From: Ilumatobacteraceae bacterium
GTDB lineage: Bacteria > Actinomycetota > Acidimicrobiia > Acidimicrobiales > Ilumatobacteraceae
DNA length: 64,000 nt
Direction: 5' to 3'
Assembly: GCA_033344875.1 (NCBI GenBank)
Contig: JAWPMO010000001.1
Coordinates: 1,637,595-1,701,594, forward strand
Part shown: piece by piece, positions 1 through 64,000 of the stretch
Layout: every line of letters begins with the position of its first letter
Numbering within the stretch: the stretch's first letter is position 1
Notes under the pieces: generated by a model
Seen by the model: the letters and a program-made list of their open reading frames with translations, nothing else
What the model was told of the DNA's origin: nothing
Databases searched by the model: none
Made by a program: the position numbers and the translations under genes

Positions 1-46
1 GCGGCTCGACCATCACCCGCGAGAGTCACTGACGTCGCGCTCGACC

Positions 47-916
47 ATGGCCGATACCTACACCTCCGTGGACGTCGCCGCGTATCGCCAGCAGGGTTAC
101 GTCGTCGTGACCGATGTGCTCACCACCTCGGAGCTCGGCGCCATCCGTCGGGAACTCGCCGACGTGGTGGCCAAGGCGGCAGGGCTCACCGAGAACGACG
201 ACGTGTACGACCTCGAGGACAGCCACTCCCCCGCCTCACCACGCGTCAGGCGCATCAAAGAGCCGCACGCAGTGATGCCGACGGTGGCCGCGCTCGTCCG
301 CCACCCGCGCATGATCGAGATCCTCACCCAACTGATCGGACCGGACATCCGGTTCCAGACCAGCAAGTTGAACATGAAGTCGGCCGGCGACGGCGCCGCC
401 GTCGAGTGGCATCAGGACTGGGCGTTCTACCCGCACACGAACGACGATCTCGTCGCGGTCGGGATCATGCTCGACGACGTCGACGAATCGAACGGTCCGC
501 TGTGCGTACTCCCCGGTAGTCACCGTGGTCCCACCCACGATCACCACGCCAACGGCTTCTTCTGCGGAGCGATCGACCCCGTGGCCACCCCGATCGACTT
601 CGGATCAGCAGCCAAGCTGACCGGGACGGCCGGATCGATGACGTTCCATCACGTGCGTGCCGTGCACGGTTCGGCGCCGAACCGGTCCGATCGCTCACGG
701 AACCTCTTGCTGTTCCAGTTCGCCGCGGTCGACGCGTTTCCGCTCGCGACACCGGTCGACGATCTCGCCCGGTTCGACGAGATGATCGTCGCCGGCGAAC
801 CGACGATCGAGCCGCGAGTCACCGTCACTCCGATCAGGATGCCGCTGCCGCCGGCTCCCAGCCAGGGCTCGATCTACGAGAACCAACGCGCGATGACGAA
901 CCGGTTCTTCCGATGA
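47..916 (+). CDS. Phytanoyl-CoA dioxygenase (PhyH) family protein
   Basis: 289 aa, probable Fe(II)/2-oxoglutarate-dependent oxygenase of the PhyH family; the substrate cannot be told. The metal site is visible: HxD at H122/D124 inside WHQDWAF, a distal His at H207 in VHGSAPNRS, and R213 or R216 in NRSDRSRN as the likely 2-oxoglutarate-binding Arg. These fit the family's double-stranded beta-helix core. The length is normal. The ATG at 47 gives a full N-terminus. The gene is followed after 37 bp by an SMP-30-like gene with its own GAGGAG ribosome binding site, so the two may be co-transcribed. A second, divergent PhyH-like gene lies at 61492. Confidence 0.88.
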   Translation: MADTYTSVDVAAYRQQGYVVVTDVLTTSELGAIRRELADVVAKAAGLTENDDVYDLEDSHSPASPRVRRIKEPHAVMPTVAALVRHPRMIEILTQLIGPDIRFQTSKLNMKSAGDGAAVEWHQDWAFYPHTNDDLVAVGIMLDDVDESNGPLCVLPGSHRGPTHDHHANGFFCGAIDPVATPIDFGSAAKLTGTAGSMTFHHVRAVHGSAPNRSDRSRNLLLFQFAAVDAFPLATPVDDLARFDEMIVAGEPTIEPRVTVTPIRMPLPPAPSQGSIYENQRAMTNRFFR

Positions 917-953
917 CCCGAACTCGCGTGACGTACACGAGGAGCGATCACCC

Positions 954-1829
954 ATGACACCTGACATCGTCGTCGACACCGCCTCGCTGCTCGGCGAGGG
1001 ACCGACGTGGGATGCCCGACGCGGGCGGCTGCTGTGGCTCGACGTCGACGGCCAGATCTTCCATCAGCTGGACGCCGCCGGCTCACACACCGAGATCCCC
1101 CTCGACCGGCGGGTCAGCGCCGTCGTCCCCGCCATCGACGACGGATTGATCGCCGTCGCCGGTATCGACGTGGTGCGGATCGACGAGTCCGGACGGGTCG
1201 GCGAGACCATCGCACCGTTGCCGCCCGATGGTGACGGCCTGGCGAACGACGCCCGATGCGACCCGATGGGCCGCCTGTGGGTGGGCACGGTCGACCGTTC
1301 CGGCGACCAACGCGGTGGGTTGTTCTGCGTCGCCGACGACGGCTCGACCGTCCAGGTTCGCGACGGGATCGCCCTGTCGAACGGCATCGATTGGAGTCCC
1401 GACGGTCGGACGTGCCACTACGTCGACTCGCTCGCCCACCGCGTCGAGACGATCCATCTCGATGCCGATGGCCTTCCCACGCACTCGGAACCGCTCGCCC
1501 ACATCGACGCCATCCCCGATGGTCTCAGCGTCGACGCAGAAGGCGCTGTGTGGGTGGCCCTCTGGGACGGCGGTGCCATCCACCGGTACACCCCGGACGG
1601 CCGGCTCGACCGTGTGGTCGAGGTGCCGGGCGGATTCATCACGAGCTGCGCGTTCGGCGGGCCCGACCTCACCACACTCTTCATCACGTCGGCACGCGGC
1701 GGACTGCCCGACGAACAACTCCGGGAACAACCGCACGCCGGCGCCCTGTTCGCGCTCGACGTCGGCATCGCCGGCCGCGGATACACGCCGTTCGGCAGGC
1801 ACGACCAGGGCGCAGCGTCGACCACCTGA
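954..1829 (+). CDS. SMP-30/gluconolactonase/LRE family protein
   Basis: 291 aa six-bladed beta-propeller of the SMP-30/gluconolactonase family, which hydrolyses sugar lactones or related esters with a divalent metal. Seen: LLGEGPTWD near the N-terminus with the metal-binding Glu at position 15, the SNGIDWSPDGRTCHYVDS blade carrying the conserved Asn and Asp, and DGLSVDAEGAVWVALWDGG carrying the later metal Asp. GAGGAG lies 9 bases before the ATG. No sugar pathway genes adjoin, so the exact lactone is unknown. The 3' end abuts a decayed gene on the other strand. Confidence 0.88.
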   Translation: MTPDIVVDTASLLGEGPTWDARRGRLLWLDVDGQIFHQLDAAGSHTEIPLDRRVSAVVPAIDDGLIAVAGIDVVRIDESGRVGETIAPLPPDGDGLANDARCDPMGRLWVGTVDRSGDQRGGLFCVADDGSTVQVRDGIALSNGIDWSPDGRTCHYVDSLAHRVETIHLDADGLPTHSEPLAHIDAIPDGLSVDAEGAVWVALWDGGAIHRYTPDGRLDRVVEVPGGFITSCAFGGPDLTTLFITSARGGLPDEQLREQPHAGALFALDVGIAGRGYTPFGRHDQGAASTT

Positions 1830-1868
1830 CGGGGTCGGCGCCACACCCGGCCGGGCGTGCCGAGTGCG

Positions 1869-2164
1869 TCAGCGACGACCACCGCGACCCGTCCAGGGGA
1901 CGGCGATGCCGAATGTCGTCGACGGACTCGGATGCTGACGAACAGTGTCCGACTATCCGGCGAGAAGGTCGCACCGGCGAACTCGTTGTCACCCATCGCG
2001 TTGCGGGCGAAGGCCCGCAACTGACCGGATGCCGGACCGAGGCCGATCAGATACTGCTCGCCGTCACCGTCCTCGCACAGAATGAGCCGGCCGTACGGGG
2101 CCAAGGTGATGTTGTCCGGGCGGTCGAACGTCGGCTCACTCGGCGGTGCCGCGCAGCCGCATGG
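1869..2164 (-). pseudogene. Remnant of PhoX-type (DUF839) alkaline phosphatase, C-terminal end, frameshifted
   Basis: This fills most of the 397-bp gap between the SMP-30 gene and the next promoter. Reading minus from 2164, an open frame encodes DRPDNITLAPYGRLILCEDG and then GEQYLIG, FARNAMGDNEFAGATFSPD and RTLFVSI, the characteristic C-terminal part of PhoX/DUF839 phosphatases. After FVSI the match jumps to another frame that reads TTFGIAVPW and then stops at 1869, as expected for the family's final ITF..GPW segment. An in-frame stop lies directly upstream at 2165-2167 and there is no start. A single-base frameshift plus loss of the N-terminal majority makes this a pseudogene. Confidence 0.75.
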
Positions 2165-2190
2165 TCACGGAGCCTTTCCGGAAAGTCTCC

Positions 2191-2226
2191 TTGACATTTA
2201 GACAAGTGTCCTTTACTCTTTGAATC
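2191..2226 (+). promoter_or_regulatory. Promoter of membrane protein/XRE pair, leaderless, operator-like repeats
   Basis: TTGACA (2191-2196), a 17-base spacer and TACTCT (2214-2219) form a near-consensus housekeeping promoter. The ATG is 7 bases after the -10, so the mRNA should be leaderless. The spacer holds GACA...TGTC half-sites (2193-2210), a candidate autoregulatory operator for the XRE protein encoded second in the operon. The operator role is inferred. Confidence 0.7.
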
Positions 2227-2661
2227 ATGAACGACACCCGGCACACCCCTCCCGACGTCGCGGCCCGAGGCCCCCGGCTGAGCGCCGCGGACAGGCAGCA
2301 GCGCAACAGCTACCTCCGCGAGTTCATCCCGGCGATCGTCGCGTTCTGGGTCATGCTCGCAGTCGTGTCCACCACCGTGGATGCGAACACGTCAGGAGCA
2401 CGCCTCTGGGTCCTCGTTCCGGTGATCCCGATGATCGGCGTCGCCGTCGCCCTCTATCGAGCCGTCCAGCGGGCCGACGAGTACGGACGCATCGTCATGC
2501 TCGAGTGCATGGCGCTCGGGTTCGGCGCCGCGATGCTCGCATCGATGGCGCTCGGGTTCCTGGGCGGGATCGGCGTTGCCTGGACCTTCGGCGGATGGCT
2601 CGTCTTCGGCATCGGCATGACCGCATGGAGCGGCACGCTGCTCGTTCGCGGGATCCGCTGA
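2227..2661 (+). CDS. Four-helix integral membrane protein, partner of XRE regulator
   Basis: 144 aa with a short polar N-terminus (about 35 aa) and four hydrophobic segments at about 38-56, 61-80, 90-112 and 115-138. No catalytic motif is visible and the function is unknown. Its stop overlaps the start of a 77-aa XRE-type regulator (TGATG), and both lie behind one strong leaderless promoter. Small XRE repressors paired with a small multi-pass membrane protein recur in Gram-positive genomes; whether the membrane protein senses a signal for the regulator is not known from sequence. Confidence 0.75.
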   Translation: MNDTRHTPPDVAARGPRLSAADRQQRNSYLREFIPAIVAFWVMLAVVSTTVDANTSGARLWVLVPVIPMIGVAVALYRAVQRADEYGRIVMLECMALGFGAAMLASMALGFLGGIGVAWTFGGWLVFGIGMTAWSGTLLVRGIR

Positions 2662-2894
2662 TGGAGAACCGCCTGAGGGAACGCCGCGCCGTCAACGGCT
2701 GGAGCCAGGCCCACCTGGCCGACCTGCTGGGCGTGAGCCGGCAGACGGTCAACGCGCTCGAGAAGGGACGCTACGACCCGAGCCTCCCGCTCGCCTTCCG
2801 CCTGGCCCGAGTCTTCGCCACCACGATCGAAGACCTGTTCAGCCCCAGCGCCGACGAACTCGGTCCCACCGAAGCGCCGGTCGACGCGGGCTGA
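2661..2894 (+). CDS. XRE-family helix-turn-helix transcriptional regulator (small)
   Basis: 77 aa, almost entirely one HTH_3 domain: RERRAVNGWSQAHLADLLGV followed by SRQTVNALEKGRYDPSLPLA, then the LFSP ending typical of short YgzD/YozG-like regulators. It overlaps the membrane protein gene by one base, so translation is coupled. It probably binds the repeats at its own promoter (inference). The frame is open further upstream, but the ATG at 2661 gives the family's normal N-terminus. Confidence 0.88.
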   Translation: MENRLRERRAVNGWSQAHLADLLGVSRQTVNALEKGRYDPSLPLAFRLARVFATTIEDLFSPSADELGPTEAPVDAG

Positions 2895-3111
2895 CCCGAG
2901 GTGCCCGGACCAGTGGGAACCGGGTCGTTCAGCAGCCCCAACAGGCGCACCGGCGAACGCCGGGACGGCCTGCGACGGGGCTCCACGTCGAAATGTGGCC
3001 CGACCTGGCACGCTCCTTCCGTCACCGACCAGACTGGCTGCCGGCGGTCGGACGCGTGAGCGTGACGGCTAGTCGATCGCACCCCTACGTCTCGCCGAGG
3101 AGCACGCCGTC

Positions 3112-4683
3112 ATGCCCGATCCGATCATCGCCGACAACCAGCCGGTCGCCGTCCAACTGAACGCCGGCGAGGAGCAGTTCTGGTGCGCCTGTGGCCGATC
3201 AGCGAATCAGCCGTTCTGCGACGGCTCTCACGTCGGCACCACGTTCTCGCCGGTGCCGTTCACCGCCGAGTCGGATGGCGAGGCCTACCTGTGCGCCTGC
3301 AAATGCACCGGGACGGCTCCGTACTGCGACGGCAGCCATGCACAGTTCACCGATGAGTCGGTCGGGACCGACGGCAGCACGACCACGCCGAAGGATGACG
3401 GGACACCGGTGGCGGTGAGTGAGGCCGGCGGCGCTCCCGCCGCACGACCGACGCCGGAGGAACCGACCGTCGCGTTCATCCACGAACTGGCTCGCGACGG
3501 TTTGTCGAAGCTCGGCCATCACGGCCGAATGACCTCGATGGGCGTTCCCCGCAAGGACCTCCCCCAGTGGGACGATCTCCAGCTCATGGTGGCGCAGATG
3601 GCGACCAAGCCGCTGCTCGACGACGTTGCGGTCGGCACCGACTTGGTGATCGGCCCGCAGGCTGCCAAGCCGTTGCAGCTCGAGATTCCGGTGTTCGTCT
3701 CGGACATGAGCTTCGGTGCGTTGTCCGAGGAAGCCAAGGTGGCGCTGGCCACCGGCGCCGAACTCGCCGGGACCGGCATCTGTTCGGGCGAGGGCGGCAT
3801 GTTGCGCGAAGAACAGCAGGCCAACAGCCGTTACCTCTACGAACTCGCGAGCGCCAAGTTCGGCTACCGCGAAGAGCTGCTCCCGCTGGTGCAGGCATTC
3901 CACTTCAAAGGCGGCCAGGGCGCGAAGACCGGGACCGGCGGTCACCTCCCCGGCGCGAAGAACCACGGCAAGATCTCCGAGGTCCGCCAGATTCCCGAAG
4001 GTGAGGACGCCATCTCACCTTCGACGTTCACCGACCTGCACACCGCCGACGACTTCCGGGCGTTCGGGGATCGGGTCCGCGAGGTGACGGGCGGTATCCC
4101 GATCGGCATGAAACTCAGCGCCAACCACATCGAAGCCGACATGGGCTTCGCGCTCGAATCAGGCGTCGACTACATCATTCTCGATGGTCGCGGCGGCGGC
4201 ACCGGCGCCGCTCCGGAGATCTTCCGCGACCACATCAGCGTCCCGACCATCCCGGCGCTGGCTCGCGCTCGTCGGTTCCTCGACGAACAGGGGGCGTCGG
4301 GCCGCGTCACCCTGATCGCGACCGGTGGACTACGGATGCCGATCGACTTCGTGAAGGCCCTTGCGTTGGGCGCGGACGGCGTGGCGATCTCGAACTCGGC
4401 CATGCAGGCGGTCGGTTGCGTCGCGGCGCGGATGTGCAACACCAACAACTGCCCAGCCGGTATCGCCACGCAGAAGCCAGAGCTGCGCTCCCGGCTCGAT
4501 GTCGAGGCTGCAAGCCGACGTCTGGCCACGTTCTTCGGCGCCGCGACCGAGCTGATGGAGGTGATGGCGCGGGCCTGTGGCCACGACCATCTCGACCAGT
4601 TCACCAAGTCGGATCTCGCGACCTGGGACCACGACATGGCGAAGCTGACCGGCGTTCGCTACTCCGGCTTCGGAGCGCCGTGA
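3112..4683 (+). CDS. CDGSH iron-sulfur domains fused to FMN-binding glutamate synthase-like domain
   Basis: 523 aa. Residues 1-80 hold two CDGSH-type 2Fe-2S motifs: C25-x-C27...C36-DGS-H40 and C61-x-C63...C72-DGS-H76. After a linker of about 35 aa, residues 120-520 form the FMN domain of glutamate synthase (GltB central/FMN part), with GGGTGAAPEIFRDH, LIATGGLRM and the 3Fe-4S cysteines C436-x5-C442-x4-C447 in CNTNNCPAGIATQ. There is no glutaminase domain. Members of this class without the amidotransferase part are annotated as glutamate-synthase-related proteins; the true substrate is open. The CDGSH domains could feed electrons to the FMN. GAGGAG precedes the ATG. Confidence 0.85.
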   Translation: MPDPIIADNQPVAVQLNAGEEQFWCACGRSANQPFCDGSHVGTTFSPVPFTAESDGEAYLCACKCTGTAPYCDGSHAQFTDESVGTDGSTTTPKDDGTPVAVSEAGGAPAARPTPEEPTVAFIHELARDGLSKLGHHGRMTSMGVPRKDLPQWDDLQLMVAQMATKPLLDDVAVGTDLVIGPQAAKPLQLEIPVFVSDMSFGALSEEAKVALATGAELAGTGICSGEGGMLREEQQANSRYLYELASAKFGYREELLPLVQAFHFKGGQGAKTGTGGHLPGAKNHGKISEVRQIPEGEDAISPSTFTDLHTADDFRAFGDRVREVTGGIPIGMKLSANHIEADMGFALESGVDYIILDGRGGGTGAAPEIFRDHISVPTIPALARARRFLDEQGASGRVTLIATGGLRMPIDFVKALALGADGVAISNSAMQAVGCVAARMCNTNNCPAGIATQKPELRSRLDVEAASRRLATFFGAATELMEVMARACGHDHLDQFTKSDLATWDHDMAKLTGVRYSGFGAP

Positions 4684-4706
4684 CCGAACGCCCGTTTCGA
4701 CTGCGG

Positions 4707-4792
4707 TGCCCGGGACGGGATTTGAACCCGTACTCACCTTGCGGTGAAGGGGGGTTTAAGCCCCCCGCGTCTGCCAGTTTCGCCACCCGGGC
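4707..4792 (-). tRNA. tRNA-Leu (anticodon UAA)
   Basis: Class II tRNA on the minus strand, 86 nt. Acceptor GCCCGGG pairs with CCCGGGC, with A as discriminator. The anticodon loop CTTAAAC sits on a G5/C5 stem and gives anticodon TAA. There is a long variable arm (CACC GCAA GGTG) and a T loop GGTTCAAATCC. The 3' CCA is not encoded. Confidence 0.96.
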
Positions 4793-4828
4793 CTGGTGGG
4801 GCACGCTACCCGGCGGTGCACGACCGGT

Positions 4829-5167
4829 TCAGGCGACGCGCGCGACCGACGCCTCGGGCACCTGGTCGGCGCCGCACAGCACCCAGAGGTCGGCCCGCAA
4901 ACGGTCGGCCTGCGGTGCCACCAGACGGTTGGCGGCGATCACGCCCTCGATCATGTCGGCGAGCACGGCAACCCACGGGCGACCTCGCAAGCGGACCGAG
5001 ACGATCGCTCCATCGCCACGCCGACGAATCGAACGATCGACACCGACGAGCCGGGGCGGGCACCGGAAACTCGGCCCGACCAGCCCGCGCCGACGCGCTT
5101 CGCGGGTCAGCGACCGCGCTGCCGAGGCGAAGTCGACCGTGCTGGCCGAGGTGGGCGATGTGGACAT
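4829..5167 (-). CDS. Conserved-looking hypothetical protein, Arg-rich
   Basis: 112 aa, not recognised. It is basic in the middle (SIRRRGDGAIVSVRLRGRPW) and ends in a helical, leucine-rich part with two cysteines. It appears real because it is the only sensible reading of this stretch, has a -10-like CATGAT six bases before its ATG, and is divergent from a leaderless nuclease gene on the plus strand. It follows tRNA-Leu in reverse order (its 3' end is 36 bp from the tRNA start). The name must stay hypothetical. Confidence 0.6.
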   Translation of the reverse strand: MSTSPTSASTVDFASAARSLTREARRRGLVGPSFRCPPRLVGVDRSIRRRGDGAIVSVRLRGRPWVAVLADMIEGVIAANRLVAPQADRLRADLWVLCGADQVPEASVARVA

Positions 5168-5233
5168 GGCGACATCATGCGCATGAGGGTGTGACAGCGG
5201 CCGGGAGAGCCTGGCGTCGTCACACCGGCTCGG

Positions 5234-5247
5234 TAGTGTCGGTGCCG
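5234..5247 (+). promoter_or_regulatory. Leaderless -10 box (TAGTGT) for the nuclease gene
   Basis: TAGTGT at 5234-5239 is eight bases before ATG 5248. There is no Shine-Dalgarno sequence, so a leaderless mRNA fits and supports this start over longer ones. Confidence 0.5.
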
Positions 5248-6180
5248 ATGACCGACGCCGCTGCGACCGAGCTGAGTCCGCTGCAGCACAAGACGTTGGG
5301 GCTCCTCCGCCGAGCTGCCGATCCCGTCGTGTTCGACACCGCGTTCATCGCCTCACTCCGCGCCGACGTCGACGAGGCGTTCGAGGGGTTCCGCGAGCGC
5401 CTCGGCGACGAGTCGATCTTCCTCAGCAAGCATCGCGTGTCGAGCGTGCTCGGCTGCGAGGTGCAGCACCTGCACGACGACGAGTTCAGTTGGTCGCCGG
5501 CCGTCGCCGGCGGCCAGGTCGCCCACCGTGCGGTCCAGCTGATGATCAACTGGCGAGGCGACCCGGTGCCGGCCGACGTCGTCGACGAAGCACTCGCCCG
5601 ACTCGCCGACGACGATTCGAGCATCGGCGACTGGATCGAAGGCCTCAGCGAGGCCGACCTCGCCGACCTGCGCGGCTTCGCGGTCGACAAGTTGATCAAG
5701 TTCCAAGAGTGCTTCCCGCCGCTCGACCGTCGAGCAGCACCGACGGTCGAGTCGAGCGTGCGATGGCCAGTCGACGGTCCGATCGTGCTGTCGGGCAAGG
5801 TCGACCTCACCCTCGGGCGTCCGGCGGGCGCCGAGAGCCGCAAGGTGATCATCGACCTCAAGACCGGGTGGGTCTCCCCCAAACATCGCGAAGACCTCCG
5901 GTTCTACGCACTCGTCGAGACGCTCCGCACCCAGATCCCGCCCCGCAAGATCGCATCGTTCTACCTCGATGCCGGCGAACCCGTCGTCGAAGACGTGACC
6001 GAGCGGGTCCTGCTCACGGCGAGCCGACGCATGCTCGATGCGGCCAACGCGGAGATCGAACTCCGTGTCGAAGGCCGTGCACCGGTCAAACGCCCAGGGG
6101 TCTCGTGCAAGTGGTGCCCGCTGCAGGACGACTGTGTCGAGGGGCAGGCCTACCTCGCCGGTGGCGACGAACGCGACTGA
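5248..6180 (+). CDS. RecB-like PD-(D/E)XK nuclease family protein
   Basis: 310 aa. The nuclease core is seen as LSGKVDLTLG followed by KVIIDLKTGW (the D...DxK pair of PD-(D/E)XK enzymes), then a helix with RFYALVETLR. Four cysteines are placed as in RecB/AddB-type 4Fe-4S nucleases: one early in VSSVLGCEVQH and three at the C-terminus in CKWCPLQDDC. There is no helicase domain, so it is a stand-alone exonuclease-like protein of the PDDEXK_1/Cas4-like group; a DNA repair role is likely but not proven. Nothing nearby suggests CRISPR. Confidence 0.8.
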   Translation: MTDAAATELSPLQHKTLGLLRRAADPVVFDTAFIASLRADVDEAFEGFRERLGDESIFLSKHRVSSVLGCEVQHLHDDEFSWSPAVAGGQVAHRAVQLMINWRGDPVPADVVDEALARLADDDSSIGDWIEGLSEADLADLRGFAVDKLIKFQECFPPLDRRAAPTVESSVRWPVDGPIVLSGKVDLTLGRPAGAESRKVIIDLKTGWVSPKHREDLRFYALVETLRTQIPPRKIASFYLDAGEPVVEDVTERVLLTASRRMLDAANAEIELRVEGRAPVKRPGVSCKWCPLQDDCVEGQAYLAGGDERD

Positions 6181-6213
6181 TCGGTCTGGACCCGGTCGGC
6201 CCACGGCGCGCCA

Positions 6214-6819
6214 TCAACGCGACATGAGCGCCACGGCGAGCGGCAGGCCCGCCGACCGCGACACGGTGGCGATCCGCCGCCCCGGCTGCACCGCCGGCTT
6301 CGGTGCGCCGACGAGACCGTCGGACGCCGCGACGGCCAGGTCGAGGTCGGCGACGATGACCACCAGACCCCAGATGTCGACCGAGGTGAGACCCGGGCGC
6401 TCGACGACCTCGATGATGCAACCTCGCGTCCCATCGGGTTCGTCGGCGAAGCGGTGGAACGCCTGCCTCACCTGTGGCGTCTCGCGGACTCGACGCTGTG
6501 CGAGTCCCAGCGTCTGAGTGATCGCCGCCGAGGTGCGATCGATCGAGTCGGTCACCACGACCACGTGATCGAGTTCGACGGCCCCGTTGGGATGCGTCGC
6601 CGTCGGCGTGGCCCCACCGGTGCCGTGGCGGATCGGGATGCCCTCCACCGAGTCATCGCCCCGCCCCGGAGGCTCCAGTTCGATCGAGTGGACGGCGGCC
6701 CCCGGCCTGATCGCTCCGTTGGACAGGGCCACCGAGCCGTGATCGATCGTGAAGCCGAGCGACCGCCACGCTTCGGCGTCACCGGGCACGCACACCGCAG
6801 CGAGACGGACGCCGGTCAT
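6214..6819 (-). CDS. VOC (glyoxalase-fold) family protein
   Basis: 201 aa with two vicinal-oxygen-chelate-like halves. The second half begins ELDHVVVVTDSIDRTSAAIT and runs to GCIIEVVERPG, a typical Glyoxalase/bleomycin-resistance unit; the first half is degenerate. It was probably a dioxygenase- or lactoylglutathione-lyase-like scaffold, but the metal ligands are not all obvious. Its ATG overlaps the stop of the upstream prolyl oligopeptidase gene (ATGA), so the two are co-translated. Substrate unknown. Confidence 0.72.
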   Translation of the reverse strand: MTGVRLAAVCVPGDAEAWRSLGFTIDHGSVALSNGAIRPGAAVHSIELEPPGRGDDSVEGIPIRHGTGGATPTATHPNGAVELDHVVVVTDSIDRTSAAITQTLGLAQRRVRETPQVRQAFHRFADEPDGTRGCIIEVVERPGLTSVDIWGLVVIVADLDLAVAASDGLVGAPKPAVQPGRRIATVSRSAGLPLAVALMSR

Positions 6820-8855
6820 CGCGGCTCGTGCCCGAGCTGCCAGGCGAAGAACGCCAGCGAATCCGCGTGCTCGTCAGCGCTCTTCGCGACCGGCTTCCCG
6901 ACTCCGTGGCCCGCCCGGTTCTCCTGGTGGAGCAACATCGGTCGTTCGTGCTGATCGACCGCCGCGGCCTGCAACCGAGCGGCCATCTTGCGGGCGTGCA
7001 GCGGGTCGACGCGACTGTCGCCCTCGGCGGTCGTGAGGAGCACCGCCGGGTACCGCTCGCCATCGCGGACGTGATGGTACGGCGAGTAGTTCATCAGCCA
7101 CTCGAACTCCTCGGCCACATCGGGGTCGCCGTACTCGTCGGTCCAGAGTCGAGCGATGAGGAACTGCGGGAAGCGCACCATGTCGAGGAGCGGAACCGCG
7201 CACCACACCGCTCGGCAGAGGTCGGGACGCTGCGTGAGTGCGGCACCCACCAGCAGGCCGCCGTTCGACCCGCCGGCGATCCCGAGGCGGTCGCGTGACG
7301 TGCGGCCGGTCTCGACGAGCCAGTCGGCCGCGGCGTGGAAGTCGTCGAACACGTTCTGCTTGTTGCCACGCCGGCCGGCCTGGTGCCAGCTGTCCCCGTG
7401 CTCGGAGCCACCACGGAGCCCGGCGATCGCGTACTGCCCGCCCGCCTCACACCATGCTGCGATCAGGGCCGACCAGGTGGGTGTCTTGGTGATCGCGAAC
7501 CCGCCGTAGGCGGTGAGGATCGTGGCCGTGTCGGGGGTTGGTACCAAATCGGCACGATGGATCAGGAACATGCCGACGAGCGTGCCGTCGAACGACGGGT
7601 ACTCGACGTGGGTGACCGCCAGGTCGGGGACGTCGGGTGGCGGCTTCGCCGGCTGGACCCGTTCCAACCCCTGCCTCCCGACGAGGAACACGGCGTTCGG
7701 CTGGTCGAACCCGGTGCAGACGGCGTACGCACTCATCTCGGCGCGATCGACGTCCAACTGGACCACCGTGCTGCCGTCGAGCCCGTTGAGCGTGTCGGTG
7801 ACGCTCCCGTCGACCGACCACCGCTCGACGGCATCGACGCCGTTCCGCGACGTTGCCACCACGAGTCCGTGACGGTCGGCACGAACGCCGGTGACGACCG
7901 TGTCGCGTTCGGGTACCACCTCGTCCCACGTCTCGGGACCGAGATCGTCCCCCTCGAGGTCGATCGTCACCACCCGCCCGCGCGGCGCGTCGAGCGTGGT
8001 GAGGCCGACGAGTGTCCCGTCGTCGACGAACGTCATCGAAGCGGTCGCGTCGGCACCGAGCAGGACCGACCTCCACGTATCGTCCCGGCGATCGAGGAGC
8101 TGCACGTCGGTGCGGCTCCAGCCGACCGAGGACTGCACCAGCAACCATCGGCCGTCCGACGACGTCGTGACACTCGGCCACGTCTCGGGTGTCGGATGTT
8201 CGGCCCAGACGACCGGATCGTCGGCCGGGTCGTCGCCGATCGTGTGGTGGAAGACGGTCCGGTGGTAGGCATCGCCCGCCGGATACCGCGTGTAGAAGAA
8301 ACCGGAACCGTCGGGCTCCCACGCGACACTGCTCGCCCGGCAATCCGGAATCCGCACGTCGAGCAACGTGCCGTCGGCCGTCCGAGCGATGCGCAGCTCC
8401 GAGTTCTCCGTCCCACCCTCGCTGATACCGAACGCCACCTGCGAACCGTCGGGCGACGGCGAGAACCAATCGATCGCGGCGACGCCGTCGGCGGCATCGA
8501 CGGTCGGATCGACCAGGATCACGAACGCATCGGGGTCGTCGACCCGGCGGACGACGAGGCTCGCCTGGGGCGCACCCTCGGCCCGTTCGAGCAGGAACAT
8601 GCGACCATCGACGCACCGGACCGACTGCACGATCGGCAGCCGGAGCAGCCGAGAGACGCGACGGTGCCAGTCGGCTCTGCTCGGCTCGGCGTCGAGCGCC
8701 GCCCTCGTCACGCTGTTCTGCGACGCCACCCACTCCCGGACCTCGCCGGCGTCTCCCTGCTCGAGCCATCGATAGGGATCGGAGACGAAGACCCCGTGAT
8801 ACAGGTCGCCGTCATCGGTGCGTCGTGTCTCGCCCTGCGGGCGCCCGCCGGTCAT
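6816..8855 (-). CDS. Prolyl oligopeptidase family serine peptidase (S9A)
   Basis: 679 aa, full length for S9A. Residues about 1-70 and 400-679 make the alpha/beta hydrolase; 70-400 make the seven-bladed propeller. The catalytic Ser is S530 in GIAGGSNGGLLVG; the catalytic Asp lies in GDSRVDPLHA and the His in NRAGHGVGKP near the C-terminus. It cleaves short peptides after proline and is cytosolic, with no signal peptide. The start is supported by a leaderless-type -10 TAGCCT six bases upstream. First gene of a two-gene unit with the VOC protein. Confidence 0.95.
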   Translation of the reverse strand: MTGGRPQGETRRTDDGDLYHGVFVSDPYRWLEQGDAGEVREWVASQNSVTRAALDAEPSRADWHRRVSRLLRLPIVQSVRCVDGRMFLLERAEGAPQASLVVRRVDDPDAFVILVDPTVDAADGVAAIDWFSPSPDGSQVAFGISEGGTENSELRIARTADGTLLDVRIPDCRASSVAWEPDGSGFFYTRYPAGDAYHRTVFHHTIGDDPADDPVVWAEHPTPETWPSVTTSSDGRWLLVQSSVGWSRTDVQLLDRRDDTWRSVLLGADATASMTFVDDGTLVGLTTLDAPRGRVVTIDLEGDDLGPETWDEVVPERDTVVTGVRADRHGLVVATSRNGVDAVERWSVDGSVTDTLNGLDGSTVVQLDVDRAEMSAYAVCTGFDQPNAVFLVGRQGLERVQPAKPPPDVPDLAVTHVEYPSFDGTLVGMFLIHRADLVPTPDTATILTAYGGFAITKTPTWSALIAAWCEAGGQYAIAGLRGGSEHGDSWHQAGRRGNKQNVFDDFHAAADWLVETGRTSRDRLGIAGGSNGGLLVGAALTQRPDLCRAVWCAVPLLDMVRFPQFLIARLWTDEYGDPDVAEEFEWLMNYSPYHHVRDGERYPAVLLTTAEGDSRVDPLHARKMAARLQAAAVDQHERPMLLHQENRAGHGVGKPVAKSADEHADSLAFFAWQLGHEPR

Positions 8856-8867
8856 GGCGGCAGGCTA
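8856..8867 (-). promoter_or_regulatory. Leaderless -10 box (TAGCCT) for the prolyl oligopeptidase gene
   Basis: On the minus strand TAGCCT (8867-8862) is followed by GCCGCC and the ATG at 8855. There is no ribosome binding site, as expected of leaderless transcripts. Confidence 0.55.
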
Positions 8868-8937
8868 GTCGGGCGGCATCGGCCGCCCGGGTGCACCGGA
8901 CGGGTGATTCGGCGCGGCCGGCCCGCGCCCACACAGC

Positions 8938-8969
8938 ATGAAGCCGTCGGCCTGGGCCGACGGCTTCAT
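8938..8969 (-). terminator. Perfect 14-bp hairpin downstream of the bL37 gene
   Basis: ATGAAGCCGTCGGC, loop CTGG, and the exact reverse complement. It lies 46 bases after the bL37 stop and before the promoter of the prolyl oligopeptidase gene on the same strand. There is no U-tract, so it is a GC-type terminator or an mRNA 3'-end stabiliser. Confidence 0.6.
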
Positions 8970-9015
8970 CGAGATCTTCGCGCGCTCGAAGCGCGCCGGT
9001 GTGTCAGGGCGTTGC

Positions 9016-9102
9016 TCAGCCGCGACCCATGTTGGGGCGCTTGCCGTGGTTCGCCTTGCTCCGGCGCAGCTTGGCCTTTTTGCGACTCGTCTTCTTCGAC
9101 AT
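9016..9102 (-). CDS. Large-subunit ribosomal protein bL37
   Basis: 28 aa, very basic. It begins MSKKTSRKKAKLRR and has the signature KANHGKRPN near the C-terminus, which matches the short actinobacterial ribosomal protein bL37 known from mycobacterial ribosomes (about 24 aa). The MGRG tail is a short extension. A -10-like TAGGAT lies 9 bases upstream of the ATG, and a strong hairpin follows the gene. It is easily missed because of its size. Confidence 0.85.
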   Translation of the reverse strand: MSKKTSRKKAKLRRSKANHGKRPNMGRG

Positions 9103-9117
9103 AGGTTCGACATCCTA
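9103..9117 (-). promoter_or_regulatory. -10 box (TAGGAT) for the bL37 gene
   Basis: TAGGAT on the minus strand at 9117-9112, nine bases before the ATG. The leader would be only about 2 nt. Confidence 0.5.
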
Positions 9118-9148
9118 CGGCGCCGGAACGTCGCCACCAACCGGCCGA

Positions 9149-10183
9149 TCAGTGCGATGACGCCCATTCGACGAGTTCGTCGGCCGACCACGTGTTGACG
9201 ATCCGCTCGATCGGTACGTCGCGTTCGGCCGCCCGATTGCAGCCGTACGGCTGGAACTCGAGCTGGCCGGTCGCATGGGCGTCGGAGTCGATCGAGAACC
9301 AACACCCGTACTCGATGGCCAGGTCGATCAATTCCCGAGGCGGGTCGAGGCGCTCCGGACGGCAGTTGATCTCGACCGCCGTGTCGAACCGAGCGCACGC
9401 GGCGAACACGTAGTCGGCGTCGAAGGTCGACTCGGGTCGCTTGCCGACCTTGCGGCCCGTGAGATGTCCGAGGATGTCGACGTGCGGGTTGGCGATCGCC
9501 GTCACCATGCGCTCGGTCATCTGCTTCGACTCCATCCGCAGTTTGGAGTGCACGCTCGCCACGACGACGTCCAACCGGCCGAGCATCTCGTCGGACAGGT
9601 CGAGCGTCCCGTCCTCGAGGATGTCGACCTCCATGCCGGTCAGGATCCGGAAGTCGTGCCCGGCCGCGGCGATCTCATCGTTGACGCGTTCGATCTCGAC
9701 GAGCTGGTCGGCGAGGCGTTCCTCGTTCAACCCGTGAGCGACGGTCAACCGGGCCGAGTGGTCGGTGAGCACCATGTAGTCGTGCTCGAGGGCGATCGCG
9801 GTGGCGGCCATCGCCTCGATCTCGGCCCCGCCGTCGCTCCAGGTCGAGTGCAGATGGCAGTCACCCCGGAGCGCGGCCCGGTACGGAGCACCGGCCTCGG
9901 TCAGTTCGACCTCGGACTCGGCCTCGATCTTGCGAAGATATGCGGGCACGACGCCGGCGAGCGCCTCGGTGATCACACCGGCGGTGGCGTCGCCGATGCC
10001 GTCGAGTTCGACCAGCCGTTGGTCGCGGGCACGTTCGGCCAACTCGACCGGGTCGGTCGTGCGGACCACGCCGAGCGCGCCGACGAACGCACGTGTCTTG
10101 TAGGGCGACGCGAGGGATCGATCGAGGCAGTGGATGATCCGCTCGAGCGCGGCTTCCGGTGACATCGGAGCGGTCGTCGGCAC
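9149..10183 (-). CDS. PHP-domain protein with PolX-like N-terminal helix-hairpin-helix region
   Basis: 344 aa. The N-terminal 95 residues resemble the helix-hairpin-helix/DNA-binding part of family X polymerases (KTRAFVGALG, LVELDGIGDATAGVI). Residues about 110-340 are a PHP phosphoesterase domain with the metal motifs GDCHLHSTWSDG, LTDHS, GMEVDILEDG, ASVHSKLRM, HVDILGHLTG and FSIDSDAHATG. The polymerase palm is absent, so it is not a DNA polymerase. It is likely a metal-dependent phosphoesterase acting on nucleic acid or phosphorylated sugars. The GTG at 10183 is chosen because TACGTT sits seven bases upstream (leaderless); an ATG at 10165 is the alternative. Confidence 0.85.
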   Translation of the reverse strand: MPTTAPMSPEAALERIIHCLDRSLASPYKTRAFVGALGVVRTTDPVELAERARDQRLVELDGIGDATAGVITEALAGVVPAYLRKIEAESEVELTEAGAPYRAALRGDCHLHSTWSDGGAEIEAMAATAIALEHDYMVLTDHSARLTVAHGLNEERLADQLVEIERVNDEIAAAGHDFRILTGMEVDILEDGTLDLSDEMLGRLDVVVASVHSKLRMESKQMTERMVTAIANPHVDILGHLTGRKVGKRPESTFDADYVFAACARFDTAVEINCRPERLDPPRELIDLAIEYGCWFSIDSDAHATGQLEFQPYGCNRAAERDVPIERIVNTWSADELVEWASSH

Positions 10184-10196
10184 GACCACCAACGTA
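10184..10196 (-). promoter_or_regulatory. Leaderless -10 box (TACGTT) for the PHP gene
   Basis: TACGTT (10196-10191, minus) plus a 7-base gap to GTG 10183. Confidence 0.5.
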
Positions 10197-10291
10197 CCGA
10201 ACCACCCGTGACGACCGACACACGGGGCGACGGAATACCGCGCCGACCCACTGCGTTCCACATGACGTACACGATTTTGAAGGAGTCGCAC

Positions 10292-10675
10292 GTGGCAACC
10301 AGCACACTCAACATGGAGAATTTCGAATCCACGATCTCGTCCGACGGCATCACGCTCGTCGACTTCTGGGCCGAGTGGTGCGGGCCGTGTCGCCAGTTCG
10401 GACCGATCTTCGAGCAGACCGCCGAGGAGAACCCCGACGCCGTCTTCGCCAAGGTCGACACCGAGGCCGAGCAGGAGCTCGCCGGGTCGCTGGGCATCAT
10501 GTCGATCCCGACCCTCATGATCTTCCGCGACGGCATCCAGCTCTTCAGCCAGCCCGGGGCGCTCCCGAAGTCGGCGCTCGACGACCTGCTGCGCCAGGTC
10601 CGCGAACTCGACATGGACGCCGTCCGGCAGGAACTCGACGGCGAGACCAGCGAGGCAACGGCCGACAACGGCTGA
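10292..10675 (+). CDS. trxA: Thioredoxin
   Basis: 127 aa cytosolic thioredoxin. The active site WCGPC lies in VDFWAEWCGPCRQFGPIF, and the cis-proline loop is MSIPTLMIF. The C-terminus runs about 20 residues past the fold as an acidic tail (ELDGETSEATADNG). GAAGGAG lies seven bases before the GTG at 10292, which decides the start over an upstream ATG at 10262. A strong terminator follows. It reduces protein disulfides using thioredoxin reductase, which is not in the window. Confidence 0.92.
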   Translation: MATSTLNMENFESTISSDGITLVDFWAEWCGPCRQFGPIFEQTAEENPDAVFAKVDTEAEQELAGSLGIMSIPTLMIFRDGIQLFSQPGALPKSALDDLLRQVRELDMDAVRQELDGETSEATADNG

Positions 10676-10757
10676 CCACATCCGACGTCCGACGAACTTC
10701 CTCCTCTCGTCGGACGCCAGGCAAACCGATTCGGAATCCCCCCGTTCCGATCGGGCG

Positions 10758-10797
10758 ACGAGCCGGGCAGCGATGCTGCCCGGCTCGTGAAGTTTTC
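10758..10797 (+). terminator. Rho-independent terminator after thioredoxin gene
   Basis: A perfect 14-bp stem ACGAGCCGGGCAGC with loop GAT and its exact complement, followed by GAAGTTTT. It is one of the clearest intrinsic terminators in the window and separates trxA from the UDP-sugar genes. Confidence 0.85.
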
Positions 10798-10828
10798 GGG
10801 GTACTGCGGGCCGACCGCAGCTTGCTCC

Positions 10829-10870
10829 TAAAGTGGCGGCGATTCGCCCCCTCCCCAGCCGAGGTCACCC
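10829..10870 (+). promoter_or_regulatory. Putative promoter -10 (TAAAGT) for the UDP-sugar operon
   Basis: TAAAGT at 10829-10834 is the only good -10 between the trxA terminator and GTG 10871. No -35 was recognised, and the leader would be about 30 nt. Confidence 0.4.
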
Positions 10871-12193
10871 GTGAGCAATGAACCCGTCAAGCAGATCGCC
10901 GTCATCGGCACCGGATACGTCGGGTTGACGACCGGTGCGACCCTGGCGCATTTCGGCTTCCGGGTGTCGTGCTGCGACGTCGACCCCCGCAAGGTCGACC
11001 TCCTCGACCAGGGCGTCATCCCGATCGTCGAGCACGGCCTCGACCAACTCGTCAACGACAACCGCGCCGCCGGGCGTCTGACGTTCCACCTCGGCTCCGA
11101 CCCTGCGGTCCGGACCGCCGACGTGGTCTTCCTGTGCGTTCCCACGCCGCAGGACGACGACGGATCGGCCGATCTCACGTACGTCCGTGCCGCCGCCGCC
11201 GAGATCGGTCCGATGCTCAAGCCGGGCGCGGTCGTCGTCAACAAGTCGACGGTTCCCGTCGGATCGTTCCACGTCGTCGTTGGCGCGCTGGGCCGCGACG
11301 ACGTCGACGTGGCCTCCAACCCCGAGTTCCTCCGCGAAGGATCGGCGGTTCACGACTGCCTGAACCCCGACCGGGTCGTCATCGGGGCGGACAACGAGCG
11401 TGCGGCGGCCGTCGTGCGCTCGCTGTACGAGTCGCTCGACACCGAGTTCATCGTCACCGACCCGGCGTCGGCCGAGACGATCAAGTACGCGGCGAACGGG
11501 TTCCTCGCCATGAAGATCTCGTTCATCAACAGTGTGGCCGCCATGTGCGAACAGGTCGGCGCCGATGTCGCGGCGGTCGTCGCCGGCATCGGCAGCGATC
11601 ACCGTATCGGGAACCAGTTCCTCAATCCGGGCCCCGGCTGGGGCGGCAGCTGCTTTCCCAAGGATTCGCGAGCGCTCGTCAGCATCGCCCGCGAGCACGG
11701 CTACGACTTCTCGCTCATGCGAGGCGTGATCGACATCAACGAGCAACAGTACGACCGCATCGCGAACAAGATCGCACGCGGTGCCAACCGGTTCGAACAC
11801 GACCGACTCGAGGGGGTGGTGATCGGCGCACTCGGGCTCACGTTCAAGGCCGGAACCGACGACCTTCGCGAATCACCGGCGCTCCGGATCCTCCACGACC
11901 TGCGTCGGCGGGGCGCCGAGATCCGCGCCTACGACCCGACGGCCACGGGCGAACTCGACCCGATCCAGACCGACCGGTTGGCCGGCATCACACTGTGCGA
12001 CTCGATGGCCGACGCGACCGCAGACGCCGATGTCCTGACGATCCTGACCGAGTGGCCGGAGTTCCGCGAGCTCGACCTCGACGCCGCCGCCGTGGCGATG
12101 CGCGGCAACGCGGTGGTCGACGCCCGCAACCTGCTCGAACCCGCCGTGGTCAAGTCCGCCGGCCTGACCTACGACGGGGTCGGGCGCTCATGA
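10871..12193 (+). CDS. UDP-glucose 6-dehydrogenase family protein
   Basis: 440 aa nucleotide-sugar dehydrogenase. The NAD-binding Rossmann motif is AVIGTGYVGLTTGATLAHFG at the N-terminus; the central domain carries ETIKYAANGFLAMKISFINS; the catalytic cysteine is C261 in GWGGSCFPKDS; the C-terminal NDP-sugar domain has LTFKAGTDDLRESPA. It oxidises UDP-glucose to UDP-glucuronate with two NAD. The next gene starts within its stop codon (ATGA) and encodes a likely UDP-glucuronate decarboxylase, which supports UDP-glucose over GDP-mannose as substrate. GTG start. Confidence 0.92.
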   Translation: MSNEPVKQIAVIGTGYVGLTTGATLAHFGFRVSCCDVDPRKVDLLDQGVIPIVEHGLDQLVNDNRAAGRLTFHLGSDPAVRTADVVFLCVPTPQDDDGSADLTYVRAAAAEIGPMLKPGAVVVNKSTVPVGSFHVVVGALGRDDVDVASNPEFLREGSAVHDCLNPDRVVIGADNERAAAVVRSLYESLDTEFIVTDPASAETIKYAANGFLAMKISFINSVAAMCEQVGADVAAVVAGIGSDHRIGNQFLNPGPGWGGSCFPKDSRALVSIAREHGYDFSLMRGVIDINEQQYDRIANKIARGANRFEHDRLEGVVIGALGLTFKAGTDDLRESPALRILHDLRRRGAEIRAYDPTATGELDPIQTDRLAGITLCDSMADATADADVLTILTEWPEFRELDLDAAAVAMRGNAVVDARNLLEPAVVKSAGLTYDGVGRS

Positions 12194-13128
12194 TCCGGCC
12201 CGGTCACGTCGTCGTCGCCGGGGGCGCAGGATTCCTCGGTTCGCACGTGTGTGACCGGTTGATCGAGCGCGGCGACACGGTCACCTGCCTCGACGACCTG
12301 TCGACCGGGCACATCGACAACGTGCGCCACCTCGATGCGTCCGGGCGATTCCGACTCGTGCGCGGCGACGTGGTCGACGCCGCATCACTCGACATCGCCG
12401 ACGTGACCGCCGTGATGCACCTCGCGAGCCCTGCGTCGCCACCCGAGTACCTCAGGCGACCGCTCGACACGTTGATGGCCAACAGCGTCGGAACCCACCA
12501 ACTGCTCGAAGTCGCCCGTCGGCACGACGCGCGGTTCTTCCTCGCATCGACCAGCGAGGTGTACGGGGACCCGCTGGTGCATCCCCAGCCCGAGAGCTAC
12601 TGGGGCAACGTCAACCCGAACGGCGAGCGTTCGGTCTACGACGAAGCGAAGCGGTTCTCCGAGTCGATCACGATGACCTACCACCGCACGTACGGCGTCG
12701 ACGTGCGAATCGCCCGGATCTTCAACACGTACGGGCCGCGCATGCAGCCCGACGACGGTCGCGTCGTGACGAACTTCATCCACCAGGCGCTCGCCGGGCG
12801 ACCGATCACGATCTACGGCGACGGCAGCCAGACGCGCAGCTTCTGCTACGTCGACGACGAGGTCGACGGGTTCATCTCACTGCTCGACAGTGAGTACGTC
12901 GGCCCGGTCAACATCGGCAATCCCGACGAGTTCACGATGCACGAACTCGCCCGGGTCGTCATGGAGCTCATCGACACCACGTCGGAGATCGTGTTCGAAC
13001 CCCTCCCCAGCGACGACCCTCGAGTCCGCAAACCCGACATCTCGCTGGCGGCCGAGACCCTGGGCTGGACCCCCACGATCGGTCTCCGCGACGGTCTGAC
13101 GAAGACGATCGAGTGGTTCCGCTCGTAG
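12190..13128 (+). CDS. NAD-dependent epimerase/dehydratase, probable UDP-glucuronate decarboxylase (UDP-xylose synthase)
   Basis: 312 aa extended SDR. NAD motif GGAGFLGSHVCDRLIERG at the N-terminus; LASPASPPEYLRRPLDTL, STSEVYGDPLVHPQPESYWG and NPNGERSVYDEAKRFSE carry the Ser/Tyr/Lys catalytic set; ARIFNTYGPRMQPDDGRVV and GDGSQTRSFCYVDD are typical of UXS enzymes. It converts UDP-glucuronate to UDP-xylose. Coupled to the UDP-glucose dehydrogenase by a 4-base overlap, so together they make UDP-xylose for cell-surface glycans. A GTPase gene follows after 13 bp. Confidence 0.9.
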   Translation: MIRPGHVVVAGGAGFLGSHVCDRLIERGDTVTCLDDLSTGHIDNVRHLDASGRFRLVRGDVVDAASLDIADVTAVMHLASPASPPEYLRRPLDTLMANSVGTHQLLEVARRHDARFFLASTSEVYGDPLVHPQPESYWGNVNPNGERSVYDEAKRFSESITMTYHRTYGVDVRIARIFNTYGPRMQPDDGRVVTNFIHQALAGRPITIYGDGSQTRSFCYVDDEVDGFISLLDSEYVGPVNIGNPDEFTMHELARVVMELIDTTSEIVFEPLPSDDPRVRKPDISLAAETLGWTPTIGLRDGLTKTIEWFRS

Positions 13129-13141
13129 CCTGACCCACCTC

Positions 13142-14230
13142 ATGGAACGGTTCGGTCTCGTCGGACTGCCCAATGCGGGCAAGTCATCTCTGTACAACGC
13201 GCTCACCGGGGGCGGCGCGCTCGCTGCGCCGTACCCCTTCGCCACCAAGGATCCCAACATCGGGGTCGCCAAGGTCCCCGACGAACGGGTCGATCGACTG
13301 GCCGAGATGTCGGCGTCGAAGAACGTGATCCACGCCCAGGTCGAGGTCGTCGACATCGGCGGCCTCGTCGAAGGCGCGTCCAAGGGCGAAGGACTCGGCA
13401 ACAAGTTCCTCGCCAACATCCGTGAGGTCGACGCCATCGTGTTCGTACTTCGGGCCTTCGAGGACGACGACGTCGTCGGGTCCCCCGACCCGCTCGAACA
13501 CCTCCGTGTCGTCGAGCTGGAGTTGGCGCTCGCCGACCTCGAAGCCGTGGAGAAGCGCCTCACCCAGGCGACGCGGCAGTCCAAACTCGACAAGACCCTC
13601 GGCGACGAGATCGCCGCCCTGCAGTCCGCCTACGACGCCTTGAGCGAGGGGCTCCCGCTCTATCGGGCCGGCCTCTCGGCCGACGCGAAGGAGCAGCTCG
13701 CGCCGTACTTCCTCCTCACCAACCGTCGGGTGCTCGCGGTCGTCAACGTCGGCGAAGACGCGATCGACGACATTCCGGCGGCCGAGGCCCTGGTGGCCGC
13801 CGAGTTCAACAGCGCCGGCGACAACGTCGAGGTGATCGGCATGTGCGTGCAGTTGGAGGCCGAGGCAGCCACCATCACCGATCCGACCGAACGGGCCGAG
13901 ATGCTCGAAGGATTCGGGCTCGGCGAGGGCGCACTGTTCCGGATGGTCCGCTCCGCCTACCACCTGCTCGGGATGCGCACCTACTTCACGACCGGTGAGA
14001 AGGAGACCAGGGCCTGGACGTTCTACGAGGGTTCGACCGCTCCCGTGTGCGCCGGTCGGATCCACACCGACTTCCAGCGCGGCTTCATCCGCGCCGAGGT
14101 CATCCAGTGGGACGAGCTGCTGACCCTGGGGTCGTGGAACAAGGCCAAAGAGGCCGGCAAGCTGCGGGTCGAGGGCAAGGACTACATCGGCCAGGACGGC
14201 GACGTGATGGAGTTCCGCTTCAACGTGTAG
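13142..14230 (+). CDS. ychF: Redox-regulated ATPase YchF (Obg-family)
   Basis: 362 aa, normal for YchF. The G1 loop is GLPNAGKSSLYNALTGGG, the G3 motif is DIGGLVEGASKGEGLGNKFL, and NVGE replaces NKxD, which is typical of YchF and gives ATP rather than GTP preference. A central coiled coil (about 130-200) and a C-terminal TGS domain (from about 275, with TFYEGSTAPVCAGRIHTDF and GKDYIGQDGDVMEFRFNV) complete it. It binds ribosomes and acts in translation or stress responses. A TAGCCT box 10 bases before the ATG may serve as its own promoter. Confidence 0.96.
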   Translation: MERFGLVGLPNAGKSSLYNALTGGGALAAPYPFATKDPNIGVAKVPDERVDRLAEMSASKNVIHAQVEVVDIGGLVEGASKGEGLGNKFLANIREVDAIVFVLRAFEDDDVVGSPDPLEHLRVVELELALADLEAVEKRLTQATRQSKLDKTLGDEIAALQSAYDALSEGLPLYRAGLSADAKEQLAPYFLLTNRRVLAVVNVGEDAIDDIPAAEALVAAEFNSAGDNVEVIGMCVQLEAEAATITDPTERAEMLEGFGLGEGALFRMVRSAYHLLGMRTYFTTGEKETRAWTFYEGSTAPVCAGRIHTDFQRGFIRAEVIQWDELLTLGSWNKAKEAGKLRVEGKDYIGQDGDVMEFRFNV

Positions 14231-14262
14231 GTCGGCGACACGCGAGCTGGCACACTGCGTGC

Positions 14263-14598
14263 GTGCCGTGGTTGGTGACTGAGGACGCTCGTGTGCTCGC
14301 TTCCGTCGAGATGGCCGACGCGCGTTCGGCGCGCCGCAAGGGTCTCCTGGGTCGCGACGGCCTCGAGGGGGCTCTCGTCCTGCGCCCGTGCCGCTGGGTC
14401 CACACGATCGGCATGCGATTTCCCATCGATGTCGCCTTCGTGAGCGACGACGGCGTCGTCGTCAAGACGATGCAGATGCACCGACGCCGTGTCGGCGTGC
14501 CGGTGTGGCGCGCGAGCACGGTCATCGAGGCCGAGGCCGGCGCGTTCTCACGGTGGGGTCTGCGCGTCGGCGACACCGTCGAGATCAGGGAGCCATGA
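14263..14598 (+). CDS. DUF192 family protein
   Basis: 111 aa DUF192 domain: ARSARRKGLLGRDGLEGALVL, the hallmark WVHTIGMRFPIDVAFV and EAEAGAFSRWGLRVGDTVEI. No signal peptide, so this is the cytosolic form. Family function is unknown. GTG start at 14263; its last bases overlap the rsmI start (ATGA), so it is co-translated with that rRNA methyltransferase gene. Confidence 0.85.
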   Translation: MPWLVTEDARVLASVEMADARSARRKGLLGRDGLEGALVLRPCRWVHTIGMRFPIDVAFVSDDGVVVKTMQMHRRRVGVPVWRASTVIEAEAGAFSRWGLRVGDTVEIREP

Positions 14599-15419
14599 CC
14601 GGCGGCACGCTCTGGCTGGTGGCCACGCCGATCGGCAACCTGGGCGACCTGCCGCCGCGGGCTGTCGAGGTCCTCGGCAACGCCGGCCTGGTCTGCTGCG
14701 AAGACACCCGTCGCACCGGACGACTGCTCCAACACGCCGGTATCCGGGTCGAGCGGCTGGCGGTGGCCAACGACCACACCGAGTACCACCGGATCGACGA
14801 CGTGCTCGCCGAACTGGGCGCCGGCAACGACGTCGCCGTCGTCAGCGACGCGGGCACGCCGGGCGTGTCCGACCCCGGCGAGCGGCTCGTCCGGGCCGCG
14901 ATCGACGCCGGCTACACGGTCTCGGCCGTTCCCGGTCCGGTCGCCGCCGTCACGGCCTTGACGATCAGCGGGCTCCCGACCGATCGGTTCGTCGTCGAGG
15001 GTTTCCTCCCCCGCAGCGGACGCGAACGTCAGCGCCGACTCGGCGAACTCGTGACCGAGCGTCGCACCACCGTGTTGTACGAGGCGCCGCACCGCATCGA
15101 GCGGACACTCGCCGATCTCCGATCGGCCTGCGACGACGACCGGCCGGTCGTCGTCTGTCGTGAGCTCACCAAGCTCTACGAGACGGTCCTGCGCGGCACA
15201 CTCCGAACGCTCGACGTCGGCACGCCGAAGGGTGAGTACGTGATCGTGCTGGGCGGCGCACCGGTCGACGACACACCGGTCGACGATGCCACCCTCATCG
15301 AAGCGATCCAGGCGGAGCTCGACGGTGGAGCGTCGACGCGCGATGCGGCCGCGACCGTGGCGCAGCGCTTCGGCGTCGCCAAACGAACCGCGTACGCGCT
15401 CGCGATCACCCCCCGCTGA
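14595..15419 (+). CDS. rsmI: 16S rRNA (cytidine1402-2'-O)-methyltransferase RsmI
   Basis: 274 aa. LWLVATPIGNLGDLPPRAVEVL at the N-terminus, EDTRRTGRLLQHAGI, VVSDAGTPGVSDPGERLV, AVPGPVAAVTALTISGLPTDRF and LYEAPHRIERTLADL are all RsmI signatures of the tetrapyrrole methylase fold. It uses SAM to methylate the ribose of C1402 in the decoding centre. GGAGCC precedes the ATG inside the end of the DUF192 gene. Confidence 0.95.
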   Translation: MTGGTLWLVATPIGNLGDLPPRAVEVLGNAGLVCCEDTRRTGRLLQHAGIRVERLAVANDHTEYHRIDDVLAELGAGNDVAVVSDAGTPGVSDPGERLVRAAIDAGYTVSAVPGPVAAVTALTISGLPTDRFVVEGFLPRSGRERQRRLGELVTERRTTVLYEAPHRIERTLADLRSACDDDRPVVVCRELTKLYETVLRGTLRTLDVGTPKGEYVIVLGGAPVDDTPVDDATLIEAIQAELDGGASTRDAAATVAQRFGVAKRTAYALAITPR

Positions 15420-15424
15420 GTCGG

Positions 15425-15437
15425 TACTGTCGGGGAC
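15425..15437 (+). promoter_or_regulatory. Leaderless -10 box (TACTGT) for HAD phosphatase gene
   Basis: TACTGT at 15425-15430, then 7 bases and ATG 15438. Confidence 0.5.
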
Positions 15438-16247
15438 ATGACCGCTTACGTGTCGGCGTCCGGCCCGAGCGCTGCGTTCTTCGATCTCGACCGGACCCTG
15501 ATCGCCGGGTCGTCGGCGTTCGCGCTCGCCATCGCCGCCCGCTCGACCGGCATGATGCCCACCAGGGAGCTGCTGCGCGATGCGGTCTCGGCGGCGACGT
15601 TCAAGATGCGCGGCGACCACGACACGGGCGCCAGCGATGCCGCTCGCGATCGCATCCTCGGCTTCGTGCGCGGGCACCGACAAGACGACCTCCTCGCACT
15701 CAACGAGCAGGTGCTGCCGGTCCTGCTCGGCAAGATCCGACCCGAGGCACGCCGTCTCGTCGACATCCACCGTCATGCGGGCCGGTCCACGTACATCGTG
15801 TCGGCGGCGCCGAAAGAGATCGTCGAGCCACTCGCCGTGTCGCTGGGCATGACCGGCGGGATCGGCACCGTCGGCGAGGTCGTCGACGGCGTCTACACCG
15901 GGCGACTCGACGGGCCCTTCTGCTACGGCACCGGCAAGGTCGACGCCATCGTCGCGCTCGCCCGCTGGGACGGCCTCGACCTCACCCAGTGCTACGCGTA
16001 CAGCGACTCGGCGAGCGACCTCCCGATGCTGAGCGCGGTGGGCCACCCGGTCGCGGTCAACCCCGACAACAAGCTCGAGCGTCACGCCCGCGAGCACGGC
16101 TGGCCGGTCGTCATCTTCAGCCAGCGCACCAAGACCGTCATCCGCCGCACCGCCGCCGGTGTCGCATCGGCCGGGCTCGCGGCCGGCACGTTCGCGGCCG
16201 GGATCGAGATGGGCACCCGACGGGCGCGACGGGCCTGGTTCCGCTGA
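15438..16247 (+). CDS. HAD-IB family hydrolase
   Basis: 269 aa SerB/CicA-type HAD phosphatase. The nucleophile and acid are D16 and D18 in FFDLDRTLIAGSSAF; motif II is TYIVSAAPKEIVEPLA; motif III/IV is GTGKVDAIVALA...YAYSDSASDLPMLSAVG with the metal Asp pair. It could act on phosphoserine-like small molecules or lysophospholipids; the family also includes acyltransferase-linked members. The C-terminus ends in an Ala/Gly-rich hydrophobic stretch (ASAGLAAGTFAAGIEMG) and a basic tail, possibly a membrane-contacting helix. Confidence 0.88.
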   Translation: MTAYVSASGPSAAFFDLDRTLIAGSSAFALAIAARSTGMMPTRELLRDAVSAATFKMRGDHDTGASDAARDRILGFVRGHRQDDLLALNEQVLPVLLGKIRPEARRLVDIHRHAGRSTYIVSAAPKEIVEPLAVSLGMTGGIGTVGEVVDGVYTGRLDGPFCYGTGKVDAIVALARWDGLDLTQCYAYSDSASDLPMLSAVGHPVAVNPDNKLERHAREHGWPVVIFSQRTKTVIRRTAAGVASAGLAAGTFAAGIEMGTRRARRAWFR

Positions 16248-16249
16248 CC

Positions 16250-17038
16250 TCAGCCGCGCGGCACCAGCGCGAGCTGACGCGAGTGGGCGACCAACCGGCC
16301 CGCGGAGTCCCAGAGTTCGCCCGACTCGTCGAACATGCCGTCGGCCATGAAGCGGCTGGAGAACCGACCGCGCAGCGCACCGGGGGCGGGGACGCCCCTG
16401 ACGTGCACGGTGAGTTCGAGTGTCGGCGACCAGCCGAGCGGGAACTCCGCTCGGTTGAACACGACCGGAGCGAACGCATCGGTCGCCATCAGGAGCGCGA
16501 ACACGTCGATCCGGTCGGTGTCGGGCAGCGCGAACCAGCCGTGGGCCTCCGCGGTGCCGCTCGGCCGCCCGTCGCGGAAGCCGGCGTCGATCGGACGCAC
16601 GCTCGACACGATCCGGTCGTGGAATCCCGAATCGACGGGCGGCGACGCGGACACGCACTCCTCGACGGGCGGCAGGTCCGGAGGTTCGCCGACGATCACG
16701 GACGGGCCGCCGGGCTCCTGCTCGGCGAAGGTGCCCAACAGGGCCAGCACCTCGGTCTCGCCGGCCCGGACCCGGGCGGCGACCGTGGCCGTCCGACGGC
16801 CGGAACGGATCACGTCGACGTCGATGACGACCGGTCCGGGGCGACCGGGGGCGAGGTAGTGCGCCGTCAGCGACAGCGGTGGTCGTCCGACGGCGTCGCT
16901 CATCGCCCGAGCCGCCAGCGCGATCACGTAGCCGCCGTTCGCGTTCCCGCCGATGTCCCACCCTGGAGCGATCCGGGCGTCGTACCCCCCGTCGGCTCGA
17001 CGGCGGACGGCGGTGGCAGCTTCGAACTCGGTCGACAC
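16250..17038 (-). CDS. TesB-like acyl-CoA thioesterase family protein
   Basis: 262 aa with a double-hotdog arrangement: the first hotdog (about 15-120) holds WDIGGNANGGYVIALAARAM and LTAHYLAPGRPGPVVIDVDV, the second (about 150-260) ends DESGELWDSAGRLVAHSRQLALV, a classic thioesterase (TesB/4HBT_3) ending. It hydrolyses acyl-CoA; chain preference unknown. GTG start with TAGTCT seven bases upstream (leaderless). Convergent with the HAD gene, leaving a 2-bp gap, and divergent from metG. Confidence 0.88.
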   Translation of the reverse strand: MSTEFEAATAVRRRADGGYDARIAPGWDIGGNANGGYVIALAARAMSDAVGRPPLSLTAHYLAPGRPGPVVIDVDVIRSGRRTATVAARVRAGETEVLALLGTFAEQEPGGPSVIVGEPPDLPPVEECVSASPPVDSGFHDRIVSSVRPIDAGFRDGRPSGTAEAHGWFALPDTDRIDVFALLMATDAFAPVVFNRAEFPLGWSPTLELTVHVRGVPAPGALRGRFSSRFMADGMFDESGELWDSAGRLVAHSRQLALVPRG

Positions 17039-17051
17039 GGCCGGAAGACTA
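17039..17051 (-). promoter_or_regulatory. Leaderless -10 box (TAGTCT) for thioesterase gene
   Basis: TAGTCT (17051-17046, minus) with 7 bases to GTG 17038. It is back-to-back with the metG promoter. Confidence 0.5.
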
Positions 17052-17104
17052 TGAGCTGTACCCGCCGCGGCCGAACTCGGCCGTCGTTCGCGGGGCGCGA
17101 TCGG

Positions 17105-17117
17105 TAGCGTCAGGGGC
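17105..17117 (+). promoter_or_regulatory. Leaderless -10 box (TAGCGT) for metG
   Basis: TAGCGT at 17105-17110, 7 bases, then GTG 17118. No Shine-Dalgarno sequence. Confidence 0.55.
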
Positions 17118-18638
17118 GTGAGCAGGTTCTACGTCACCACGCCGATCTACTACGTCAACGCGGAACCCCACCTGGGGCATGCGTACACGACGATCGTCGG
17201 CGACGCGCTCGCCCGCTGGCACCGTCTGCTCGGTGACGACGTCAAGTTCCTCACGGGCACCGACGAGCACGGCCTGAAGATCCAGCAGGCGGCCGAGGCG
17301 GCCGGCAAGTCACCACAGGCGTTCACCGACGAGATCGCGCCCAAGTTCGAGCACGCGTGGGAGCGCCTGAACATCGCCAACGACGACTTCATCCGCACGA
17401 CCGAACCGCGCCACAAAGCAGCGGTCGCCGAGCTGCTGCAGCGCTGCTACGACGCCGGCGACATCGAACTCGACACCTACAGCGGGAAGTACTGCGTCGG
17501 ATGCGAGCTCTACTACGCGGACGACGAGCTGGTCGAGGTCGACGGCGTCGCCGAGTGCTGTCCGATCCACAAGCGACCGGTCGAGACGCTCGAGGAGGAG
17601 AACTACTTCTTCCGACTGAGCCGGTTCGAGGACCGACTGCTCGATTGGTACACGCAGCACCCGGGAGCGATGAAGCCCGACAACCGGGCCAACGAGGCGA
17701 TCGGCCTGATCAAGGGCGGTCTGCGCGACTTCTCGATCAGCCGGACCAGTCTCGAATGGGGCATTCCGCTGCCGTGGGACCCCGGGCACGTCACCTACGT
17801 CTGGTTCGACGCGCTGACGAACTACCTGGCCGCGACCGGTTTCGGCGACGATCAGCAGGACTACACCGACTGGTGGCCCGCCGACTTCCACCTGATCGGC
17901 AAGGACATCGTCCGTCAGCACTGCGTGTACTGGCCGGCGATGCTGATGTCCGCCGGGGTCGAGCTCCCGAAGGGTTGGGGCATCGGCGGATGGCTGCTCG
18001 TCGACGGTGAGAAGATGGCCAAGTCCGGCGGCAACGTCGTCAACCCGCTCGATCTCATCGACACGGTCGGCGTCGACGGGTTCCGCTACTACGTGCTCGC
18101 CGAGACGCCGTACGGCAGCGACGGCGACTTCAGCTACGAAGGTCTGGTCGGCAGGTACAACAGCGACCTCGCGAACAATCTGGGCAACCTGGCCGCGCGA
18201 GTCGCCACGGTCGTCGCCAAGAAGTGCGACGGCATCGGGCCGGCACCCAGCGCCGACAGCCCGCTCGCCGCCGCGGCGGTCAGCGCCTACGCCGAGACCG
18301 CGCAGGGGTGGGACGACGTCGCCCCGTCGAAGGCCCTCGACGCCACCTGGTCGCTGATCCGCGCCACGAACGGTTACCTCGAGGCCAACGAACCGTGGAA
18401 GTCCGAGCCCGGCGCCGAGGTCGACGCCGTGATGGGCGACGCGCTCGAGGCGTTGCGGATCGTGGCGATCCTGGCGTTCCCGGCTGTGCCCGAGACCGCG
18501 CAGGCGGTGTGGGAGCGGATCGGCTTCGAGTCCGACATCGTCGACCAGCGGCTGCCGGACGCCGCGGCGTGGGGCGGGTATCCCGGCGGGCTGACGGTGA
18601 CCAAGGGCGACTCCCTCTTCCCCCGCATCAAGCTGTGA
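17118..18638 (+). CDS. metG: Methionine--tRNA ligase
   Basis: 506 aa class I synthetase. The HIGH motif is PHLGHAYTT, the KMSKS loop reads KMAKSGGN, and the zinc-knob region is YCVGCELYYADDELVE...ECCPIHKRPVE. WFDALTNYLAATGFGDDQ and HLIGKDIVRQHCVYWPAMLM shape the active site. It lacks the C-terminal EMAP/tRNA-binding extension, as in the shorter MetG form. It charges initiator and elongator tRNA-Met. It leads a coupled run metG-tatD and then the rsmA-ispE genes, an order common in actinobacteria. Confidence 0.97.
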   Translation: MSRFYVTTPIYYVNAEPHLGHAYTTIVGDALARWHRLLGDDVKFLTGTDEHGLKIQQAAEAAGKSPQAFTDEIAPKFEHAWERLNIANDDFIRTTEPRHKAAVAELLQRCYDAGDIELDTYSGKYCVGCELYYADDELVEVDGVAECCPIHKRPVETLEEENYFFRLSRFEDRLLDWYTQHPGAMKPDNRANEAIGLIKGGLRDFSISRTSLEWGIPLPWDPGHVTYVWFDALTNYLAATGFGDDQQDYTDWWPADFHLIGKDIVRQHCVYWPAMLMSAGVELPKGWGIGGWLLVDGEKMAKSGGNVVNPLDLIDTVGVDGFRYYVLAETPYGSDGDFSYEGLVGRYNSDLANNLGNLAARVATVVAKKCDGIGPAPSADSPLAAAAVSAYAETAQGWDDVAPSKALDATWSLIRATNGYLEANEPWKSEPGAEVDAVMGDALEALRIVAILAFPAVPETAQAVWERIGFESDIVDQRLPDAAAWGGYPGGLTVTKGDSLFPRIKL

Positions 18639-19396
18639 ACCTGTTCGACAGCCACTGCCACGTCCACGACGAGCGGATGCCCGGCGGTGTCGACGGCGCG
18701 GTCGAAGCCGCCCGAGCGGCCGGGGTCACGACGATGGTCACGGTCGGTTGCGACCGCGAGACATCGCTGGCGGCCATCGCCGCGGCCGAGCGGCACCCCG
18801 ATGTGTGGGCCACCGTCGGCCTCCACCCCCACGAAGCGCTGCACACGGTCGACACGATCACCGACCTCTTCGACCACCCGCGCGTGGTCGCCGTCGGCGA
18901 GGCGGGGCTCGACCACTACTACGACCATTCGCCGCGGGCCGAACAGGCGGAGGCGTTCGCGGCGCAGATCCGCCTGGCCCACGAGCTCGCACTCCCGCTG
19001 GTCATCCACACGCGCGACGCGTGGGACGAGACGTTCGAGATCCTCGACGCGGAGGGCATGCCCGAGCGCACGATCTTCCACTGCTTCACGGGCGGTCCCG
19101 CCGAGGCGGCCGGGTGCCTCGAGCGCGACGCGTACGTGAGCTTCTCGGGCATCGTCACGTTCAAGAGCGCGGCCGACGTCCAGGCCGCCGCCACGATCGT
19201 GCCGATCGACCGCATGCTCGTCGAGACCGACGCGCCGTACCTGGCGCCCGTGCCCCATCGCGGCAAGACCAACCAGCCCGCCTGGGTGGCCCACACCACG
19301 CAGTTCCTCGCCGACCTCCGTGACGAACCGGTCACGGCCATCGCCGACGCGACGTCCGCGAACGGCCGGGCGGCGTTCCCGAAGATCGGAAGCTGA
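18635..19396 (+). CDS. TatD family metal-dependent hydrolase (DNase)
   Basis: 253 aa TIM-barrel hydrolase. Metal ligands are visible in FDSHCHVHDERM (HxH), GEAGLDHYY, LVIHTRDAWDET, IFHCFTGG and VETDAPYLAPVPHRGKTNQP. TatD proteins show 3'-5' exonuclease or deoxyribonuclease activity. The GTG at 18635 overlaps the metG stop (GTGA), so translation is coupled. Confidence 0.94.
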   Translation: MNLFDSHCHVHDERMPGGVDGAVEAARAAGVTTMVTVGCDRETSLAAIAAAERHPDVWATVGLHPHEALHTVDTITDLFDHPRVVAVGEAGLDHYYDHSPRAEQAEAFAAQIRLAHELALPLVIHTRDAWDETFEILDAEGMPERTIFHCFTGGPAEAAGCLERDAYVSFSGIVTFKSAADVQAAATIVPIDRMLVETDAPYLAPVPHRGKTNQPAWVAHTTQFLADLRDEPVTAIADATSANGRAAFPKIGS

Positions 19397-19458
19397 CCGG
19401 CCGCAGTAGCCTGGAAGCCGCTGCCCGCCCTGCCCCACCCGGCGGCGTACGACCCACG

Positions 19459-20010
19459 ATGCACGAAGATTTTGCGCAACGACGACGAGTCGCCCTCGCC
19501 CTGGCGATCACGGTGATCCTGGTGCCGGCGGCGTTCCTGCTCAACCGGGGCGGTACCGACGCCGCCGACGAACCCGACAGCACGCTCGTCGGCCCCGCGA
19601 TCATCCCGGGGGCGAGCACGCCGCCCACGCTCGACGAGGCGTCCGACGGTCCGAACGCCACCACCGATCCGATGGGCACCACGCCCCCCGATTACATCCA
19701 GGGCACGGTTCCGCCACAGGCCGACGATCCGGCGACGATCGCGATCCCGCGGGTCGGCCGCTCGATCCGTGGCGCGGCCAGCTTCAGCCGCAGCATCACC
19801 GACCCCGCCGCGTGCCAGATCCGTGACGTGGCCACCATCCCGTTCGACACGGCGATCACGGTCACCAACCTCGACAACAGCCAGAGCATCCGCTGCATCG
19901 TGAGCGTCGGCGGCGCGGTGCCCGATCAGGCGGTCATCCTGAGCGCCGACGCGTTCCTCCAGATCGGTGATCTCACCGACGCCCCCCTGTCGGTCGAGAT
20001 CTCCTGGTGA
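19459..20010 (+). CDS. Membrane-anchored or secreted protein with possible RlpA-like (DPBB) C-terminus
   Basis: 183 aa. One N-terminal hydrophobic segment (about 11-28, VALALAITVILVPAAFLL) after a basic start serves as signal or anchor. About 70 residues rich in Pro/Thr/Asp follow as a linker. The last 80 residues include TAITVTNLDNSQSIRCIVS and ILSADAFLQIGDLTDAP, a pattern like the end of RlpA-type double-psi beta-barrels; two cysteines flank it. The RlpA link is an inference. It lies in the tatD-rsmA gap where cell-wall resuscitation-type genes often sit in actinobacteria. It overlaps rsmA by 4 bases. Confidence 0.7.
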   Translation: MHEDFAQRRRVALALAITVILVPAAFLLNRGGTDAADEPDSTLVGPAIIPGASTPPTLDEASDGPNATTDPMGTTPPDYIQGTVPPQADDPATIAIPRVGRSIRGAASFSRSITDPAACQIRDVATIPFDTAITVTNLDNSQSIRCIVSVGGAVPDQAVILSADAFLQIGDLTDAPLSVEISW

Positions 20011-20819
20011 CGCACTCCCGCACCCGAATCCACGATCTGCTGGGCGCCGGCGGCCTGGCACCGCGACGCGACCTCGGTCAGAACTTCGTCGCGGACCCGA
20101 ACACCGTGCGGCGGATCGCTTCGCTCGCCGCCATCGGCTCCGGCGACCACGTGGTCGAGATCGGTGCCGGCCTCGGTTCGCTCACCCTCGCACTGGCGGA
20201 GACCGGCGCCGCCGTCACGGCGATCGAGGTCGATCACGGCATCGTCCCGGCGCTCCGCAACGTGGTCGCCGACCTCGACAACGTCCACGTCGTCGAAGGT
20301 GACGCCACCCGACTCGACTGGACCGAACTCCTCGCCGGCGCCGATCGGTGGACCCTGGTCGCCAACCTGCCCTACAACGTCGCCACGCCGCTCGTGTGCG
20401 ACCTCCTCGACGACGTCCCCCAGGTCGAGTCCCTGCTCGTCATGGTGCAGCGGGAAGTCGCCGAGCGGATGGCCGCCGGCCCCGGATCGAAGCAGTACGG
20501 CGCAGTCAGCCTCAAGGTCGCCTACTGGGCGAGCGCCCGCGTGGTCGGACTCGTTCCGGCATCGGTCTTCGTCCCGCGACCCAACGTCGAGTCGGCGCTC
20601 GTCCGGATCGACCGGCGTCCGCCGCCCGACGTGGCGCCCGGCGTACTCTTCACGCTGGTCAAGGCGGCGTTCGGGCAGCGCCGCAAGATGCTGCGCAAGT
20701 CGCTCCGCGACCGCGTGTCCGCCGAACAGTTCGAGTCCGCCGGTGTGTCGCCGGAGGCGCGCCCCGAGGAGTTGGGCCTCGACGCCTGGTGCCGGCTCGC
20801 GACGGCGGTGGCGCCGTGA
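20007..20819 (+). CDS. rsmA: 16S rRNA (adenine(1518)-N(6)/adenine(1519)-N(6))-dimethyltransferase
   Basis: 270 aa KsgA/RsmA. DLGQNFVADPNTVRRIA, the SAM motif VVEIGAGLGSLTLALAE, the catalytic VANLPYNVATPLV (NLPY) and KAAFGQRRKMLRKSL are diagnostic. It dimethylates two adenines near the 3' end of 16S rRNA. GTG start overlapping the upstream gene, and its own stop overlaps ispE (GTGA). Confidence 0.97.
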   Translation: MTHSRTRIHDLLGAGGLAPRRDLGQNFVADPNTVRRIASLAAIGSGDHVVEIGAGLGSLTLALAETGAAVTAIEVDHGIVPALRNVVADLDNVHVVEGDATRLDWTELLAGADRWTLVANLPYNVATPLVCDLLDDVPQVESLLVMVQREVAERMAAGPGSKQYGAVSLKVAYWASARVVGLVPASVFVPRPNVESALVRIDRRPPPDVAPGVLFTLVKAAFGQRRKMLRKSLRDRVSAEQFESAGVSPEARPEELGLDAWCRLATAVAP

Positions 20820-21568
20820 TCACGCCGGCTCCCGCCAAGCTCACGTTGTCGCTGCAGGTCACCGGCACCCGTGACGACGGCTACCACCTGATCGACGCCG
20901 AGATGGTCAGCCTGTCGTTGGCCGACGAACTCGAGTTCGTGGCCACGGCCGAGCCCACCAGTCTCCGAGTCGGTGGCCCCTTCGCCGACGGGGTCCCGAC
21001 CGACGAGTCGAATCTCGTCGCTGCGGCACTGCGACGGGCCGGACGATCGGCGAGCGTCGAGATCCGCAAGAACATCCCGCACGGCGGCGGGCTCGGCGGC
21101 GGGTCGACCGATGCCGCCGCGGCGCTCCGATGGGCCGGTTGGTCGGCGACGCCCGACGACCTGATCCGGGCGAGCGAGATCGGTGCCGACGTCGCGTTCT
21201 GCCTCGTCGGTGGACGCGCCCGGGTGAGCGGTATCGGCGAGATCGTCGAACCGCTCCCCCACGTCGACCGCACCGTCACCCTCGTGATCCCGCCGCTCCA
21301 CGTCAGCACGCCGGCCGTGTATCGGGCGTGGGACGAGCTCGGCGGGCCGACCGGCGACGGTCCCAACGATCTCGAGGCCGCGGCGATCGCGGTCGAGCCA
21401 GAACTGGCGCGTTGGCGAGATCTGATCGAGGCGGCGTGTGGCCGGACCCCGATCCTCGCCGGCAGCGGCGCGACCTGGTTCGTGCACGGGGAGCACGACA
21501 ACGCCCTCGCTGCCGTGGGCAACGAGGGCGCAGAAATCTTGGTCGCGACGACGACCCGAGCATCCTGA
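20816..21568 (+). CDS. ispE: 4-(cytidine 5'-diphospho)-2-C-methyl-D-erythritol kinase
   Basis: 250 aa GHMP kinase of the non-mevalonate isoprenoid pathway. APAKLTLSLQVTGTRDDGYH at the N-terminus and the ATP loop NIPHGGGLGGGSTDAAAAL are diagnostic; the C-terminal GHMP part ends ILAGSGATWFV. Shorter than E. coli IspE (283 aa) but with all motifs. GTG start coupled to rsmA. Confidence 0.95.
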   Translation: MITPAPAKLTLSLQVTGTRDDGYHLIDAEMVSLSLADELEFVATAEPTSLRVGGPFADGVPTDESNLVAAALRRAGRSASVEIRKNIPHGGGLGGGSTDAAAALRWAGWSATPDDLIRASEIGADVAFCLVGGRARVSGIGEIVEPLPHVDRTVTLVIPPLHVSTPAVYRAWDELGGPTGDGPNDLEAAAIAVEPELARWRDLIEAACGRTPILAGSGATWFVHGEHDNALAAVGNEGAEILVATTTRAS

Positions 21569-21633
21569 CCTGGCATCGGCGACAACCGGGACCACGTCGG
21601 ATCGGGACGGCCGCGACGGCCGGACGGATGGAG

Positions 21634-21726
21634 TTATTTACGACGCTGATGACGCGTGCGGCGAAGCATCTTCTTGTGCTTCTTCTTGCGCATGCGCTTG
21701 CGGCGCTTCTTGACGAGCGATCCCAT
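21634..21726 (-). CDS. Small-subunit ribosomal protein bS22
   Basis: 30 aa, extremely basic. It begins MGSLVKKRRKRMRKKKHKK and ends TRHQRRK, matching the AURKAIP1/COX24-domain mini-protein that is bS22 in mycobacterial ribosomes (about 33 aa). A TAGCGT box lies 10 bases before the ATG on the minus strand. It is convergent with ispE (65 bp apart), with its promoter facing away from tRNA-Gln. Confidence 0.88.
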   Translation of the reverse strand: MGSLVKKRRKRMRKKKHKKMLRRTRHQRRK

Positions 21727-21742
21727 AAGGCTCGCCACGCTA
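21727..21742 (-). promoter_or_regulatory. -10 box (TAGCGT) for the bS22 gene
   Basis: TAGCGT (21742-21737, minus), 10 bases before the ATG; the leader would be about 3 nt. Confidence 0.45.
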
Positions 21743-21885
21743 TCGGGAAGGCCGCCAACCCGGACACCCGACTGCGGTCGAGTGCGTCCGGCACGGTGGT
21801 CGGCGACTTGGCGAACGGAGGTCGGCGACCGGCCGGCCGGGCGCTACCGTGGTGGCGTCGGCCGGCACGTCCGGTTCGGTGACCG

Positions 21886-21956
21886 TCCGGGGTCGTTCAA
21901 TGGTAGGACAGCGGTTTTTGGTGCCGTCGATGGGGGTTCGAATCCTCTCCCCGGAA
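21886..21956 (+). tRNA. tRNA-Gln (anticodon UUG)
   Basis: 71 nt. Acceptor TCCGGGG pairs with CCCCGGA, discriminator A; D arm GTTCAATGGTAGGAC; anticodon loop TTTTGGT gives TTG; T arm GGGGGTTCGAATCCTCTC. No CCA encoded. It sits 52 bp upstream of glmU and may be co-transcribed with it. Confidence 0.96.
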
Positions 21957-22008
21957 CGATGACTTCCCGCATTGCCGACGACCGCCCGTGTTCGGCCACG
22001 CTGCCGCG

Positions 22009-23097
22009 ATGACCGTCTCCGCGATCGTCCTCGCCGCCGGTGCCGGCACCCGGATGCGTTCCGAGCGGCCCAAGCCGCTGCACCGCATCTGCGGGCGTCC
22101 GATGGTGCTCCACGTCATCCACGCGCTCGAGCGGCTCGAACCGGCACGGACCGCGGTGGTCGTGGGCCACGGTGCCGAGCAGGTCACCAAGCGTGTCCAG
22201 GCGTCGGCACCCGACTGGGCCAACGTCGTGTTCGCCGAGCAGGTCGAGCAGAACGGCACGGGCGACGCTGCGGCGATCGGTATGGCCTCGCTCGGTGGCG
22301 ACGACTACGACGACGATGCGACGGTCATCGTCCTGCCCGGCGACACGCCGCTGCTCGACGCCGACACGCTCGACGAGTTGGTCGCCACCCACGTCGCGAA
22401 CTCCAACGCCGCCACGATGCTCACGAGCGTCATGCCCGACCCGACCGGCTACGGCCGCGTGCTGCGCGCGTCCGACGGCCGGGTCCTGCGCATCGTCGAA
22501 CAGCGCGACGCCTCCCCCGAAGAGCTCGACGTCACCGAGGTGTGCACGAGCATCTACGCGTTCCGACGCGATCTCCTCGGCCCGGCGTTGCGCAACCTCA
22601 ACACCGACAACTCCCAGGGCGAGTTCTACCTCACCGACGTCATCGCCGGTCTGGCCGGCATGGGCCACCGTGTCGGCGCGGTGCAGGCGCCTCCCACCGA
22701 GACACAGGGTGTCAACGACCGCTGGCAGCTCGCCCTCGCCGAACGCGAGCTCCGCAATCGCACGAACCGGCGGTGGCTGCTCAACGGCGTGACGATGCTC
22801 GACCCGCGCCAGACCTTCATCGACGTCTCGGTCCGACTCGGTCGCGATGTCACGATCTACCCGGGCACGATCCTGCAGGGCGACACCGTCGTCGGAGACG
22901 GCACCGACCTCGGCCCCGACACCCAGCTCGACAGCTGTCGAGTGGGCGACGATTGCGTGGTCAGCCACACCGTCGCGGTCGACGCATCGATCGGCGACGG
23001 GGCCACGGTCGGCCCCTACGCCCACCTGCCGGCCGGCGCTTCCGTCGTTGCCGGGTCCACGACCGGCGCGTTCTACACTGCACCTGTTCCCGACTGA
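22009..23097 (+). CDS. glmU: GlmU-like UDP-N-acetylglucosamine pyrophosphorylase, C-terminally truncated
   Basis: 362 aa. The N-terminal 235 residues are a complete GlmU uridylyltransferase: IVLAAGAGTRMRSERPKPLH, AEQVEQNGTGDAAAIGMAS, PGDTPLL, GYGRVLRASDGRV and STSI-like TEVCTSIYAF. A linker with GVNDRWQLALAERELRNR leads into left-handed beta-helix repeats (about 265-350). The protein ends at GPYAHLPAGASVVAGSTTGAFY, where E. coli GlmU (456 aa) continues for about another 100 residues carrying the acetyltransferase site. The acetyltransferase half is thus probably inactive or reduced. The stop is followed 30 bp later by prs with its own GGGGAGGGG site. Confidence 0.88.
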   Translation: MTVSAIVLAAGAGTRMRSERPKPLHRICGRPMVLHVIHALERLEPARTAVVVGHGAEQVTKRVQASAPDWANVVFAEQVEQNGTGDAAAIGMASLGGDDYDDDATVIVLPGDTPLLDADTLDELVATHVANSNAATMLTSVMPDPTGYGRVLRASDGRVLRIVEQRDASPEELDVTEVCTSIYAFRRDLLGPALRNLNTDNSQGEFYLTDVIAGLAGMGHRVGAVQAPPTETQGVNDRWQLALAERELRNRTNRRWLLNGVTMLDPRQTFIDVSVRLGRDVTIYPGTILQGDTVVGDGTDLGPDTQLDSCRVGDDCVVSHTVAVDASIGDGATVGPYAHLPAGASVVAGSTTGAFYTAPVPD

Positions 23098-23127
23098 CCG
23101 ATCATCGCCCCGGGGAGGGGCCCCCTC

Positions 23128-24120
23128 ATGGAAAAGGTCACCACCAAGAAGCTTGCGCTCTATTCGGGTCGCACCCATCCCGAGCTCGCGCAGGAAGTGG
23201 CACAGCACCTGGCGCAGCCGGTCGGAGACGCCAACATCGTCGAGTTCGCGAACGGCGAGATCCGGCCCCGATTCGCCGAGAGCGTGCGCGGTTCCGACGT
23301 GTTCATCATGCAGAGCCACTACGGCGTCGACGGCCACTCGGTCAACGATTCGCTGATGGAGCAGCTCGTCATGATCGACGCGGCGTACCGGGCGTCGGCC
23401 AAGCGCATCACCGCCGTGTGCCCGTTCTACGGGTACGCACGCCAAGACCGCAAGGCCGAAGGGCGCGAGCCGATCACCGCCCGGCTCGTCGCCGACATGT
23501 TCAAGGCCGCCGGCGCCAAGCGGATGATCTCGATCGACCTGCACTCCGGCCAGATCCAGGGTTTCTTCGACGGACCGGTCGACCATCTCACGGCCGGGCC
23601 GGTCCTCGAGAACTACATCCGTGCCCAGGCACCCGATGCGCCGGTCATCGTGTCGCCCGACTCGGGCCGCATCAAGGTCGCCGAGCGCATGGCCCAGCAC
23701 CTCCACGACTGCGACGCCGACATCGCGTTCATCTACAAGCGCCGCCCCAAGGGCCAGGCCAACGTGGTCGAGGCCAAAGAGGTCATCGGCGACGTCAAGG
23801 GTCGGCTGTGCATCCTGACGGACGACATGATCGACACCGGCGGCACGATCGTGTCGGCGGCCGAGATCCTGCTCGAACGAGGCGCCACCGAGGTCTGGGC
23901 GATGGCCACGCACGGCGTGCTGTCCGGTCCGGCGGTCGATCGTCTCAAGAACGCACCGCTCGAGCGCCTGATCCTCACCAACACGCTGCCGCTGCCGCCC
24001 GAGAAGCAGCTGCCGCAGATCGAGGTCCTGTCGGTCGCCGAGATCATCGCCGAAGCGCTGAGCGCCGTGTTCGACGACACCAGCGTCAGCGAGATCTTCG
24101 GCGGCGAGAACCTCGCCTGA
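23128..24120 (+). CDS. prs: Ribose-phosphate pyrophosphokinase
   Basis: 330 aa PRPP synthetase. ALYSGRTHPELAQEVAQHL, VEFANGEIRPRF, ITAVCPFYGYARQDRKAEGREP (catalytic flexible loop) and the PRPP-binding LTDDMIDTGGTIV are all present. It makes PRPP from ribose 5-phosphate and ATP for nucleotide, His and Trp synthesis. A glmU-prs-rplY-pth order is conserved in many Gram-positive bacteria and holds here, with one extra gene inserted. Confidence 0.97.
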   Translation: MEKVTTKKLALYSGRTHPELAQEVAQHLAQPVGDANIVEFANGEIRPRFAESVRGSDVFIMQSHYGVDGHSVNDSLMEQLVMIDAAYRASAKRITAVCPFYGYARQDRKAEGREPITARLVADMFKAAGAKRMISIDLHSGQIQGFFDGPVDHLTAGPVLENYIRAQAPDAPVIVSPDSGRIKVAERMAQHLHDCDADIAFIYKRRPKGQANVVEAKEVIGDVKGRLCILTDDMIDTGGTIVSAAEILLERGATEVWAMATHGVLSGPAVDRLKNAPLERLILTNTLPLPPEKQLPQIEVLSVAEIIAEALSAVFDDTSVSEIFGGENLA

Positions 24121-24187
24121 GGCGCCGTCTCCGGGCCGACGCGCCGACACCCCGACGCAACCTGGCGGTTGGTACCGAACCGGCGCG

Positions 24188-24209
24188 GTTCTGTCACCGT
24201 TCTGTCACC
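24188..24209 (+). repeat. Two tandem copies of an 11-bp unit GTTCTGTCACC
   Basis: Exact direct repeat in the 151-bp gap between prs and the next gene, 63 bp before that ATG. One helical turn apart, so it could bind a regulator; no factor is known. Confidence 0.6.
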
Positions 24210-24271
24210 GAGCGCCCGCAAGCTCGTTCCATCGCCGCACGCCGGTGGCGACACGAACCTGGAGGGCACGC

Positions 24272-24811
24272 ATGGCATCCCAGCAGGGCTCCCTGGAGGT
24301 CATCTCCGACGCCGACGACCGCCCGGCCGACGTCACGATCCAGATGCGCGGCCCCAACGTGGTCGTCCGCTCGTCGATGCACATCGATCGAGCCGCGACC
24401 GACAGCGTCGCCCATCTGGTGAACGCATCGGTCACCAGCGAGGTCGTCGTCGTCATCGATCCCGAACAGATCGAATGCAGCGATGCGTTCGCGTCGACGC
24501 CCGCCGCGGTCGCCGAGCTCCGCTGCTGCGAACGCCGCCGCTGCCGGGCCCGCGACGTCGAGACCGCCGGCGACGGGGTGCTGCGGGTCGCCGGTGAACA
24601 GTCGTGGTGGACGATCGACATCGCCACGGGGCGATTCCTCCGCAGCGACCAGCCGCTCGACGTGCACTTCATCGGCGACGATGCCTGGATCCCGCTGCAG
24701 GGCGTCTGGATCTCGGACGTCAAACTGTCGGTGATGACGGCCGACGGAGCCCTCATCACGGGCTACCGAGCCCGCACCGACGAACGGTGCACCCGCCGAC
24801 TGGCGAGCTGA
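24272..24811 (+). CDS. Hypothetical protein
   Basis: 179 aa, not recognised. The N-terminal half is Val/Ile-rich with alternating strands (DVTIQMRGPNVVVRSSMHID), then a Cys/Arg patch (ELRCCERRRCRARD), then a beta-rich end. No signal peptide or membrane helix. GGAGG lies six bases before the ATG at 24272, which decides the start over an in-frame ATG at 24245. It interrupts the usual prs-rplY neighbourhood. The cysteines might bind a metal or form disulfides. Confidence 0.65.
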   Translation: MASQQGSLEVISDADDRPADVTIQMRGPNVVVRSSMHIDRAATDSVAHLVNASVTSEVVVVIDPEQIECSDAFASTPAAVAELRCCERRRCRARDVETAGDGVLRVAGEQSWWTIDIATGRFLRSDQPLDVHFIGDDAWIPLQGVWISDVKLSVMTADGALITGYRARTDERCTRRLAS

Positions 24812-24857
24812 ACCGCGATTGCCCGGCGTTGCCGGTGTGGCCGCCGGAACCCTCCGG

Positions 24858-24904
24858 TAGCATGGCTCGCTGCTCGTATCACTGCTCATTGAGGCTGATC
24901 AACC
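24858..24904 (+). promoter_or_regulatory. Putative -10 (TAGCAT) for bL25/pth
   Basis: TAGCAT at 24858-24863 would give a leader of about 35 nt before ATG 24905. No convincing -35 is seen. Confidence 0.4.
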
Positions 24905-25576
24905 ATGTCTGAGACCGTTCTGACCGCAACTTCCGGCCGCTCCACCGGGAGCGCCAACGCTCGTCGCCAATTGGCGACCGATTCGATCCCCGCGGTCGTC
25001 TACGGCATGGGCATGGACCCGATCAGCATCTCGGTGCCCCGGCGTGACCTGCGCAAAGCGCTCTCGGGCAGCGCCGCGATGAACACGATCCTCGACCTCG
25101 ACGTCGACGGCACCGTCTACCCGGCGATCGTCAAGGACATGCAGCGCGACCCGGTCCGCCGCACGGTCCGCCACGTCGACTTCATCCAGATCGACCTGAG
25201 CGCCGAGATCACCGTCTCCGTGCCGGTCCATCTCACGGGTCACGCCAAGGCCGTCAGCGACGAGGGCGGCCTCGTCGACCTCAACCGCAACGAGCTCGAG
25301 ATCTCGACCACACCGCGGAACATCCCCGACGAGATCGTCGTCGACGTGACCGACATGGACATGGACACGACGATCACCATCGGCGACCTCGACCTGCCGG
25401 ACGGCGTCACCGCCACCGGCGAAGACGACTGGGCCGTCGTGACCGTCCTCACCATGCGCACTCCGGTGCTCGACGACGAAGACGCCGCGGCCGCCGAGGC
25501 TGCCGAGGACGCGGCCGCCGACGCCGAAGGTGGCGACGCCGCGGCCGATGCCGGCGGCGACGACGCCGCCGAGTGA
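24905..25576 (+). CDS. rplY: 50S ribosomal protein bL25/general stress protein Ctc
   Basis: 223 aa, the long Ctc/TL5 form. The N-terminal 5S rRNA-binding domain (about 1-95) includes NARRQLATDSIPAVVYG and VKDMQRDPVRRTVRHVDFIQ; the C-terminal beta domain (95-190) has VPVHLTGHAKAVSDEGGLVD and GDLDLPDGVTA. The tail of about 35 residues is Ala/Asp/Glu only, giving a strongly acidic end. It precedes pth by 23 bp, a conserved pair. Confidence 0.95.
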   Translation: MSETVLTATSGRSTGSANARRQLATDSIPAVVYGMGMDPISISVPRRDLRKALSGSAAMNTILDLDVDGTVYPAIVKDMQRDPVRRTVRHVDFIQIDLSAEITVSVPVHLTGHAKAVSDEGGLVDLNRNELEISTTPRNIPDEIVVDVTDMDMDTTITIGDLDLPDGVTATGEDDWAVVTVLTMRTPVLDDEDAAAAEAAEDAAADAEGGDAAADAGGDDAAE

Positions 25577-25599
25577 CGCCCCCTGGCGTCCGCTGACCC

Positions 25600-26220
25600 A
25601 TGGGCCTCTTCGACCGGCGTGCCGGAAAGGGCGCGCCGTTCGACTGGCTCGTGGTCGGACTCGGCAACCCGGGCCCCAAGTACGAGCGGACGCGCCACAA
25701 CGTCGGTGAGGAAGTCGTCCGACTGCTCGCCGAACGCCACGACGCCCCGCTCAAGGCCGGCCGCGACAACTCGCTGATCGGCGAGGCCCGTTTCACCGCC
25801 GATGGCGACACCGTCCGTGCAGCGCTGGCGTTCCCGCTGACCTTCATGAACGAGTCGGGCCGTGCCGTCTCGTCGCTGGTGCGCCGCTACCGGATCGAGT
25901 CGCCCGAGCAGATCATCGTCGTCCAGGACGAACTCGACCTCGAACCGGGTGTCGTCAAGCTCAAGAACGGTGGCGGGCTCGCCGGGCACAACGGCCTGCG
26001 CAGCATCGCGCAGCACCTCAGGTCACAGGACTTCCTCCGCGTCCGGATCGGCGTCGGCAAACCGCCGAACAAGGAACGCGGCGCCGGACACGTGCTCAAC
26101 AAGGTCCCCCGGCGGGAGCGCGAGGTGCTCGACGTCGCCGTCCAGATCGCCGCCGATGCCGTCGAACTGATCATCGCGGATGGCATCGATGCCGCGATGC
26201 AAGACATCCATGGCCGGTGA
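25600..26220 (+). CDS. pth: Peptidyl-tRNA hydrolase
   Basis: 206 aa. WLVVGLGNPGPKYERTRHNVGEEVV carries the catalytic His; FMNESGRAV and NGGGLAGHNGLRSI bind the tRNA/peptide ester. About 15 extra N-terminal residues (MGLFDRRAGKGAPFD) precede the usual start. It recycles peptidyl-tRNA released by stalled ribosomes. The 3' end overlaps the mfd start by 11 bases. Confidence 0.96.
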   Translation: MGLFDRRAGKGAPFDWLVVGLGNPGPKYERTRHNVGEEVVRLLAERHDAPLKAGRDNSLIGEARFTADGDTVRAALAFPLTFMNESGRAVSSLVRRYRIESPEQIIVVQDELDLEPGVVKLKNGGGLAGHNGLRSIAQHLRSQDFLRVRIGVGKPPNKERGAGHVLNKVPRREREVLDVAVQIAADAVELIIADGIDAAMQDIHGR

Positions 26221-29200
26221 GCTTGCGGCACTCCCGCCGCTCCTTCGTGACGAATCCGGACTGACTCGGGCGCTGTCGGACCCCCAGGCGCGCCTGGCGA
26301 TCGTCGAGGTGGCGCGTCCGATCTCGATCGCCGCGCTCGCTCACCTGTCCGACCGCCGACCGCTCGTGGTCGCCTGCCCGACCGGGGCCATGGCCGGACA
26401 GCTGTACGACGACCTGTGCCAGTACGTCGGCGACGACGCGGTCGCTCACTTCCCGGCGTGGGAGACGCTGCCGTTCGAGCGGGTGAGCCCCGCCGTCGAG
26501 ACGATGGGCGCCCGTCTCGAGGTGCTGTGGCGACTCCGCAGCAGCGACCGCCGACCGAAGATCATCGTGGCGGGGGTTCGGGCACTGCTGCAGAAGCTCG
26601 GACCGGGCGCCACCGACGTCGAGCCGATCGCCGTCCGACAGAACGCCATCATCGATCCCGATCAGCTCGGGGCCCAGCTCGTGGAGTTCGGCTACCGCCG
26701 TGAAGAACTCGTCGAGCACCGTGGCGAGTTCGCCCGACGCGGCGCCATCGTCGACGTCTATCCGTCGACCGCCGACGCGCCGATCCGCATCGACCTGTGG
26801 GGCGACGAGGTCGACCGTCTCACCACGTTCGGCGTCAACGACCAGCGCTCGATCGCCGACCTCGACGAGGCGCTGATCTTCCCCGCCCGCGAGCTGATGC
26901 CGTCCGACGACGTGCGCGAGCGGGCTGCCTCGCTCGTCGGCACCGAGCCGTGGGGTCGCGAACAGTGGGAGCGGCTCGCCGAGGGGACGCACTTCGAGGG
27001 CATGGAGTCGTGGGTGCCGTGGCTCGTCGACGAGCACGTGCTGCTGACCGACGTCCTGCCGTCGGAGGCCAAGACGATCCTGATCGAACCGCGCCGCATG
27101 CGCGACCGGGCCGCCGATCTCCTCGCCGAGGAAGACGACCTCGCGAAGGCGCTCGCCTCCACGTGGGCCCGCGATCCCGACAAGGAGTTCCCGCGGCTGC
27201 ACGCCGACCCCGATCAGCTGCTCGCCGGTGGCGACGCCGGATTCTGGACGATCGACTCCACCCCCGAGTCACCCGACACCCCGCTCGTCGAGGCATCCGG
27301 CTGGGGCCCGATCGGTGGCGACGGCTCGGGGCTCACCGACCGGCTCCGGCAGATGCTCGCGGACGGGTTCGCCATCTCGGTCGCGGCCGACGGCACCGGC
27401 TCGGCCGAACGACTTCGCCAGATCCTGCTCGACCAGGACCTCGAGTTCGTCGTCGCCGGGGACGACACCGACGTGAGTCGGCCCGGCGGCTACATCGTGG
27501 TCGCTCCGCTCCATCGCGGCTGCACCCTGCCAAACGCCAAACTCGCCGTCATCGCCGAGTCCGATCTGACCGGTCGACGCAGGGCTCACCGCAAGGCCCG
27601 GACCCGCAAACGTGAGGGCACGGCCACCTTCGAAGACCTCAAGGCGGGCAACTACGTCGTGCACCACCAGCACGGGGTCGGCAAGTACGAGGGCATGGTC
27701 AAGCGCACGATCGGCGGCGTCGAGCGCGACTACCTGCTCGTCGCCTACAAGGGCGGCGACAAGCTGTACGTGCCGTCCGATCAGATCGACACCCTCCGGC
27801 AGTACGTCGGCGGCGAGGCGCCCGCGCTGCACCGCCTCGGCGGCAGCGACTTCGCCAAGGCCAAGGGCAAGGTCCGTTCGGCCGTGCGCGAGATCGCCCA
27901 GGAGCTCGTCGTGCTCTACCAGAAGCGGGTCAACGCCGAAGGGCACGCCTTCGGTCAGGACACCCCCTGGCAGCAGGAGATGGAAGACGCGTTCCCGTTC
28001 GTCGAGACGCCCGACCAGCGCACCGCGATCGACGAACTCAAGAGCGACATGGAGCGCCCGTTCCCGATGGACCGCCTCGTCTGCGGCGACGTCGGCTTCG
28101 GCAAGACCGAGATCGCGATCCGGGCGGCGTTCAAGGCGATCCAGGACGGCAAGCAGGTCGCCGTGCTGGCCCCGACCACGCTGCTCGCGAACCAGCACGG
28201 CAACACGTTCGCCGACCGCTTCGCCGGCTATCCGATCCGGGTCGAGGTGCTGTCACGCTTCTTGACCGCCGGTCAGGCCAAACAGGTCATGCAGGACCTC
28301 CGGGCCGGCGAGGTCGACTGCATCATCGGCACGCACCGCCTGCTCGCCGCCGACGTCACCTTCAAGGACCTCGGGCTCCTGATCGTCGACGAGGAACAGC
28401 GCTTCGGCGTGCAGCACAAAGAGCAGATGAAGAAGCTCAAGACCAACGTCGATGTGCTGACGCTCTCCGCCACCCCGATCCCGCGCACGTTGGAGATGAG
28501 CCTGGTCGGCATCCGTGACCTGTCGCTGCTCCAGACCCCGCCGGCCGACCGCCAGCCGATCCTCACCTACGTCGGCGAGTACGACGAGCGGGTCGCGATC
28601 GAGGCGATCCGGCGCGAACTGCTCCGCGAGGGCCAGGTCTTCTGGGTCCACAACCGGGTCCAGTCGATCGACACGGCGGCGGCCCGCCTGCGTCAGCTGG
28701 TCCCCGAGGCCCGCATCGCGGTGGCACACGGTCGCATGGACGAAGGCACACTCGAACAGGTCGTCGTCGACTTCTGGGAGGGCCGCTACGACGTCCTCGT
28801 CTGCACGACGATCATCGAGTCGGGGATCGACATGCCGACGGTGAACACGCTCGTGGTCGAGCGCGCCGACCTGCTCGGGCTCGGTCAGATGCACCAGCTG
28901 CGCGGTCGCGTCGGCCGCAGTGGATCACGGGCGTACGCCTACCTGTTCCATCCGCAGGACAAGGTGCTGACCGAGGAGGCGTACGAGCGCCTCAAGACGA
29001 TCGGCGAGGCGACCGAACTCGGCTCCGGGTTCAAGATCGCGATGCGCGACCTCGAGATCCGGGGCGCCGGCAACCTGCTCGGACAGGCCCAGTCCGGTCA
29101 CATCGCCGCCGTCGGCTACGACCTGTACTGCCAGATGGTCACCGAGGCGGTGGCCGAGATGAAGGGGGAGCCGGTCAAGCAGCCTGCCGAGATCAAACTC

Positions 29201-29614
29201 GACGTGCCGTCCGACGCGTTCCTGCCCGCCGAATACGTCGCCAAGGAGGAGCTGCGGCTCGAGGCGTACCGGCGGCTCGCCGGCGTGACCACGCACGCCG
29301 AGGTCGACGACATCCGAGCCGAGTGGGAGGACCGCTACGGCCCGCTCCCCGACCCGGCCGAAGCCTTGCTGATGGTCGGTCGCATGCGCGCCGAGTGTCA
29401 CCGTCTGGGCATCACCGACCTCCAGATCACCAGCACCGACGCTCGGCTGGGACCGATCGAGTTGAAGCTGTCGTCGGCGACCCGCCTCAAGCGTCTGTCG
29501 AAGGGCGCGATCTACAAGGAGGATCTGCGACAACTGGTCGTCCCGATCCCGCACCGGCAGGACCCGGCCACCTATCTCGTCGGTTTCCTGCAGGAGCTGA
29601 TCCCCGTCGCCTGA
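26210..29614 (+). CDS. mfd: Transcription-repair coupling factor
   Basis: 1134 aa. UvrB-like N-terminal module (about 1-340), the RNA-polymerase interaction domain around [20 protein letters not shown], then the RecG-like translocase: Walker [21 protein letters not shown] box in [11 protein letters not shown], motif [34 protein letters not shown] in motif VI. The C-terminal TRCF domain (about 985-1100) is present. It removes stalled RNA polymerase and recruits UvrA. Start at 26210 inside the end of pth; an in-frame ATG at 26180 is less likely. Confidence 0.97.
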
Positions 29615-29625
29615 CGGTCGGCCGA

Positions 29626-29638
29626 TAGGTTGTCCGCC
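29626..29638 (+). promoter_or_regulatory. Leaderless -10 box (TAGGTT) for the parvulin lipoprotein gene
   Basis: TAGGTT at 29626-29631 with 7 bases to GTG 29639; it supports that start over a TTG at 29630. Confidence 0.5.
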
Positions 29639-30466
29639 GTGAAGCGCTCGTTCCCCGCCCTGATCGCCGCGGCCGCCATCGCCCTGAGCGGTTGCGCCAC
29701 GTTCACCGACGCCGACGTCGCCGCTCGGGTCGGCGACGACGAGATCACGGTCGATCAACTGTCGTCGATCGCCCGCGAGCAACTCGGTGACGACGACGCC
29801 GGCCGCTCCGACATGCAGACCATCGTCGGCATCCTCAACAACTGGGTACTCGACCGGGTACTGCGCGCCGACCTCGCCGCCGCCGGCATGCCGCTCGACG
29901 AGGTCGAGGGTGAACTCTCCGATGCCGTCCTCGGCGAATCGATCGACGCCTCGTTCGGGACCTGGCAGCAGTCGCCACCCACCGCGATTCCCGACGACGA
30001 GCTGCGTGACTGGTACGAGCGCGGCCCGACCGAATCGAACCTGACGTGCACGGCGCACATCCTCGTCGACGACGAGTCCACCGCCGACGAGGTGCTCGAA
30101 CGCCTCGATGACGGCGACGCCTTCGGCGAGCTCGCAGCCGAGTACTCCACCGACACCTCCGCCGAGAACGGCGGAGCACTGCCCTGTTCGACCACGACCG
30201 ACTTCGCAGAGCGGTACATCCCCGAGTACGTCGAGGCGGCGCTCGATGCCGACATCGGCGATCCGGTCGGCCCGGTCGAGTCGCAGTTCGGCTACCACGT
30301 CATCCTCGTGCGCCCGTACGACGACGTCGCGGCCGACGAACTGCTCGGTGTCATCTCGTCGTCGCCGCAGGTCCGGTTCGAGGTCGCCGCCGACGAACTC
30401 GACGTGTACGTCAACCCTCGGTACGGCGAGTTCGACCCGGCAAGCGGCGTCACGCCGCTCGGCTGA
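29639..30466 (+). CDS. Parvulin-type peptidyl-prolyl isomerase lipoprotein
   Basis: 275 aa. Lipoprotein signal MKRSFPALIAAAAIALSGC with the lipid-bearing Cys at 19. A SurA-like N-terminal helical part follows (about 30-130), then a parvulin domain (about 135-235: TAHILVDDESTADEVLERL, FGELAAEYSTDTSAENGG, GPVESQFGYHVILVRPYDD). It assists folding of exported proteins at the outer face of the membrane. The mfd-parvulin-mazG order is common in actinobacteria. Confidence 0.9.
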   Translation: MKRSFPALIAAAAIALSGCATFTDADVAARVGDDEITVDQLSSIAREQLGDDDAGRSDMQTIVGILNNWVLDRVLRADLAAAGMPLDEVEGELSDAVLGESIDASFGTWQQSPPTAIPDDELRDWYERGPTESNLTCTAHILVDDESTADEVLERLDDGDAFGELAAEYSTDTSAENGGALPCSTTTDFAERYIPEYVEAALDADIGDPVGPVESQFGYHVILVRPYDDVAADELLGVISSSPQVRFEVAADELDVYVNPRYGEFDPASGVTPLG

Positions 30467-30487
30467 CCCGATCGTGATCCCGACGTC

Positions 30488-31951
30488 GTGACCAGGCCAC
30501 GCATCGTCGTCGCCGGACTCGGCCCGGGCGGCGTCGAACACGTCACCGCCGAGACCATCGCGGCCATCGAACGGATCCCGCACCGGTACCTCCGCACCGC
30601 GATCCATCCCTCGGCCGGGCTCGTCGGTGAGAGCGAGTCGTTCGACGAGCTCTACGAGTCGGCCGACCGATTCGAGGACGTGTACGCCGAGATCGTCGAA
30701 CGCCTCGTGCGCGCGGCGTCCGAGCACGGTGAGATCCTCTATCTCGTCCCCGGCTCCCCGCTGGTGCTCGAACGGTCGGTGCGCACGCTCCGCGACGACG
30801 ATCGCGTCGAGTCGACCATCCTGCCGGCAATGTCATTCCTCGACGTCGTGTGGGCCCGTCTCCGGATCGACCCGGTCGAGGCGGGGGTCCGTCTGATCGA
30901 CGGCCACGAGTTCGCGACGGCCGCCGCCGGGCTCACCGGCCCGTTGCTCGTCGCCCACACGCACGCCAACTGGGTGCTGTCCGACATCAAGCTCGCGCTC
31001 GACGACCCCGACGGCGCGCTCGACGACACCCCTGTCGTCCTCCTCCAGGCGCTCGGCACACCGGACGAGCAGATCGTCGAGACCACCTGGGCCGCGATGG
31101 ACCACACGATCGACGCGGACCACCTGACCTCGCTGTACGTGCCAGAACTGGGCGTCGGCGTCGGCGCCGGGTACGTACGCTTCCACCAACTCGCCCGCAC
31201 GCTGCGCGAGCAGTGCCCGTGGGACATCGAGCAGACGCACCGGAGCTTGGTGCCGTACCTGATCGAGGAGTCGTACGAGGTCGTCGACGCGATCCAGGCA
31301 CTCGGCGACGACCCCTCGTCCGACGACCTGCTGATCGAAGAACTCGGCGACCTGCTGTACCAGATCGAGTTCCACGCCACGATCGCCGAGCAGGAGGGCA
31401 GGTTCACGATCGCCGACGTGACCCAGGGCATCCACGACAAGCTCGTCCGCCGCCACCCCCACGTGTTCGGCGACGAGCACGGTGTCACCGCCGACGTCGA
31501 CGGAACCGAGCAGGTGCTCGCCAACTGGGAGGACATCAAGCGGGCCGAGAAGGGTCGCACGTCGGTGTTCGACGGTGTCCCCAACTCGCTGCCGTCACTG
31601 GCCTACGCCCACAAGGTGCAGAAGAAGGCGGCCAAGGTCGGCTTCGACTGGCCCGACGTGGCCGGCGCCCTCCCGAAGATCGCCGAGGAGGCTGCCGAAC
31701 TCACGATCGCAGCCGACGACGGTGACACCGCGGCGACCGCCGACGAGCTGGGCGACCTGCTGTTCGCCGTGGTCAACGTCGCGCGACACCTCCGCGTCGA
31801 CCCCGAGTCGGCCTTGCGGGCAGCGGCCAACAAGTTCCGTCGCCGCTTCGAGGCGCTCGAGCAGATCGCCACGGCACGCGGCATCGTGGTCCACACCGCC
31901 GGACTCGACGCGCTCGACTCGCTGTGGGACGAGGTCAAGCGGGGCGAGTGA
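30488..31951 (+). CDS. mazG: MazG nucleoside triphosphate pyrophosphohydrolase with N-terminal tetrapyrrole-methylase-like domain (YabN type)
   Basis: 487 aa. Residues 1-215 resemble the SAM-dependent tetrapyrrole methylase fold (VVAGLGPGGVEHVTAETIAAI, ILYLVPGSPLVLERSV). Residues 230-487 hold two MazG units: CPWDIEQTHRSLVPYLIEESYEVVDAI with LIEELGDLLYQIEFHA, and VGFDWPDVAGALPKIAEEAAEL with ADELGDLLFAVVNVARHL. The same fusion exists as YabN in Bacillus. It hydrolyses NTPs to NMP and PPi, cleaning the nucleotide pool. GTG start. Confidence 0.95.
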   Translation: MTRPRIVVAGLGPGGVEHVTAETIAAIERIPHRYLRTAIHPSAGLVGESESFDELYESADRFEDVYAEIVERLVRAASEHGEILYLVPGSPLVLERSVRTLRDDDRVESTILPAMSFLDVVWARLRIDPVEAGVRLIDGHEFATAAAGLTGPLLVAHTHANWVLSDIKLALDDPDGALDDTPVVLLQALGTPDEQIVETTWAAMDHTIDADHLTSLYVPELGVGVGAGYVRFHQLARTLREQCPWDIEQTHRSLVPYLIEESYEVVDAIQALGDDPSSDDLLIEELGDLLYQIEFHATIAEQEGRFTIADVTQGIHDKLVRRHPHVFGDEHGVTADVDGTEQVLANWEDIKRAEKGRTSVFDGVPNSLPSLAYAHKVQKKAAKVGFDWPDVAGALPKIAEEAAELTIAADDGDTAATADELGDLLFAVVNVARHLRVDPESALRAAANKFRRRFEALEQIATARGIVVHTAGLDALDSLWDEVKRGE

Positions 31952-31954
31952 GCT

Positions 31955-32878
31955 TCAGCCGCGGGCCGAGCCACGCTCGGCCTGGGCGAGCAACGACTCG
32001 CCGAACCGATTGCGCAACTCGTACCGGTGCGCCGTAGCGGTCTCGATCGACCGGGCGGCCTCGTTGACCGAGAGTGCACCGAGCACCTGGAGCAGCCCAC
32101 CGATGATCAGATAGGCGCCGAGGCGACCCCACTCGTCGGGCGGGCTCGTCTGGTCGATCGTCGAAAGACCACCGAGGAACTGCAGCTGTGCGAGGTAGCC
32201 GGCGGCGACGAGATAGGTCGCACGCAGCGGCCGATTGCGGGACTCCGCGGCTTGGGCGACGCGGAGCAGCGCGAGCAGCGGGACAGCGAGGAAGACGCAC
32301 TGGAGCACGTACCCGGAGACCTGACCGACCCAGTCGTCGGCGCCACCGACGAGTTCGCGCCCCACGAACCAGGCGCCGATCACACCGATCGGCAGGCTCA
32401 GCGCGGCGACGATCGGGTTGCGTCGTACGCCGGTCGCTCGCCGCGCGTTGATCGCGGCGACGGCGATCCATGCCGTGGCCACGGGGATGACGGCGAACGC
32501 CAACCATCGCTCGACGACGCGAAGTCCGTCGAACAGGTTCCACGTGCGTTCGAGTTGGTCGGTGAGGACGCCGGAGTCGCGATCCTGCTGCCAGAGGAGC
32601 AGCACGAGGATCGCACCACCGATGGTGAGGATCCAGAGCCCGGTCATCATGACCGCCATCGCGATCCGCAGCGTGCTCGCCGCCGCGAACGGCTCTTCGG
32701 CCGACGACAACTCGCCATGGGTTCGGGACTTCACACGGTCGAAGACACCACGTTTCGCCGCGGGGGCCTCGACGACCTCGCTCCCGGGAGCCGGGGTGAT
32801 CGTCGTGCGGGTGATCGTGGCACGCGCCTCGTCGAGTCGCTGCGTCGAGCCGACGCGCGGATCGTCCTCACGGGTCAT
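31955..32878 (-). CDS. Multi-pass membrane protein, unknown function
   Basis: 307 aa. About 75 soluble, Thr-rich N-terminal residues (DEARATITRTTITPAPGSE) are followed by about six hydrophobic segments: AMAVMMTGLWILTIGGAILV, a second around WLAFAVIPVATAWIAVAAI, then pairs near NPIVAALSLPIGVIGAW, YVLQCVFLAVPLLALL, YLVAAGYLAQLQFLGGL and AYLIIGGLLQVLGAL. No transporter or enzyme motif was recognised. The start at 32878 has GGAG six bases upstream; a GTG at 32896 is also possible. It faces mazG convergently with 3 bp between. Confidence 0.75.
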   Translation of the reverse strand: MTREDDPRVGSTQRLDEARATITRTTITPAPGSEVVEAPAAKRGVFDRVKSRTHGELSSAEEPFAAASTLRIAMAVMMTGLWILTIGGAILVLLLWQQDRDSGVLTDQLERTWNLFDGLRVVERWLAFAVIPVATAWIAVAAINARRATGVRRNPIVAALSLPIGVIGAWFVGRELVGGADDWVGQVSGYVLQCVFLAVPLLALLRVAQAAESRNRPLRATYLVAAGYLAQLQFLGGLSTIDQTSPPDEWGRLGAYLIIGGLLQVLGALSVNEAARSIETATAHRYELRNRFGESLLAQAERGSARG

Positions 32879-32993
32879 GACCGACTCCACTCCCACACCT
32901 CACCATCGTCGCGCAATGTCCACGGCTTGAGCGGTTTCTTCCCCGGCCTCGTGATCGCTCGGAATCGGCGGGGCGAGCTGCGATGATGGAACC

Positions 32994-35559
<2,566 letters not shown>

Positions 35560-35604
35560 TCCAGCGGCGACGCGCGATGACCCCGCTCCACCGTGTCCAC
35601 CTGA

Positions 35605-35616
35605 CAGACTGATCGC
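35605..35616 (+). promoter_or_regulatory. Leaderless -10 box (CAGACT) for the FtsB-like gene
   Basis: CAGACT at 35605-35610 and a 6-base gap to GTG 35617; no ribosome binding site. Confidence 0.4.
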
Positions 35617-36117
35617 GTGAGCGGCAAGAGCACTTCCACGATCGCGCGCCCCGACAGCCGTCGGCGGGCATCCGACCGTGGCCGGTCCCGGCTCGGCGAC
35701 ATCACGCGTCCGATCCACATCGATCGGCGGATCACCAAGCAGCGCCGCAGCACGGCGCTCCTCGCGCTGGTCGCCCTCGCGATCGCCGGGGCGCTCGCCG
35801 CCGCCCTCTTCGTGCTGCCCGTCCAGACCTACTTCGGTCAGAACGACCGCCTCGATCAGCGGCGCGATCAGTTGGCGCAGCTCGAACAGGTCAACGACGA
35901 TCTCCGATCGGAGGTCGATCGTCTCCGCACCGACGACGGCGTCCGCGAAGCCGCGCGGGTCGAACTCGGCATGGTCGAGGCCGGCGAGCGGCGCCAGTCG
36001 GTCCTCGCGCTCCCCGACGTGCCGACCGAACTCCCCGACGGCTGGCCGTACTCGCTGGTCTCGGGCATCGCGGAGATGCGACGTCAACCCCCGCCGCCCG
36101 CGGCGGCGCAGCCTTGA
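35617..36117 (+). CDS. Septum formation initiator (FtsB/DivIC) family protein
   Basis: 166 aa. Basic cytoplasmic N-terminus (about 45 aa), one membrane helix (about 48-68, LLALVALAIAGALAAALFVL), then a coiled coil (DRLDQRRDQLAQLEQVNDDLRSEVDRL) and the DivIC-type REAARVELGMVEAGE segment, ending in a Pro/Ala tail. It bridges divisome proteins FtsQ and FtsL at the septum. Directly downstream of eno, the conserved position. GTG start. Confidence 0.9.
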   Translation: MSGKSTSTIARPDSRRRASDRGRSRLGDITRPIHIDRRITKQRRSTALLALVALAIAGALAAALFVLPVQTYFGQNDRLDQRRDQLAQLEQVNDDLRSEVDRLRTDDGVREAARVELGMVEAGERRQSVLALPDVPTELPDGWPYSLVSGIAEMRRQPPPPAAAQP

Positions 36118-36701
36118 CGTCGGCGATGCCGGCTCGACGTCGGGGTGAATGGCTCCACCGGGGCGAGCAGGCGATCTACGAGAGCGAGTGGGTCAACCTG
36201 CACATCGCCGACGTCCTGATGCCCGACGGCACGCAGGTCGATCACCACCTGGTCAGGATGCACCGACCGGCGGTCGGCACGATCATCACCGCGGAGGCCG
36301 GCGTCCTGCTCCTGCACCGACACCGGTTCATCACCGACACCTGGGGTTGGGAGGTGCCCGCCGGCGGCGTCGACGCCGGGGAGTCGGCCGAACAGGCGGC
36401 CATCCGCGAGGCCCACGAGGAGAGCGGCTGGGAACCGGTCACCGTGCGGCGCTTGTGCTCGTTCTACCCGGCCAACGGCCTCCTCGATCAGGCATTCGTC
36501 ATCTACGTGAGCGACGACGCGGTGCACCGCGGGCCGCCGGTCGACGTCAACGAGGCCGAACGGGTCGAGTGGGTGTCGGTCGGCGACGTGCGAGAACTCC
36601 TGCTCGGCGGCAAGATCAGCGACGGCCTGTCGTTCGCTGCGATCTCGTACTGGCTCGCCTCCGGCGCCGCCGACGGCACCGACGGTTCACGACCGTCCTG
36701 A
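36114..36701 (+). CDS. NUDIX hydrolase
   Basis: 195 aa, ADP-ribose-pyrophosphatase-like. The Nudix box is GGVDAGESAEQAAIREAHEE followed by SGW (G-x5-E-x7-REAxEExGx). The preceding WGWEVPAGG and following SFYPANGLLDQAFVIYVSDD match the ADPRase/Nudix group that hydrolyses nucleoside diphosphate sugars. It may start at TTG 36114 (4-base overlap with the FtsB-like gene) or at ATG 36126. Confidence 0.88.
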   Translation: MTSAMPARRRGEWLHRGEQAIYESEWVNLHIADVLMPDGTQVDHHLVRMHRPAVGTIITAEAGVLLLHRHRFITDTWGWEVPAGGVDAGESAEQAAIREAHEESGWEPVTVRRLCSFYPANGLLDQAFVIYVSDDAVHRGPPVDVNEAERVEWVSVGDVRELLLGGKISDGLSFAAISYWLASGAADGTDGSRPS

Positions 36702-36748
36702 GCGCTCGGCGAGGCTCGACGCCTCAGGCCGCGACGGGCACGGGCTAC

Positions 36749-36761
36749 TACGGTGGCAGCG
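36749..36761 (+). promoter_or_regulatory. Leaderless -10 box (TACGGT) for the K+ channel gene
   Basis: TACGGT at 36749-36754 and seven bases to GTG 36762; it decides the start over GTG 36753, which would overlap the box itself. Confidence 0.5.
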
Positions 36762-37754
36762 GTGACATCGACGATCGGGAGACTACGCCTGGCTCTGGCC
36801 CTGGTCCTCAGCGTCTTCGTGATCGGAACGATCGGGTTCTGGGCGTTCGGGCTCGGATTCGTCGACGCGATGTACATGACGATCACCACGATCACGACCG
36901 TCGGGTACCGCGAGCTCAACGGACCCGACATCACCGATGTCGAGAAGATCTTCACGATGGGGATCATCGTGACGGGTGTGAGCACCGTGCTCTACACGTT
37001 CACGCTCGTCGTCCAGACGATCGTCGAGGGGCAGCTGCGAGAGTTCGTCGGGAGGCGCAGGATGGACAGGAAGATCTCCGAGATGCACGATCACGTGATC
37101 GTGTGCGGTTGGGGCCGGGTCGGCCGAGCCGCTGCTCGCGACATGGCCCGCGACGGCACCGACGTCGTGGTCATCGACGAGGACCCCGACCGCGTGGTCG
37201 GGATCGAGCTCCCGACCATCGTCGGTGATGCCACCCACGACGCCACCTTGCGTGCTGCCGGGATCGAGCGGGCGCGGGCCCTGATCGCCGCCCTCGAAGG
37301 TGACGCCGAGAACCTGTTCGTGACGCTCTCGAGCCGGGCGATCAAGGCCGATCTGTTCATCGTCGCTCGCGCCCGCCAGGACGAGAGCGTCGAGAAGCTG
37401 AGTCGTGCCGGCGCCGACCGTGTCGTGAATCCGCAAGAACTCGGCGCCGCCCGGATGGCCTCGTTCGTGCTGCAGCCGAACGTCGCGGAGTTCGTCGACG
37501 TCGTGATGCACGAGCGCTCGATGGACTTCCGGATGCGCGAGGTCGAGATCCCCGAGGGCTCACAGATCGCCGGAAGTACGCTGCGCTCCGCCGATCTGCG
37601 CCAGCGCGCCGGCGCACTCGTCCTCGCACTGCGTGGCGACGACGGCACGTTCACGACCAACCCCGACCCCGACACCGTGCTCCATCCCCGAAACATCATC
37701 GTGGCGGTCGGGACCGACGAAGCCCTCCAGGAGTTGGTGAAGGCATGCCAGTGA
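36762..37754 (+). CDS. Two-helix potassium channel with RCK/TrkA domains
   Basis: 330 aa. TM1 about 8-28 (ALALVLSVFVIGTIGFWAFG), pore helix and filter TITTITTVGYRELNG, TM2 about 66-90 (MGIIVTGVSTVLYTFTLVV), then a TrkA-N Rossmann domain (DHVIVCGWGRVGRAAARDMA, VVVIDEDPDRV, VGDATHDATLRAAGI) and a TrkA-C domain from about 245. MthK-like. The filter reads TVGYRE instead of TVGYGD. It overlaps the following HAD gene by 10 bases. Confidence 0.9.
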   Translation: MTSTIGRLRLALALVLSVFVIGTIGFWAFGLGFVDAMYMTITTITTVGYRELNGPDITDVEKIFTMGIIVTGVSTVLYTFTLVVQTIVEGQLREFVGRRRMDRKISEMHDHVIVCGWGRVGRAAARDMARDGTDVVVIDEDPDRVVGIELPTIVGDATHDATLRAAGIERARALIAALEGDAENLFVTLSSRAIKADLFIVARARQDESVEKLSRAGADRVVNPQELGAARMASFVLQPNVAEFVDVVMHERSMDFRMREVEIPEGSQIAGSTLRSADLRQRAGALVLALRGDDGTFTTNPDPDTVLHPRNIIVAVGTDEALQELVKACQ

Positions 37755-38434
37755 CCGAACCCCGAACCCATGTGCTGCTCGATCTCGACGGCACGCTGTC
37801 CGATTCCGAACCGGGCATCCTGCGCTCACTCCAGTGGGCGTGCGAGCAGGAGGGCTTCCCGGTACCGACCGAGGCCGAGGTGCGGTCGGTCATCGGGCCG
37901 CCGTTCGAGATCGGCCTCCCGTCGATCGGGATCCCGGACGACGCGCTCGAACGGGTCATCAACCGGTACCGCGAACGGTACGAGACGATCGGGGCGTTCG
38001 AGAACACGCTGTACTCCGGGATCATCGAGATGCTCGACGAACTGGCCGGCCTCGATCTGTCGCTCTCGATCGCCACCGCCAAGCCGGAGCAGACCGCCCA
38101 TCCGATCCTCGACTACTTCGAGATCAGCGAGCGTTTCGACGTCAGGGCGGGAGCTTCGATGACCCCCGATCGACGGACGAAGGCCCAGGTCATCGACCAC
38201 GCACTGCACGGCCTCGAGATCCATGCCGATCCCGACCTGAGCGATCACGTGATCATGATCGGCGATCGCGATCACGACGTCCTCGGCGCGATGCATCACG
38301 GCATCGTGTGCATCGGTGTGACGTGGGGCTACGGCACGCCGGAGGAACTGCTGCGGGCGGGTGCGATCGCACTCGCCGACTCCCCCGCCGAAGTTGCAGA
38401 GCTCGTCATGCAGCCGTACCGTTTGCGCCACTGA
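37745..38434 (+). CDS. HAD-superfamily phosphatase, phosphoglycolate phosphatase-like
   Basis: 229 aa. Motif I LLDLDGTLSDSEPGILRSL with the nucleophile DxD; cap domain about 20-90; motif II SIATAKPEQTAHPIL; motif III Lys in RRTKAQVIDHAL; motif IV IMIGDRDHDVLGAMHHG; end GYGTPEELLRAGA. It resembles Gph/PgmB-type enzymes; substrate not determined. Overlaps both neighbours, so it is part of a coupled run with the channel and the next membrane protein. Confidence 0.9.
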   Translation: MPVTEPRTHVLLDLDGTLSDSEPGILRSLQWACEQEGFPVPTEAEVRSVIGPPFEIGLPSIGIPDDALERVINRYRERYETIGAFENTLYSGIIEMLDELAGLDLSLSIATAKPEQTAHPILDYFEISERFDVRAGASMTPDRRTKAQVIDHALHGLEIHADPDLSDHVIMIGDRDHDVLGAMHHGIVCIGVTWGYGTPEELLRAGAIALADSPAEVAELVMQPYRLRH

Positions 38435-38877
38435 TGACGACGCAACCGATCGACGCCCAGGGCGCCGCCGCACCAGACGAGTACACGCTCTGCGACCCGC
38501 CGCCGCTCGGCCCGGCTCGGTCCGACGCGGATCGCTTCATGCGTCGGCTCCTCCGGCTCCCCGTCGACGGCCCGCAGGCCAGCGCCGGCGACGCCCAGAA
38601 GGCGTTCCAGACCTCGATCCTGGTCGCGACCGTCCGGTGCCTGCTCATGTACATCGTCTTCCCGTTCGTGCTCCCGGCGATCGGCGTGGCGAGCGGTGTC
38701 GGCCCGTGGATCGGCCTGCCGATCAGCCTCGTGGCGATCGTCGCCATCACGATGAGCATCCGCCGGTTCTGGCGGGCCGACCACTCGAAGCGCTGGCACT
38801 ACACGGTGCTCGGTACCACCGTGATCGGGTTCCTGATCTACCTCGTGGCGAAGGACGTCGTCGAACTGATCGGCTGA
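38434..38877 (+). CDS. Hypothetical two-helix membrane protein
   Basis: 147 aa, not recognised. About 70 soluble residues lead to hydrophobic segments near 66-105 (a hairpin, CLLMYIVFPFVLPAIGVASG and [15 protein letters not shown]) and 125-145 (VLGTTVIGFLIYLVAKDVVEL). ATGA overlap with the HAD gene shows co-translation. Its convergent neighbour, the desaturase, starts its stop 35 bp further on. Confidence 0.7.
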   Translation: MTTQPIDAQGAAAPDEYTLCDPPPLGPARSDADRFMRRLLRLPVDGPQASAGDAQKAFQTSILVATVRCLLMYIVFPFVLPAIGVASGVGPWIGLPISLVAIVAITMSIRRFWRADHSKRWHYTVLGTTVIGFLIYLVAKDVVELIG

Positions 38878-38911
38878 CCGGTTGCGGCCAGGCGGCAGTC
38901 GTCGCGAGGCG

Positions 38912-39949
38912 TCAGTCGTCGAAGGCGAGGAAGCTGACGCCGTCGGCGCGGTCGCTCCGCCCGTGCCCCGCCGACGCCGCCCGCCAGAACGCCCGGTACG
39001 ACGGGTACTCGATGTCGGCGGTGACCCATCCGCTCCGCACCAGTTCGGTGTGGAGGGCGGGGAGGTTGCGCCACGGCACGCCCATGTCGACGTGGTGCGC
39101 CAGGTGCCAGCCGGTGTGGTACGGCACCATCCAGTACCGAGCGAGCAGCGACTGATGGATCACGTGCGTGGTCTCCCGCCGATCCTTCGACCGCATCATG
39201 CCGCCGTGTTCGGCGATCGAGCGCAGCCGGTTGGAGACACGCCAGAGCGTCGACCACGAGAGGATCCAGACCACGTACGCGAACGGCCGGAGGAACACGA
39301 CGGACGCACCGATCAGCACGAGGTGCAGCGCAGCGATCTGCAACGCCTCCGACCGGCGCTTCCGGATCGCGCCGAACAGCACGCGGAAGTTCTTGTAGGC
39401 GCTGATGCCGAACGCATCACGCCGGAGCTTGCGCCGCCACGAGTCGGCCGGGATCGGGTAGCCCGCGTACAGCGAGGCATCGGGCTCGTCGGGCCCCATC
39501 TCGTCGCGGTGGTGGGCGAAGTGGGCCCGCCGGTAGGCGAGCATCGCCTGGTACGACGAGTAGGCGAGGAACCGACCGACCCAGTCGTTGGCCCGGCGGT
39601 TGCTGAACAGCAGGCGGTGGGCCGCCTCGTGCCCGAGGATGTTGAGACAGACGTGACCGCGGGCCATCAGCACGAACGCGAGGAGATACGACCACCAGGT
39701 GTCGACCACCGCTGCGGCGACGACCACGCCATACGACTGCAGCAACGTGGCGACGACCGCCACGACGTTGCGGGCGTCGGGGATCTGCCGCAGTCGATCG
39801 CGCAGTTCGCGGGTGGGCTTGCCGCGTGCGTTGAGGCGTTCGGTCGGCAGGACGTCGGGCAGCGCCGGCGGCACCATGCCGCTCCGGGCAGGTTCGGCCG
39901 TCGGGTCGACAACGCCATCGACGACGCCGGTGTCGGGAACGACGCTCAT
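38912..39949 (-). CDS. Fatty acid desaturase family protein
   Basis: 345 aa membrane di-iron desaturase. Three His boxes are visible: GHEAAHRLLF, HFAHHRDEMG and HTGWHLAHHVDMGVPW. Hydrophobic helices flank them (VVAVVATLLQSYGVVVAAAV, YLLAFVLMARGHVCLN, VFLRPFAYVVWILSW). It introduces a double bond into an acyl chain; regio-specificity is unknown. It is divergent from a PaaX-family regulator across a very short shared promoter. The ATG at 39949 is six bases from TAACAT, so the transcript is leaderless. Confidence 0.92.
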   Translation of the reverse strand: MSVVPDTGVVDGVVDPTAEPARSGMVPPALPDVLPTERLNARGKPTRELRDRLRQIPDARNVVAVVATLLQSYGVVVAAAVVDTWWSYLLAFVLMARGHVCLNILGHEAAHRLLFSNRRANDWVGRFLAYSSYQAMLAYRRAHFAHHRDEMGPDEPDASLYAGYPIPADSWRRKLRRDAFGISAYKNFRVLFGAIRKRRSEALQIAALHLVLIGASVVFLRPFAYVVWILSWSTLWRVSNRLRSIAEHGGMMRSKDRRETTHVIHQSLLARYWMVPYHTGWHLAHHVDMGVPWRNLPALHTELVRSGWVTADIEYPSYRAFWRAASAGHGRSDRADGVSFLAFDD

Positions 39950-39996
39950 GGGTGAATGTTACACTCGGCGATCACGATGAGCAAGGTGCGTAACAG
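39947..39996. promoter_or_regulatory. Overlapping divergent promoters with TGTTAC/GTAACA inverted repeat
   Basis: Minus -10 TAACAT (39961-39956) lies six bases from the desaturase ATG. Plus -10 TACACT (39960-39965) lies 11 bases from the PaaX-type ATG at 39977. The two boxes overlap by two bases. TGTTAC (39957-39962) and GTAACA (39990-39995) form an inverted repeat 33 bp centre to centre; the first arm covers both -10 boxes. It is a likely PaaX-family operator; that assignment is inferred. Confidence 0.6.
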
Positions 39997-40768
39997 TCGA
40001 CGGGCGGCGGCACCGAGTTCCGGCGCGCTCCGGCCGCTCAACGCTCGATCGGTCGCGCTGTCGATCCTGCTCGGCAGCCACCCGCCGGAACTCCCGTCCC
40101 GGGCGTTCGTGGCGATGGCCGAGTTGTTCGGGATCTCGGGCGGCACCATGCGGACGGCACTGTCGCGGATGGTCGCCGTCGGGGACGTGACGTCGAACGA
40201 CGGACGGTATCGACTCGCCGGCCGCCAGGTCGACCGTCAGGACGCACAAGACATCGGACGCCGGGCACCGTCAGCCACGTGGGACGGTCGCTGGCACACG
40301 ATCGTCGCCGTCGACGACCAGCGCGACCTGGCCGAGCGACGCCGCTTCCGGGCGACGATGGCCAACCGGCGGTACGGCGAACTCCGTCCCGACATCTGGA
40401 TCCGTCCGTCGAACCTCGGCGACGCACCCACCGACCCGAATTGGCTCGTGACGACCGGGACGATCGACGGCATCGCTCCGACAGCGCTCGTCGGGCGGCT
40501 CTGGGATCTCGACACGATCGCCGCCGAGGCGCACCGACTGCTCGCGGAGATGGCCGACCGCCGCACCCGGTTCGATTGGGACGACGACACCTCGATCCCT
40601 GCGCTCTTCACGACGTCGGCGGCGGTGGTGCGATTCCTCCGCCACGAACCGCTCCTCCCCGACGCACTCACCCCGCACGACTGGTCGGTCGCCACGCTGC
40701 GCTCGACCTACGACGAGTTCGAGACCGATCACCAACGGTTGCTCCGGCGGTTCCTCCGCCACGCGTGA
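39977..40768 (+). CDS. PaaX family transcriptional regulator
   Basis: 263 aa. The N-terminal winged helix (about 15-85) includes [20 protein letters not shown] and [20 protein letters not shown], followed by the PaaX central domain ([34 protein letters not shown]) and the C-terminal domain. PaaX proteins repress catabolic genes and are released by an acyl-CoA, classically phenylacetyl-CoA. Here the target is probably the divergent desaturase gene and itself. The ATG at 39977 is preferred because TACACT upstream fits a 4-nt leader; an in-frame ATG at 39956 lies inside the promoter. Confidence 0.88.
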
Positions 40769-40880
40769 GCCCGTCGACCCCGGACGCGCCACCCGACGGC
40801 GCTCGATGCACGACGGCGAGCGACGGGCGGCTAGCGTCTGGATCGGTATCCATCCACGTCTCAGACCGAGGGGAGTCACA

Positions 40881-41341
<461 letters not shown>

Positions 41342-41345
<4 letters not shown>

Positions 41346-42166
41346 TCCCCGCCGCATTCGACTACGTCCGGGCCGGGTCGGCCGACGAGGCGATCAGCCT
41401 CATCGGCGAGCACGGCGAGGATGCCAAGTTCCTGGCCGGGGGCCACAGCCTGCTGCCGCTCATGAAGCTGCGGCTCGCCCAACCGACCGTGCTGGTCGAC
41501 ATCGGTCGGGTGACCGACCTGTCGTACATCAACGACGGCGGCGACCACGTCGCGATCGGCGCGCTCACCCGTCACATGGACGTCGAGAACAGCGACCTGC
41601 TCCGCGAGCACGTCCCGCTGCTCGCCCATGCCGCCGGCCACGTCGGTGATCCGCAGGTGCGCCACCGCGGCACGATCGGCGGCACGATCGCCCACGCCGA
41701 CCCCGCATCCGACATCCCCGCCACGACGCTGGCGCTCGGCGCCACGTACGTCGCTCAGGGACCCAACGGCACCCGCGAGATCGCGGCCGCCGACTTCTAC
41801 CACGGGTTCCTCACGTCGGCCCTCGAGCCCGACGAGATGATCACCGAGATCCGCGTCCCGAAGATGAACGGTGCCGGTTGGAGTTTCCAGAAGTTCAACC
41901 GCCGGGCCCAGGACTGGGCGATCGTCGGCGTGGCCGCCTGGAGCGGCGCTGCCGGCTCGGGCGTCGGGCTCGTGAACATGGGATCGGTGCCGATCCTCGC
42001 GACCGGCGTGTCCGAGGCACTCGCCGGCGGCGCATCGATCGACGACGCGGCCGAGCAGGCCAACGCTCAGACCGACCCGCAGTCCGACATCAACGCCAGC
42101 GTCGAGTACCGCCAGCATCTGGCTCGCGTGCTCGTCAAGCGGGCGCTCACCGAAGCCGCCGGCTGA
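41342..42166 (+). CDS. FAD-binding medium subunit of CO-dehydrogenase family enzyme (CoxM-like)
   Basis: 274 aa. The FAD motifs of the family are [20 protein letters not shown] (AGGxSL) and [20 protein letters not shown] (TxGGxxA/ADP); the C-terminal CO_deh_flav_C domain follows ([13 protein letters not shown]). It accepts electrons via the 2Fe-2S subunit and passes them to a quinone or other acceptor. It is the last Cox-type structural subunit before the palindrome at 42170. Confidence 0.93.
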
Positions 42167-42169
42167 CCC

Positions 42170-42290
42170 GACGGTTGGTGCCTGGAGCGTGAGCCGATAG
42201 GCGAACTGCGACCAATCGTCACGGGGGCAGCTCAGCGGAATGAAAAGGAGCGCAGCGACCTATCCGCTGAGCGCCCTGGCACCGACCGTC
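42170..42290. repeat. Long imperfect palindrome between coxM-like and SDR genes
   Basis: Outer arms GACGGTTGGTGCC (42170-42182) and GGCACCGACCGTC (42278-42290) differ at one base. The inner arms also pair imperfectly, for example GAGC.GATAGG near 42191-42201 with CCTATCC.CTGAGCGCC near 42259-42274, leaving a loop with AATGAAAAGG. The structure spans the whole convergent gap and just touches the SDR stop. It may be a bidirectional terminator or a small MITE-like repeat. Confidence 0.65.
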
Positions 42291-43011
42291 ACTGCAAGCC
42301 GGCGTACGCTCCGCCGTCGACGTGCAACTGCACGCCGGTGGTGAACCGCGCCGCCTCACCGCACAGGAACGCCACGACCTGACCGAAGTCGTCGGGCTCG
42401 CCCATGGGGCTGCTCGGCATCGTCCCGTCGGGTCGCGCCACACGCGGGGTGCGGTGCAGACCGGGCTGCACGCTGTTGACGGTGACGCCGTCGGCGGCGA
42501 CCTCGCGGGCGAGGGTCTTCAAGAACGCGGTGGCTCCCGCCCTGGCCGTGTTCGACAGGATCAGGTTGGGGATCGGCTGACGAACCGACACCGACGTGAT
42601 GGCCACCACCCGACCCCAGCCGCGCTCCTGCATCGCCGGGACGGCGGCGGTGCACATCGCGACGACCGACATCAGGTTCAGGTCGAGTGCTGCCGGATAC
42701 GCGTCGATCGACGTCGAGGCGAAGTTGCCCGCCGGCGGCCCGCCGGCGTTCGGCACCAGGATGTCCACACCACCGAGCGCCTCGGTGGCCGCGGCGACGA
42801 ATCCCGCCGCCCCGGCGGGGGTCGACACGTCGGCGACCAGCGGGATCACCGACCCCTCGATCGACGCAGCGGCGTCGTCGACGCGCGCCCGGTCACGGCT
42901 GCAGATCGCCACCGTGACGCCCTCGGCGGCCAGCGCCCGCGCAGATCCGAGTCCGAGTCCCGACGACGCCGCAGCGACGGCGGCCCGCTTTCCAGTGATT
43001 CCGAGGTCCAT
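42289..43011 (-). CDS. SDR family oxidoreductase, atypical (FabG-like without YxxxK)
   Basis: 240 aa. The NAD(P) loop is AAVAAASSGLGLGSARALAAEG, VPNAGGPP stands at the NNAG position, and AITSVSVRQP carries the Ser. Where the catalytic Tyr-x3-Lys is expected the sequence reads LILSNTARAGATAFLKTLAR, with Ser/Asn and Arg instead. A subgroup annotated as 3-oxoacyl reductase-like shows the same pattern. Reaction unknown. TACCGT eight bases before the ATG makes it near-leaderless. It is oriented against the cox genes. Confidence 0.88.
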   Translation of the reverse strand: MDLGITGKRAAVAAASSGLGLGSARALAAEGVTVAICSRDRARVDDAAASIEGSVIPLVADVSTPAGAAGFVAAATEALGGVDILVPNAGGPPAGNFASTSIDAYPAALDLNLMSVVAMCTAAVPAMQERGWGRVVAITSVSVRQPIPNLILSNTARAGATAFLKTLAREVAADGVTVNSVQPGLHRTPRVARPDGTMPSSPMGEPDDFGQVVAFLCGEAARFTTGVQLHVDGGAYAGLQ

Positions 43012-43025
43012 GCGGGACGACGGTA
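43012..43025 (-). promoter_or_regulatory. -10 box (TACCGT) for the SDR gene
   Basis: TACCGT (43025-43020, minus), eight bases before ATG 43011. Confidence 0.4.
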
Positions 43026-43068
43026 CACAGCGGTCCTACACTCGGCGGCACCCAGCGGCAGGTGAGGC

Positions 43069-44508
43069 ATGTCCAGCGAAGACGATCCATCATTCGACCA
43101 GATCGACCGGCGCCATCTCGACGCGATCGCCGACGCCGATCAGTACGCGTACTGGTACGACGGCGCGAACGAACCCGATTCCAATCCGACCCTGGTGCGG
43201 ACCGAGAGCTGCGACCTCTGCGTGGTCGGCGGCGGCTACACCGGCCTCTGGACCGCGATCATCGCGAAAGAGCGCGACCCGTCGCGCGACGTCGTGCTGA
43301 TCGAGGCCGCGACCGTCGGCTCGGCCGCGAGCGGCCGCAATGGCGGGTTCATGGACGCCAGCCTGACCCACGGCATCGCCAACGCCCGCGCACGCTGGCC
43401 CGACGAGGTCGAACTCCTCGAAGAACTCGGCCTCCGCAACCTCGACGACATCGAGCGGGCGATCACCAGGTACGGCATCGAGTGCGACTATCAGCGGACC
43501 GGGGTGATCGAGGTCGCGAACTCCACCCACCCTCCCTCGTACTTCGAGGAGATCCGCGACGACTACGAGCTGATGGTCCAGCTCGGCCACGATGTCGAGT
43601 GGCTCGACGCCGACGCCATGCAGGAACAGGTCCACTCCCCGATCTACACCGGTGGCGTGTGGGACAAGAACGGCTGTGCGATCGTCGACCCGGCCAAGCT
43701 CGTCTGGGGGCTGAAGAGCGCGGCCGAATCGCTGGGTGTGCGCATCTACGAGGACACCAGGGCGACCGACCTGAAACGCGACGGCATCGGCGTGATGGTC
43801 ACCACACCGTTGGGCACGATCCGGGCCGGCAAGGTCGCCCTGTGCACCAACGCGTTCAAGCCGGTGCTCAAGCGCCTGGGCAACTACATCGCGCCGGTCT
43901 ACGACTACTGCATGGTCACCGAGCCACTCACCGACGAGCAGATGGCATCGATCGGGTGGGAGAACCGGCAGGGTCTCTCCGATCTCGCCAACCAGTTCCA
44001 CTACTACCGACTCACCGCGGACAACCGGATCCTGTGGGGCGGGTACGACGCCGTCTACTACTGGGGCGGCAAGGTCTCGGCCGAGTTCGAGAGCCGACCG
44101 GAGACGTGGGCCAAACTCAGCCGGCACTTCTTCGAGACGTTCCCGCAGCTCGAGGGAGTCCGGTTCACCCACATCTGGGGCGGCGCGATCGACACGTCGA
44201 GCCGCTTCAGCGTGTTCTGGGGCCGAGCGATGGGCGGACGGGTCGGGTACGCACTCGGCTACACCGGGCTCGGCGTCGCCGCCTCACGTTTCGGGGCGGC
44301 CGTGATGCTCGACCTGCTCCACGGTCGACGGTCGATCGCGACACAGACCGAGTTCGTCCAGTCGCGGCCGCTGCCGTTCCCGCCCGAGCCGTTCCGGTTC
44401 GTCGGCATCCAGGCGACCCGGTGGTCGCTCGGCCGCGAAGACAAGACCGGCAAACGCAACCTGTGGCTCAAGGGGCTCGACAAGATGGGCCTCGGGTTCG
44501 ACAGCTGA
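43069..44508 (+). CDS. FAD-dependent oxidoreductase (DAO family, glycine/D-amino acid oxidase-like)
   Basis: 479 aa. A leader of about 45 residues, then the FAD Rossmann motif LCVVGGGYTGLWTAIIAKER and VVLIEAATVGSAASGRNGGF. The substrate domain contains WGGYDAVYYWGG, and the C-terminal GLGVAASRFGAAVMLDLLHG closes the FAD site. It resembles amine or gamma-glutamylputrescine-type oxidases; substrate unknown. GGTGAGG precedes the ATG. It sits between the coxSM genes and the moxR/VWA genes, 19 bp upstream of the latter. Confidence 0.88.
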   Translation: MSSEDDPSFDQIDRRHLDAIADADQYAYWYDGANEPDSNPTLVRTESCDLCVVGGGYTGLWTAIIAKERDPSRDVVLIEAATVGSAASGRNGGFMDASLTHGIANARARWPDEVELLEELGLRNLDDIERAITRYGIECDYQRTGVIEVANSTHPPSYFEEIRDDYELMVQLGHDVEWLDADAMQEQVHSPIYTGGVWDKNGCAIVDPAKLVWGLKSAAESLGVRIYEDTRATDLKRDGIGVMVTTPLGTIRAGKVALCTNAFKPVLKRLGNYIAPVYDYCMVTEPLTDEQMASIGWENRQGLSDLANQFHYYRLTADNRILWGGYDAVYYWGGKVSAEFESRPETWAKLSRHFFETFPQLEGVRFTHIWGGAIDTSSRFSVFWGRAMGGRVGYALGYTGLGVAASRFGAAVMLDLLHGRRSIATQTEFVQSRPLPFPPEPFRFVGIQATRWSLGREDKTGKRNLWLKGLDKMGLGFDS

Positions 44509-44515
44509 CAACGGG

Positions 44516-44527
44516 TAGGTTCGCATC
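44516..44527 (+). promoter_or_regulatory. Leaderless -10 box (TAGGTT) for the MoxR-type gene
   Basis: TAGGTT at 44516-44521, six bases before GTG 44528. Confidence 0.5.
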
Positions 44528-45427
44528 GTGACTCCTGCCGACGTCAGCGCCGCACTCACACAGCACGGCTATCTCCCCGACGACGGCCTGTCCACGGCGG
44601 TCTTCCTCGCCATGGAGCTCCGCCGGCCGTTGCTGCTCGAAGGCGAGGCCGGCGTCGGCAAGACCGAGCTGGCCAAGGTGCTCTCGACCTGGACGGGCGG
44701 TGAGCTCATCCGGCTCCAGTGCTACGAGGGCATCGACGCGGCGCAGGCCGTCTACGACTGGGACTACGCCCGACAGCTCCTCCACCTGCGTGCCGCCGAG
44801 GCGACGGGCGAGACCGCCGGGCGATCGTCCGATGCCGTCGAGGCCGACCTCTACCAGGAGCGGTTCCTGATCAAGCGAGCGCTGCTCCGGGCGATCGGCC
44901 ACGGCGACGGCCCACCGCCCGTGCTGCTGATCGACGAGGTCGACCGGGCCGACGACGAGTTCGAGGCGTACCTGCTCGAAGTGCTCTCCGACTTCCAGAT
45001 CACCGTGCCCGAGATCGGGGTCTATCGTGCCGAGACGCCGCCGCTGGTGGTGTTGACCTCGAACCGCACCCGTGACGTGCACGACGCCCTCAAGCGTCGC
45101 TGCCTCTACCACTGGGTCGAGCATCCCGGGTTCGACCGCGAGGTCGCGATCGTGCGGCTGCGCGTGCCCGGCTGCACCGAGTCGCTGGCGCGCGAGGTGG
45201 CCGCTGCGGTCGAGACCATGCGCGACCTCAACCTCTACAAGCCGCCGGGCGTCGCGGAGACGATCGACTGGGCCGCGGCGCTCGGCAGGCTCGGGGTGAC
45301 GACCCTCGACGAGCACAGTGTCGCCACGACGCTGGGCACGGTGCTGAAGTACCGCGAGGACCACCATCGTGTCGAGCAGCACGGACTCGCGGCGATCATC
45401 CGGCAGGCGGCCGAGCGAAGCCGGTGA
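44528..45427 (+). CDS. MoxR-family AAA ATPase (CoxD-like)
   Basis: 299 aa. Walker A LLLEGEAGVGKTELAKVL, Walker B PVLLIDEVDRADDEFEAYLLE, sensor LTSNRTRDVHDALKRRCLYHW. Together with a VWA partner, CoxD-type ATPases act as chaperones that mature the molybdenum-copper or other metal site of CO-dehydrogenase-like enzymes. The next gene, a VWA protein, overlaps by 4 bases, the classic coxDE pairing. GTG start. Confidence 0.92.
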   Translation: MTPADVSAALTQHGYLPDDGLSTAVFLAMELRRPLLLEGEAGVGKTELAKVLSTWTGGELIRLQCYEGIDAAQAVYDWDYARQLLHLRAAEATGETAGRSSDAVEADLYQERFLIKRALLRAIGHGDGPPPVLLIDEVDRADDEFEAYLLEVLSDFQITVPEIGVYRAETPPLVVLTSNRTRDVHDALKRRCLYHWVEHPGFDREVAIVRLRVPGCTESLAREVAAAVETMRDLNLYKPPGVAETIDWAAALGRLGVTTLDEHSVATTLGTVLKYREDHHRVEQHGLAAIIRQAAERSR

Positions 45428-46548
45428 CGGCCACACGCGACGCCGGGGAGATCGCCGTCGCGTTCAGCCGCGTGCTGCGCGGCGCCGGTCTGACCGTGCC
45501 GACGTCGTCGACGATCGCGTTCGCCGAGGCGTTGATGCACACCGGACTCGACGACCGCGACACGACCTACTGGGCCGGCCGGGCGACACTCGTCAGACGA
45601 CCCGAAGACCACGAGCTGTTCGACCGCGCCTTCGCGGTGTTCTGGGAGCATGCCGCCGCCGGGGCGATCGAGAGCCCCGACGAGGAGCCGATCGGCATCA
45701 CGTTGGCGATCGACGACGACAGCCTCGACGGCGACGACGCCGAGGCGGCCGAGGCGTCCGACGACCCCGTCATCGAACTCCGCTTCAGTACCACCGAGGT
45801 ACTGCGGCAGAAGGACTTCGCCGACTACACCGCCGACGAGCTGCACGAGGCCCAGGCGCTGATGGCCCGCCTACGGCTCGTCGGGTCGCCACGGCGGTCG
45901 TTGCGGCTCACCTCGTCGAGCACCCGCACGTCACGCCCCGACCTCCGACGCACCGTCCGGTCGGCGATGCGATCCGGTGGCGAACCGATACGGCGACACC
46001 ACCTCCGCCCCGGCACGCGCAACCGCCGCCTCGTGCTGCTGCTCGACGTGAGCGGTTCGATGGAGCCGTACGCCAGGGCACTGATCCGCTTCGTCCACGC
46101 GGCGGTCGCCGGCCGGCAGAAGGTCGAAGCGTTCGCGCTCGGAACCCGCCTCACCCGGTTGACCCGCGAACTGTCGTCGCGCGACCCGGACGAGGCACTG
46201 CGGCGTTCCGCACGGCGCGTCAGCGACTACGGCGGCGGCACCCGCCTCGGCGACGGTCTCCGCGTGTTCAACGACGACTGGGGACAGCGGGGTATGGCCC
46301 GCGGGGCGATCGTCGTCGTCCTGTCCGACGGCTGGGACCGCGGCGACCCCGAGGTGCTCGGCGAACAGATGCAACGGCTCCATCGCGTGGCCCACAAGGT
46401 CATCTGGGTCAACCCGCTCAAGGTGACCCCCGGGTACGCGCCGCTCGCCCGCGGCATGGCGGCCGCGCTCCCCCACATCGACGCGTTCGTCGAGGGCCAT
46501 TCGCTCGACGCGATCGAGCGGCTCGCGAGCGAGATCGCCACCGCGTGA
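45424..46548 (+). CDS. VWA domain-containing protein (CoxE-like)
   Basis: 374 aa. The N-terminal CoxE part (about 10-195) is acidic in the middle. The VWA domain at about 200-374 has the MIDAS motif LLLDVSGSMEPYARAL (DxSxS) and VVLSDGWDRGDPEVLG. Partner of the MoxR ATPase in metallocentre maturation. GTG start coupled to the ATPase gene. Confidence 0.92.
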   Translation: MTATRDAGEIAVAFSRVLRGAGLTVPTSSTIAFAEALMHTGLDDRDTTYWAGRATLVRRPEDHELFDRAFAVFWEHAAAGAIESPDEEPIGITLAIDDDSLDGDDAEAAEASDDPVIELRFSTTEVLRQKDFADYTADELHEAQALMARLRLVGSPRRSLRLTSSSTRTSRPDLRRTVRSAMRSGGEPIRRHHLRPGTRNRRLVLLLDVSGSMEPYARALIRFVHAAVAGRQKVEAFALGTRLTRLTRELSSRDPDEALRRSARRVSDYGGGTRLGDGLRVFNDDWGQRGMARGAIVVVLSDGWDRGDPEVLGEQMQRLHRVAHKVIWVNPLKVTPGYAPLARGMAAALPHIDAFVEGHSLDAIERLASEIATA

Positions 46549-46593
46549 CCGTCGGAGTCGGGATCCGAGCCCGGCGAGAGGCAGACTGACGTC

Positions 46594-46911
46594 ATGAAGG
46601 ACCTGCTGGACGACATCGACCGCTGGCGACGCGACGGCAAGCGGGTCGCGCTCGCCCGCGTCGTCGACATCGAGGGGTCCGGCCCGCGAGATCCCGGTGC
46701 GGCGATGGCCGTCAACGAGGTCGGCGAGGTCGTCGGCAGCGTGAGCGGCGGGTGCGTCGAAGGCGCGGTCGTCAGCGAGTCGTTGTCGGTCCTGCAGGGC
46801 GATCGTGATGCGGGGATCATCACGTTCGGCTACAGCGACGACGAGGCCTTCGCCGTTGGCCTCACCTGCGGCGGCACGATCCGACTGTTCATCGAGGAGC
46901 TCGACTGGTGA
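46594..46911 (+). CDS. XdhC/CoxI N-terminal domain protein, short
   Basis: 105 aa consisting of one XdhC_CoxI domain: VALARVVDIEGSGPRDPGAA and VGSVSGGCVEGAVVSESLSV, ending GLTCGGTIRLFIEEL. It lacks the Rossmann half, which is carried by the next gene. XdhC proteins bind molybdenum cofactor and insert its sulfurated form into xanthine-dehydrogenase/CO-dehydrogenase apoenzymes. Overlaps the next gene by 4 bases. Confidence 0.9.
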   Translation: MKDLLDDIDRWRRDGKRVALARVVDIEGSGPRDPGAAMAVNEVGEVVGSVSGGCVEGAVVSESLSVLQGDRDAGIITFGYSDDEAFAVGLTCGGTIRLFIEELDW

Positions 46912-47717
46912 GCGACCCGATCTACCCAGCGCTCGCTGCCGCGATCCGCGACGAGGAACCGGTCGCTCTGGTGACCGTGATCGACGGCGGCGCCGTCGGC
47001 GCCAAGCTGCTCGTGCAGCCGGGCGGTTCGCCGCTCGGTTCGCTGGGCAACGACGAACTCGACCGGGTCGCCCACCGCGACGCACTCGCGGAACTCGAGG
47101 CCGGCCGGTCGGGTGTCCGCCACTACGGACCGGGCGGCGAGACCACGCCGGAAGACCTCGTCGACACTCCGATCGTGCGAGTGTTCGTCGAGAGCTGGGC
47201 GCCACCGCCGCAGATGTGGATCTTCGGAGCGGTCGACTTCACGGCCGCCCTCGCGAAGGTCGCGAAGGTGCTCGGCTACCGGGTGACGGTATGTGATGCA
47301 CGCGAGGTGTTCGCGACCCGGCGCCGGTTCCCGATGGCCGACGAGGTCCGCGTCACGTGGCCGACCCCCATGTTCGACGATCGGGGTGATCAGCTCGGCA
47401 CCCGAGATGCCGTGTGCATCCTCACGCACGACCCGAAGTTCGACGTCCCTGCAGTCCAGGGGGCGCTCGCGACCGAGGTCGGCTACATCGGCGTGATGGG
47501 CAGCCGCACCACCCACGCGCGCCGCATGGAACGGCTCGCCGAGGCCGGGGTCGACGACCCGATCCAGCTCGATCGGCTCATGTCGCCCGTCGGCATCGAC
47601 ATCGGAGCGCGCACGCCCGAGGAGACCGCGGTGTCGATCTGCGCCGAGATCATCGCCCGGCGGACCGGACGGGTGACCCCGTCACTCCGTGACGGCGAGG
47701 GTCCCATCCACCAGTGA
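46908..47717 (+). CDS. XdhC family protein with Rossmann domain (CoxF/XdhC-like)
   Basis: 269 aa. A second, weaker XdhC_CoxI N-terminal part (about 1-95: EPVALVTVIDGGAVGAKLLV) and an XdhC Rossmann domain (about 100-260: MWIFGAVDFTAALAKVAKVL, VCILTHDPKFDVPAVQGAL, GYIGVMGSRTTHARRMERL, PVGIDIGARTPEETAVSI). Mo-cofactor insertion factor. Its 3' end overlaps the convergent NlpC/P60 gene by 36 bases. Confidence 0.92.
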   Translation: MSDPIYPALAAAIRDEEPVALVTVIDGGAVGAKLLVQPGGSPLGSLGNDELDRVAHRDALAELEAGRSGVRHYGPGGETTPEDLVDTPIVRVFVESWAPPPQMWIFGAVDFTAALAKVAKVLGYRVTVCDAREVFATRRRFPMADEVRVTWPTPMFDDRGDQLGTRDAVCILTHDPKFDVPAVQGALATEVGYIGVMGSRTTHARRMERLAEAGVDDPIQLDRLMSPVGIDIGARTPEETAVSICAEIIARRTGRVTPSLRDGEGPIHQ

Positions 47718-48407
47718 ACCGCCGTCGGCCGCAGCACCGAGCTGTGCTGCCTCGGCGTCACCGAACCGCAACGACTTGTCGGGCAGCCCGGCGATCTCGA
47801 CGTGGCTCCCCGTGTTCGGCGAGTGGATCATGGTCGACGCACCGAGGTAGATCGAGATGTGACCGGGGTAGTAGACGAGGTCACCGGCTTCGGCGTCGTC
47901 ACGCTCGATCGCCGTCGCATCGTTGATCTGATCCCGGCTGACGCGAGGAAGCTCGACACCGGCGGAGCCGAACGCCCAGATCGTGAGCCCGGAGCAGTCG
48001 AAACCGACGCCCGGTTCGGAGGCGAGGTACTCGTACGGCACGCCGAGCTGGCTGATGGCGCTCAGCACCGCGTGCTGCTTGGCCACCGAGACGCCGGCCC
48101 ACTCGTCGCGCAGCGAGCCGCGCTCGAGTTCGACGTCGCGTTCGGTCAGCGAGGCCGCCTGGTCGCGGTGCTGCACGAAGCGTACGTAGTCGATCGGGCG
48201 GGAAGTCTGCTGCCAGCGATCGAGTGCGGCGACGGCCTGCCCGGCGGCGTCGGCGATCACCGTCGACTTGGTCCGGGGGGCGGCATCGGCGCCGTGGTCG
48301 GCCGTTGCTGCGAGGCCGGCGAAGCTCAGCACGCTCGCGACCGCGACGGTGGCGAGCTGCCGCGCGCTCCGCCGCAGGGAGATCTTCGGGGGGTGTACTC
48401 GAGTCAT
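47682..48407 (-). CDS. Secreted C40 (NlpC/P60) peptidoglycan endopeptidase
   Basis: 241 aa. Signal peptide about 1-36 (RRSARQLATVAVASVLSFAGLAATA), a helical linker (40-115), then NlpC/P60 at about 120-215 with the catalytic Cys in VGFDCSGLTIWAF and the His in YYPGHISIYLG. The domain is followed by NTGSHVEIAGL, where the third polar residue lies. It cleaves gamma-D-Glu-diaminopimelate bonds in cell-wall peptides. The leader has a hairpin (CACCTCG and CGAGGTG arms, 48439-48461). Start at 48407 chosen for the signal peptide. Confidence 0.9.
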   Translation of the reverse strand: MTRVHPPKISLRRSARQLATVAVASVLSFAGLAATADHGADAAPRTKSTVIADAAGQAVAALDRWQQTSRPIDYVRFVQHRDQAASLTERDVELERGSLRDEWAGVSVAKQHAVLSAISQLGVPYEYLASEPGVGFDCSGLTIWAFGSAGVELPRVSRDQINDATAIERDDAEAGDLVYYPGHISIYLGASTMIHSPNTGSHVEIAGLPDKSLRFGDAEAAQLGAAADGGSLVDGTLAVTE

Positions 48408-48438
48408 GCTCTGGCTCTCTTCCGTGTGACAGGCCCAA

Positions 48439-48461
48439 CACCTCGCCACGGGGACGAGGTG
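48439..48461 (-). promoter_or_regulatory. Hairpin in the 5' leader of the NlpC/P60 gene
   Basis: Seven-bp stem CACCTCG/CGAGGTG with a 9-base loop, 32 bases before the start. Cell-wall hydrolase leaders in actinobacteria sometimes carry riboswitches, but no known riboswitch consensus was recognised. Confidence 0.35.
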
Positions 48462-48577
48462 AAGCTATCGTCACGAGACCGTAATAAAACGTCGTTGTCG
48501 CAACTTCTTCGTCACAATCGACATCTGTTCGTCGGCCGGTCGACCTCCCGGCTCGAATCAAGAAAGCCTCAGCGCTG

Positions 48578-48589
48578 CATACTCGGACC
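48578..48589 (+). promoter_or_regulatory. Leaderless -10 box (CATACT) for the nucleotidyltransferase gene
   Basis: CATACT at 48578-48583 and six bases to ATG 48590. Confidence 0.45.
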
Positions 48590-49216
48590 ATGACGATCGA
48601 CGGCGACGCAGGCGCGGGCGGTGCCGAACGCACCCTGATCGTGCTGTTGGCAGCAGGCGGCGGGTCCCGCTTCGGCGGGCCGACGCACAAGCTCCTCGCC
48701 GATCTCGGCGACGGCAGCACCGTGGCCGCCGCCGCGATCGACCACGCCGTCGCTGCCGATGTCGGCGACGTGATCGTCGTCACCGGGGCGGTCGATCTCA
48801 CTCACCTCGGTGCGGCGCATCCCACCGTGACGATCCTCCGTCACGCCGGTTGGGCCGACGGGCAGGCCTCCTCCTTGCAGGTCGCGATCGCCGAGGCCGA
48901 GCGACGCGCCGTCAACGCCGTCGTCGTCGGGCTCGCCGACCAGCCGTTCATCGACCCCGACGCATGGCGGCGCGTCGCGGCGGGCACGGCACCGATCTCG
49001 GTGGCCACCTACGCCGGTCGGCGTCGCAACCCGGTGCGTCTCGATCGTTCGATCTGGCCGCTGCTCCCCGCGACCGGCGACGAGGGGGCACGTTCCCTCC
49101 TGCAGATGCGCCCCGACCTCGTGGAGGAGGTACCCTGCCCGGGGTCGCCCGCCGATATCGACACCCTGGAGGACCTGGAGTCATGGCAGAACAGATCGTC
49201 AACGAATTCACCGTGA
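48590..49216 (+). CDS. MobA/MocA-like nucleotidyltransferase
   Basis: 208 aa. The nucleotide-binding loop is VLLAAGGGSRFGGPTHKLLADLG (LAAGxxxRxGxxK), and the metal-binding Asp lies in VGLADQPFIDPDAW. It resembles MocA/CoxI-neighbour enzymes that add CMP or GMP to molybdenum cofactor, fitting the cox accessory genes around it. It overlaps the CoxG gene by 34 bases. Confidence 0.88.
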   Translation: MTIDGDAGAGGAERTLIVLLAAGGGSRFGGPTHKLLADLGDGSTVAAAAIDHAVAADVGDVIVVTGAVDLTHLGAAHPTVTILRHAGWADGQASSLQVAIAEAERRAVNAVVVGLADQPFIDPDAWRRVAAGTAPISVATYAGRRRNPVRLDRSIWPLLPATGDEGARSLLQMRPDLVEEVPCPGSPADIDTLEDLESWQNRSSTNSP

Positions 49217-49875
49217 ACCGCCCCATCGAGGAGGCATGGCCGATCATCTGCGACGTCGAGCGCATCGCTCCCTGTCTGCCGGGCGCACAGCTCGAAGAGA
49301 TCGAGGGCGAGGTCTACCGCGGCCGAGTCAAGGTCAAGCTCGGCGCCGTCACGGCCCAGTTCAAGGGCGAGGCCAAGTTCGTCGAGCGCGACGACGCCGC
49401 GCACACCGCGAAGTTGCACGGCAAGGGCCGGGACACCGGCGGCCGCGGCAACGCCGAGGCCGACATCTACGCCGTGGCCGAGTCGTTGTCACCGACGAGC
49501 ACCAAGTGCACCGTGACCGCCGACCTCCACATCACCGGCAAGGTCGCCCAGTTCGGGCGCGGCATCATGGGCGATGTCAGCAAGAAGCTGATGGACCAGT
49601 TCGCCGGCAACCTCAACACGATGCTCGACGAAGAGGGCACCGAGCCCGCCCCGGCCACCGAGGCACCGGCAGCCGACGCTCCGGCCGCCGAGGCACCGGC
49701 GGCCGACGCCCCGGCCCCCGCCGCACCCGCCGAACCGTCGGTCCGCAAGATCAACGGCCCCGCCGCCGAGCCGATCGACATGGCCGACATGGCCGGGCCG
49801 GCGTTGCTCAAGCGGGCCGCTCCGGTGGCGCTCATCGCGCTGCTCCTGCTGCTCCTGCTGCGCCGCAAGCGGTGA
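49183..49875 (+). CDS. CoxG family protein (SRPBCC fold) with C-terminal membrane anchor
   Basis: 230 aa. CoxG domain at about 1-145: VNRPIEEAWPIICDVERIAP, CLPGAQLEEIEGEVYRGRVK, KLGAVTAQFKGEAKFVERDD, FGRGIMGDVSKKLMDQFAGN. Then an Ala/Pro repeat linker (about 150-185) and a final membrane helix (PVALIALLLLLLL) with RRKR. CoxG recruits CO dehydrogenase to the membrane in Oligotropha-type systems. GGAG five bases before the ATG. The downstream GTG overlaps its stop. Confidence 0.92.
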   Translation: MAEQIVNEFTVNRPIEEAWPIICDVERIAPCLPGAQLEEIEGEVYRGRVKVKLGAVTAQFKGEAKFVERDDAAHTAKLHGKGRDTGGRGNAEADIYAVAESLSPTSTKCTVTADLHITGKVAQFGRGIMGDVSKKLMDQFAGNLNTMLDEEGTEPAPATEAPAADAPAAEAPAADAPAPAAPAEPSVRKINGPAAEPIDMADMAGPALLKRAAPVALIALLLLLLLRRKR

Positions 49876-50813
49876 CCACCGGCGCCGACGATCACGAGCG
49901 CGTGCGAGCGCTGCTCGGGCGCGAACCGCGAGGCCGGTACGAGATCGTCGTCCGAGACGACCAGGGCGACCCGGTCGTGTTGCGCAACGCACCACTCCTC
50001 GACGACGGCACACCGATGCCGACCCGCTACTGGCTGATCGGACCGGCCGAGATCAAGCGCATCGGTCGGCTCGAATCGATGGGTGGCGTCGACGCGGCCG
50101 AGGCGGCCGTCGACCCCGACCAACTGGCCGCCGCCCACGACCGCTATGCGGCCGAACGCGACGCTGCGATCCCCGACGACCACGAGGGCCCGCGCCCGAG
50201 CGGCGGCGTCGGCGGCACCCGCGTCGGCGTCAAGTGCCTGCACGCCCACTGGGGCTGGTACCTCGCCGGTGGCGACGACCCGATCGGCCGTTGGATCGAA
50301 CAGCAATTGGCCGGACCATCCGGGCCGTCAGGCGAGGTCGAGGTCGAGGTCGCGATCCGGGCCGACCGCACGGTCGTCGCCGTGTCGGACGCCACCCACG
50401 AGATCCCGTGGGGCCACCGCAACCTGACCGACCGCTGGTTCACCGACGACGATCCTCCGCGACCGGATGCGCTCACCAATGCGCTCGGCACGATCGACGA
50501 TCATCTCGACGACCTGCTCCGCCTCCACCCCGACGTCGCCGCCGCCGTCGGGTGGACGTTCACCGGCCCGATGATCGATGCGCTGGCGGCCCTCGAAGCT
50601 GGTCGCCGACTCGACGCAGGCGATCACGACTACCCGCGCGACGACGCGGAGGAAGTGTTCCGGCTCGTCGCCACCGAGCCGGCGCGTGACCGCGCCGACA
50701 ATCCCGGGCTACCGTCGGACGCCGTGGAGACGATCATCGCCACCAGCTGCATCGTGCAGGCGTGTATGCGCCGGTTTCACCTCGACGCCGTTCGGCTGCG
50801 AGTCACCCACTGA
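49872..50813 (+). CDS. DUF501 protein fused to a partial Ppx/GppA-like C-terminal region
   Basis: 313 aa. Residues about 8-145 are DUF501: RIGRLESMGGVDAAEA and GGVGGTRVGVKCLHAHWGWY. The remaining 165 residues resemble the middle and end of Ppx/GppA exopolyphosphatases (RNLTDRWFTDDDPPRPDAL, VGWTFTGPMIDALAALEAG, RADNPGLPSDAVETIIATS, FHLDAVRLRV). The N-terminal ATPase-like half of Ppx (DxGTNS, GGGS) is missing, so the fused part is unlikely to be catalytic. In many actinobacteria DUF501 and ppx are adjacent genes after eno-ftsB; here they seem joined and moved. GTG start overlaps coxG. Confidence 0.75.
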   Translation: MTTGADDHERVRALLGREPRGRYEIVVRDDQGDPVVLRNAPLLDDGTPMPTRYWLIGPAEIKRIGRLESMGGVDAAEAAVDPDQLAAAHDRYAAERDAAIPDDHEGPRPSGGVGGTRVGVKCLHAHWGWYLAGGDDPIGRWIEQQLAGPSGPSGEVEVEVAIRADRTVVAVSDATHEIPWGHRNLTDRWFTDDDPPRPDALTNALGTIDDHLDDLLRLHPDVAAAVGWTFTGPMIDALAALEAGRRLDAGDHDYPRDDAEEVFRLVATEPARDRADNPGLPSDAVETIIATSCIVQACMRRFHLDAVRLRVTH

Positions 50814-50820
50814 GTCCGAC

Positions 50821-51450
50821 GTGCGACATCCCGCCTCGATGCTCCGTCGACACTCCCCACTGCGACTCTTCGGCCGGCGGGTGATGCTGCGGCCCCTGGC
50901 ACCCGGCGACTTCGCCGCCTGGAGCGAGGTCCGTCTCCGCAACGAGGCCTGGCTCGTCCCGTGGGAGCCGCAGCGCTCGACCACGCTCCCCGATCCAACG
51001 CGCGACCGGTCGGCGTTCGAGGCTCGCTGCTCGGCTCGCGATCGCGAACGAGCGGCCGACCATGCGTACCCGTTCGGGCTGTTCATCGACCAGCAGTTCG
51101 CCGGCGAGGTCAACCTCAACAACGTCACCCGCGGTGCACTGCAGAGCGGCACGATCGGCTACTGGATCGACCAGGCGCGCGCCGGTCACAGCTACACGTC
51201 GGAGGCGGTCGCCGTCGTGACGAAGTTCGCGTTCGACGAACTCCAGCTCCATCGCCTCGAGATCTGCATCGTGCCGCGCAACGCCAACAGCCGGCGGGTC
51301 GTCGAGAAGCTCCGACTGCGCAACGAAGGCGTGGCCGAGCGCTACCTCGAGATCAACGGCACGTGGGAGGACCACGTGCGGTACGCGATCACCGCAGAGG
51401 AATGGGCCGTCCGCTCGGACGAGTTGACGGCCGCCTGGATCGCCGGCTGA
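50821..51450 (+). CDS. GNAT N-acetyltransferase, RimJ-like
   Basis: 209 aa. GRRVMLRPLAPGDFAAWSEV at the N-terminus, GTIGYWIDQARAGHSYTSEA with the acetyl-CoA loop, and LHRLEICIVPRNANSRRVVE with KLRLRNEG are the marks of ribosomal-protein-alanine N-acetyltransferases. It acetylates protein N-termini or small amines. GTG start 7 bp after the DUF501 stop, so probably one transcript. Confidence 0.9.
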   Translation: MRHPASMLRRHSPLRLFGRRVMLRPLAPGDFAAWSEVRLRNEAWLVPWEPQRSTTLPDPTRDRSAFEARCSARDRERAADHAYPFGLFIDQQFAGEVNLNNVTRGALQSGTIGYWIDQARAGHSYTSEAVAVVTKFAFDELQLHRLEICIVPRNANSRRVVEKLRLRNEGVAERYLEINGTWEDHVRYAITAEEWAVRSDELTAAWIAG

Positions 51451-51494
51451 CCCTCGCGGGCCCTCCGGCGATCAGGCGACGGATTCCCGGAAGT

Positions 51495-51815
51495 TCAGAG
51501 GTCGCCGGCGAGGCGGAAGGCCTCGGCGCGCTCCTGGCGCATCTTGGTGCGCCGCTTCCACATCTTCGTCTTCCAGTGTCGCCGGTTCCGACTCGCCTTC
51601 GCCACCTTGGTCTTGGCGACCTCGGCGTCGTGATGGTGCGTCGGCTTCCATGCGGCACCCGGCTCGTGGAGATCCTCGGCGTCGAGGCCCCCACTCACCT
51701 CCTGTGCGACCTGGTTGAGTTCCACATGGATCCGGTGCCGCTCGCTGTGGGCGTGGGCACGCAGTTCCTGCTTGGGCGGCAACGGCACTTCTGCAGTGCG
51801 GTGACGCTGACTCAT
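51495..51815 (-). CDS. Small basic hypothetical protein
   Basis: 106 aa, not recognised. It is rich in His, Arg and Lys; an N-terminal helical part (PPKQELRAHAHSERHRIHVE) is followed by a Lys/Arg-dense C-terminus (RNRRHWKTKMWKRRTKMRQE), suggesting nucleic-acid or ribosome contact. GGAGG lies six bases before the ATG, one of the best Shine-Dalgarno sites in the window, in a genome where many genes have none. A palindrome sits 60 bp upstream. Confidence 0.7.
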   Translation of the reverse strand: MSQRHRTAEVPLPPKQELRAHAHSERHRIHVELNQVAQEVSGGLDAEDLHEPGAAWKPTHHHDAEVAKTKVAKASRNRRHWKTKMWKRRTKMRQERAEAFRLAGDL

Positions 51816-51875
51816 TGGCTACCTCCTGGTGGTGGTTGCTTGTGTCTCCCCTTGAGCAACAGTAGCCCACCGTTC

Positions 51876-51895
51876 AGACCCTGGTTCCAGGGTCT
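51876..51895. promoter_or_regulatory. Inverted repeat AGACCCTGG-TT-CCAGGGTCT
   Basis: Nine-bp perfect arms with a 2-base spacer, 60 bp upstream of the 106-aa gene on the minus strand. It may be an operator, or a terminator of leftward transcription from the enoyl-CoA hydratase gene. Confidence 0.5.
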
Positions 51896-51969
51896 TTGGT
51901 AACAGTTCTGCGCGAATTCATCGCGCTGACCGGGCAGCGTGCGATCACGATGTCAGATCTCACGCTGCG

Positions 51970-52010
51970 CGGTCCGACCCGGGCGCACGGATGGTGCCCG
52001 GATCCGACCG
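51970..52010 (-). terminator. Imperfect hairpin after the enoyl-CoA hydratase gene
   Basis: CGGTCCGACCCGGGC and GCCCGGATCCGACCG pair with two mismatches around a short loop directly after the stop. No U-tract. Confidence 0.5.
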
Positions 52011-52769
52011 TCAGCGCTTGCGGCTGGAGATCTTGGCCTTGAGCGCGGCGATCCGCTCCTCGAACCACGGCTGCTGCACGGTCCACAGTTGGGGTTCGAA
52101 CTCACGCTCAACCGCATCCGGATGGGTCGCGATGTCGGCCATGTCGCGGATCGTCTGCTTGGTCATGATCGCGAGCTCGCGGGGTGCGGTGGCTGCACCG
52201 CGGGCGAACTCGTGGGCGGCCGCCAACAGTTCGTCGTCGGGCACCGACTTGTAGGCGAGGCCGACCCGCTCGGCCTCCTGGCCGTCGAGGACCTGGCCGA
52301 ACACGACGGCCGCCATCGCGTTCTGCTGCCCGACGATCCGGCGCTGCATCCAGGTGTGCCCGCCGCCTGGGTGCAGACCGATCTGCAGGAACCGAGTGTC
52401 GAACCTGGCCCGGTGTGCAGCGATCCGCACGTCACAGCCGAGCGCCAGGTTCATCCCGGCACCGACGGCGGGCCCGTTGACCGCTGCGAGCGTCGGCAGC
52501 GGACTGCGGGCGATGCGGAGGAACCCCTCGTAGACCTTGCTGAGACTCTCTCGGGTGGCTGTCTGCAGGTTGCCGAGATCGGCGCCGGCGCAGAAGGCCG
52601 ATCCGGCTCCGGTGACGACGATCGCACCGACGTGCTCGTCGGCCTCGAAGGCGTCGACCGCCGCCACGATCTCGTCGACCATCGGCGACGTCATCGTGTT
52701 GCGTTCATCCGGATTGTCGAGGGTGAGCAGGGCGACGCCGTCGCGGATCTCGGTCAGTACCAAAGCCAT
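52011..52769 (-). CDS. Enoyl-CoA hydratase/isomerase family protein
   Basis: 252 aa crotonase. TGAGSAFCAGADLGNLQT and LAAVNGPAVGAGMNLALGCD form the CoA/oxyanion site; RFLQIGLHPGGGHTWMQRRI follows. It hydrates or isomerises an enoyl-CoA. No other beta-oxidation genes adjoin. CAGACT six bases before the ATG suggests a leaderless mRNA. Confidence 0.92.
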   Translation of the reverse strand: MALVLTEIRDGVALLTLDNPDERNTMTSPMVDEIVAAVDAFEADEHVGAIVVTGAGSAFCAGADLGNLQTATRESLSKVYEGFLRIARSPLPTLAAVNGPAVGAGMNLALGCDVRIAAHRARFDTRFLQIGLHPGGGHTWMQRRIVGQQNAMAAVVFGQVLDGQEAERVGLAYKSVPDDELLAAAHEFARGAATAPRELAIMTKQTIRDMADIATHPDAVEREFEPQLWTVQQPWFEERIAALKAKISSRKR

Positions 52770-52781
52770 GCCGGCAGTCTG
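52770..52781 (-). promoter_or_regulatory. Leaderless -10 box (CAGACT) for enoyl-CoA hydratase gene
   Basis: CAGACT (52781-52776, minus) and six bases to ATG 52769. Confidence 0.4.
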
Positions 52782-52884
52782 CCAAACCGCCGCGCCGCGG
52801 TCCTGATCGGCATCGACCGCGCCGGCCGGATCGGAACCCTTCAGCCACCGTCACACGTGGAACGGAACGCCCGCTACCACGCGG

Positions 52885-52940
52885 TAGCCTTTGCGTGTTC
52901 ACGTGAACACCAACACATTTGTCCCATTGAAGGGGGAGAC
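52885..52940 (+). promoter_or_regulatory. Promoter of nucleoside-uptake operon with 16-bp palindromic operator
   Basis: A -10-like TAGCCT (52885-52890) is followed at once by GTGTTCACGTGAACAC (52895-52910), a perfect 16-bp palindrome lying over the expected transcription start, as a repressor operator would. AAGGGGGAG (52930-52938) is the ribosome binding site of the lipoprotein gene. The repressor is not in the window; LacI or GntR types bind similar palindromes. Confidence 0.65.
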
Positions 52941-54104
52941 ATGATCAAGAGCAAGCGACTGCTTGCAGCAGGTCTCGCCGCATCGCTGGTCCTCGCGGCC
53001 TGCGGCGGCGACGACGATGCGGCACCTGCCGACGAGCCCACCGAAGACGAGAGCACCGCCGACACCGGCGAGGCACCCGAGCCGACCGAAGCGCCCGAAG
53101 AGACCGGTGAGCCGGCCGGTGAGGCGTTCAACGTCGGCCTGACCTACGACATCGGTGGTCGTGGTGACCAGTCGTTCAACGACTCGGCCGCCGAGGGCAT
53201 CGACCGCGCCGCGTCCGACCTGGGCATCACGTTCAGCGAGGCCGAGCCGAACGCCGACGGCTCCGACCGTGCCGAGCTGCTGCAGCTCCAGGCCGATCAG
53301 AGTGCGCTGGTCATCGGCGTCGGGTTCCTCTTCGCCGACGACGTCGCGAACGTCGCCGCCGAGAACCCCGACACGAACTTCGCGGTCGTCGACGACGCGA
53401 TGCTCGACTTCGAGGCCGAGGGCGGCCCCGCCCCGCGTTGCGACAACTGCGCCGGGCTGACCTTCGCCGAAGAGCAGGGCTCGTTCCTGGTCGGTGTCGC
53501 CGCTGCGCTCAACACGCAGACCGACACGGTCGGCTTCATCGGCGGTGTCGGTGGCTTCGGTCTGATCGAGAAGTTCGAGGCAGGCTTCGAGGCCGGCGTG
53601 CACGCCGTCAACCCCGACATCACGATCATCCCGCAGTACATCACGCAGGCGCCCGACTTCGACGGCTTCGTCGCCCCGGACCGTGCGCGTGAGATCGCTC
53701 TCGCCATGTACGAGCAGGGTGCCGACGTGATCTACCACGCCGCCGGCGGTTCGGGTGCCGGCCTCTTCGAGGCCGCCGCCGAGCAGTCCGAGAGCTCCGG
53801 CTCGAAGGTCTGGGCGATCGGTGTCGACTCCGACCAGTACCTGACCGCGGCTCCCGAGGTCCAGGAGTTCATCCTGACGTCGATGCTCAAGCAGGTCGGC
53901 AACGCCGTCTACGAGATCACGGCCGATCAGGCCGAGGGCTCGTTCACCAGCGGCAACGTCGTGTACGACCTCGCGGTCGACGGCGTCGGCTACTCGACGT
54001 CGGGTGACTTCCTCACCGATGAGCAGATCACCACGATCGAGGACTACAAGCAGCAGATCATCGACGGCGCCATCGAGGTGCCGACGACGCCAGAGGGCGC
54101 CTGA
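52941..54104 (+). CDS. BMP family ABC transporter substrate-binding lipoprotein
   Basis: 387 aa. Lipoprotein signal MIKSKRLLAAGLAASLVLAAC with the lipid Cys at 21, then an acidic Asp/Glu/Thr/Pro spacer of about 50 residues, then the Bmp/Med/PnrA domain: NVGLTYDIGGRGDQSFNDSA, FAEEQGSFLVGVAAAL, GFIGGVGGFGLIEKFEAGFE, IYHAAGGSGAGLFEAA and GVDSDQYL. PnrA-type proteins bind purine nucleosides. It heads an operon with an ATPase and two permeases, followed by adenosine deaminase, so adenosine or related nucleosides are likely ligands. Confidence 0.94.
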   Translation: MIKSKRLLAAGLAASLVLAACGGDDDAAPADEPTEDESTADTGEAPEPTEAPEETGEPAGEAFNVGLTYDIGGRGDQSFNDSAAEGIDRAASDLGITFSEAEPNADGSDRAELLQLQADQSALVIGVGFLFADDVANVAAENPDTNFAVVDDAMLDFEAEGGPAPRCDNCAGLTFAEEQGSFLVGVAAALNTQTDTVGFIGGVGGFGLIEKFEAGFEAGVHAVNPDITIIPQYITQAPDFDGFVAPDRAREIALAMYEQGADVIYHAAGGSGAGLFEAAAEQSESSGSKVWAIGVDSDQYLTAAPEVQEFILTSMLKQVGNAVYEITADQAEGSFTSGNVVYDLAVDGVGYSTSGDFLTDEQITTIEDYKQQIIDGAIEVPTTPEGA

Positions 54105-54109
54105 TCAGC

Positions 54110-54133
54110 ACCCGACCCGCTCCCGGGTCGGGT
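54110..54133 (+). terminator. Stem-loop after the lipoprotein gene (attenuator-like)
   Basis: Perfect 10-bp stem ACCCGACCCG / CGGGTCGGGT with loop CTCC, six bases after the stop. No U-run follows. It likely limits read-through into the ABC genes or protects the lipoprotein mRNA, giving more binding protein than transporter. Confidence 0.6.
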
Positions 54134-54149
54134 TCGAAGTAACCGATGG

Positions 54150-54199
54150 AGCGGAGGTCGACTAAGTTCGGCCTCCGCTTCGTCGTTTCCACGACGAAG
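54150..54199 (+). promoter_or_regulatory. Two further stem-loops upstream of the ABC ATPase gene
   Basis: AGCGGAGG/CCTCCGCT (54150-54157 and 54172-54179) and CTTCGTCG/CGACGAAG (54178-54185 and 54192-54199). Their arms touch, so they could compete. With the 54110 hairpin they make a 90-bp structured intercistronic region. Confidence 0.45.
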
Positions 54200-54245
54200 C
54201 ACCCTGAAGATCATCCCTGGAAACCATCTCGGAAAAGGTGTGTGC

Positions 54246-55790
54246 ATGACGGCAGCGATCGAACTGGTCGGCATCACGAAGCGGTTCCCCGGCGTCATCG
54301 CCAATGACAACGTGAACCTGCGGGTCGAGCCCGGCGAGATCCACGCGATCTGCGGCGAGAACGGTGCCGGCAAGTCCACCCTGATGAAGATCCTGTACGG
54401 GATGCAGGCGGCGGACGAGGGCACGATGCAGATCAACGGCGAGGAGGTGCACTTCTCGTCGCCGACCGACGCGATCGCGGCGGGGATCGGCATGGTGCAC
54501 CAGCACTTCATGCTCGCCGACCAGATGACCGTGCTCGAGAACGTCATCCTCGGTTCCGAGCCGACCACGCCGCAGGGCCTGATCGACTTCGGTGAGGCCG
54601 AACGCCACCTCCGCGAGGTCGGCGACGCCTATGGGCTCACGATCGACCCGAACGACCTGGTCGAGACACTCGAGGTCGGTGAGAAGCAGCGGGTCGAGAT
54701 CATCAAGGTGCTGTTCCGCGGTGCCAAGATCCTGATCCTCGACGAGCCGACCGCCGTGCTGGTGCCCCAGGAGGTCGAGGAACTGTTCCGCAATCTCCGC
54801 GAACTGCAGGCCGACGGTGCCACGATCGTGTTCATCGATCACAAGCTCCAGGAGGTGTTGGAGATCGCCGATCGCATCACCGTGATCCGCCGGGGCAAGA
54901 CCGTCACCACCGTCGACGCCGACTCGGTCACCGCGGCCGATCTCGCCGAACTGATGGTCGGCTCCGAACTGCCGTCCCCCGAGACCACCGATTCCACGGT
55001 CACCGATGAGGTCGTGCTCGAACTCCACAGTCTCACGGTCGCCGACGACGACGGACGCGCCGCGGTCGACGACGTCTCGCTGCGGGTCCACCGAGGCGAA
55101 GTGCTCGGCGTCGCCGGGATCGAGGGCAACGGTCAGGCCGAGCTCATCGATGCGATCATCGGTATCACCGACCCCAGCCGGGGCCGCGTCGTGCTCGAAG
55201 GCCGTGACATCACGCACGATTCGGTCCGCCACCGGCGCGAGGCCGGGGTCGGCTTCGTGCCGCAGGATCGGCACGAGGAAGGACTCCTGCTCGACGCGAC
55301 GCTCTGGGAGAACGCGGCGCTGGGCCACCAGACACAGGTGCCGTACTCCAAGGGGTTCTGGCTCGATCGGGCCGGCGCGCGCGAGCGCACCGAGTCGATC
55401 CGCCACGACTACGACGTCCGCTCACCGGGCGTCGACGTCAGCGCCCGCGCCCTGTCCGGCGGCAACCAGCAGAAACTGATCATCGGGCGCGAGATGATGT
55501 CCGAGCCCCGGCTGCTCGTGGCCGCACACCCCACGCGGGGCATCGACGTCGGCGCCCAGGCCGACGTGTGGAGCGCGATCCGGGCCGCTCGCGCCGACGG
55601 GCTCGCCACACTGCTGATCTCGGCCGACCTCGACGAACTCATCGGCTTGTCCGACACGATCGTCGTGATGTTCCACGGCAAGCTCGTGGCGACGCTCGAC
55701 CCGGCCGAGGTCACGCCACGAACCCTGGGGAGTTACATGACGGGCGCTGCGCTCGAATCCGTCGGCACCGACGAAGGGGGTGCCGAATGA
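54246..55790 (+). CDS. Nucleoside ABC transporter ATP-binding protein (two ATPase domains)
   Basis: 514 aa with two ABC domains. Domain 1: Walker A CGENGAGKSTLMKILYG, Walker B KILILDEPTAVLVP, and LEVGEKQRVEI as signature. Domain 2 (from about 260): GIEGNGQAELIDAI is a degenerate Walker A, ALSGGNQQKLIIGREMM is the signature, AAHPTRGIDVG is the degenerate Walker B. This matches the YufO/NupO/RbsA type. It powers the two permeases encoded next. ATG 54246 preferred to GTG 54240; the stop overlaps the first permease gene (ATGA). Confidence 0.94.
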   Translation: MTAAIELVGITKRFPGVIANDNVNLRVEPGEIHAICGENGAGKSTLMKILYGMQAADEGTMQINGEEVHFSSPTDAIAAGIGMVHQHFMLADQMTVLENVILGSEPTTPQGLIDFGEAERHLREVGDAYGLTIDPNDLVETLEVGEKQRVEIIKVLFRGAKILILDEPTAVLVPQEVEELFRNLRELQADGATIVFIDHKLQEVLEIADRITVIRRGKTVTTVDADSVTAADLAELMVGSELPSPETTDSTVTDEVVLELHSLTVADDDGRAAVDDVSLRVHRGEVLGVAGIEGNGQAELIDAIIGITDPSRGRVVLEGRDITHDSVRHRREAGVGFVPQDRHEEGLLLDATLWENAALGHQTQVPYSKGFWLDRAGARERTESIRHDYDVRSPGVDVSARALSGGNQQKLIIGREMMSEPRLLVAAHPTRGIDVGAQADVWSAIRAARADGLATLLISADLDELIGLSDTIVVMFHGKLVATLDPAEVTPRTLGSYMTGAALESVGTDEGGAE

Positions 55791-56896
55791 ACAACGGGAC
55801 GGTACGTCGAATCGGCCTCGCGGTCGCCGCCCCGGCGGTCAGCGCGGTCGTCGCGATCCTGATCTCGTCGATCGTGCTCGAGATCTCGGGCTCCGACTCC
55901 ATCGAGACCTTCCGCACCATGATCGACAACGGCACGAAGCTCGAGTCGGTCATCGACATGCTCAACCGGGCGACACCGCTCTACCTGTCGGCGGTGGCTG
56001 CCGCGATCGGGTTCCGGATGAACCTGTTCAACATCGGCGTCGAGGGTCAGTACATCCTGGCTGCGTTCCTCGCCGCCGTCGTCGGCGCCAAGATCGATCT
56101 CTGGGGCCCGCTGCACATCGCCGTCATCATGCTCACCGCGATGCTCGTCGGCGCCGCCTGGTCCGGCCTCGCCGGGCTCTTGAAGGTGACTCGAGGCGTC
56201 AACGAGGTCATCAGCACGATCATGTTGAACTTCATCGCGGTGGGCGGTCTCGTCGCCGGTCTGCTCCCGTCGTTCATCGACGACCCGACCGCGACCAACC
56301 AGGGCACCGCACCGATCGGCGAGTCCGGTCGGCTCCCCGACCTCAACAGCTGGGTCGAGGTGTTCACCCGCGAGATCGTCAAGGGACGCCGCCTGACCGG
56401 CGTGTTCCTGGTCGCCGTCATCGTCGGCATCATCTACCACGTGGTCATCAACCGCAGTCGGTTCGGCTACGACATCCGGGCCAGCGGGATGAACCCGACG
56501 GCCGCCCGGGTCGGCGGGGTCCCACCCAAGCGCATGATCCTGTTCGCGATGATCGGCGGCGGCGTCGTCGCCGGCCTCGTCGGCATGCCCGAGATCCTGT
56601 CCGACAACCATGCCTACGACCAGGGCTTCGTGCAAGGACTCGGCTTCGCCGGCATCGCCGTGGCGCTGCTCGGTCGCAACACGGCGCCCGGCATGGCCCT
56701 CGCCGCCCTGCTGTTCGGGTTCCTCGACTCCTCGGCAGCGGTCCTGCAGGTGAGTTCGTTGGCGTCTCGTGAGATCGTCGTGATCATGCAGGCGACCATC
56801 CTGCTGGTCGCCGTGATCGCCTACGAGGTCGTCAACCGCATCCGCCAACGCGACGAGGTCAAACGCGCTGCCCAAGCCGTGGAGGTCGCATCATGA
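55787..56896 (+). CDS. Nucleoside ABC transporter permease 1
   Basis: 369 aa, BPD_transp_2 family (YufP/NupP-like). About eight to nine membrane helices; the family signature is FRMNLFNIGVEGQYILAAFL. The EAA-like loop ASGMNPTAARVGGVPPKRMI contacts the ATPase. It overlaps both neighbours by 4 bases. Imports nucleosides delivered by the lipoprotein. Confidence 0.93.
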   Translation: MNNGTVRRIGLAVAAPAVSAVVAILISSIVLEISGSDSIETFRTMIDNGTKLESVIDMLNRATPLYLSAVAAAIGFRMNLFNIGVEGQYILAAFLAAVVGAKIDLWGPLHIAVIMLTAMLVGAAWSGLAGLLKVTRGVNEVISTIMLNFIAVGGLVAGLLPSFIDDPTATNQGTAPIGESGRLPDLNSWVEVFTREIVKGRRLTGVFLVAVIVGIIYHVVINRSRFGYDIRASGMNPTAARVGGVPPKRMILFAMIGGGVVAGLVGMPEILSDNHAYDQGFVQGLGFAGIAVALLGRNTAPGMALAALLFGFLDSSAAVLQVSSLASREIVVIMQATILLVAVIAYEVVNRIRQRDEVKRAAQAVEVAS

Positions 56897-58290
56897 GCAA
56901 CACCGCACCCGTCGACGTCCTCGATGCGCAGCATCCGATCGACGAGGAACCCAACGGACTGGGGGCCATGATCCGGGCACTGCCGGCATGGGCGCGCTGG
57001 TCGCTCGCCGCCACGCTGGGCATCCTCGTCCTCACGATCGTCCAGGAGATCAGCGGCACCTCGTTGCTCACCTCCGAAGGCACGTCGAGCGCGATGCTCC
57101 GCTGGTCGATCCCGATCCTGCTCGCCGGTCTCGGTGGCCTCTTCTCCGAACGATCCGGTGTGGTCAACATCGGCCTCGAGGGCATGATGATCCTCGGCAC
57201 CTGGTGTGGCGCCTGGGGCGCCCTCGAGTTCGGTTCGCCGTGGTGGGGGCTGGTCACCGGCTTCGTCGGCGGCGCGCTCGGCGGTCTCCTGCACGCGATC
57301 GCGACGGTCAACTTCGGCGTCGACCAGATCGTCTCGGGCGTCGCCATCAACATCCTCGCTCCCGGGCTCGCCCGCTACCTGTCCGAACGTGTCTTCGGTG
57401 GCATGCAGGGCGGTTCGGTCTCGCAGTCGCCGCGCGTGCGCAGCGCCGGCGACTTCACGGTGCCCGTCGTCTCCGACCTGCTCGACACGATCCGTGACTG
57501 GAACGTGTTCTTCATCTCCGACATCGCCGGATTCCTCCGCGGCTTCGTCACCGACATGCGGTGGTTCACCCTGATCGCCCTGCTCGTCGTGCCGCTGTCC
57601 GCCTTCATCCTCGGACGTACACGGTTCGGGCTCCGCGTCCGGATCTGTGGCGAGAACCCGTCCGCCGGCGAATCGCTCGGCATCAACGTGATCCGCCACA
57701 AGTACATCGCCGTGATGATCAGCGGTGCGCTCGCCGGCCTCGCCGGCGCGTACATCGTGATCGAACTGTCGGGCCTCTACCGAGGCGGGCAGACGGTCGG
57801 CCGCGGGTTCATCGGTCTCGCGGCGTTGATCTTCGGCAACTGGCGAGCGCTCGGCATCCTGATGGGTTCGCTCCTGTTCAGCTATCCCTTCGGCTTGGCG
57901 CTGATCGACTTCGACGCCCAGGGCAGCGGCGTCGCGACACGAGCGCTGCTGCTCGTGATCGCGATCGGGCTGTTCACCACCGCGGTGGTGCTGTGGCGTG
58001 GCTCCAACCAGCACGAACCACCCGAACTCGATGCCGCCGACCTCGACACACCGACCGGCTCGTACATGCGCATGATGCAGACGCTCGGTGGTTCGAGCGG
58101 CGGGCTCACCGTGCTCGCCGCCGTGCTCGGCATGATCGCACTGGTCTGGTACCTGTCGATCGACGCGGCCGCGTCGTGGCTGCCCAACACGATGCCGTAC
58201 GTGCTCGTGCTGCTCGTGCTGGTGTTCGCCGCCCAACGACTGCGGCCGCCGAAGGCCGCCGGGCAGCCGTTCCGGCGAGGTGATCACTGA
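56893..58290 (+). CDS. Nucleoside ABC transporter permease 2
   Basis: 465 aa, BPD_transp_2 family (YufQ/NupQ-like), longer than usual (about 320 aa) by an N-terminal cytoplasmic lead and a C-terminal extra pair of helices (about 395-455: LTVLAAVLGMIALVWYL and MPYVLVLLVLVFAAQRL). Core signature FSERSGVVNIGLEGMMILGT; coupling loop ICGENPSAGESLGINVIRHK. Its last codons run into the adenosine deaminase start (CTGA). Confidence 0.92.
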   Translation: MSNTAPVDVLDAQHPIDEEPNGLGAMIRALPAWARWSLAATLGILVLTIVQEISGTSLLTSEGTSSAMLRWSIPILLAGLGGLFSERSGVVNIGLEGMMILGTWCGAWGALEFGSPWWGLVTGFVGGALGGLLHAIATVNFGVDQIVSGVAINILAPGLARYLSERVFGGMQGGSVSQSPRVRSAGDFTVPVVSDLLDTIRDWNVFFISDIAGFLRGFVTDMRWFTLIALLVVPLSAFILGRTRFGLRVRICGENPSAGESLGINVIRHKYIAVMISGALAGLAGAYIVIELSGLYRGGQTVGRGFIGLAALIFGNWRALGILMGSLLFSYPFGLALIDFDAQGSGVATRALLLVIAIGLFTTAVVLWRGSNQHEPPELDAADLDTPTGSYMRMMQTLGGSSGGLTVLAAVLGMIALVWYLSIDAAASWLPNTMPYVLVLLVLVFAAQRLRPPKAAGQPFRRGDH

Positions 58291-59357
58291 TCGACGCGGC
58301 CACCGCGCGGGCGATTCCCAAGTCGCTCCTCCACGACCATCTCGACGGCGGGCTGCGCGTCGCCACGATCATCGAGCTCGCCGATGAGATCGGCCACGAA
58401 CTCCCCGACGCTCCCGATCGGCTCCAGTCGTGGTTCACGTCCGGCGCAGCGACGAACGACCTGCGGCGGTACCTCGCCACGTTCGAACACACGCTGGCCG
58501 TGATGCAGCGGGCCGAGTCGATCGAGCGGGTCGCGTACGAGGCGACGCTCGACCTCGCGGCCGACGGTGTCGTCTACGCCGAGGTCAGGTTCGCCCCGGA
58601 GCTGCACACCACAGGGGGACTCTCGCTCGACGAGGTCGTCGAGGCGGTCACCAGCGGGTTCCGGCGCGGTGAACGGGCTGCAGCCGCCGCCGAACGCACG
58701 ATCGTCGTCAACGCGATCTGCTGCGCGATGCGCACCGAGCAACGGTCGATGGAGATCGCGCGGCTGGTCGACCACGCACGCGAGCGCGACGACAAGGTCG
58801 TCGGCTTCGATCTGGCCGGCGCCGAGACCGGGTTCCCACCGTCGCTCCATGCCGAGGCGCTCGCGTTCGCGCGCGAGCGGCACCTCAACGTCACGATCCA
58901 CGCCTCCGAGCCTCCCGACCTCGAACTCATCGACGACGCACTGCGGCACGGCGCCCATCGGATCGGCCACGGCGTCCGACTGCAGCGCGACCTCACGATC
59001 GACCACCACGGCGAGATCGTCGCCATGGGCCCCCTGGCGAGGTACGTCCTCGACCATCGGATCCACCTCGAGATGGCGCCGACCTGCCACGTCCATGTGG
59101 GTGCGGTACCCGACCTGGCGTCGCACCCGATCGGCCCGATGCTGCGCGCCGGTTTCAACGTGGGGATCAACACCGACAACCGATTGATGAGCGACGTGTC
59201 GCCGTCGTCGGAGCTGCATACCGTCGCGACGACGTTCGATCTGAACCACGCCGAGGTCGAACAGGTCGTCGTCAACGGGCTGATGGCCGGCTTCGCCCCG
59301 CTCAAGGTGCGGACCGACCTGGTCGATCAACAGGTACACCCCTGGTTCCATTCCTGA
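58287..59357 (+). CDS. add: Adenosine deaminase 1, apparent CTG start
   Basis: 356 aa. Metal ligands in LLHDHLDGG (HxH), catalytic NVTIHASEP (His with the downstream HRIGHGVRL Glu/His region), GVNTD-type [10 protein letters not shown] with the zinc Asp; EMAPTCHVHVGAV is typical of ADA. An in-frame stop at 58281-58283 and absence of ATG/GTG/TTG before the HDH motif leave CTG 58287 as the start, overlapping the permease stop exactly as ATGA pairs do. Aligning with the second deaminase at 62358 gives matching N-terminal length. It deaminates adenosine to inosine. Confidence 0.88.
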   Translation: MIDAATARAIPKSLLHDHLDGGLRVATIIELADEIGHELPDAPDRLQSWFTSGAATNDLRRYLATFEHTLAVMQRAESIERVAYEATLDLAADGVVYAEVRFAPELHTTGGLSLDEVVEAVTSGFRRGERAAAAAERTIVVNAICCAMRTEQRSMEIARLVDHARERDDKVVGFDLAGAETGFPPSLHAEALAFARERHLNVTIHASEPPDLELIDDALRHGAHRIGHGVRLQRDLTIDHHGEIVAMGPLARYVLDHRIHLEMAPTCHVHVGAVPDLASHPIGPMLRAGFNVGINTDNRLMSDVSPSSELHTVATTFDLNHAEVEQVVVNGLMAGFAPLKVRTDLVDQQVHPWFHS

Positions 59358-59489
59358 CGTCACTGTGACGTGAGTCCTCCCCACGATCGGGAGGAACATG
59401 CCGTAGGGTGGAGAGTTCGGACGTCGTTGACCACTCGGGTCGCAGGGCGTCACAACCCTCGAATCCCCCGAATCCCCCCGAAAGTTCCG

Positions 59490-61016
59490 ATGTCCTCACC
59501 CAGTTCTGTCCTGTCGGCCGCGCGTTCCCACGGCGTGCTCCAGCGTGATCAGTGGATCCGCTCGCCACGCACCGACCTGTTGTCGGGCCTCGTGGTGGCC
59601 CTCGCGCTGATCCCCGAGGCGATCTCGTTCTCGATCATCGCCGGCGTCGACCCCAAGGTCGGCCTGTACGCGTCGTTCTCGATCGCGATCATCATCGCCT
59701 TCTCCGGTGGCCGGCCCGGCATGATCTCGGCGGCGACGGGCGCCATGGCGCTCGTGCTCGTGCCGCTCGTCGAGGACTACGGCATCGAGTACCTGTTCGC
59801 GGCGACGATCCTCGCCGGCATCCTGCAGGTCGGACTCGGATATCTGGGCGTCGGTGAACTCATGCGGTTCGTCCCGCGCAGCGTGATGCTCGGGTTCGTC
59901 AATGCGCTCGCGATCCTGATCTTCCTCGCCCAGGTCCCGCACATCCTGCTCAGCGACGACGCCTCACGGTCCGACCGGATCGTCGCCAACAGCATCGCGA
60001 TCGTCGTCGGGCTGATGATCATCTACGGACTGCCCCGCATCACCAAGGTCGTGCCGTCACCGCTCGTCGCGATCGTGGCGATCACGAGTGCGGCCCTCAT
60101 CTGGAGCGTCGACCTGCCGACCGTCGGCGACATGGGCGACCTGCCCGACAGCCTCCCGTTCGTGGCGCTGCCCGATCTGCCGGTCTCGCTCGGCACGCTC
60201 GGCATCATTTTCCCCTACGCCATGACGCTCGCGCTCGTCGGCCTGCTCGAGTCGCTCCTGACCGCACAGCTCCTCGACGACCTGACCGACACCAACTCCG
60301 ACAAGAACACCGAAGCCCGGGGTCAGGGCGTCGCCAACGTGGCGACCGGCTTCCTCGGCGGCATGGCCGGCTGCGCCATGATCGGCCAGTCGATGATCAA
60401 CTTCCGCTCCGGCGGCCGCACCCGCCTCTCGACGCTCGCGTCGGGCGTGTTCCTCCTCGTCCTCATCCTCGCCCTCGGCGACCTGGTCGCCCGGATCCCG
60501 ATGGCCGCCCTCGTCGCCGTCATGATCATGGTGTCGATCGGCACGTTCGACTGGCGCAGCATCAAGCCGACGACGATCAAGGCCCACCCGCTGGCCGAGA
60601 CGGCGATCATGGCCGCGACGGTCGCGATCGTCGTGTACACCCACAACCTGGCCTACGGCGTGGGCGCCGGTGTGGTGCTGTCGGTGCTGTTCTTCGCCCG
60701 GCACGTCAGCGGCCTCGTCAAGGTCACCAGCGTCGTCGACCCCGACAACGTCGAACGTCTCTACGCCGTGACCGGCGAGCTGTTCTTCGCATCGACGCAC
60801 GACATCGTGCACGCCTTCGACTACGACAACGTGCAGGTCAAGCGGGTCGAGATCGACCTCACCGACGCCCGGATCTGGGACACCTCGGCCGTCGCAGCGC
60901 TCGACACCGTGGTCGAGAAATTCGCGCAGCGCGACATCGAGGCGATCTTGGTCGGGATGAACCGCCACGCCGAAGCGCTGCACACCAACACGACCGGCAA
61001 CGTCAGCGCCCACTGA
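59490..61016 (+). CDS. SulP family anion transporter with STAS domain
   Basis: 508 aa. Membrane part (about 25-400): [20 protein letters not shown] (the SulP entry signature), [20 protein letters not shown] and [21 protein letters not shown]-terminal STAS domain (about 420-500) with [21 protein letters not shown]. SulP proteins carry sulfate, bicarbonate or similar anions. Predicted start ATG 59490; the upstream 130 bp has TAGGGT (59405-59410) as a candidate -10. Not obviously part of the nucleoside theme. Confidence 0.92.
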
Positions 61017-61036
61017 GGCGCCGCCGACCGCCGTGC

Positions 61037-61423
61037 TCAGCGGCTGAGTTCGCTGACGGCCTGCACTTCGATCCCACCGCGGGGCCGCTGCGTCAAGGTG
61101 ACGACGACCCGCTTCGGTGCGGCCGTCGCCATGATCTCGCCGGCGATCTCTGCCGCCAGCGCCTCGGCGAACACCGCCCGGTCACGGAAGCCCCACAGGT
61201 ACAGCTTGAGGCTCTTCGACTCGACGCACCACCGATCGGGCACGTACTCGATCACGACCGTCGACAGATCGGGCTGTTCGGTGACGGGGCACATGGAGTT
61301 GAGCTCGTCGTTGGTGAATCGGACGATCGAGATGTCGGCGGGCGCCGGGAAGACCTCGACGTGGTCGATGGCGTGGCGCACGGTGGCGCCGAGCACCGTC
61401 AGGCGCTCGGTGGGATCGGTCAT
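61037..61423 (-). CDS. queF: NADPH-dependent 7-cyano-7-deazaguanine reductase (QueF, short type)
   Basis: 128 aa single-domain QueF. Catalytic Cys in NDELNSMCPVTEQPD; the substrate/Glu motif is CVESKSLKLYLWGFRD; KRVVVTLTQRPRGGIEV near the end. It reduces preQ0 to preQ1 in queuosine biosynthesis. The other que genes are not nearby. ATG 61423 or 61432 may be the start; no clear ribosome site. Confidence 0.92.
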   Translation of the reverse strand: MTDPTERLTVLGATVRHAIDHVEVFPAPADISIVRFTNDELNSMCPVTEQPDLSTVVIEYVPDRWCVESKSLKLYLWGFRDRAVFAEALAAEIAGEIMATAAPKRVVVTLTQRPRGGIEVQAVSELSR

Positions 61424-61479
61424 GGCGCCCATGCTGCCGACACGAACGACGTGGCGCAACGTCGCCGACCTCGCCGCTC

Positions 61480-61491
61480 TACGCTGTCGAC
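61480..61491 (+). promoter_or_regulatory. Leaderless -10 box (TACGCT) for the second PhyH gene
   Basis: TACGCT at 61480-61485 with six bases to GTG 61492. Confidence 0.5.
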
Positions 61492-62361
61492 GTGCTGACC
61501 GCCGAACAGATCGAACGGTTCGACCGCGACGGGTTCCTCGTCGTGCCCGATTTCGTGACGGGCGAGGCCTGCGGAGCGCTCCGGCGACGCGCCGAACAGC
61601 TCGTCGACGAGTGGGAGCCCGGCGTCGACCGCACCGTGTTCACGACCGACACCCAGGAGCGGGTAAGCAACCGCGAGTTCCTGGCCAGCGGCAGCTCGAG
61701 CTGGTGCTTCTTCGAGGAGGCAGCGTTCGGCGCCGACGGCGAGCTCACCCGGCCGAAGCCGCTCTGCATCAACAAGATCGGGCACGCGATGCACGACCTC
61801 GACCCCGTCTTCGAACGCTTCACCTTCACACCGGCGCTGGCCGCGCTGGCCGCTGACATCGGACTCGTCGACCCCCTGGTGCTGCAGAGCATGTACATCT
61901 TCAAACAGCCGGACATCGGCGGTGAGGTCGGGTGCCACCAGGACGCCACGTTCCTCTACACCGACCCGATCACGGTGAGGGGATTCTGGTTCGCACTCGA
62001 AGACGCCACGTTGGAGAACGGGTGCCTGTGGGCGGCCCCTGGCGGGCATCGTGCCGGCCTCCGTGAGGTGTTCAAGCGGGCCGGGGCCATGACCGACGAC
62101 GACGGCACGGAGTTCGACGTGCTCGACCCGACTCCCCTGCCGACTCCACCCGACGAGCTGGTGCCGCTCGAGGTGCCGGCCGGGACCCTCGTCGTCCTCG
62201 ACGGACAGCTGCCGCACTGGAGCGACGCCAACCGGTCGGACCGCAGCCGGCACGCCTACACCGTGCACTGCATCTCGGCGGCCGCCGAGTACCCGGCATG
62301 GAACTGGCTCCAGCGACCGGCGGAACTTCCGCTGCGACGGCTCGATACGGTGGCGGCATGA
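61492..62361 (+). CDS. Phytanoyl-CoA dioxygenase (PhyH) family protein
   Basis: 289 aa. N-terminal [20 protein letters not shown]; HxD at H149/D151 in [13 protein letters not shown]; distal H242 in [16 protein letters not shown] with R248 or R251 for 2-oxoglutarate. The mid-part [20 protein letters not shown] is typical of the family. It ends inside the start of the second adenosine deaminase gene (ATGA), so the two are co-translated, an unusual pairing. Substrate unknown; only weakly like the gene at 47. Confidence 0.9.
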
Positions 62362-63437
62362 TGAACGAGCTGATCCGGCGCGCCCCCAAGGTCCTGCTGC
62401 ACGATCACCTCGACGGCGGCCTGCGACCGTCGTCGGTGGTCGAACTCGCCGCCGAGTACGGCTATGACGGGTTGCCGACGACCGACGTCGACGAACTGTC
62501 GACCTGGTTCAACCGAGGCGCGAAGCGCAACGACCTCGTGCTGTACCTCGAGACGTTCGCCCACACCGTGGGCGTGATGCAGCACCGCGACGCGATCGAA
62601 CGCGTGGCGTTCGAGTGCGCTCAGGATCTCGCCACCGACGGCGTCGTGTACGCCGAGGTCCGGTTCGCCCCCGAACTCCACATCGAAGCCGGCCTCACCT
62701 TGCAGGAGGTGCTCGACGCCGTGCTCGCCGGGTTCGAGCGCGGGTCCGCCGGCACCGACCTCACGATCTACACGATCTGCTCGGCGATGCGCACCGCGGC
62801 GCTGAGTCTGGAGATCGCGCAGCTCGCGATCACCAACCGTGACCGCGGCGTCGTCGGGTTCGACATCGCCGGCGCCGAGGCCGGCTACCCGCCGTCGCGC
62901 CACCTCGACGCCTTCCAGTTCGTCATGCGTGAGAACTTCCACTCGACGATCCACGCGGGCGAGGCATTCGGCCTCCCGTCGATCTGGGAAGCCGTCCAGT
63001 ACTGCGGTGCCGCCCGCCTCGGACACGGCGTCCGGATCACCGACGACATCACGGGCGAGCCCGGCGACGAACAACTCGGCCGGCTGGCGTCGTTCGTCCG
63101 CGACCGTCGGATCTGCCTCGAGCTGTGCCCGACGTCCAACGTCAACACCGGCGTGTGCGCCTCGATCGGCGACCACCCGATCGGGTTGCTGCGCCGGCTG
63201 CGGTTCCGGGTCACCGTCAACACCGACAACCGTCTGATGAGCGACACGTCGATGACCAACGAGATGGCGCAGTTGCACGATGCGTTCGGTTGGGGTCTCC
63301 CCGACTTCGAGTGGTTGACGATCAACGCCATGAAGTCGGCCTTCGCACCCTTCCCCGAACGTCTGAAGATCATCAACGGGCTGATCAAGCCCCGATACGC
63401 CCTCTTGAACGCCGAACAATCGATGGGAGCACTCTGA
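62358..63437 (+). CDS. add: Adenosine deaminase 2
   Basis: 359 aa. [52 protein letters not shown] (catalytic His/Glu), [12 protein letters not shown] and [15 protein letters not shown] carry all zinc and catalytic residues of ADA. It is a clear paralogue of the deaminase at 58287. Coupled to the PhyH gene upstream and to uracil phosphoribosyltransferase downstream (TGATG). Confidence 0.95.
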
Positions 63438-64000
63438 TGGCCGTCGAGGTCACCTTGGTCGAACACCCCCTGGTCGCCGACTCGCTCGCGCGGATCCGCG
63501 ACCGCGACACCCCGAACCCGCTGTTCCGGACGAACCTCGAACGGATCGGCACGCTGCTGCTCGCCGAGGCGACCAAGGAACTCCCGACGGTCGAAGGCAC
63601 GGTCGAGACACCGATCACCACGGCCGTGGTCCACCGGCTGGCCGTCCAGCCGGTGATCGTCCCGGTGCTGCGGGCCGGGCTGGGCTTCGTCCACGCGGCC
63701 CAGGAGCTGATGCCGATCGCCGACGTCGGGTTCATCGGGATCGCCCGCGACGAAGAGACGTTCGAGCCCAAGCCGTACGTCAACAAGCTGCCCGAGTCGC
63801 TCGCCGGACGACCGGTCATCGTGATCGATCCGATGCTGGCGACGGGCGGCTCGCTCGTCCGCACGATCGAACTGCTGGTCGAGCGTGGTGCGCCGACACC
63901 GATCACCGTGGTGTGCGCGCTCGCCGCGCCCGAAGGTCTGCAGCGGCTGAGCGACGAGGGCCTCGACCTCCACGTGTACACCGGTGCGATCGACGACCAC
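63437..64000 (+). CDS. upp: Uracil phosphoribosyltransferase (partial at window end)
   Basis: 188 codons open to the last base; the usual length is about 207-210, so roughly the last 20 residues are outside. VTLVEHPLVADSLARIRDRD at the N-terminus, VPVLRAGLGFV, and the PRPP loop VIVIDPMLATGGSL are Upp motifs. It joins uracil and PRPP to UMP. One-base overlap with adenosine deaminase 2 shows a salvage operon. Confidence 0.95.
   Translation, partial: MAVEVTLVEHPLVADSLARIRDRDTPNPLFRTNLERIGTLLLAEATKELPTVEGTVETPITTAVVHRLAVQPVIVPVLRAGLGFVHAAQELMPIADVGFIGIARDEETFEPKPYVNKLPESLAGRPVIVIDPMLATGGSLVRTIELLVERGAPTPITVVCALAAPEGLQRLSDEGLDLHVYTGAIDDH

Follow-up and report, generated by a model that had tools for sequence, protein, structure and literature searches.

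The window, a stretch of 64,000 nucleotides from an Ilumatobacteraceae bacterium, contains an open frame on the forward strand at 49872–50813 that encodes a protein of 313 residues, with a GTG start at 49872 and a stop codon at 50811–50813; frame, coordinates and length agree with those given by an earlier, sequence-only reading. The protein is a fusion. Its first part, residues 7–147 (49890–50312, forward strand), is a DUF501 domain, and its second, residues 154–313 (50331–50810, forward strand), is almost certainly the second actin-like subdomain of a Ppx/GppA phosphatase. Two signatures of the Ppx2 type are kept in the second part, DPPxPxxLTNALG at residues 194–206 (50451–50489, forward strand) and RDxAEEVFRxxATExxxDRxxNPG at residues 256–279 (50637–50708, forward strand). 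Immediately 5′ lies a gene for a coxG-like SRPBCC protein (49213–49875, forward strand), whose stop codon overlaps the GTG start of the fusion gene (GTGA). The two belong to a conserved operon, moxR-vWA-xdhC-xdhC-mobA-coxG-DUF501-ppx2. The ancestral neighbours of the DUF501-ppx2 pair, encoding enolase (34282–35559) and the FtsB/DivIC septum protein (35617–36117), are on the same strand, and between them and the pair, at 36118–49871, are a cox (molybdenum CO-dehydrogenase-like) maturation module and variable further genes. Directly 3′ of the fusion gene, again on the same strand, is a frame for a GNAT-type acetyltransferase (50821–51450).

The DUF501 domain is complete: PF04417 matches residues 27–143 with 81.9 bits (E 5.3e-23; cut-off 23.8), and the family invariants LLGR.P, PMPT, GTR.G.KCLH.H and LAG..D..G.W are all present. 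These invariants are the same whether the Ppx2 partner is intact or halved, so DUF501 is apparently independent of the Ppx active site. A predicted model of DUF501 alone is of very high confidence (pLDDT 95.8, pTM 0.89). No solved structural relative was found by sequence search, the best Foldseek hit in the PDB has E 1.3, and VIA-align comparison of the model with 174 chains gave no match; the modelled fold may be new. Genes for DUF501 proteins are essential in Corynebacterium diphtheriae, C. glutamicum and Mycobacterium tuberculosis (PMC10166564), and M. smegmatis has an FtsB-DUF501 fusion (PMC9846249); neither study assigns DUF501 a function.

The identity of the second part is not apparent from single-sequence searches. 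Residues ~176–309 match PF02541 with 11.6 bits (E 0.19), where the curated cut-off is 27 bits, and TIGR03706 with E 0.044; the marginal single-sequence match would leave the relationship to Ppx unproven on that evidence alone. Comparison with closer relatives is decisive. In a search of 150 genomes, residues 179–311 match intact Ppx2 proteins of the same bacterial family with E 3.5e-27 and 45% identity, and these proteins are encoded beside DUF501 or fused with it. A hidden Markov model built from eight intact neighbouring Ppx2 sequences matches the window protein with E 5.6e-31 over model positions 136–283 of 301, and matches other such halves down to about 1e-44. Profile–profile alignment (hhalign) of twelve halves with eighteen intact Ppx2 proteins gives 100% probability and E 5.3e-43, and alignment of the halves with the Ppx1 type from another locus is co-linear (92.7%, E 4e-7). 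Modelled residues 154–313 superpose on residues 134–296 of Aquifex Ppx (1t6d) with Z 21.9 and an rmsd of 1.8 Å over 153 residues, and on the Bifidobacterium protein 3cer with Z 21.2; the top rows of the structure comparison are all Ppx/GppA. The suggestion that DUF501 is fused here to a remnant of Ppx is thus borne out both by profile matches and by an actin/RNase-H fold in the predicted structure, the two checks that could have spoken against it.

Of Ppx2 the fold is left, together with one group of conserved residues; the ligand pocket is gone. Subdomain I, with DIGTNS and the region of the catalytic glutamate, is missing altogether. Within subdomain II, the window protein is without DIGGGSTE, GxAGT, RADVIVGG and the C-terminal VSxxxxLDG. 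Most or all halves have lost DIGGGSTE, G-x-A-G-T, H225, R259, G266 and VSxxxxLDG (HMM numbering); DIGGGST of the phosphate-binding loop and RADVIVGG each occur in 0 of 58 half proteins. Among 62 full-length Ppx2 proteins the lost motifs of subdomain II are nearly invariant, the D, GGG and STE positions of the loop being at least 97% conserved. Kept in the halves are DPPxPxxLT, D184-D185, E213xG215, E235xxxR239, R249xxNPG and R275 (HMM numbering), and 13 residues of the half domain are invariant: P198, L201, T202, D210, G232, E242, G244, R256, F263, R264, R274, P278 and R300. With these active-site elements missing, the half should be catalytically dead, and hydrolase activity is predicted to be absent.

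The missing part does not appear to be supplied from elsewhere. As the sequence-only reading proposed, the protein has no catalytic N-terminal half of Ppx, and PF02541 is found at only one other place in this genome, in a different, full-length paralogue of the Ppx1 type with domain III. This paralogue is not a displaced ppx2: besides domain III (PF21447) it has a match to HD, and its E value against the Ppx2 model is 5e-46, far poorer than the 1e-90 to 1e-152 of most true Ppx2 proteins. With PF02541 at E 0.001, no match was found in most sampled congeners or in several other half-carrying genomes, including the complete genomes G019 and G012; survival of subdomain I as a separate gene is rejected on the strength of these two. 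All ten half-carrying genomes tested keep ppk1. In several half-carrying genomes, G019 and G012 among them, ppk1 is present and PF02541 has no match, so the half does not serve as an aid to another Ppx. One genome of 2.93 Mb keeps a Ppx1-type phosphatase with domain III (L033:8804-10513); other sampled species of that genus have no intact Ppx-GppA protein, and ppk1 is present where checked (G019, G079).

The position of the gene is ancestral. In nearly all loci with readable flanks, moxR-vWA-xdhC-xdhC-mobA-coxG, or its end, stands directly 5′ of DUF501, and this upstream order is common to loci with full and with half ppx2; wherever the flanks of a half locus were inspected, the half occupies the ppx2 position after coxG-DUF501. 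Enolase lies 5–8 kb upstream in L103, L111, L144, L154 and L163, and in the window eno-ftsB lies 14 kb upstream of DUF501 (eno 34282, ftsB 35617, DUF501 49872). In L154 the order is eno-ftsB-thioesterase-moxR onwards, and L128 has mazG-eno-ftsB-DUF501-ppx without cox genes (ftsB and thioesterase of L154, and the genes of L128, were named by eye from sequence). The cox module therefore sits inside the old eno-ftsB-DUF501-ppx2 cluster across Acidimicrobiia, and DUF501 has stayed put. The gene does follow coxG, but the earlier view that it had moved to the cox region is ruled out by the conserved order, which is also found with full-length ppx2, and by the presence of eno-ftsB in the same window.

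Where the genes are separate, the DUF501 stop overlaps the start of ppx2 or of the half, mostly as ATGA or GTGA. Of the 18 separate halves, 17 have the overlap, a figure that includes L039, L125 and L126, in which the overlapping ATG was seen in context; most full ppx2 genes have it too. The overlap probably entails translational coupling. Because the half starts at the same overlap as ppx2, subdomain I must have been lost in place from the 5′ end of the gene.

The truncated form is not peculiar to this genome. A scan of genome contigs with one sequence gave no match; an alignment-based scan gave 80 named Acidimicrobiia loci, which were combined with earlier loci for classification. Near-duplicates included, DUF501 is accompanied by a separate full ppx2 in 48 loci and a fused full one in 16, by a separate half in 18 and a fused half in 40; one further locus, L092, falls outside these classes and is partly eroded. 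In the set of 107 distinct loci the half is found in 44, fused in 29 of them and separate in 15, all in one bacterial family, within which the 150 genomes show the same DUF501-half fusion in many species. The half is thus a lineage-wide state over many genera, broader than the single case first noted. In a phylum-wide set of 246 genomes, no match outside this family lies in an open frame shorter than 292 residues, so that full-length Ppx2 beside DUF501 is the rule.

On a tree of the 107 distinct rows, two changes account for the full or half state, the halves arising by the first and L092 by the second, and the fused or separate state needs at least 11, fusions of full-length Ppx2 included. 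A tree of DUF501 alone requires 7 full/half changes, but constraining the halves to one clade improves the likelihood and is not rejected (AU p 0.67). The trees are consistent with one ancient loss behind all halves except L092, which is the simplest reading; many independent losses of subdomain I are rejected, L092 alone being a separate, independent case, and one of partial erosion. In L092 (7971-9176) a Ppx2 fused to DUF501 starts at HMM position 93, with most of subdomain I gone and DIGYGSTE in place of DIGGGSTE; the C-terminal LDG motif is still there. Another locus, L157 (7977-9638), encodes a DUF501-Ppx2 fusion in which a repetitive GPSAV linker of roughly 100 residues separates the two parts.

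Estimates of dN/dS are 0.11–0.48 for the halves; for DUF501 in these proteins they are 0.05–0.23, and for full Ppx2 0.04–0.32. The value for the half is below 1 in every pair where it could be computed, and selection is least stringent within the genus to which the window belongs (up to 0.48). Judged by these ratios, the half is under purifying, though relaxed, selection.

In this family, then, ppx2 has been truncated in place and has lost its catalytic part, and the remainder, fused to DUF501 in the window, has long been retained. The identity of that remainder is nearly certain; its function we infer. It is probable, though well short of assured, that it is a pseudoenzyme half of Ppx2 kept as a non-catalytic partner of DUF501. 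In an ancestor of one Acidimicrobiia family, probably the Ilumatobacteraceae, the first subdomain of ppx2 was lost in place at the 5′ end, and the phosphate loops of the second subdomain decayed. The remaining ~155 residues have persisted through many genera, in some loci as a gene of their own that overlaps DUF501 and in others, as in the window, joined to DUF501. The half would no longer hydrolyse or bind polyphosphate, ATP or alarmones, and would have been retained because DUF501 relies on the second subdomain of Ppx2 for its folding, its positioning or its docking. The retained domain would thus be the DUF501-binding part, and the pair a single non-catalytic unit in these bacteria.

Such a unit might act in cell division or envelope growth, because DUF501 is essential and linked to FtsB; a structural role near cell division would fit the gene order and the fusions in other actinobacteria. 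An AlphaFold model of the fusion, built with 75 sequences, has a mean pLDDT of 94.9 and a pTM of 0.80, where roughly 0.5–0.6 is our own estimate for two freely floating domains of like size; the value favours partnership. The earlier idea that the retained part is a binding module gains indirect support from this value, from the recurrent fusions, from the stop/start overlap and from the unchanged DUF501 invariants, and the module may be regarded as putative. Weaker selection on the half (up to 0.48) than on DUF501 (0.05–0.23) counts against partnership.

That same difference, seen in nearly every half pair and greatest in the window's genus, would be expected if the half were a slowly decaying vestige shielded from frameshifts by fusion to an essential DUF501, and the loss of all ligand motifs also favours decay. 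Yet the half persists in 44 distinct loci over many genera, in 15 of them as a separate gene that is free to be lost. Its dN/dS is below 1 in all computable pairs, 13 residues are invariant, and the predicted fold is clean and of high confidence. A vestige is therefore unlikely.

It is also conceivable that the half is a sensor that regulates DUF501, its remodelled pocket still taking up a nucleotide, an alarmone or a polyphosphate terminus. Binding of (p)ppGpp and ATP is a property of Ppx/GppA proteins, and several of the half's invariant residues are polar; the Ppx ligand site, however, lies between subdomains I and II, and the half has lost subdomain I as well as the subdomain II loops DIGGGSTE, GxAGT and R(A)DVI. 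Inhibition of the ATPase of Rv1026, the M. tuberculosis Ppx2, by pppGpp (PMC3411833) is a point in favour of sensing, but we think it improbable in the halves. A regulatory or ligand-binding role is likewise unlikely to operate through the old active site, given that the half's own phosphate-binding loops are gone.

Equally little can be said for the rebuilding of a two-lobed, Ppx-like body, in which two halves pair or DUF501 covers the surface that subdomain I once occupied. DUF501 is joined exactly at the former start of subdomain I, and the old ppx2 start overlap is the start of 17 of the 18 separate halves, as such a body would have it; intact Ppx2, however, has subdomain I alongside DUF501, which speaks against it. 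That the likeness to Ppx is spurious, or the fusion a sequencing frameshift, could be entertained on the single-sequence Pfam match (E 0.19) but is refuted by the direct Ppx2, HMM, hhalign and structure matches and by the same architecture in many independent assemblies.

The preferred reading, a non-catalytic partner of DUF501, invites extension to intact Ppx2. For Rv1026, which adjoins the DUF501 gene Rv1025, exopolyphosphatase activity is undetectable and ATP hydrolysis no more than modest, and C. glutamicum Ppx2 hydrolyses polyphosphate (PMC3411833); the weak ATPase of the one and the polyphosphate hydrolysis of the other indicate that intact Ppx2 is not simply a scaffold. It is possible, but doubtful, that polyphosphate chemistry is not what actinobacterial Ppx2 is conserved for next to DUF501, and that its conserved role is instead that of a DUF501-binding scaffold, formed by the second subdomain, which aids an essential FtsB-linked process, the half-Ppx lineage being a natural separation of that role from catalysis.

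The half-Ppx lineage amounts to a natural deletion experiment, which suggests that DUF501 needs a structural partner and not an enzyme. A family that has discarded the enzyme half and kept the other reveals the part of Ppx2 that accompanies DUF501, and raises the question of a Ppx2 function in division or envelope growth rather than in polyphosphate turnover. It also offers small constructs for binding tests and structure determination: the 155-residue half, a 150-residue DUF501 and the 313-residue fusion.

The half-Ppx2 with DUF501 is a new form of a known gene pair. The actinobacterial cluster eno-ftsB-DUF501-ppx2 (Rv1024-Rv1025-Rv1026; cgp_1113, Cg1115) has the same pair, order and DUF501 family as the window; in contrast, the window has the cox maturation module between ftsB and DUF501, and its ppx2 lacks the first subdomain and the ligand loops and is fused to DUF501. 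With the Ppx/GppA phosphatases (PF02541; Aquifex 1t6c/1t6d, Bifidobacterium 3cer) residues 154–313 share the fold of the second subdomain, and several Ppx2 signature residues are shared as well, but subdomain I, the catalytic glutamate, DIGGGSTE, GxAGT and RADVIVGG are lacking and the match is below the Pfam cut-off. Fusions of DUF501 with full-length Ppx2, in genus g6 and elsewhere (e.g. L121, L102), have the same domain order in one polypeptide; there, unlike in the window, Ppx2 is intact and all motifs are present. In the M. smegmatis FtsB-DUF501 fusion (PMC9846249), DUF501 is likewise joined to a member of the same neighbourhood, the partner in that case being FtsB and not Ppx.
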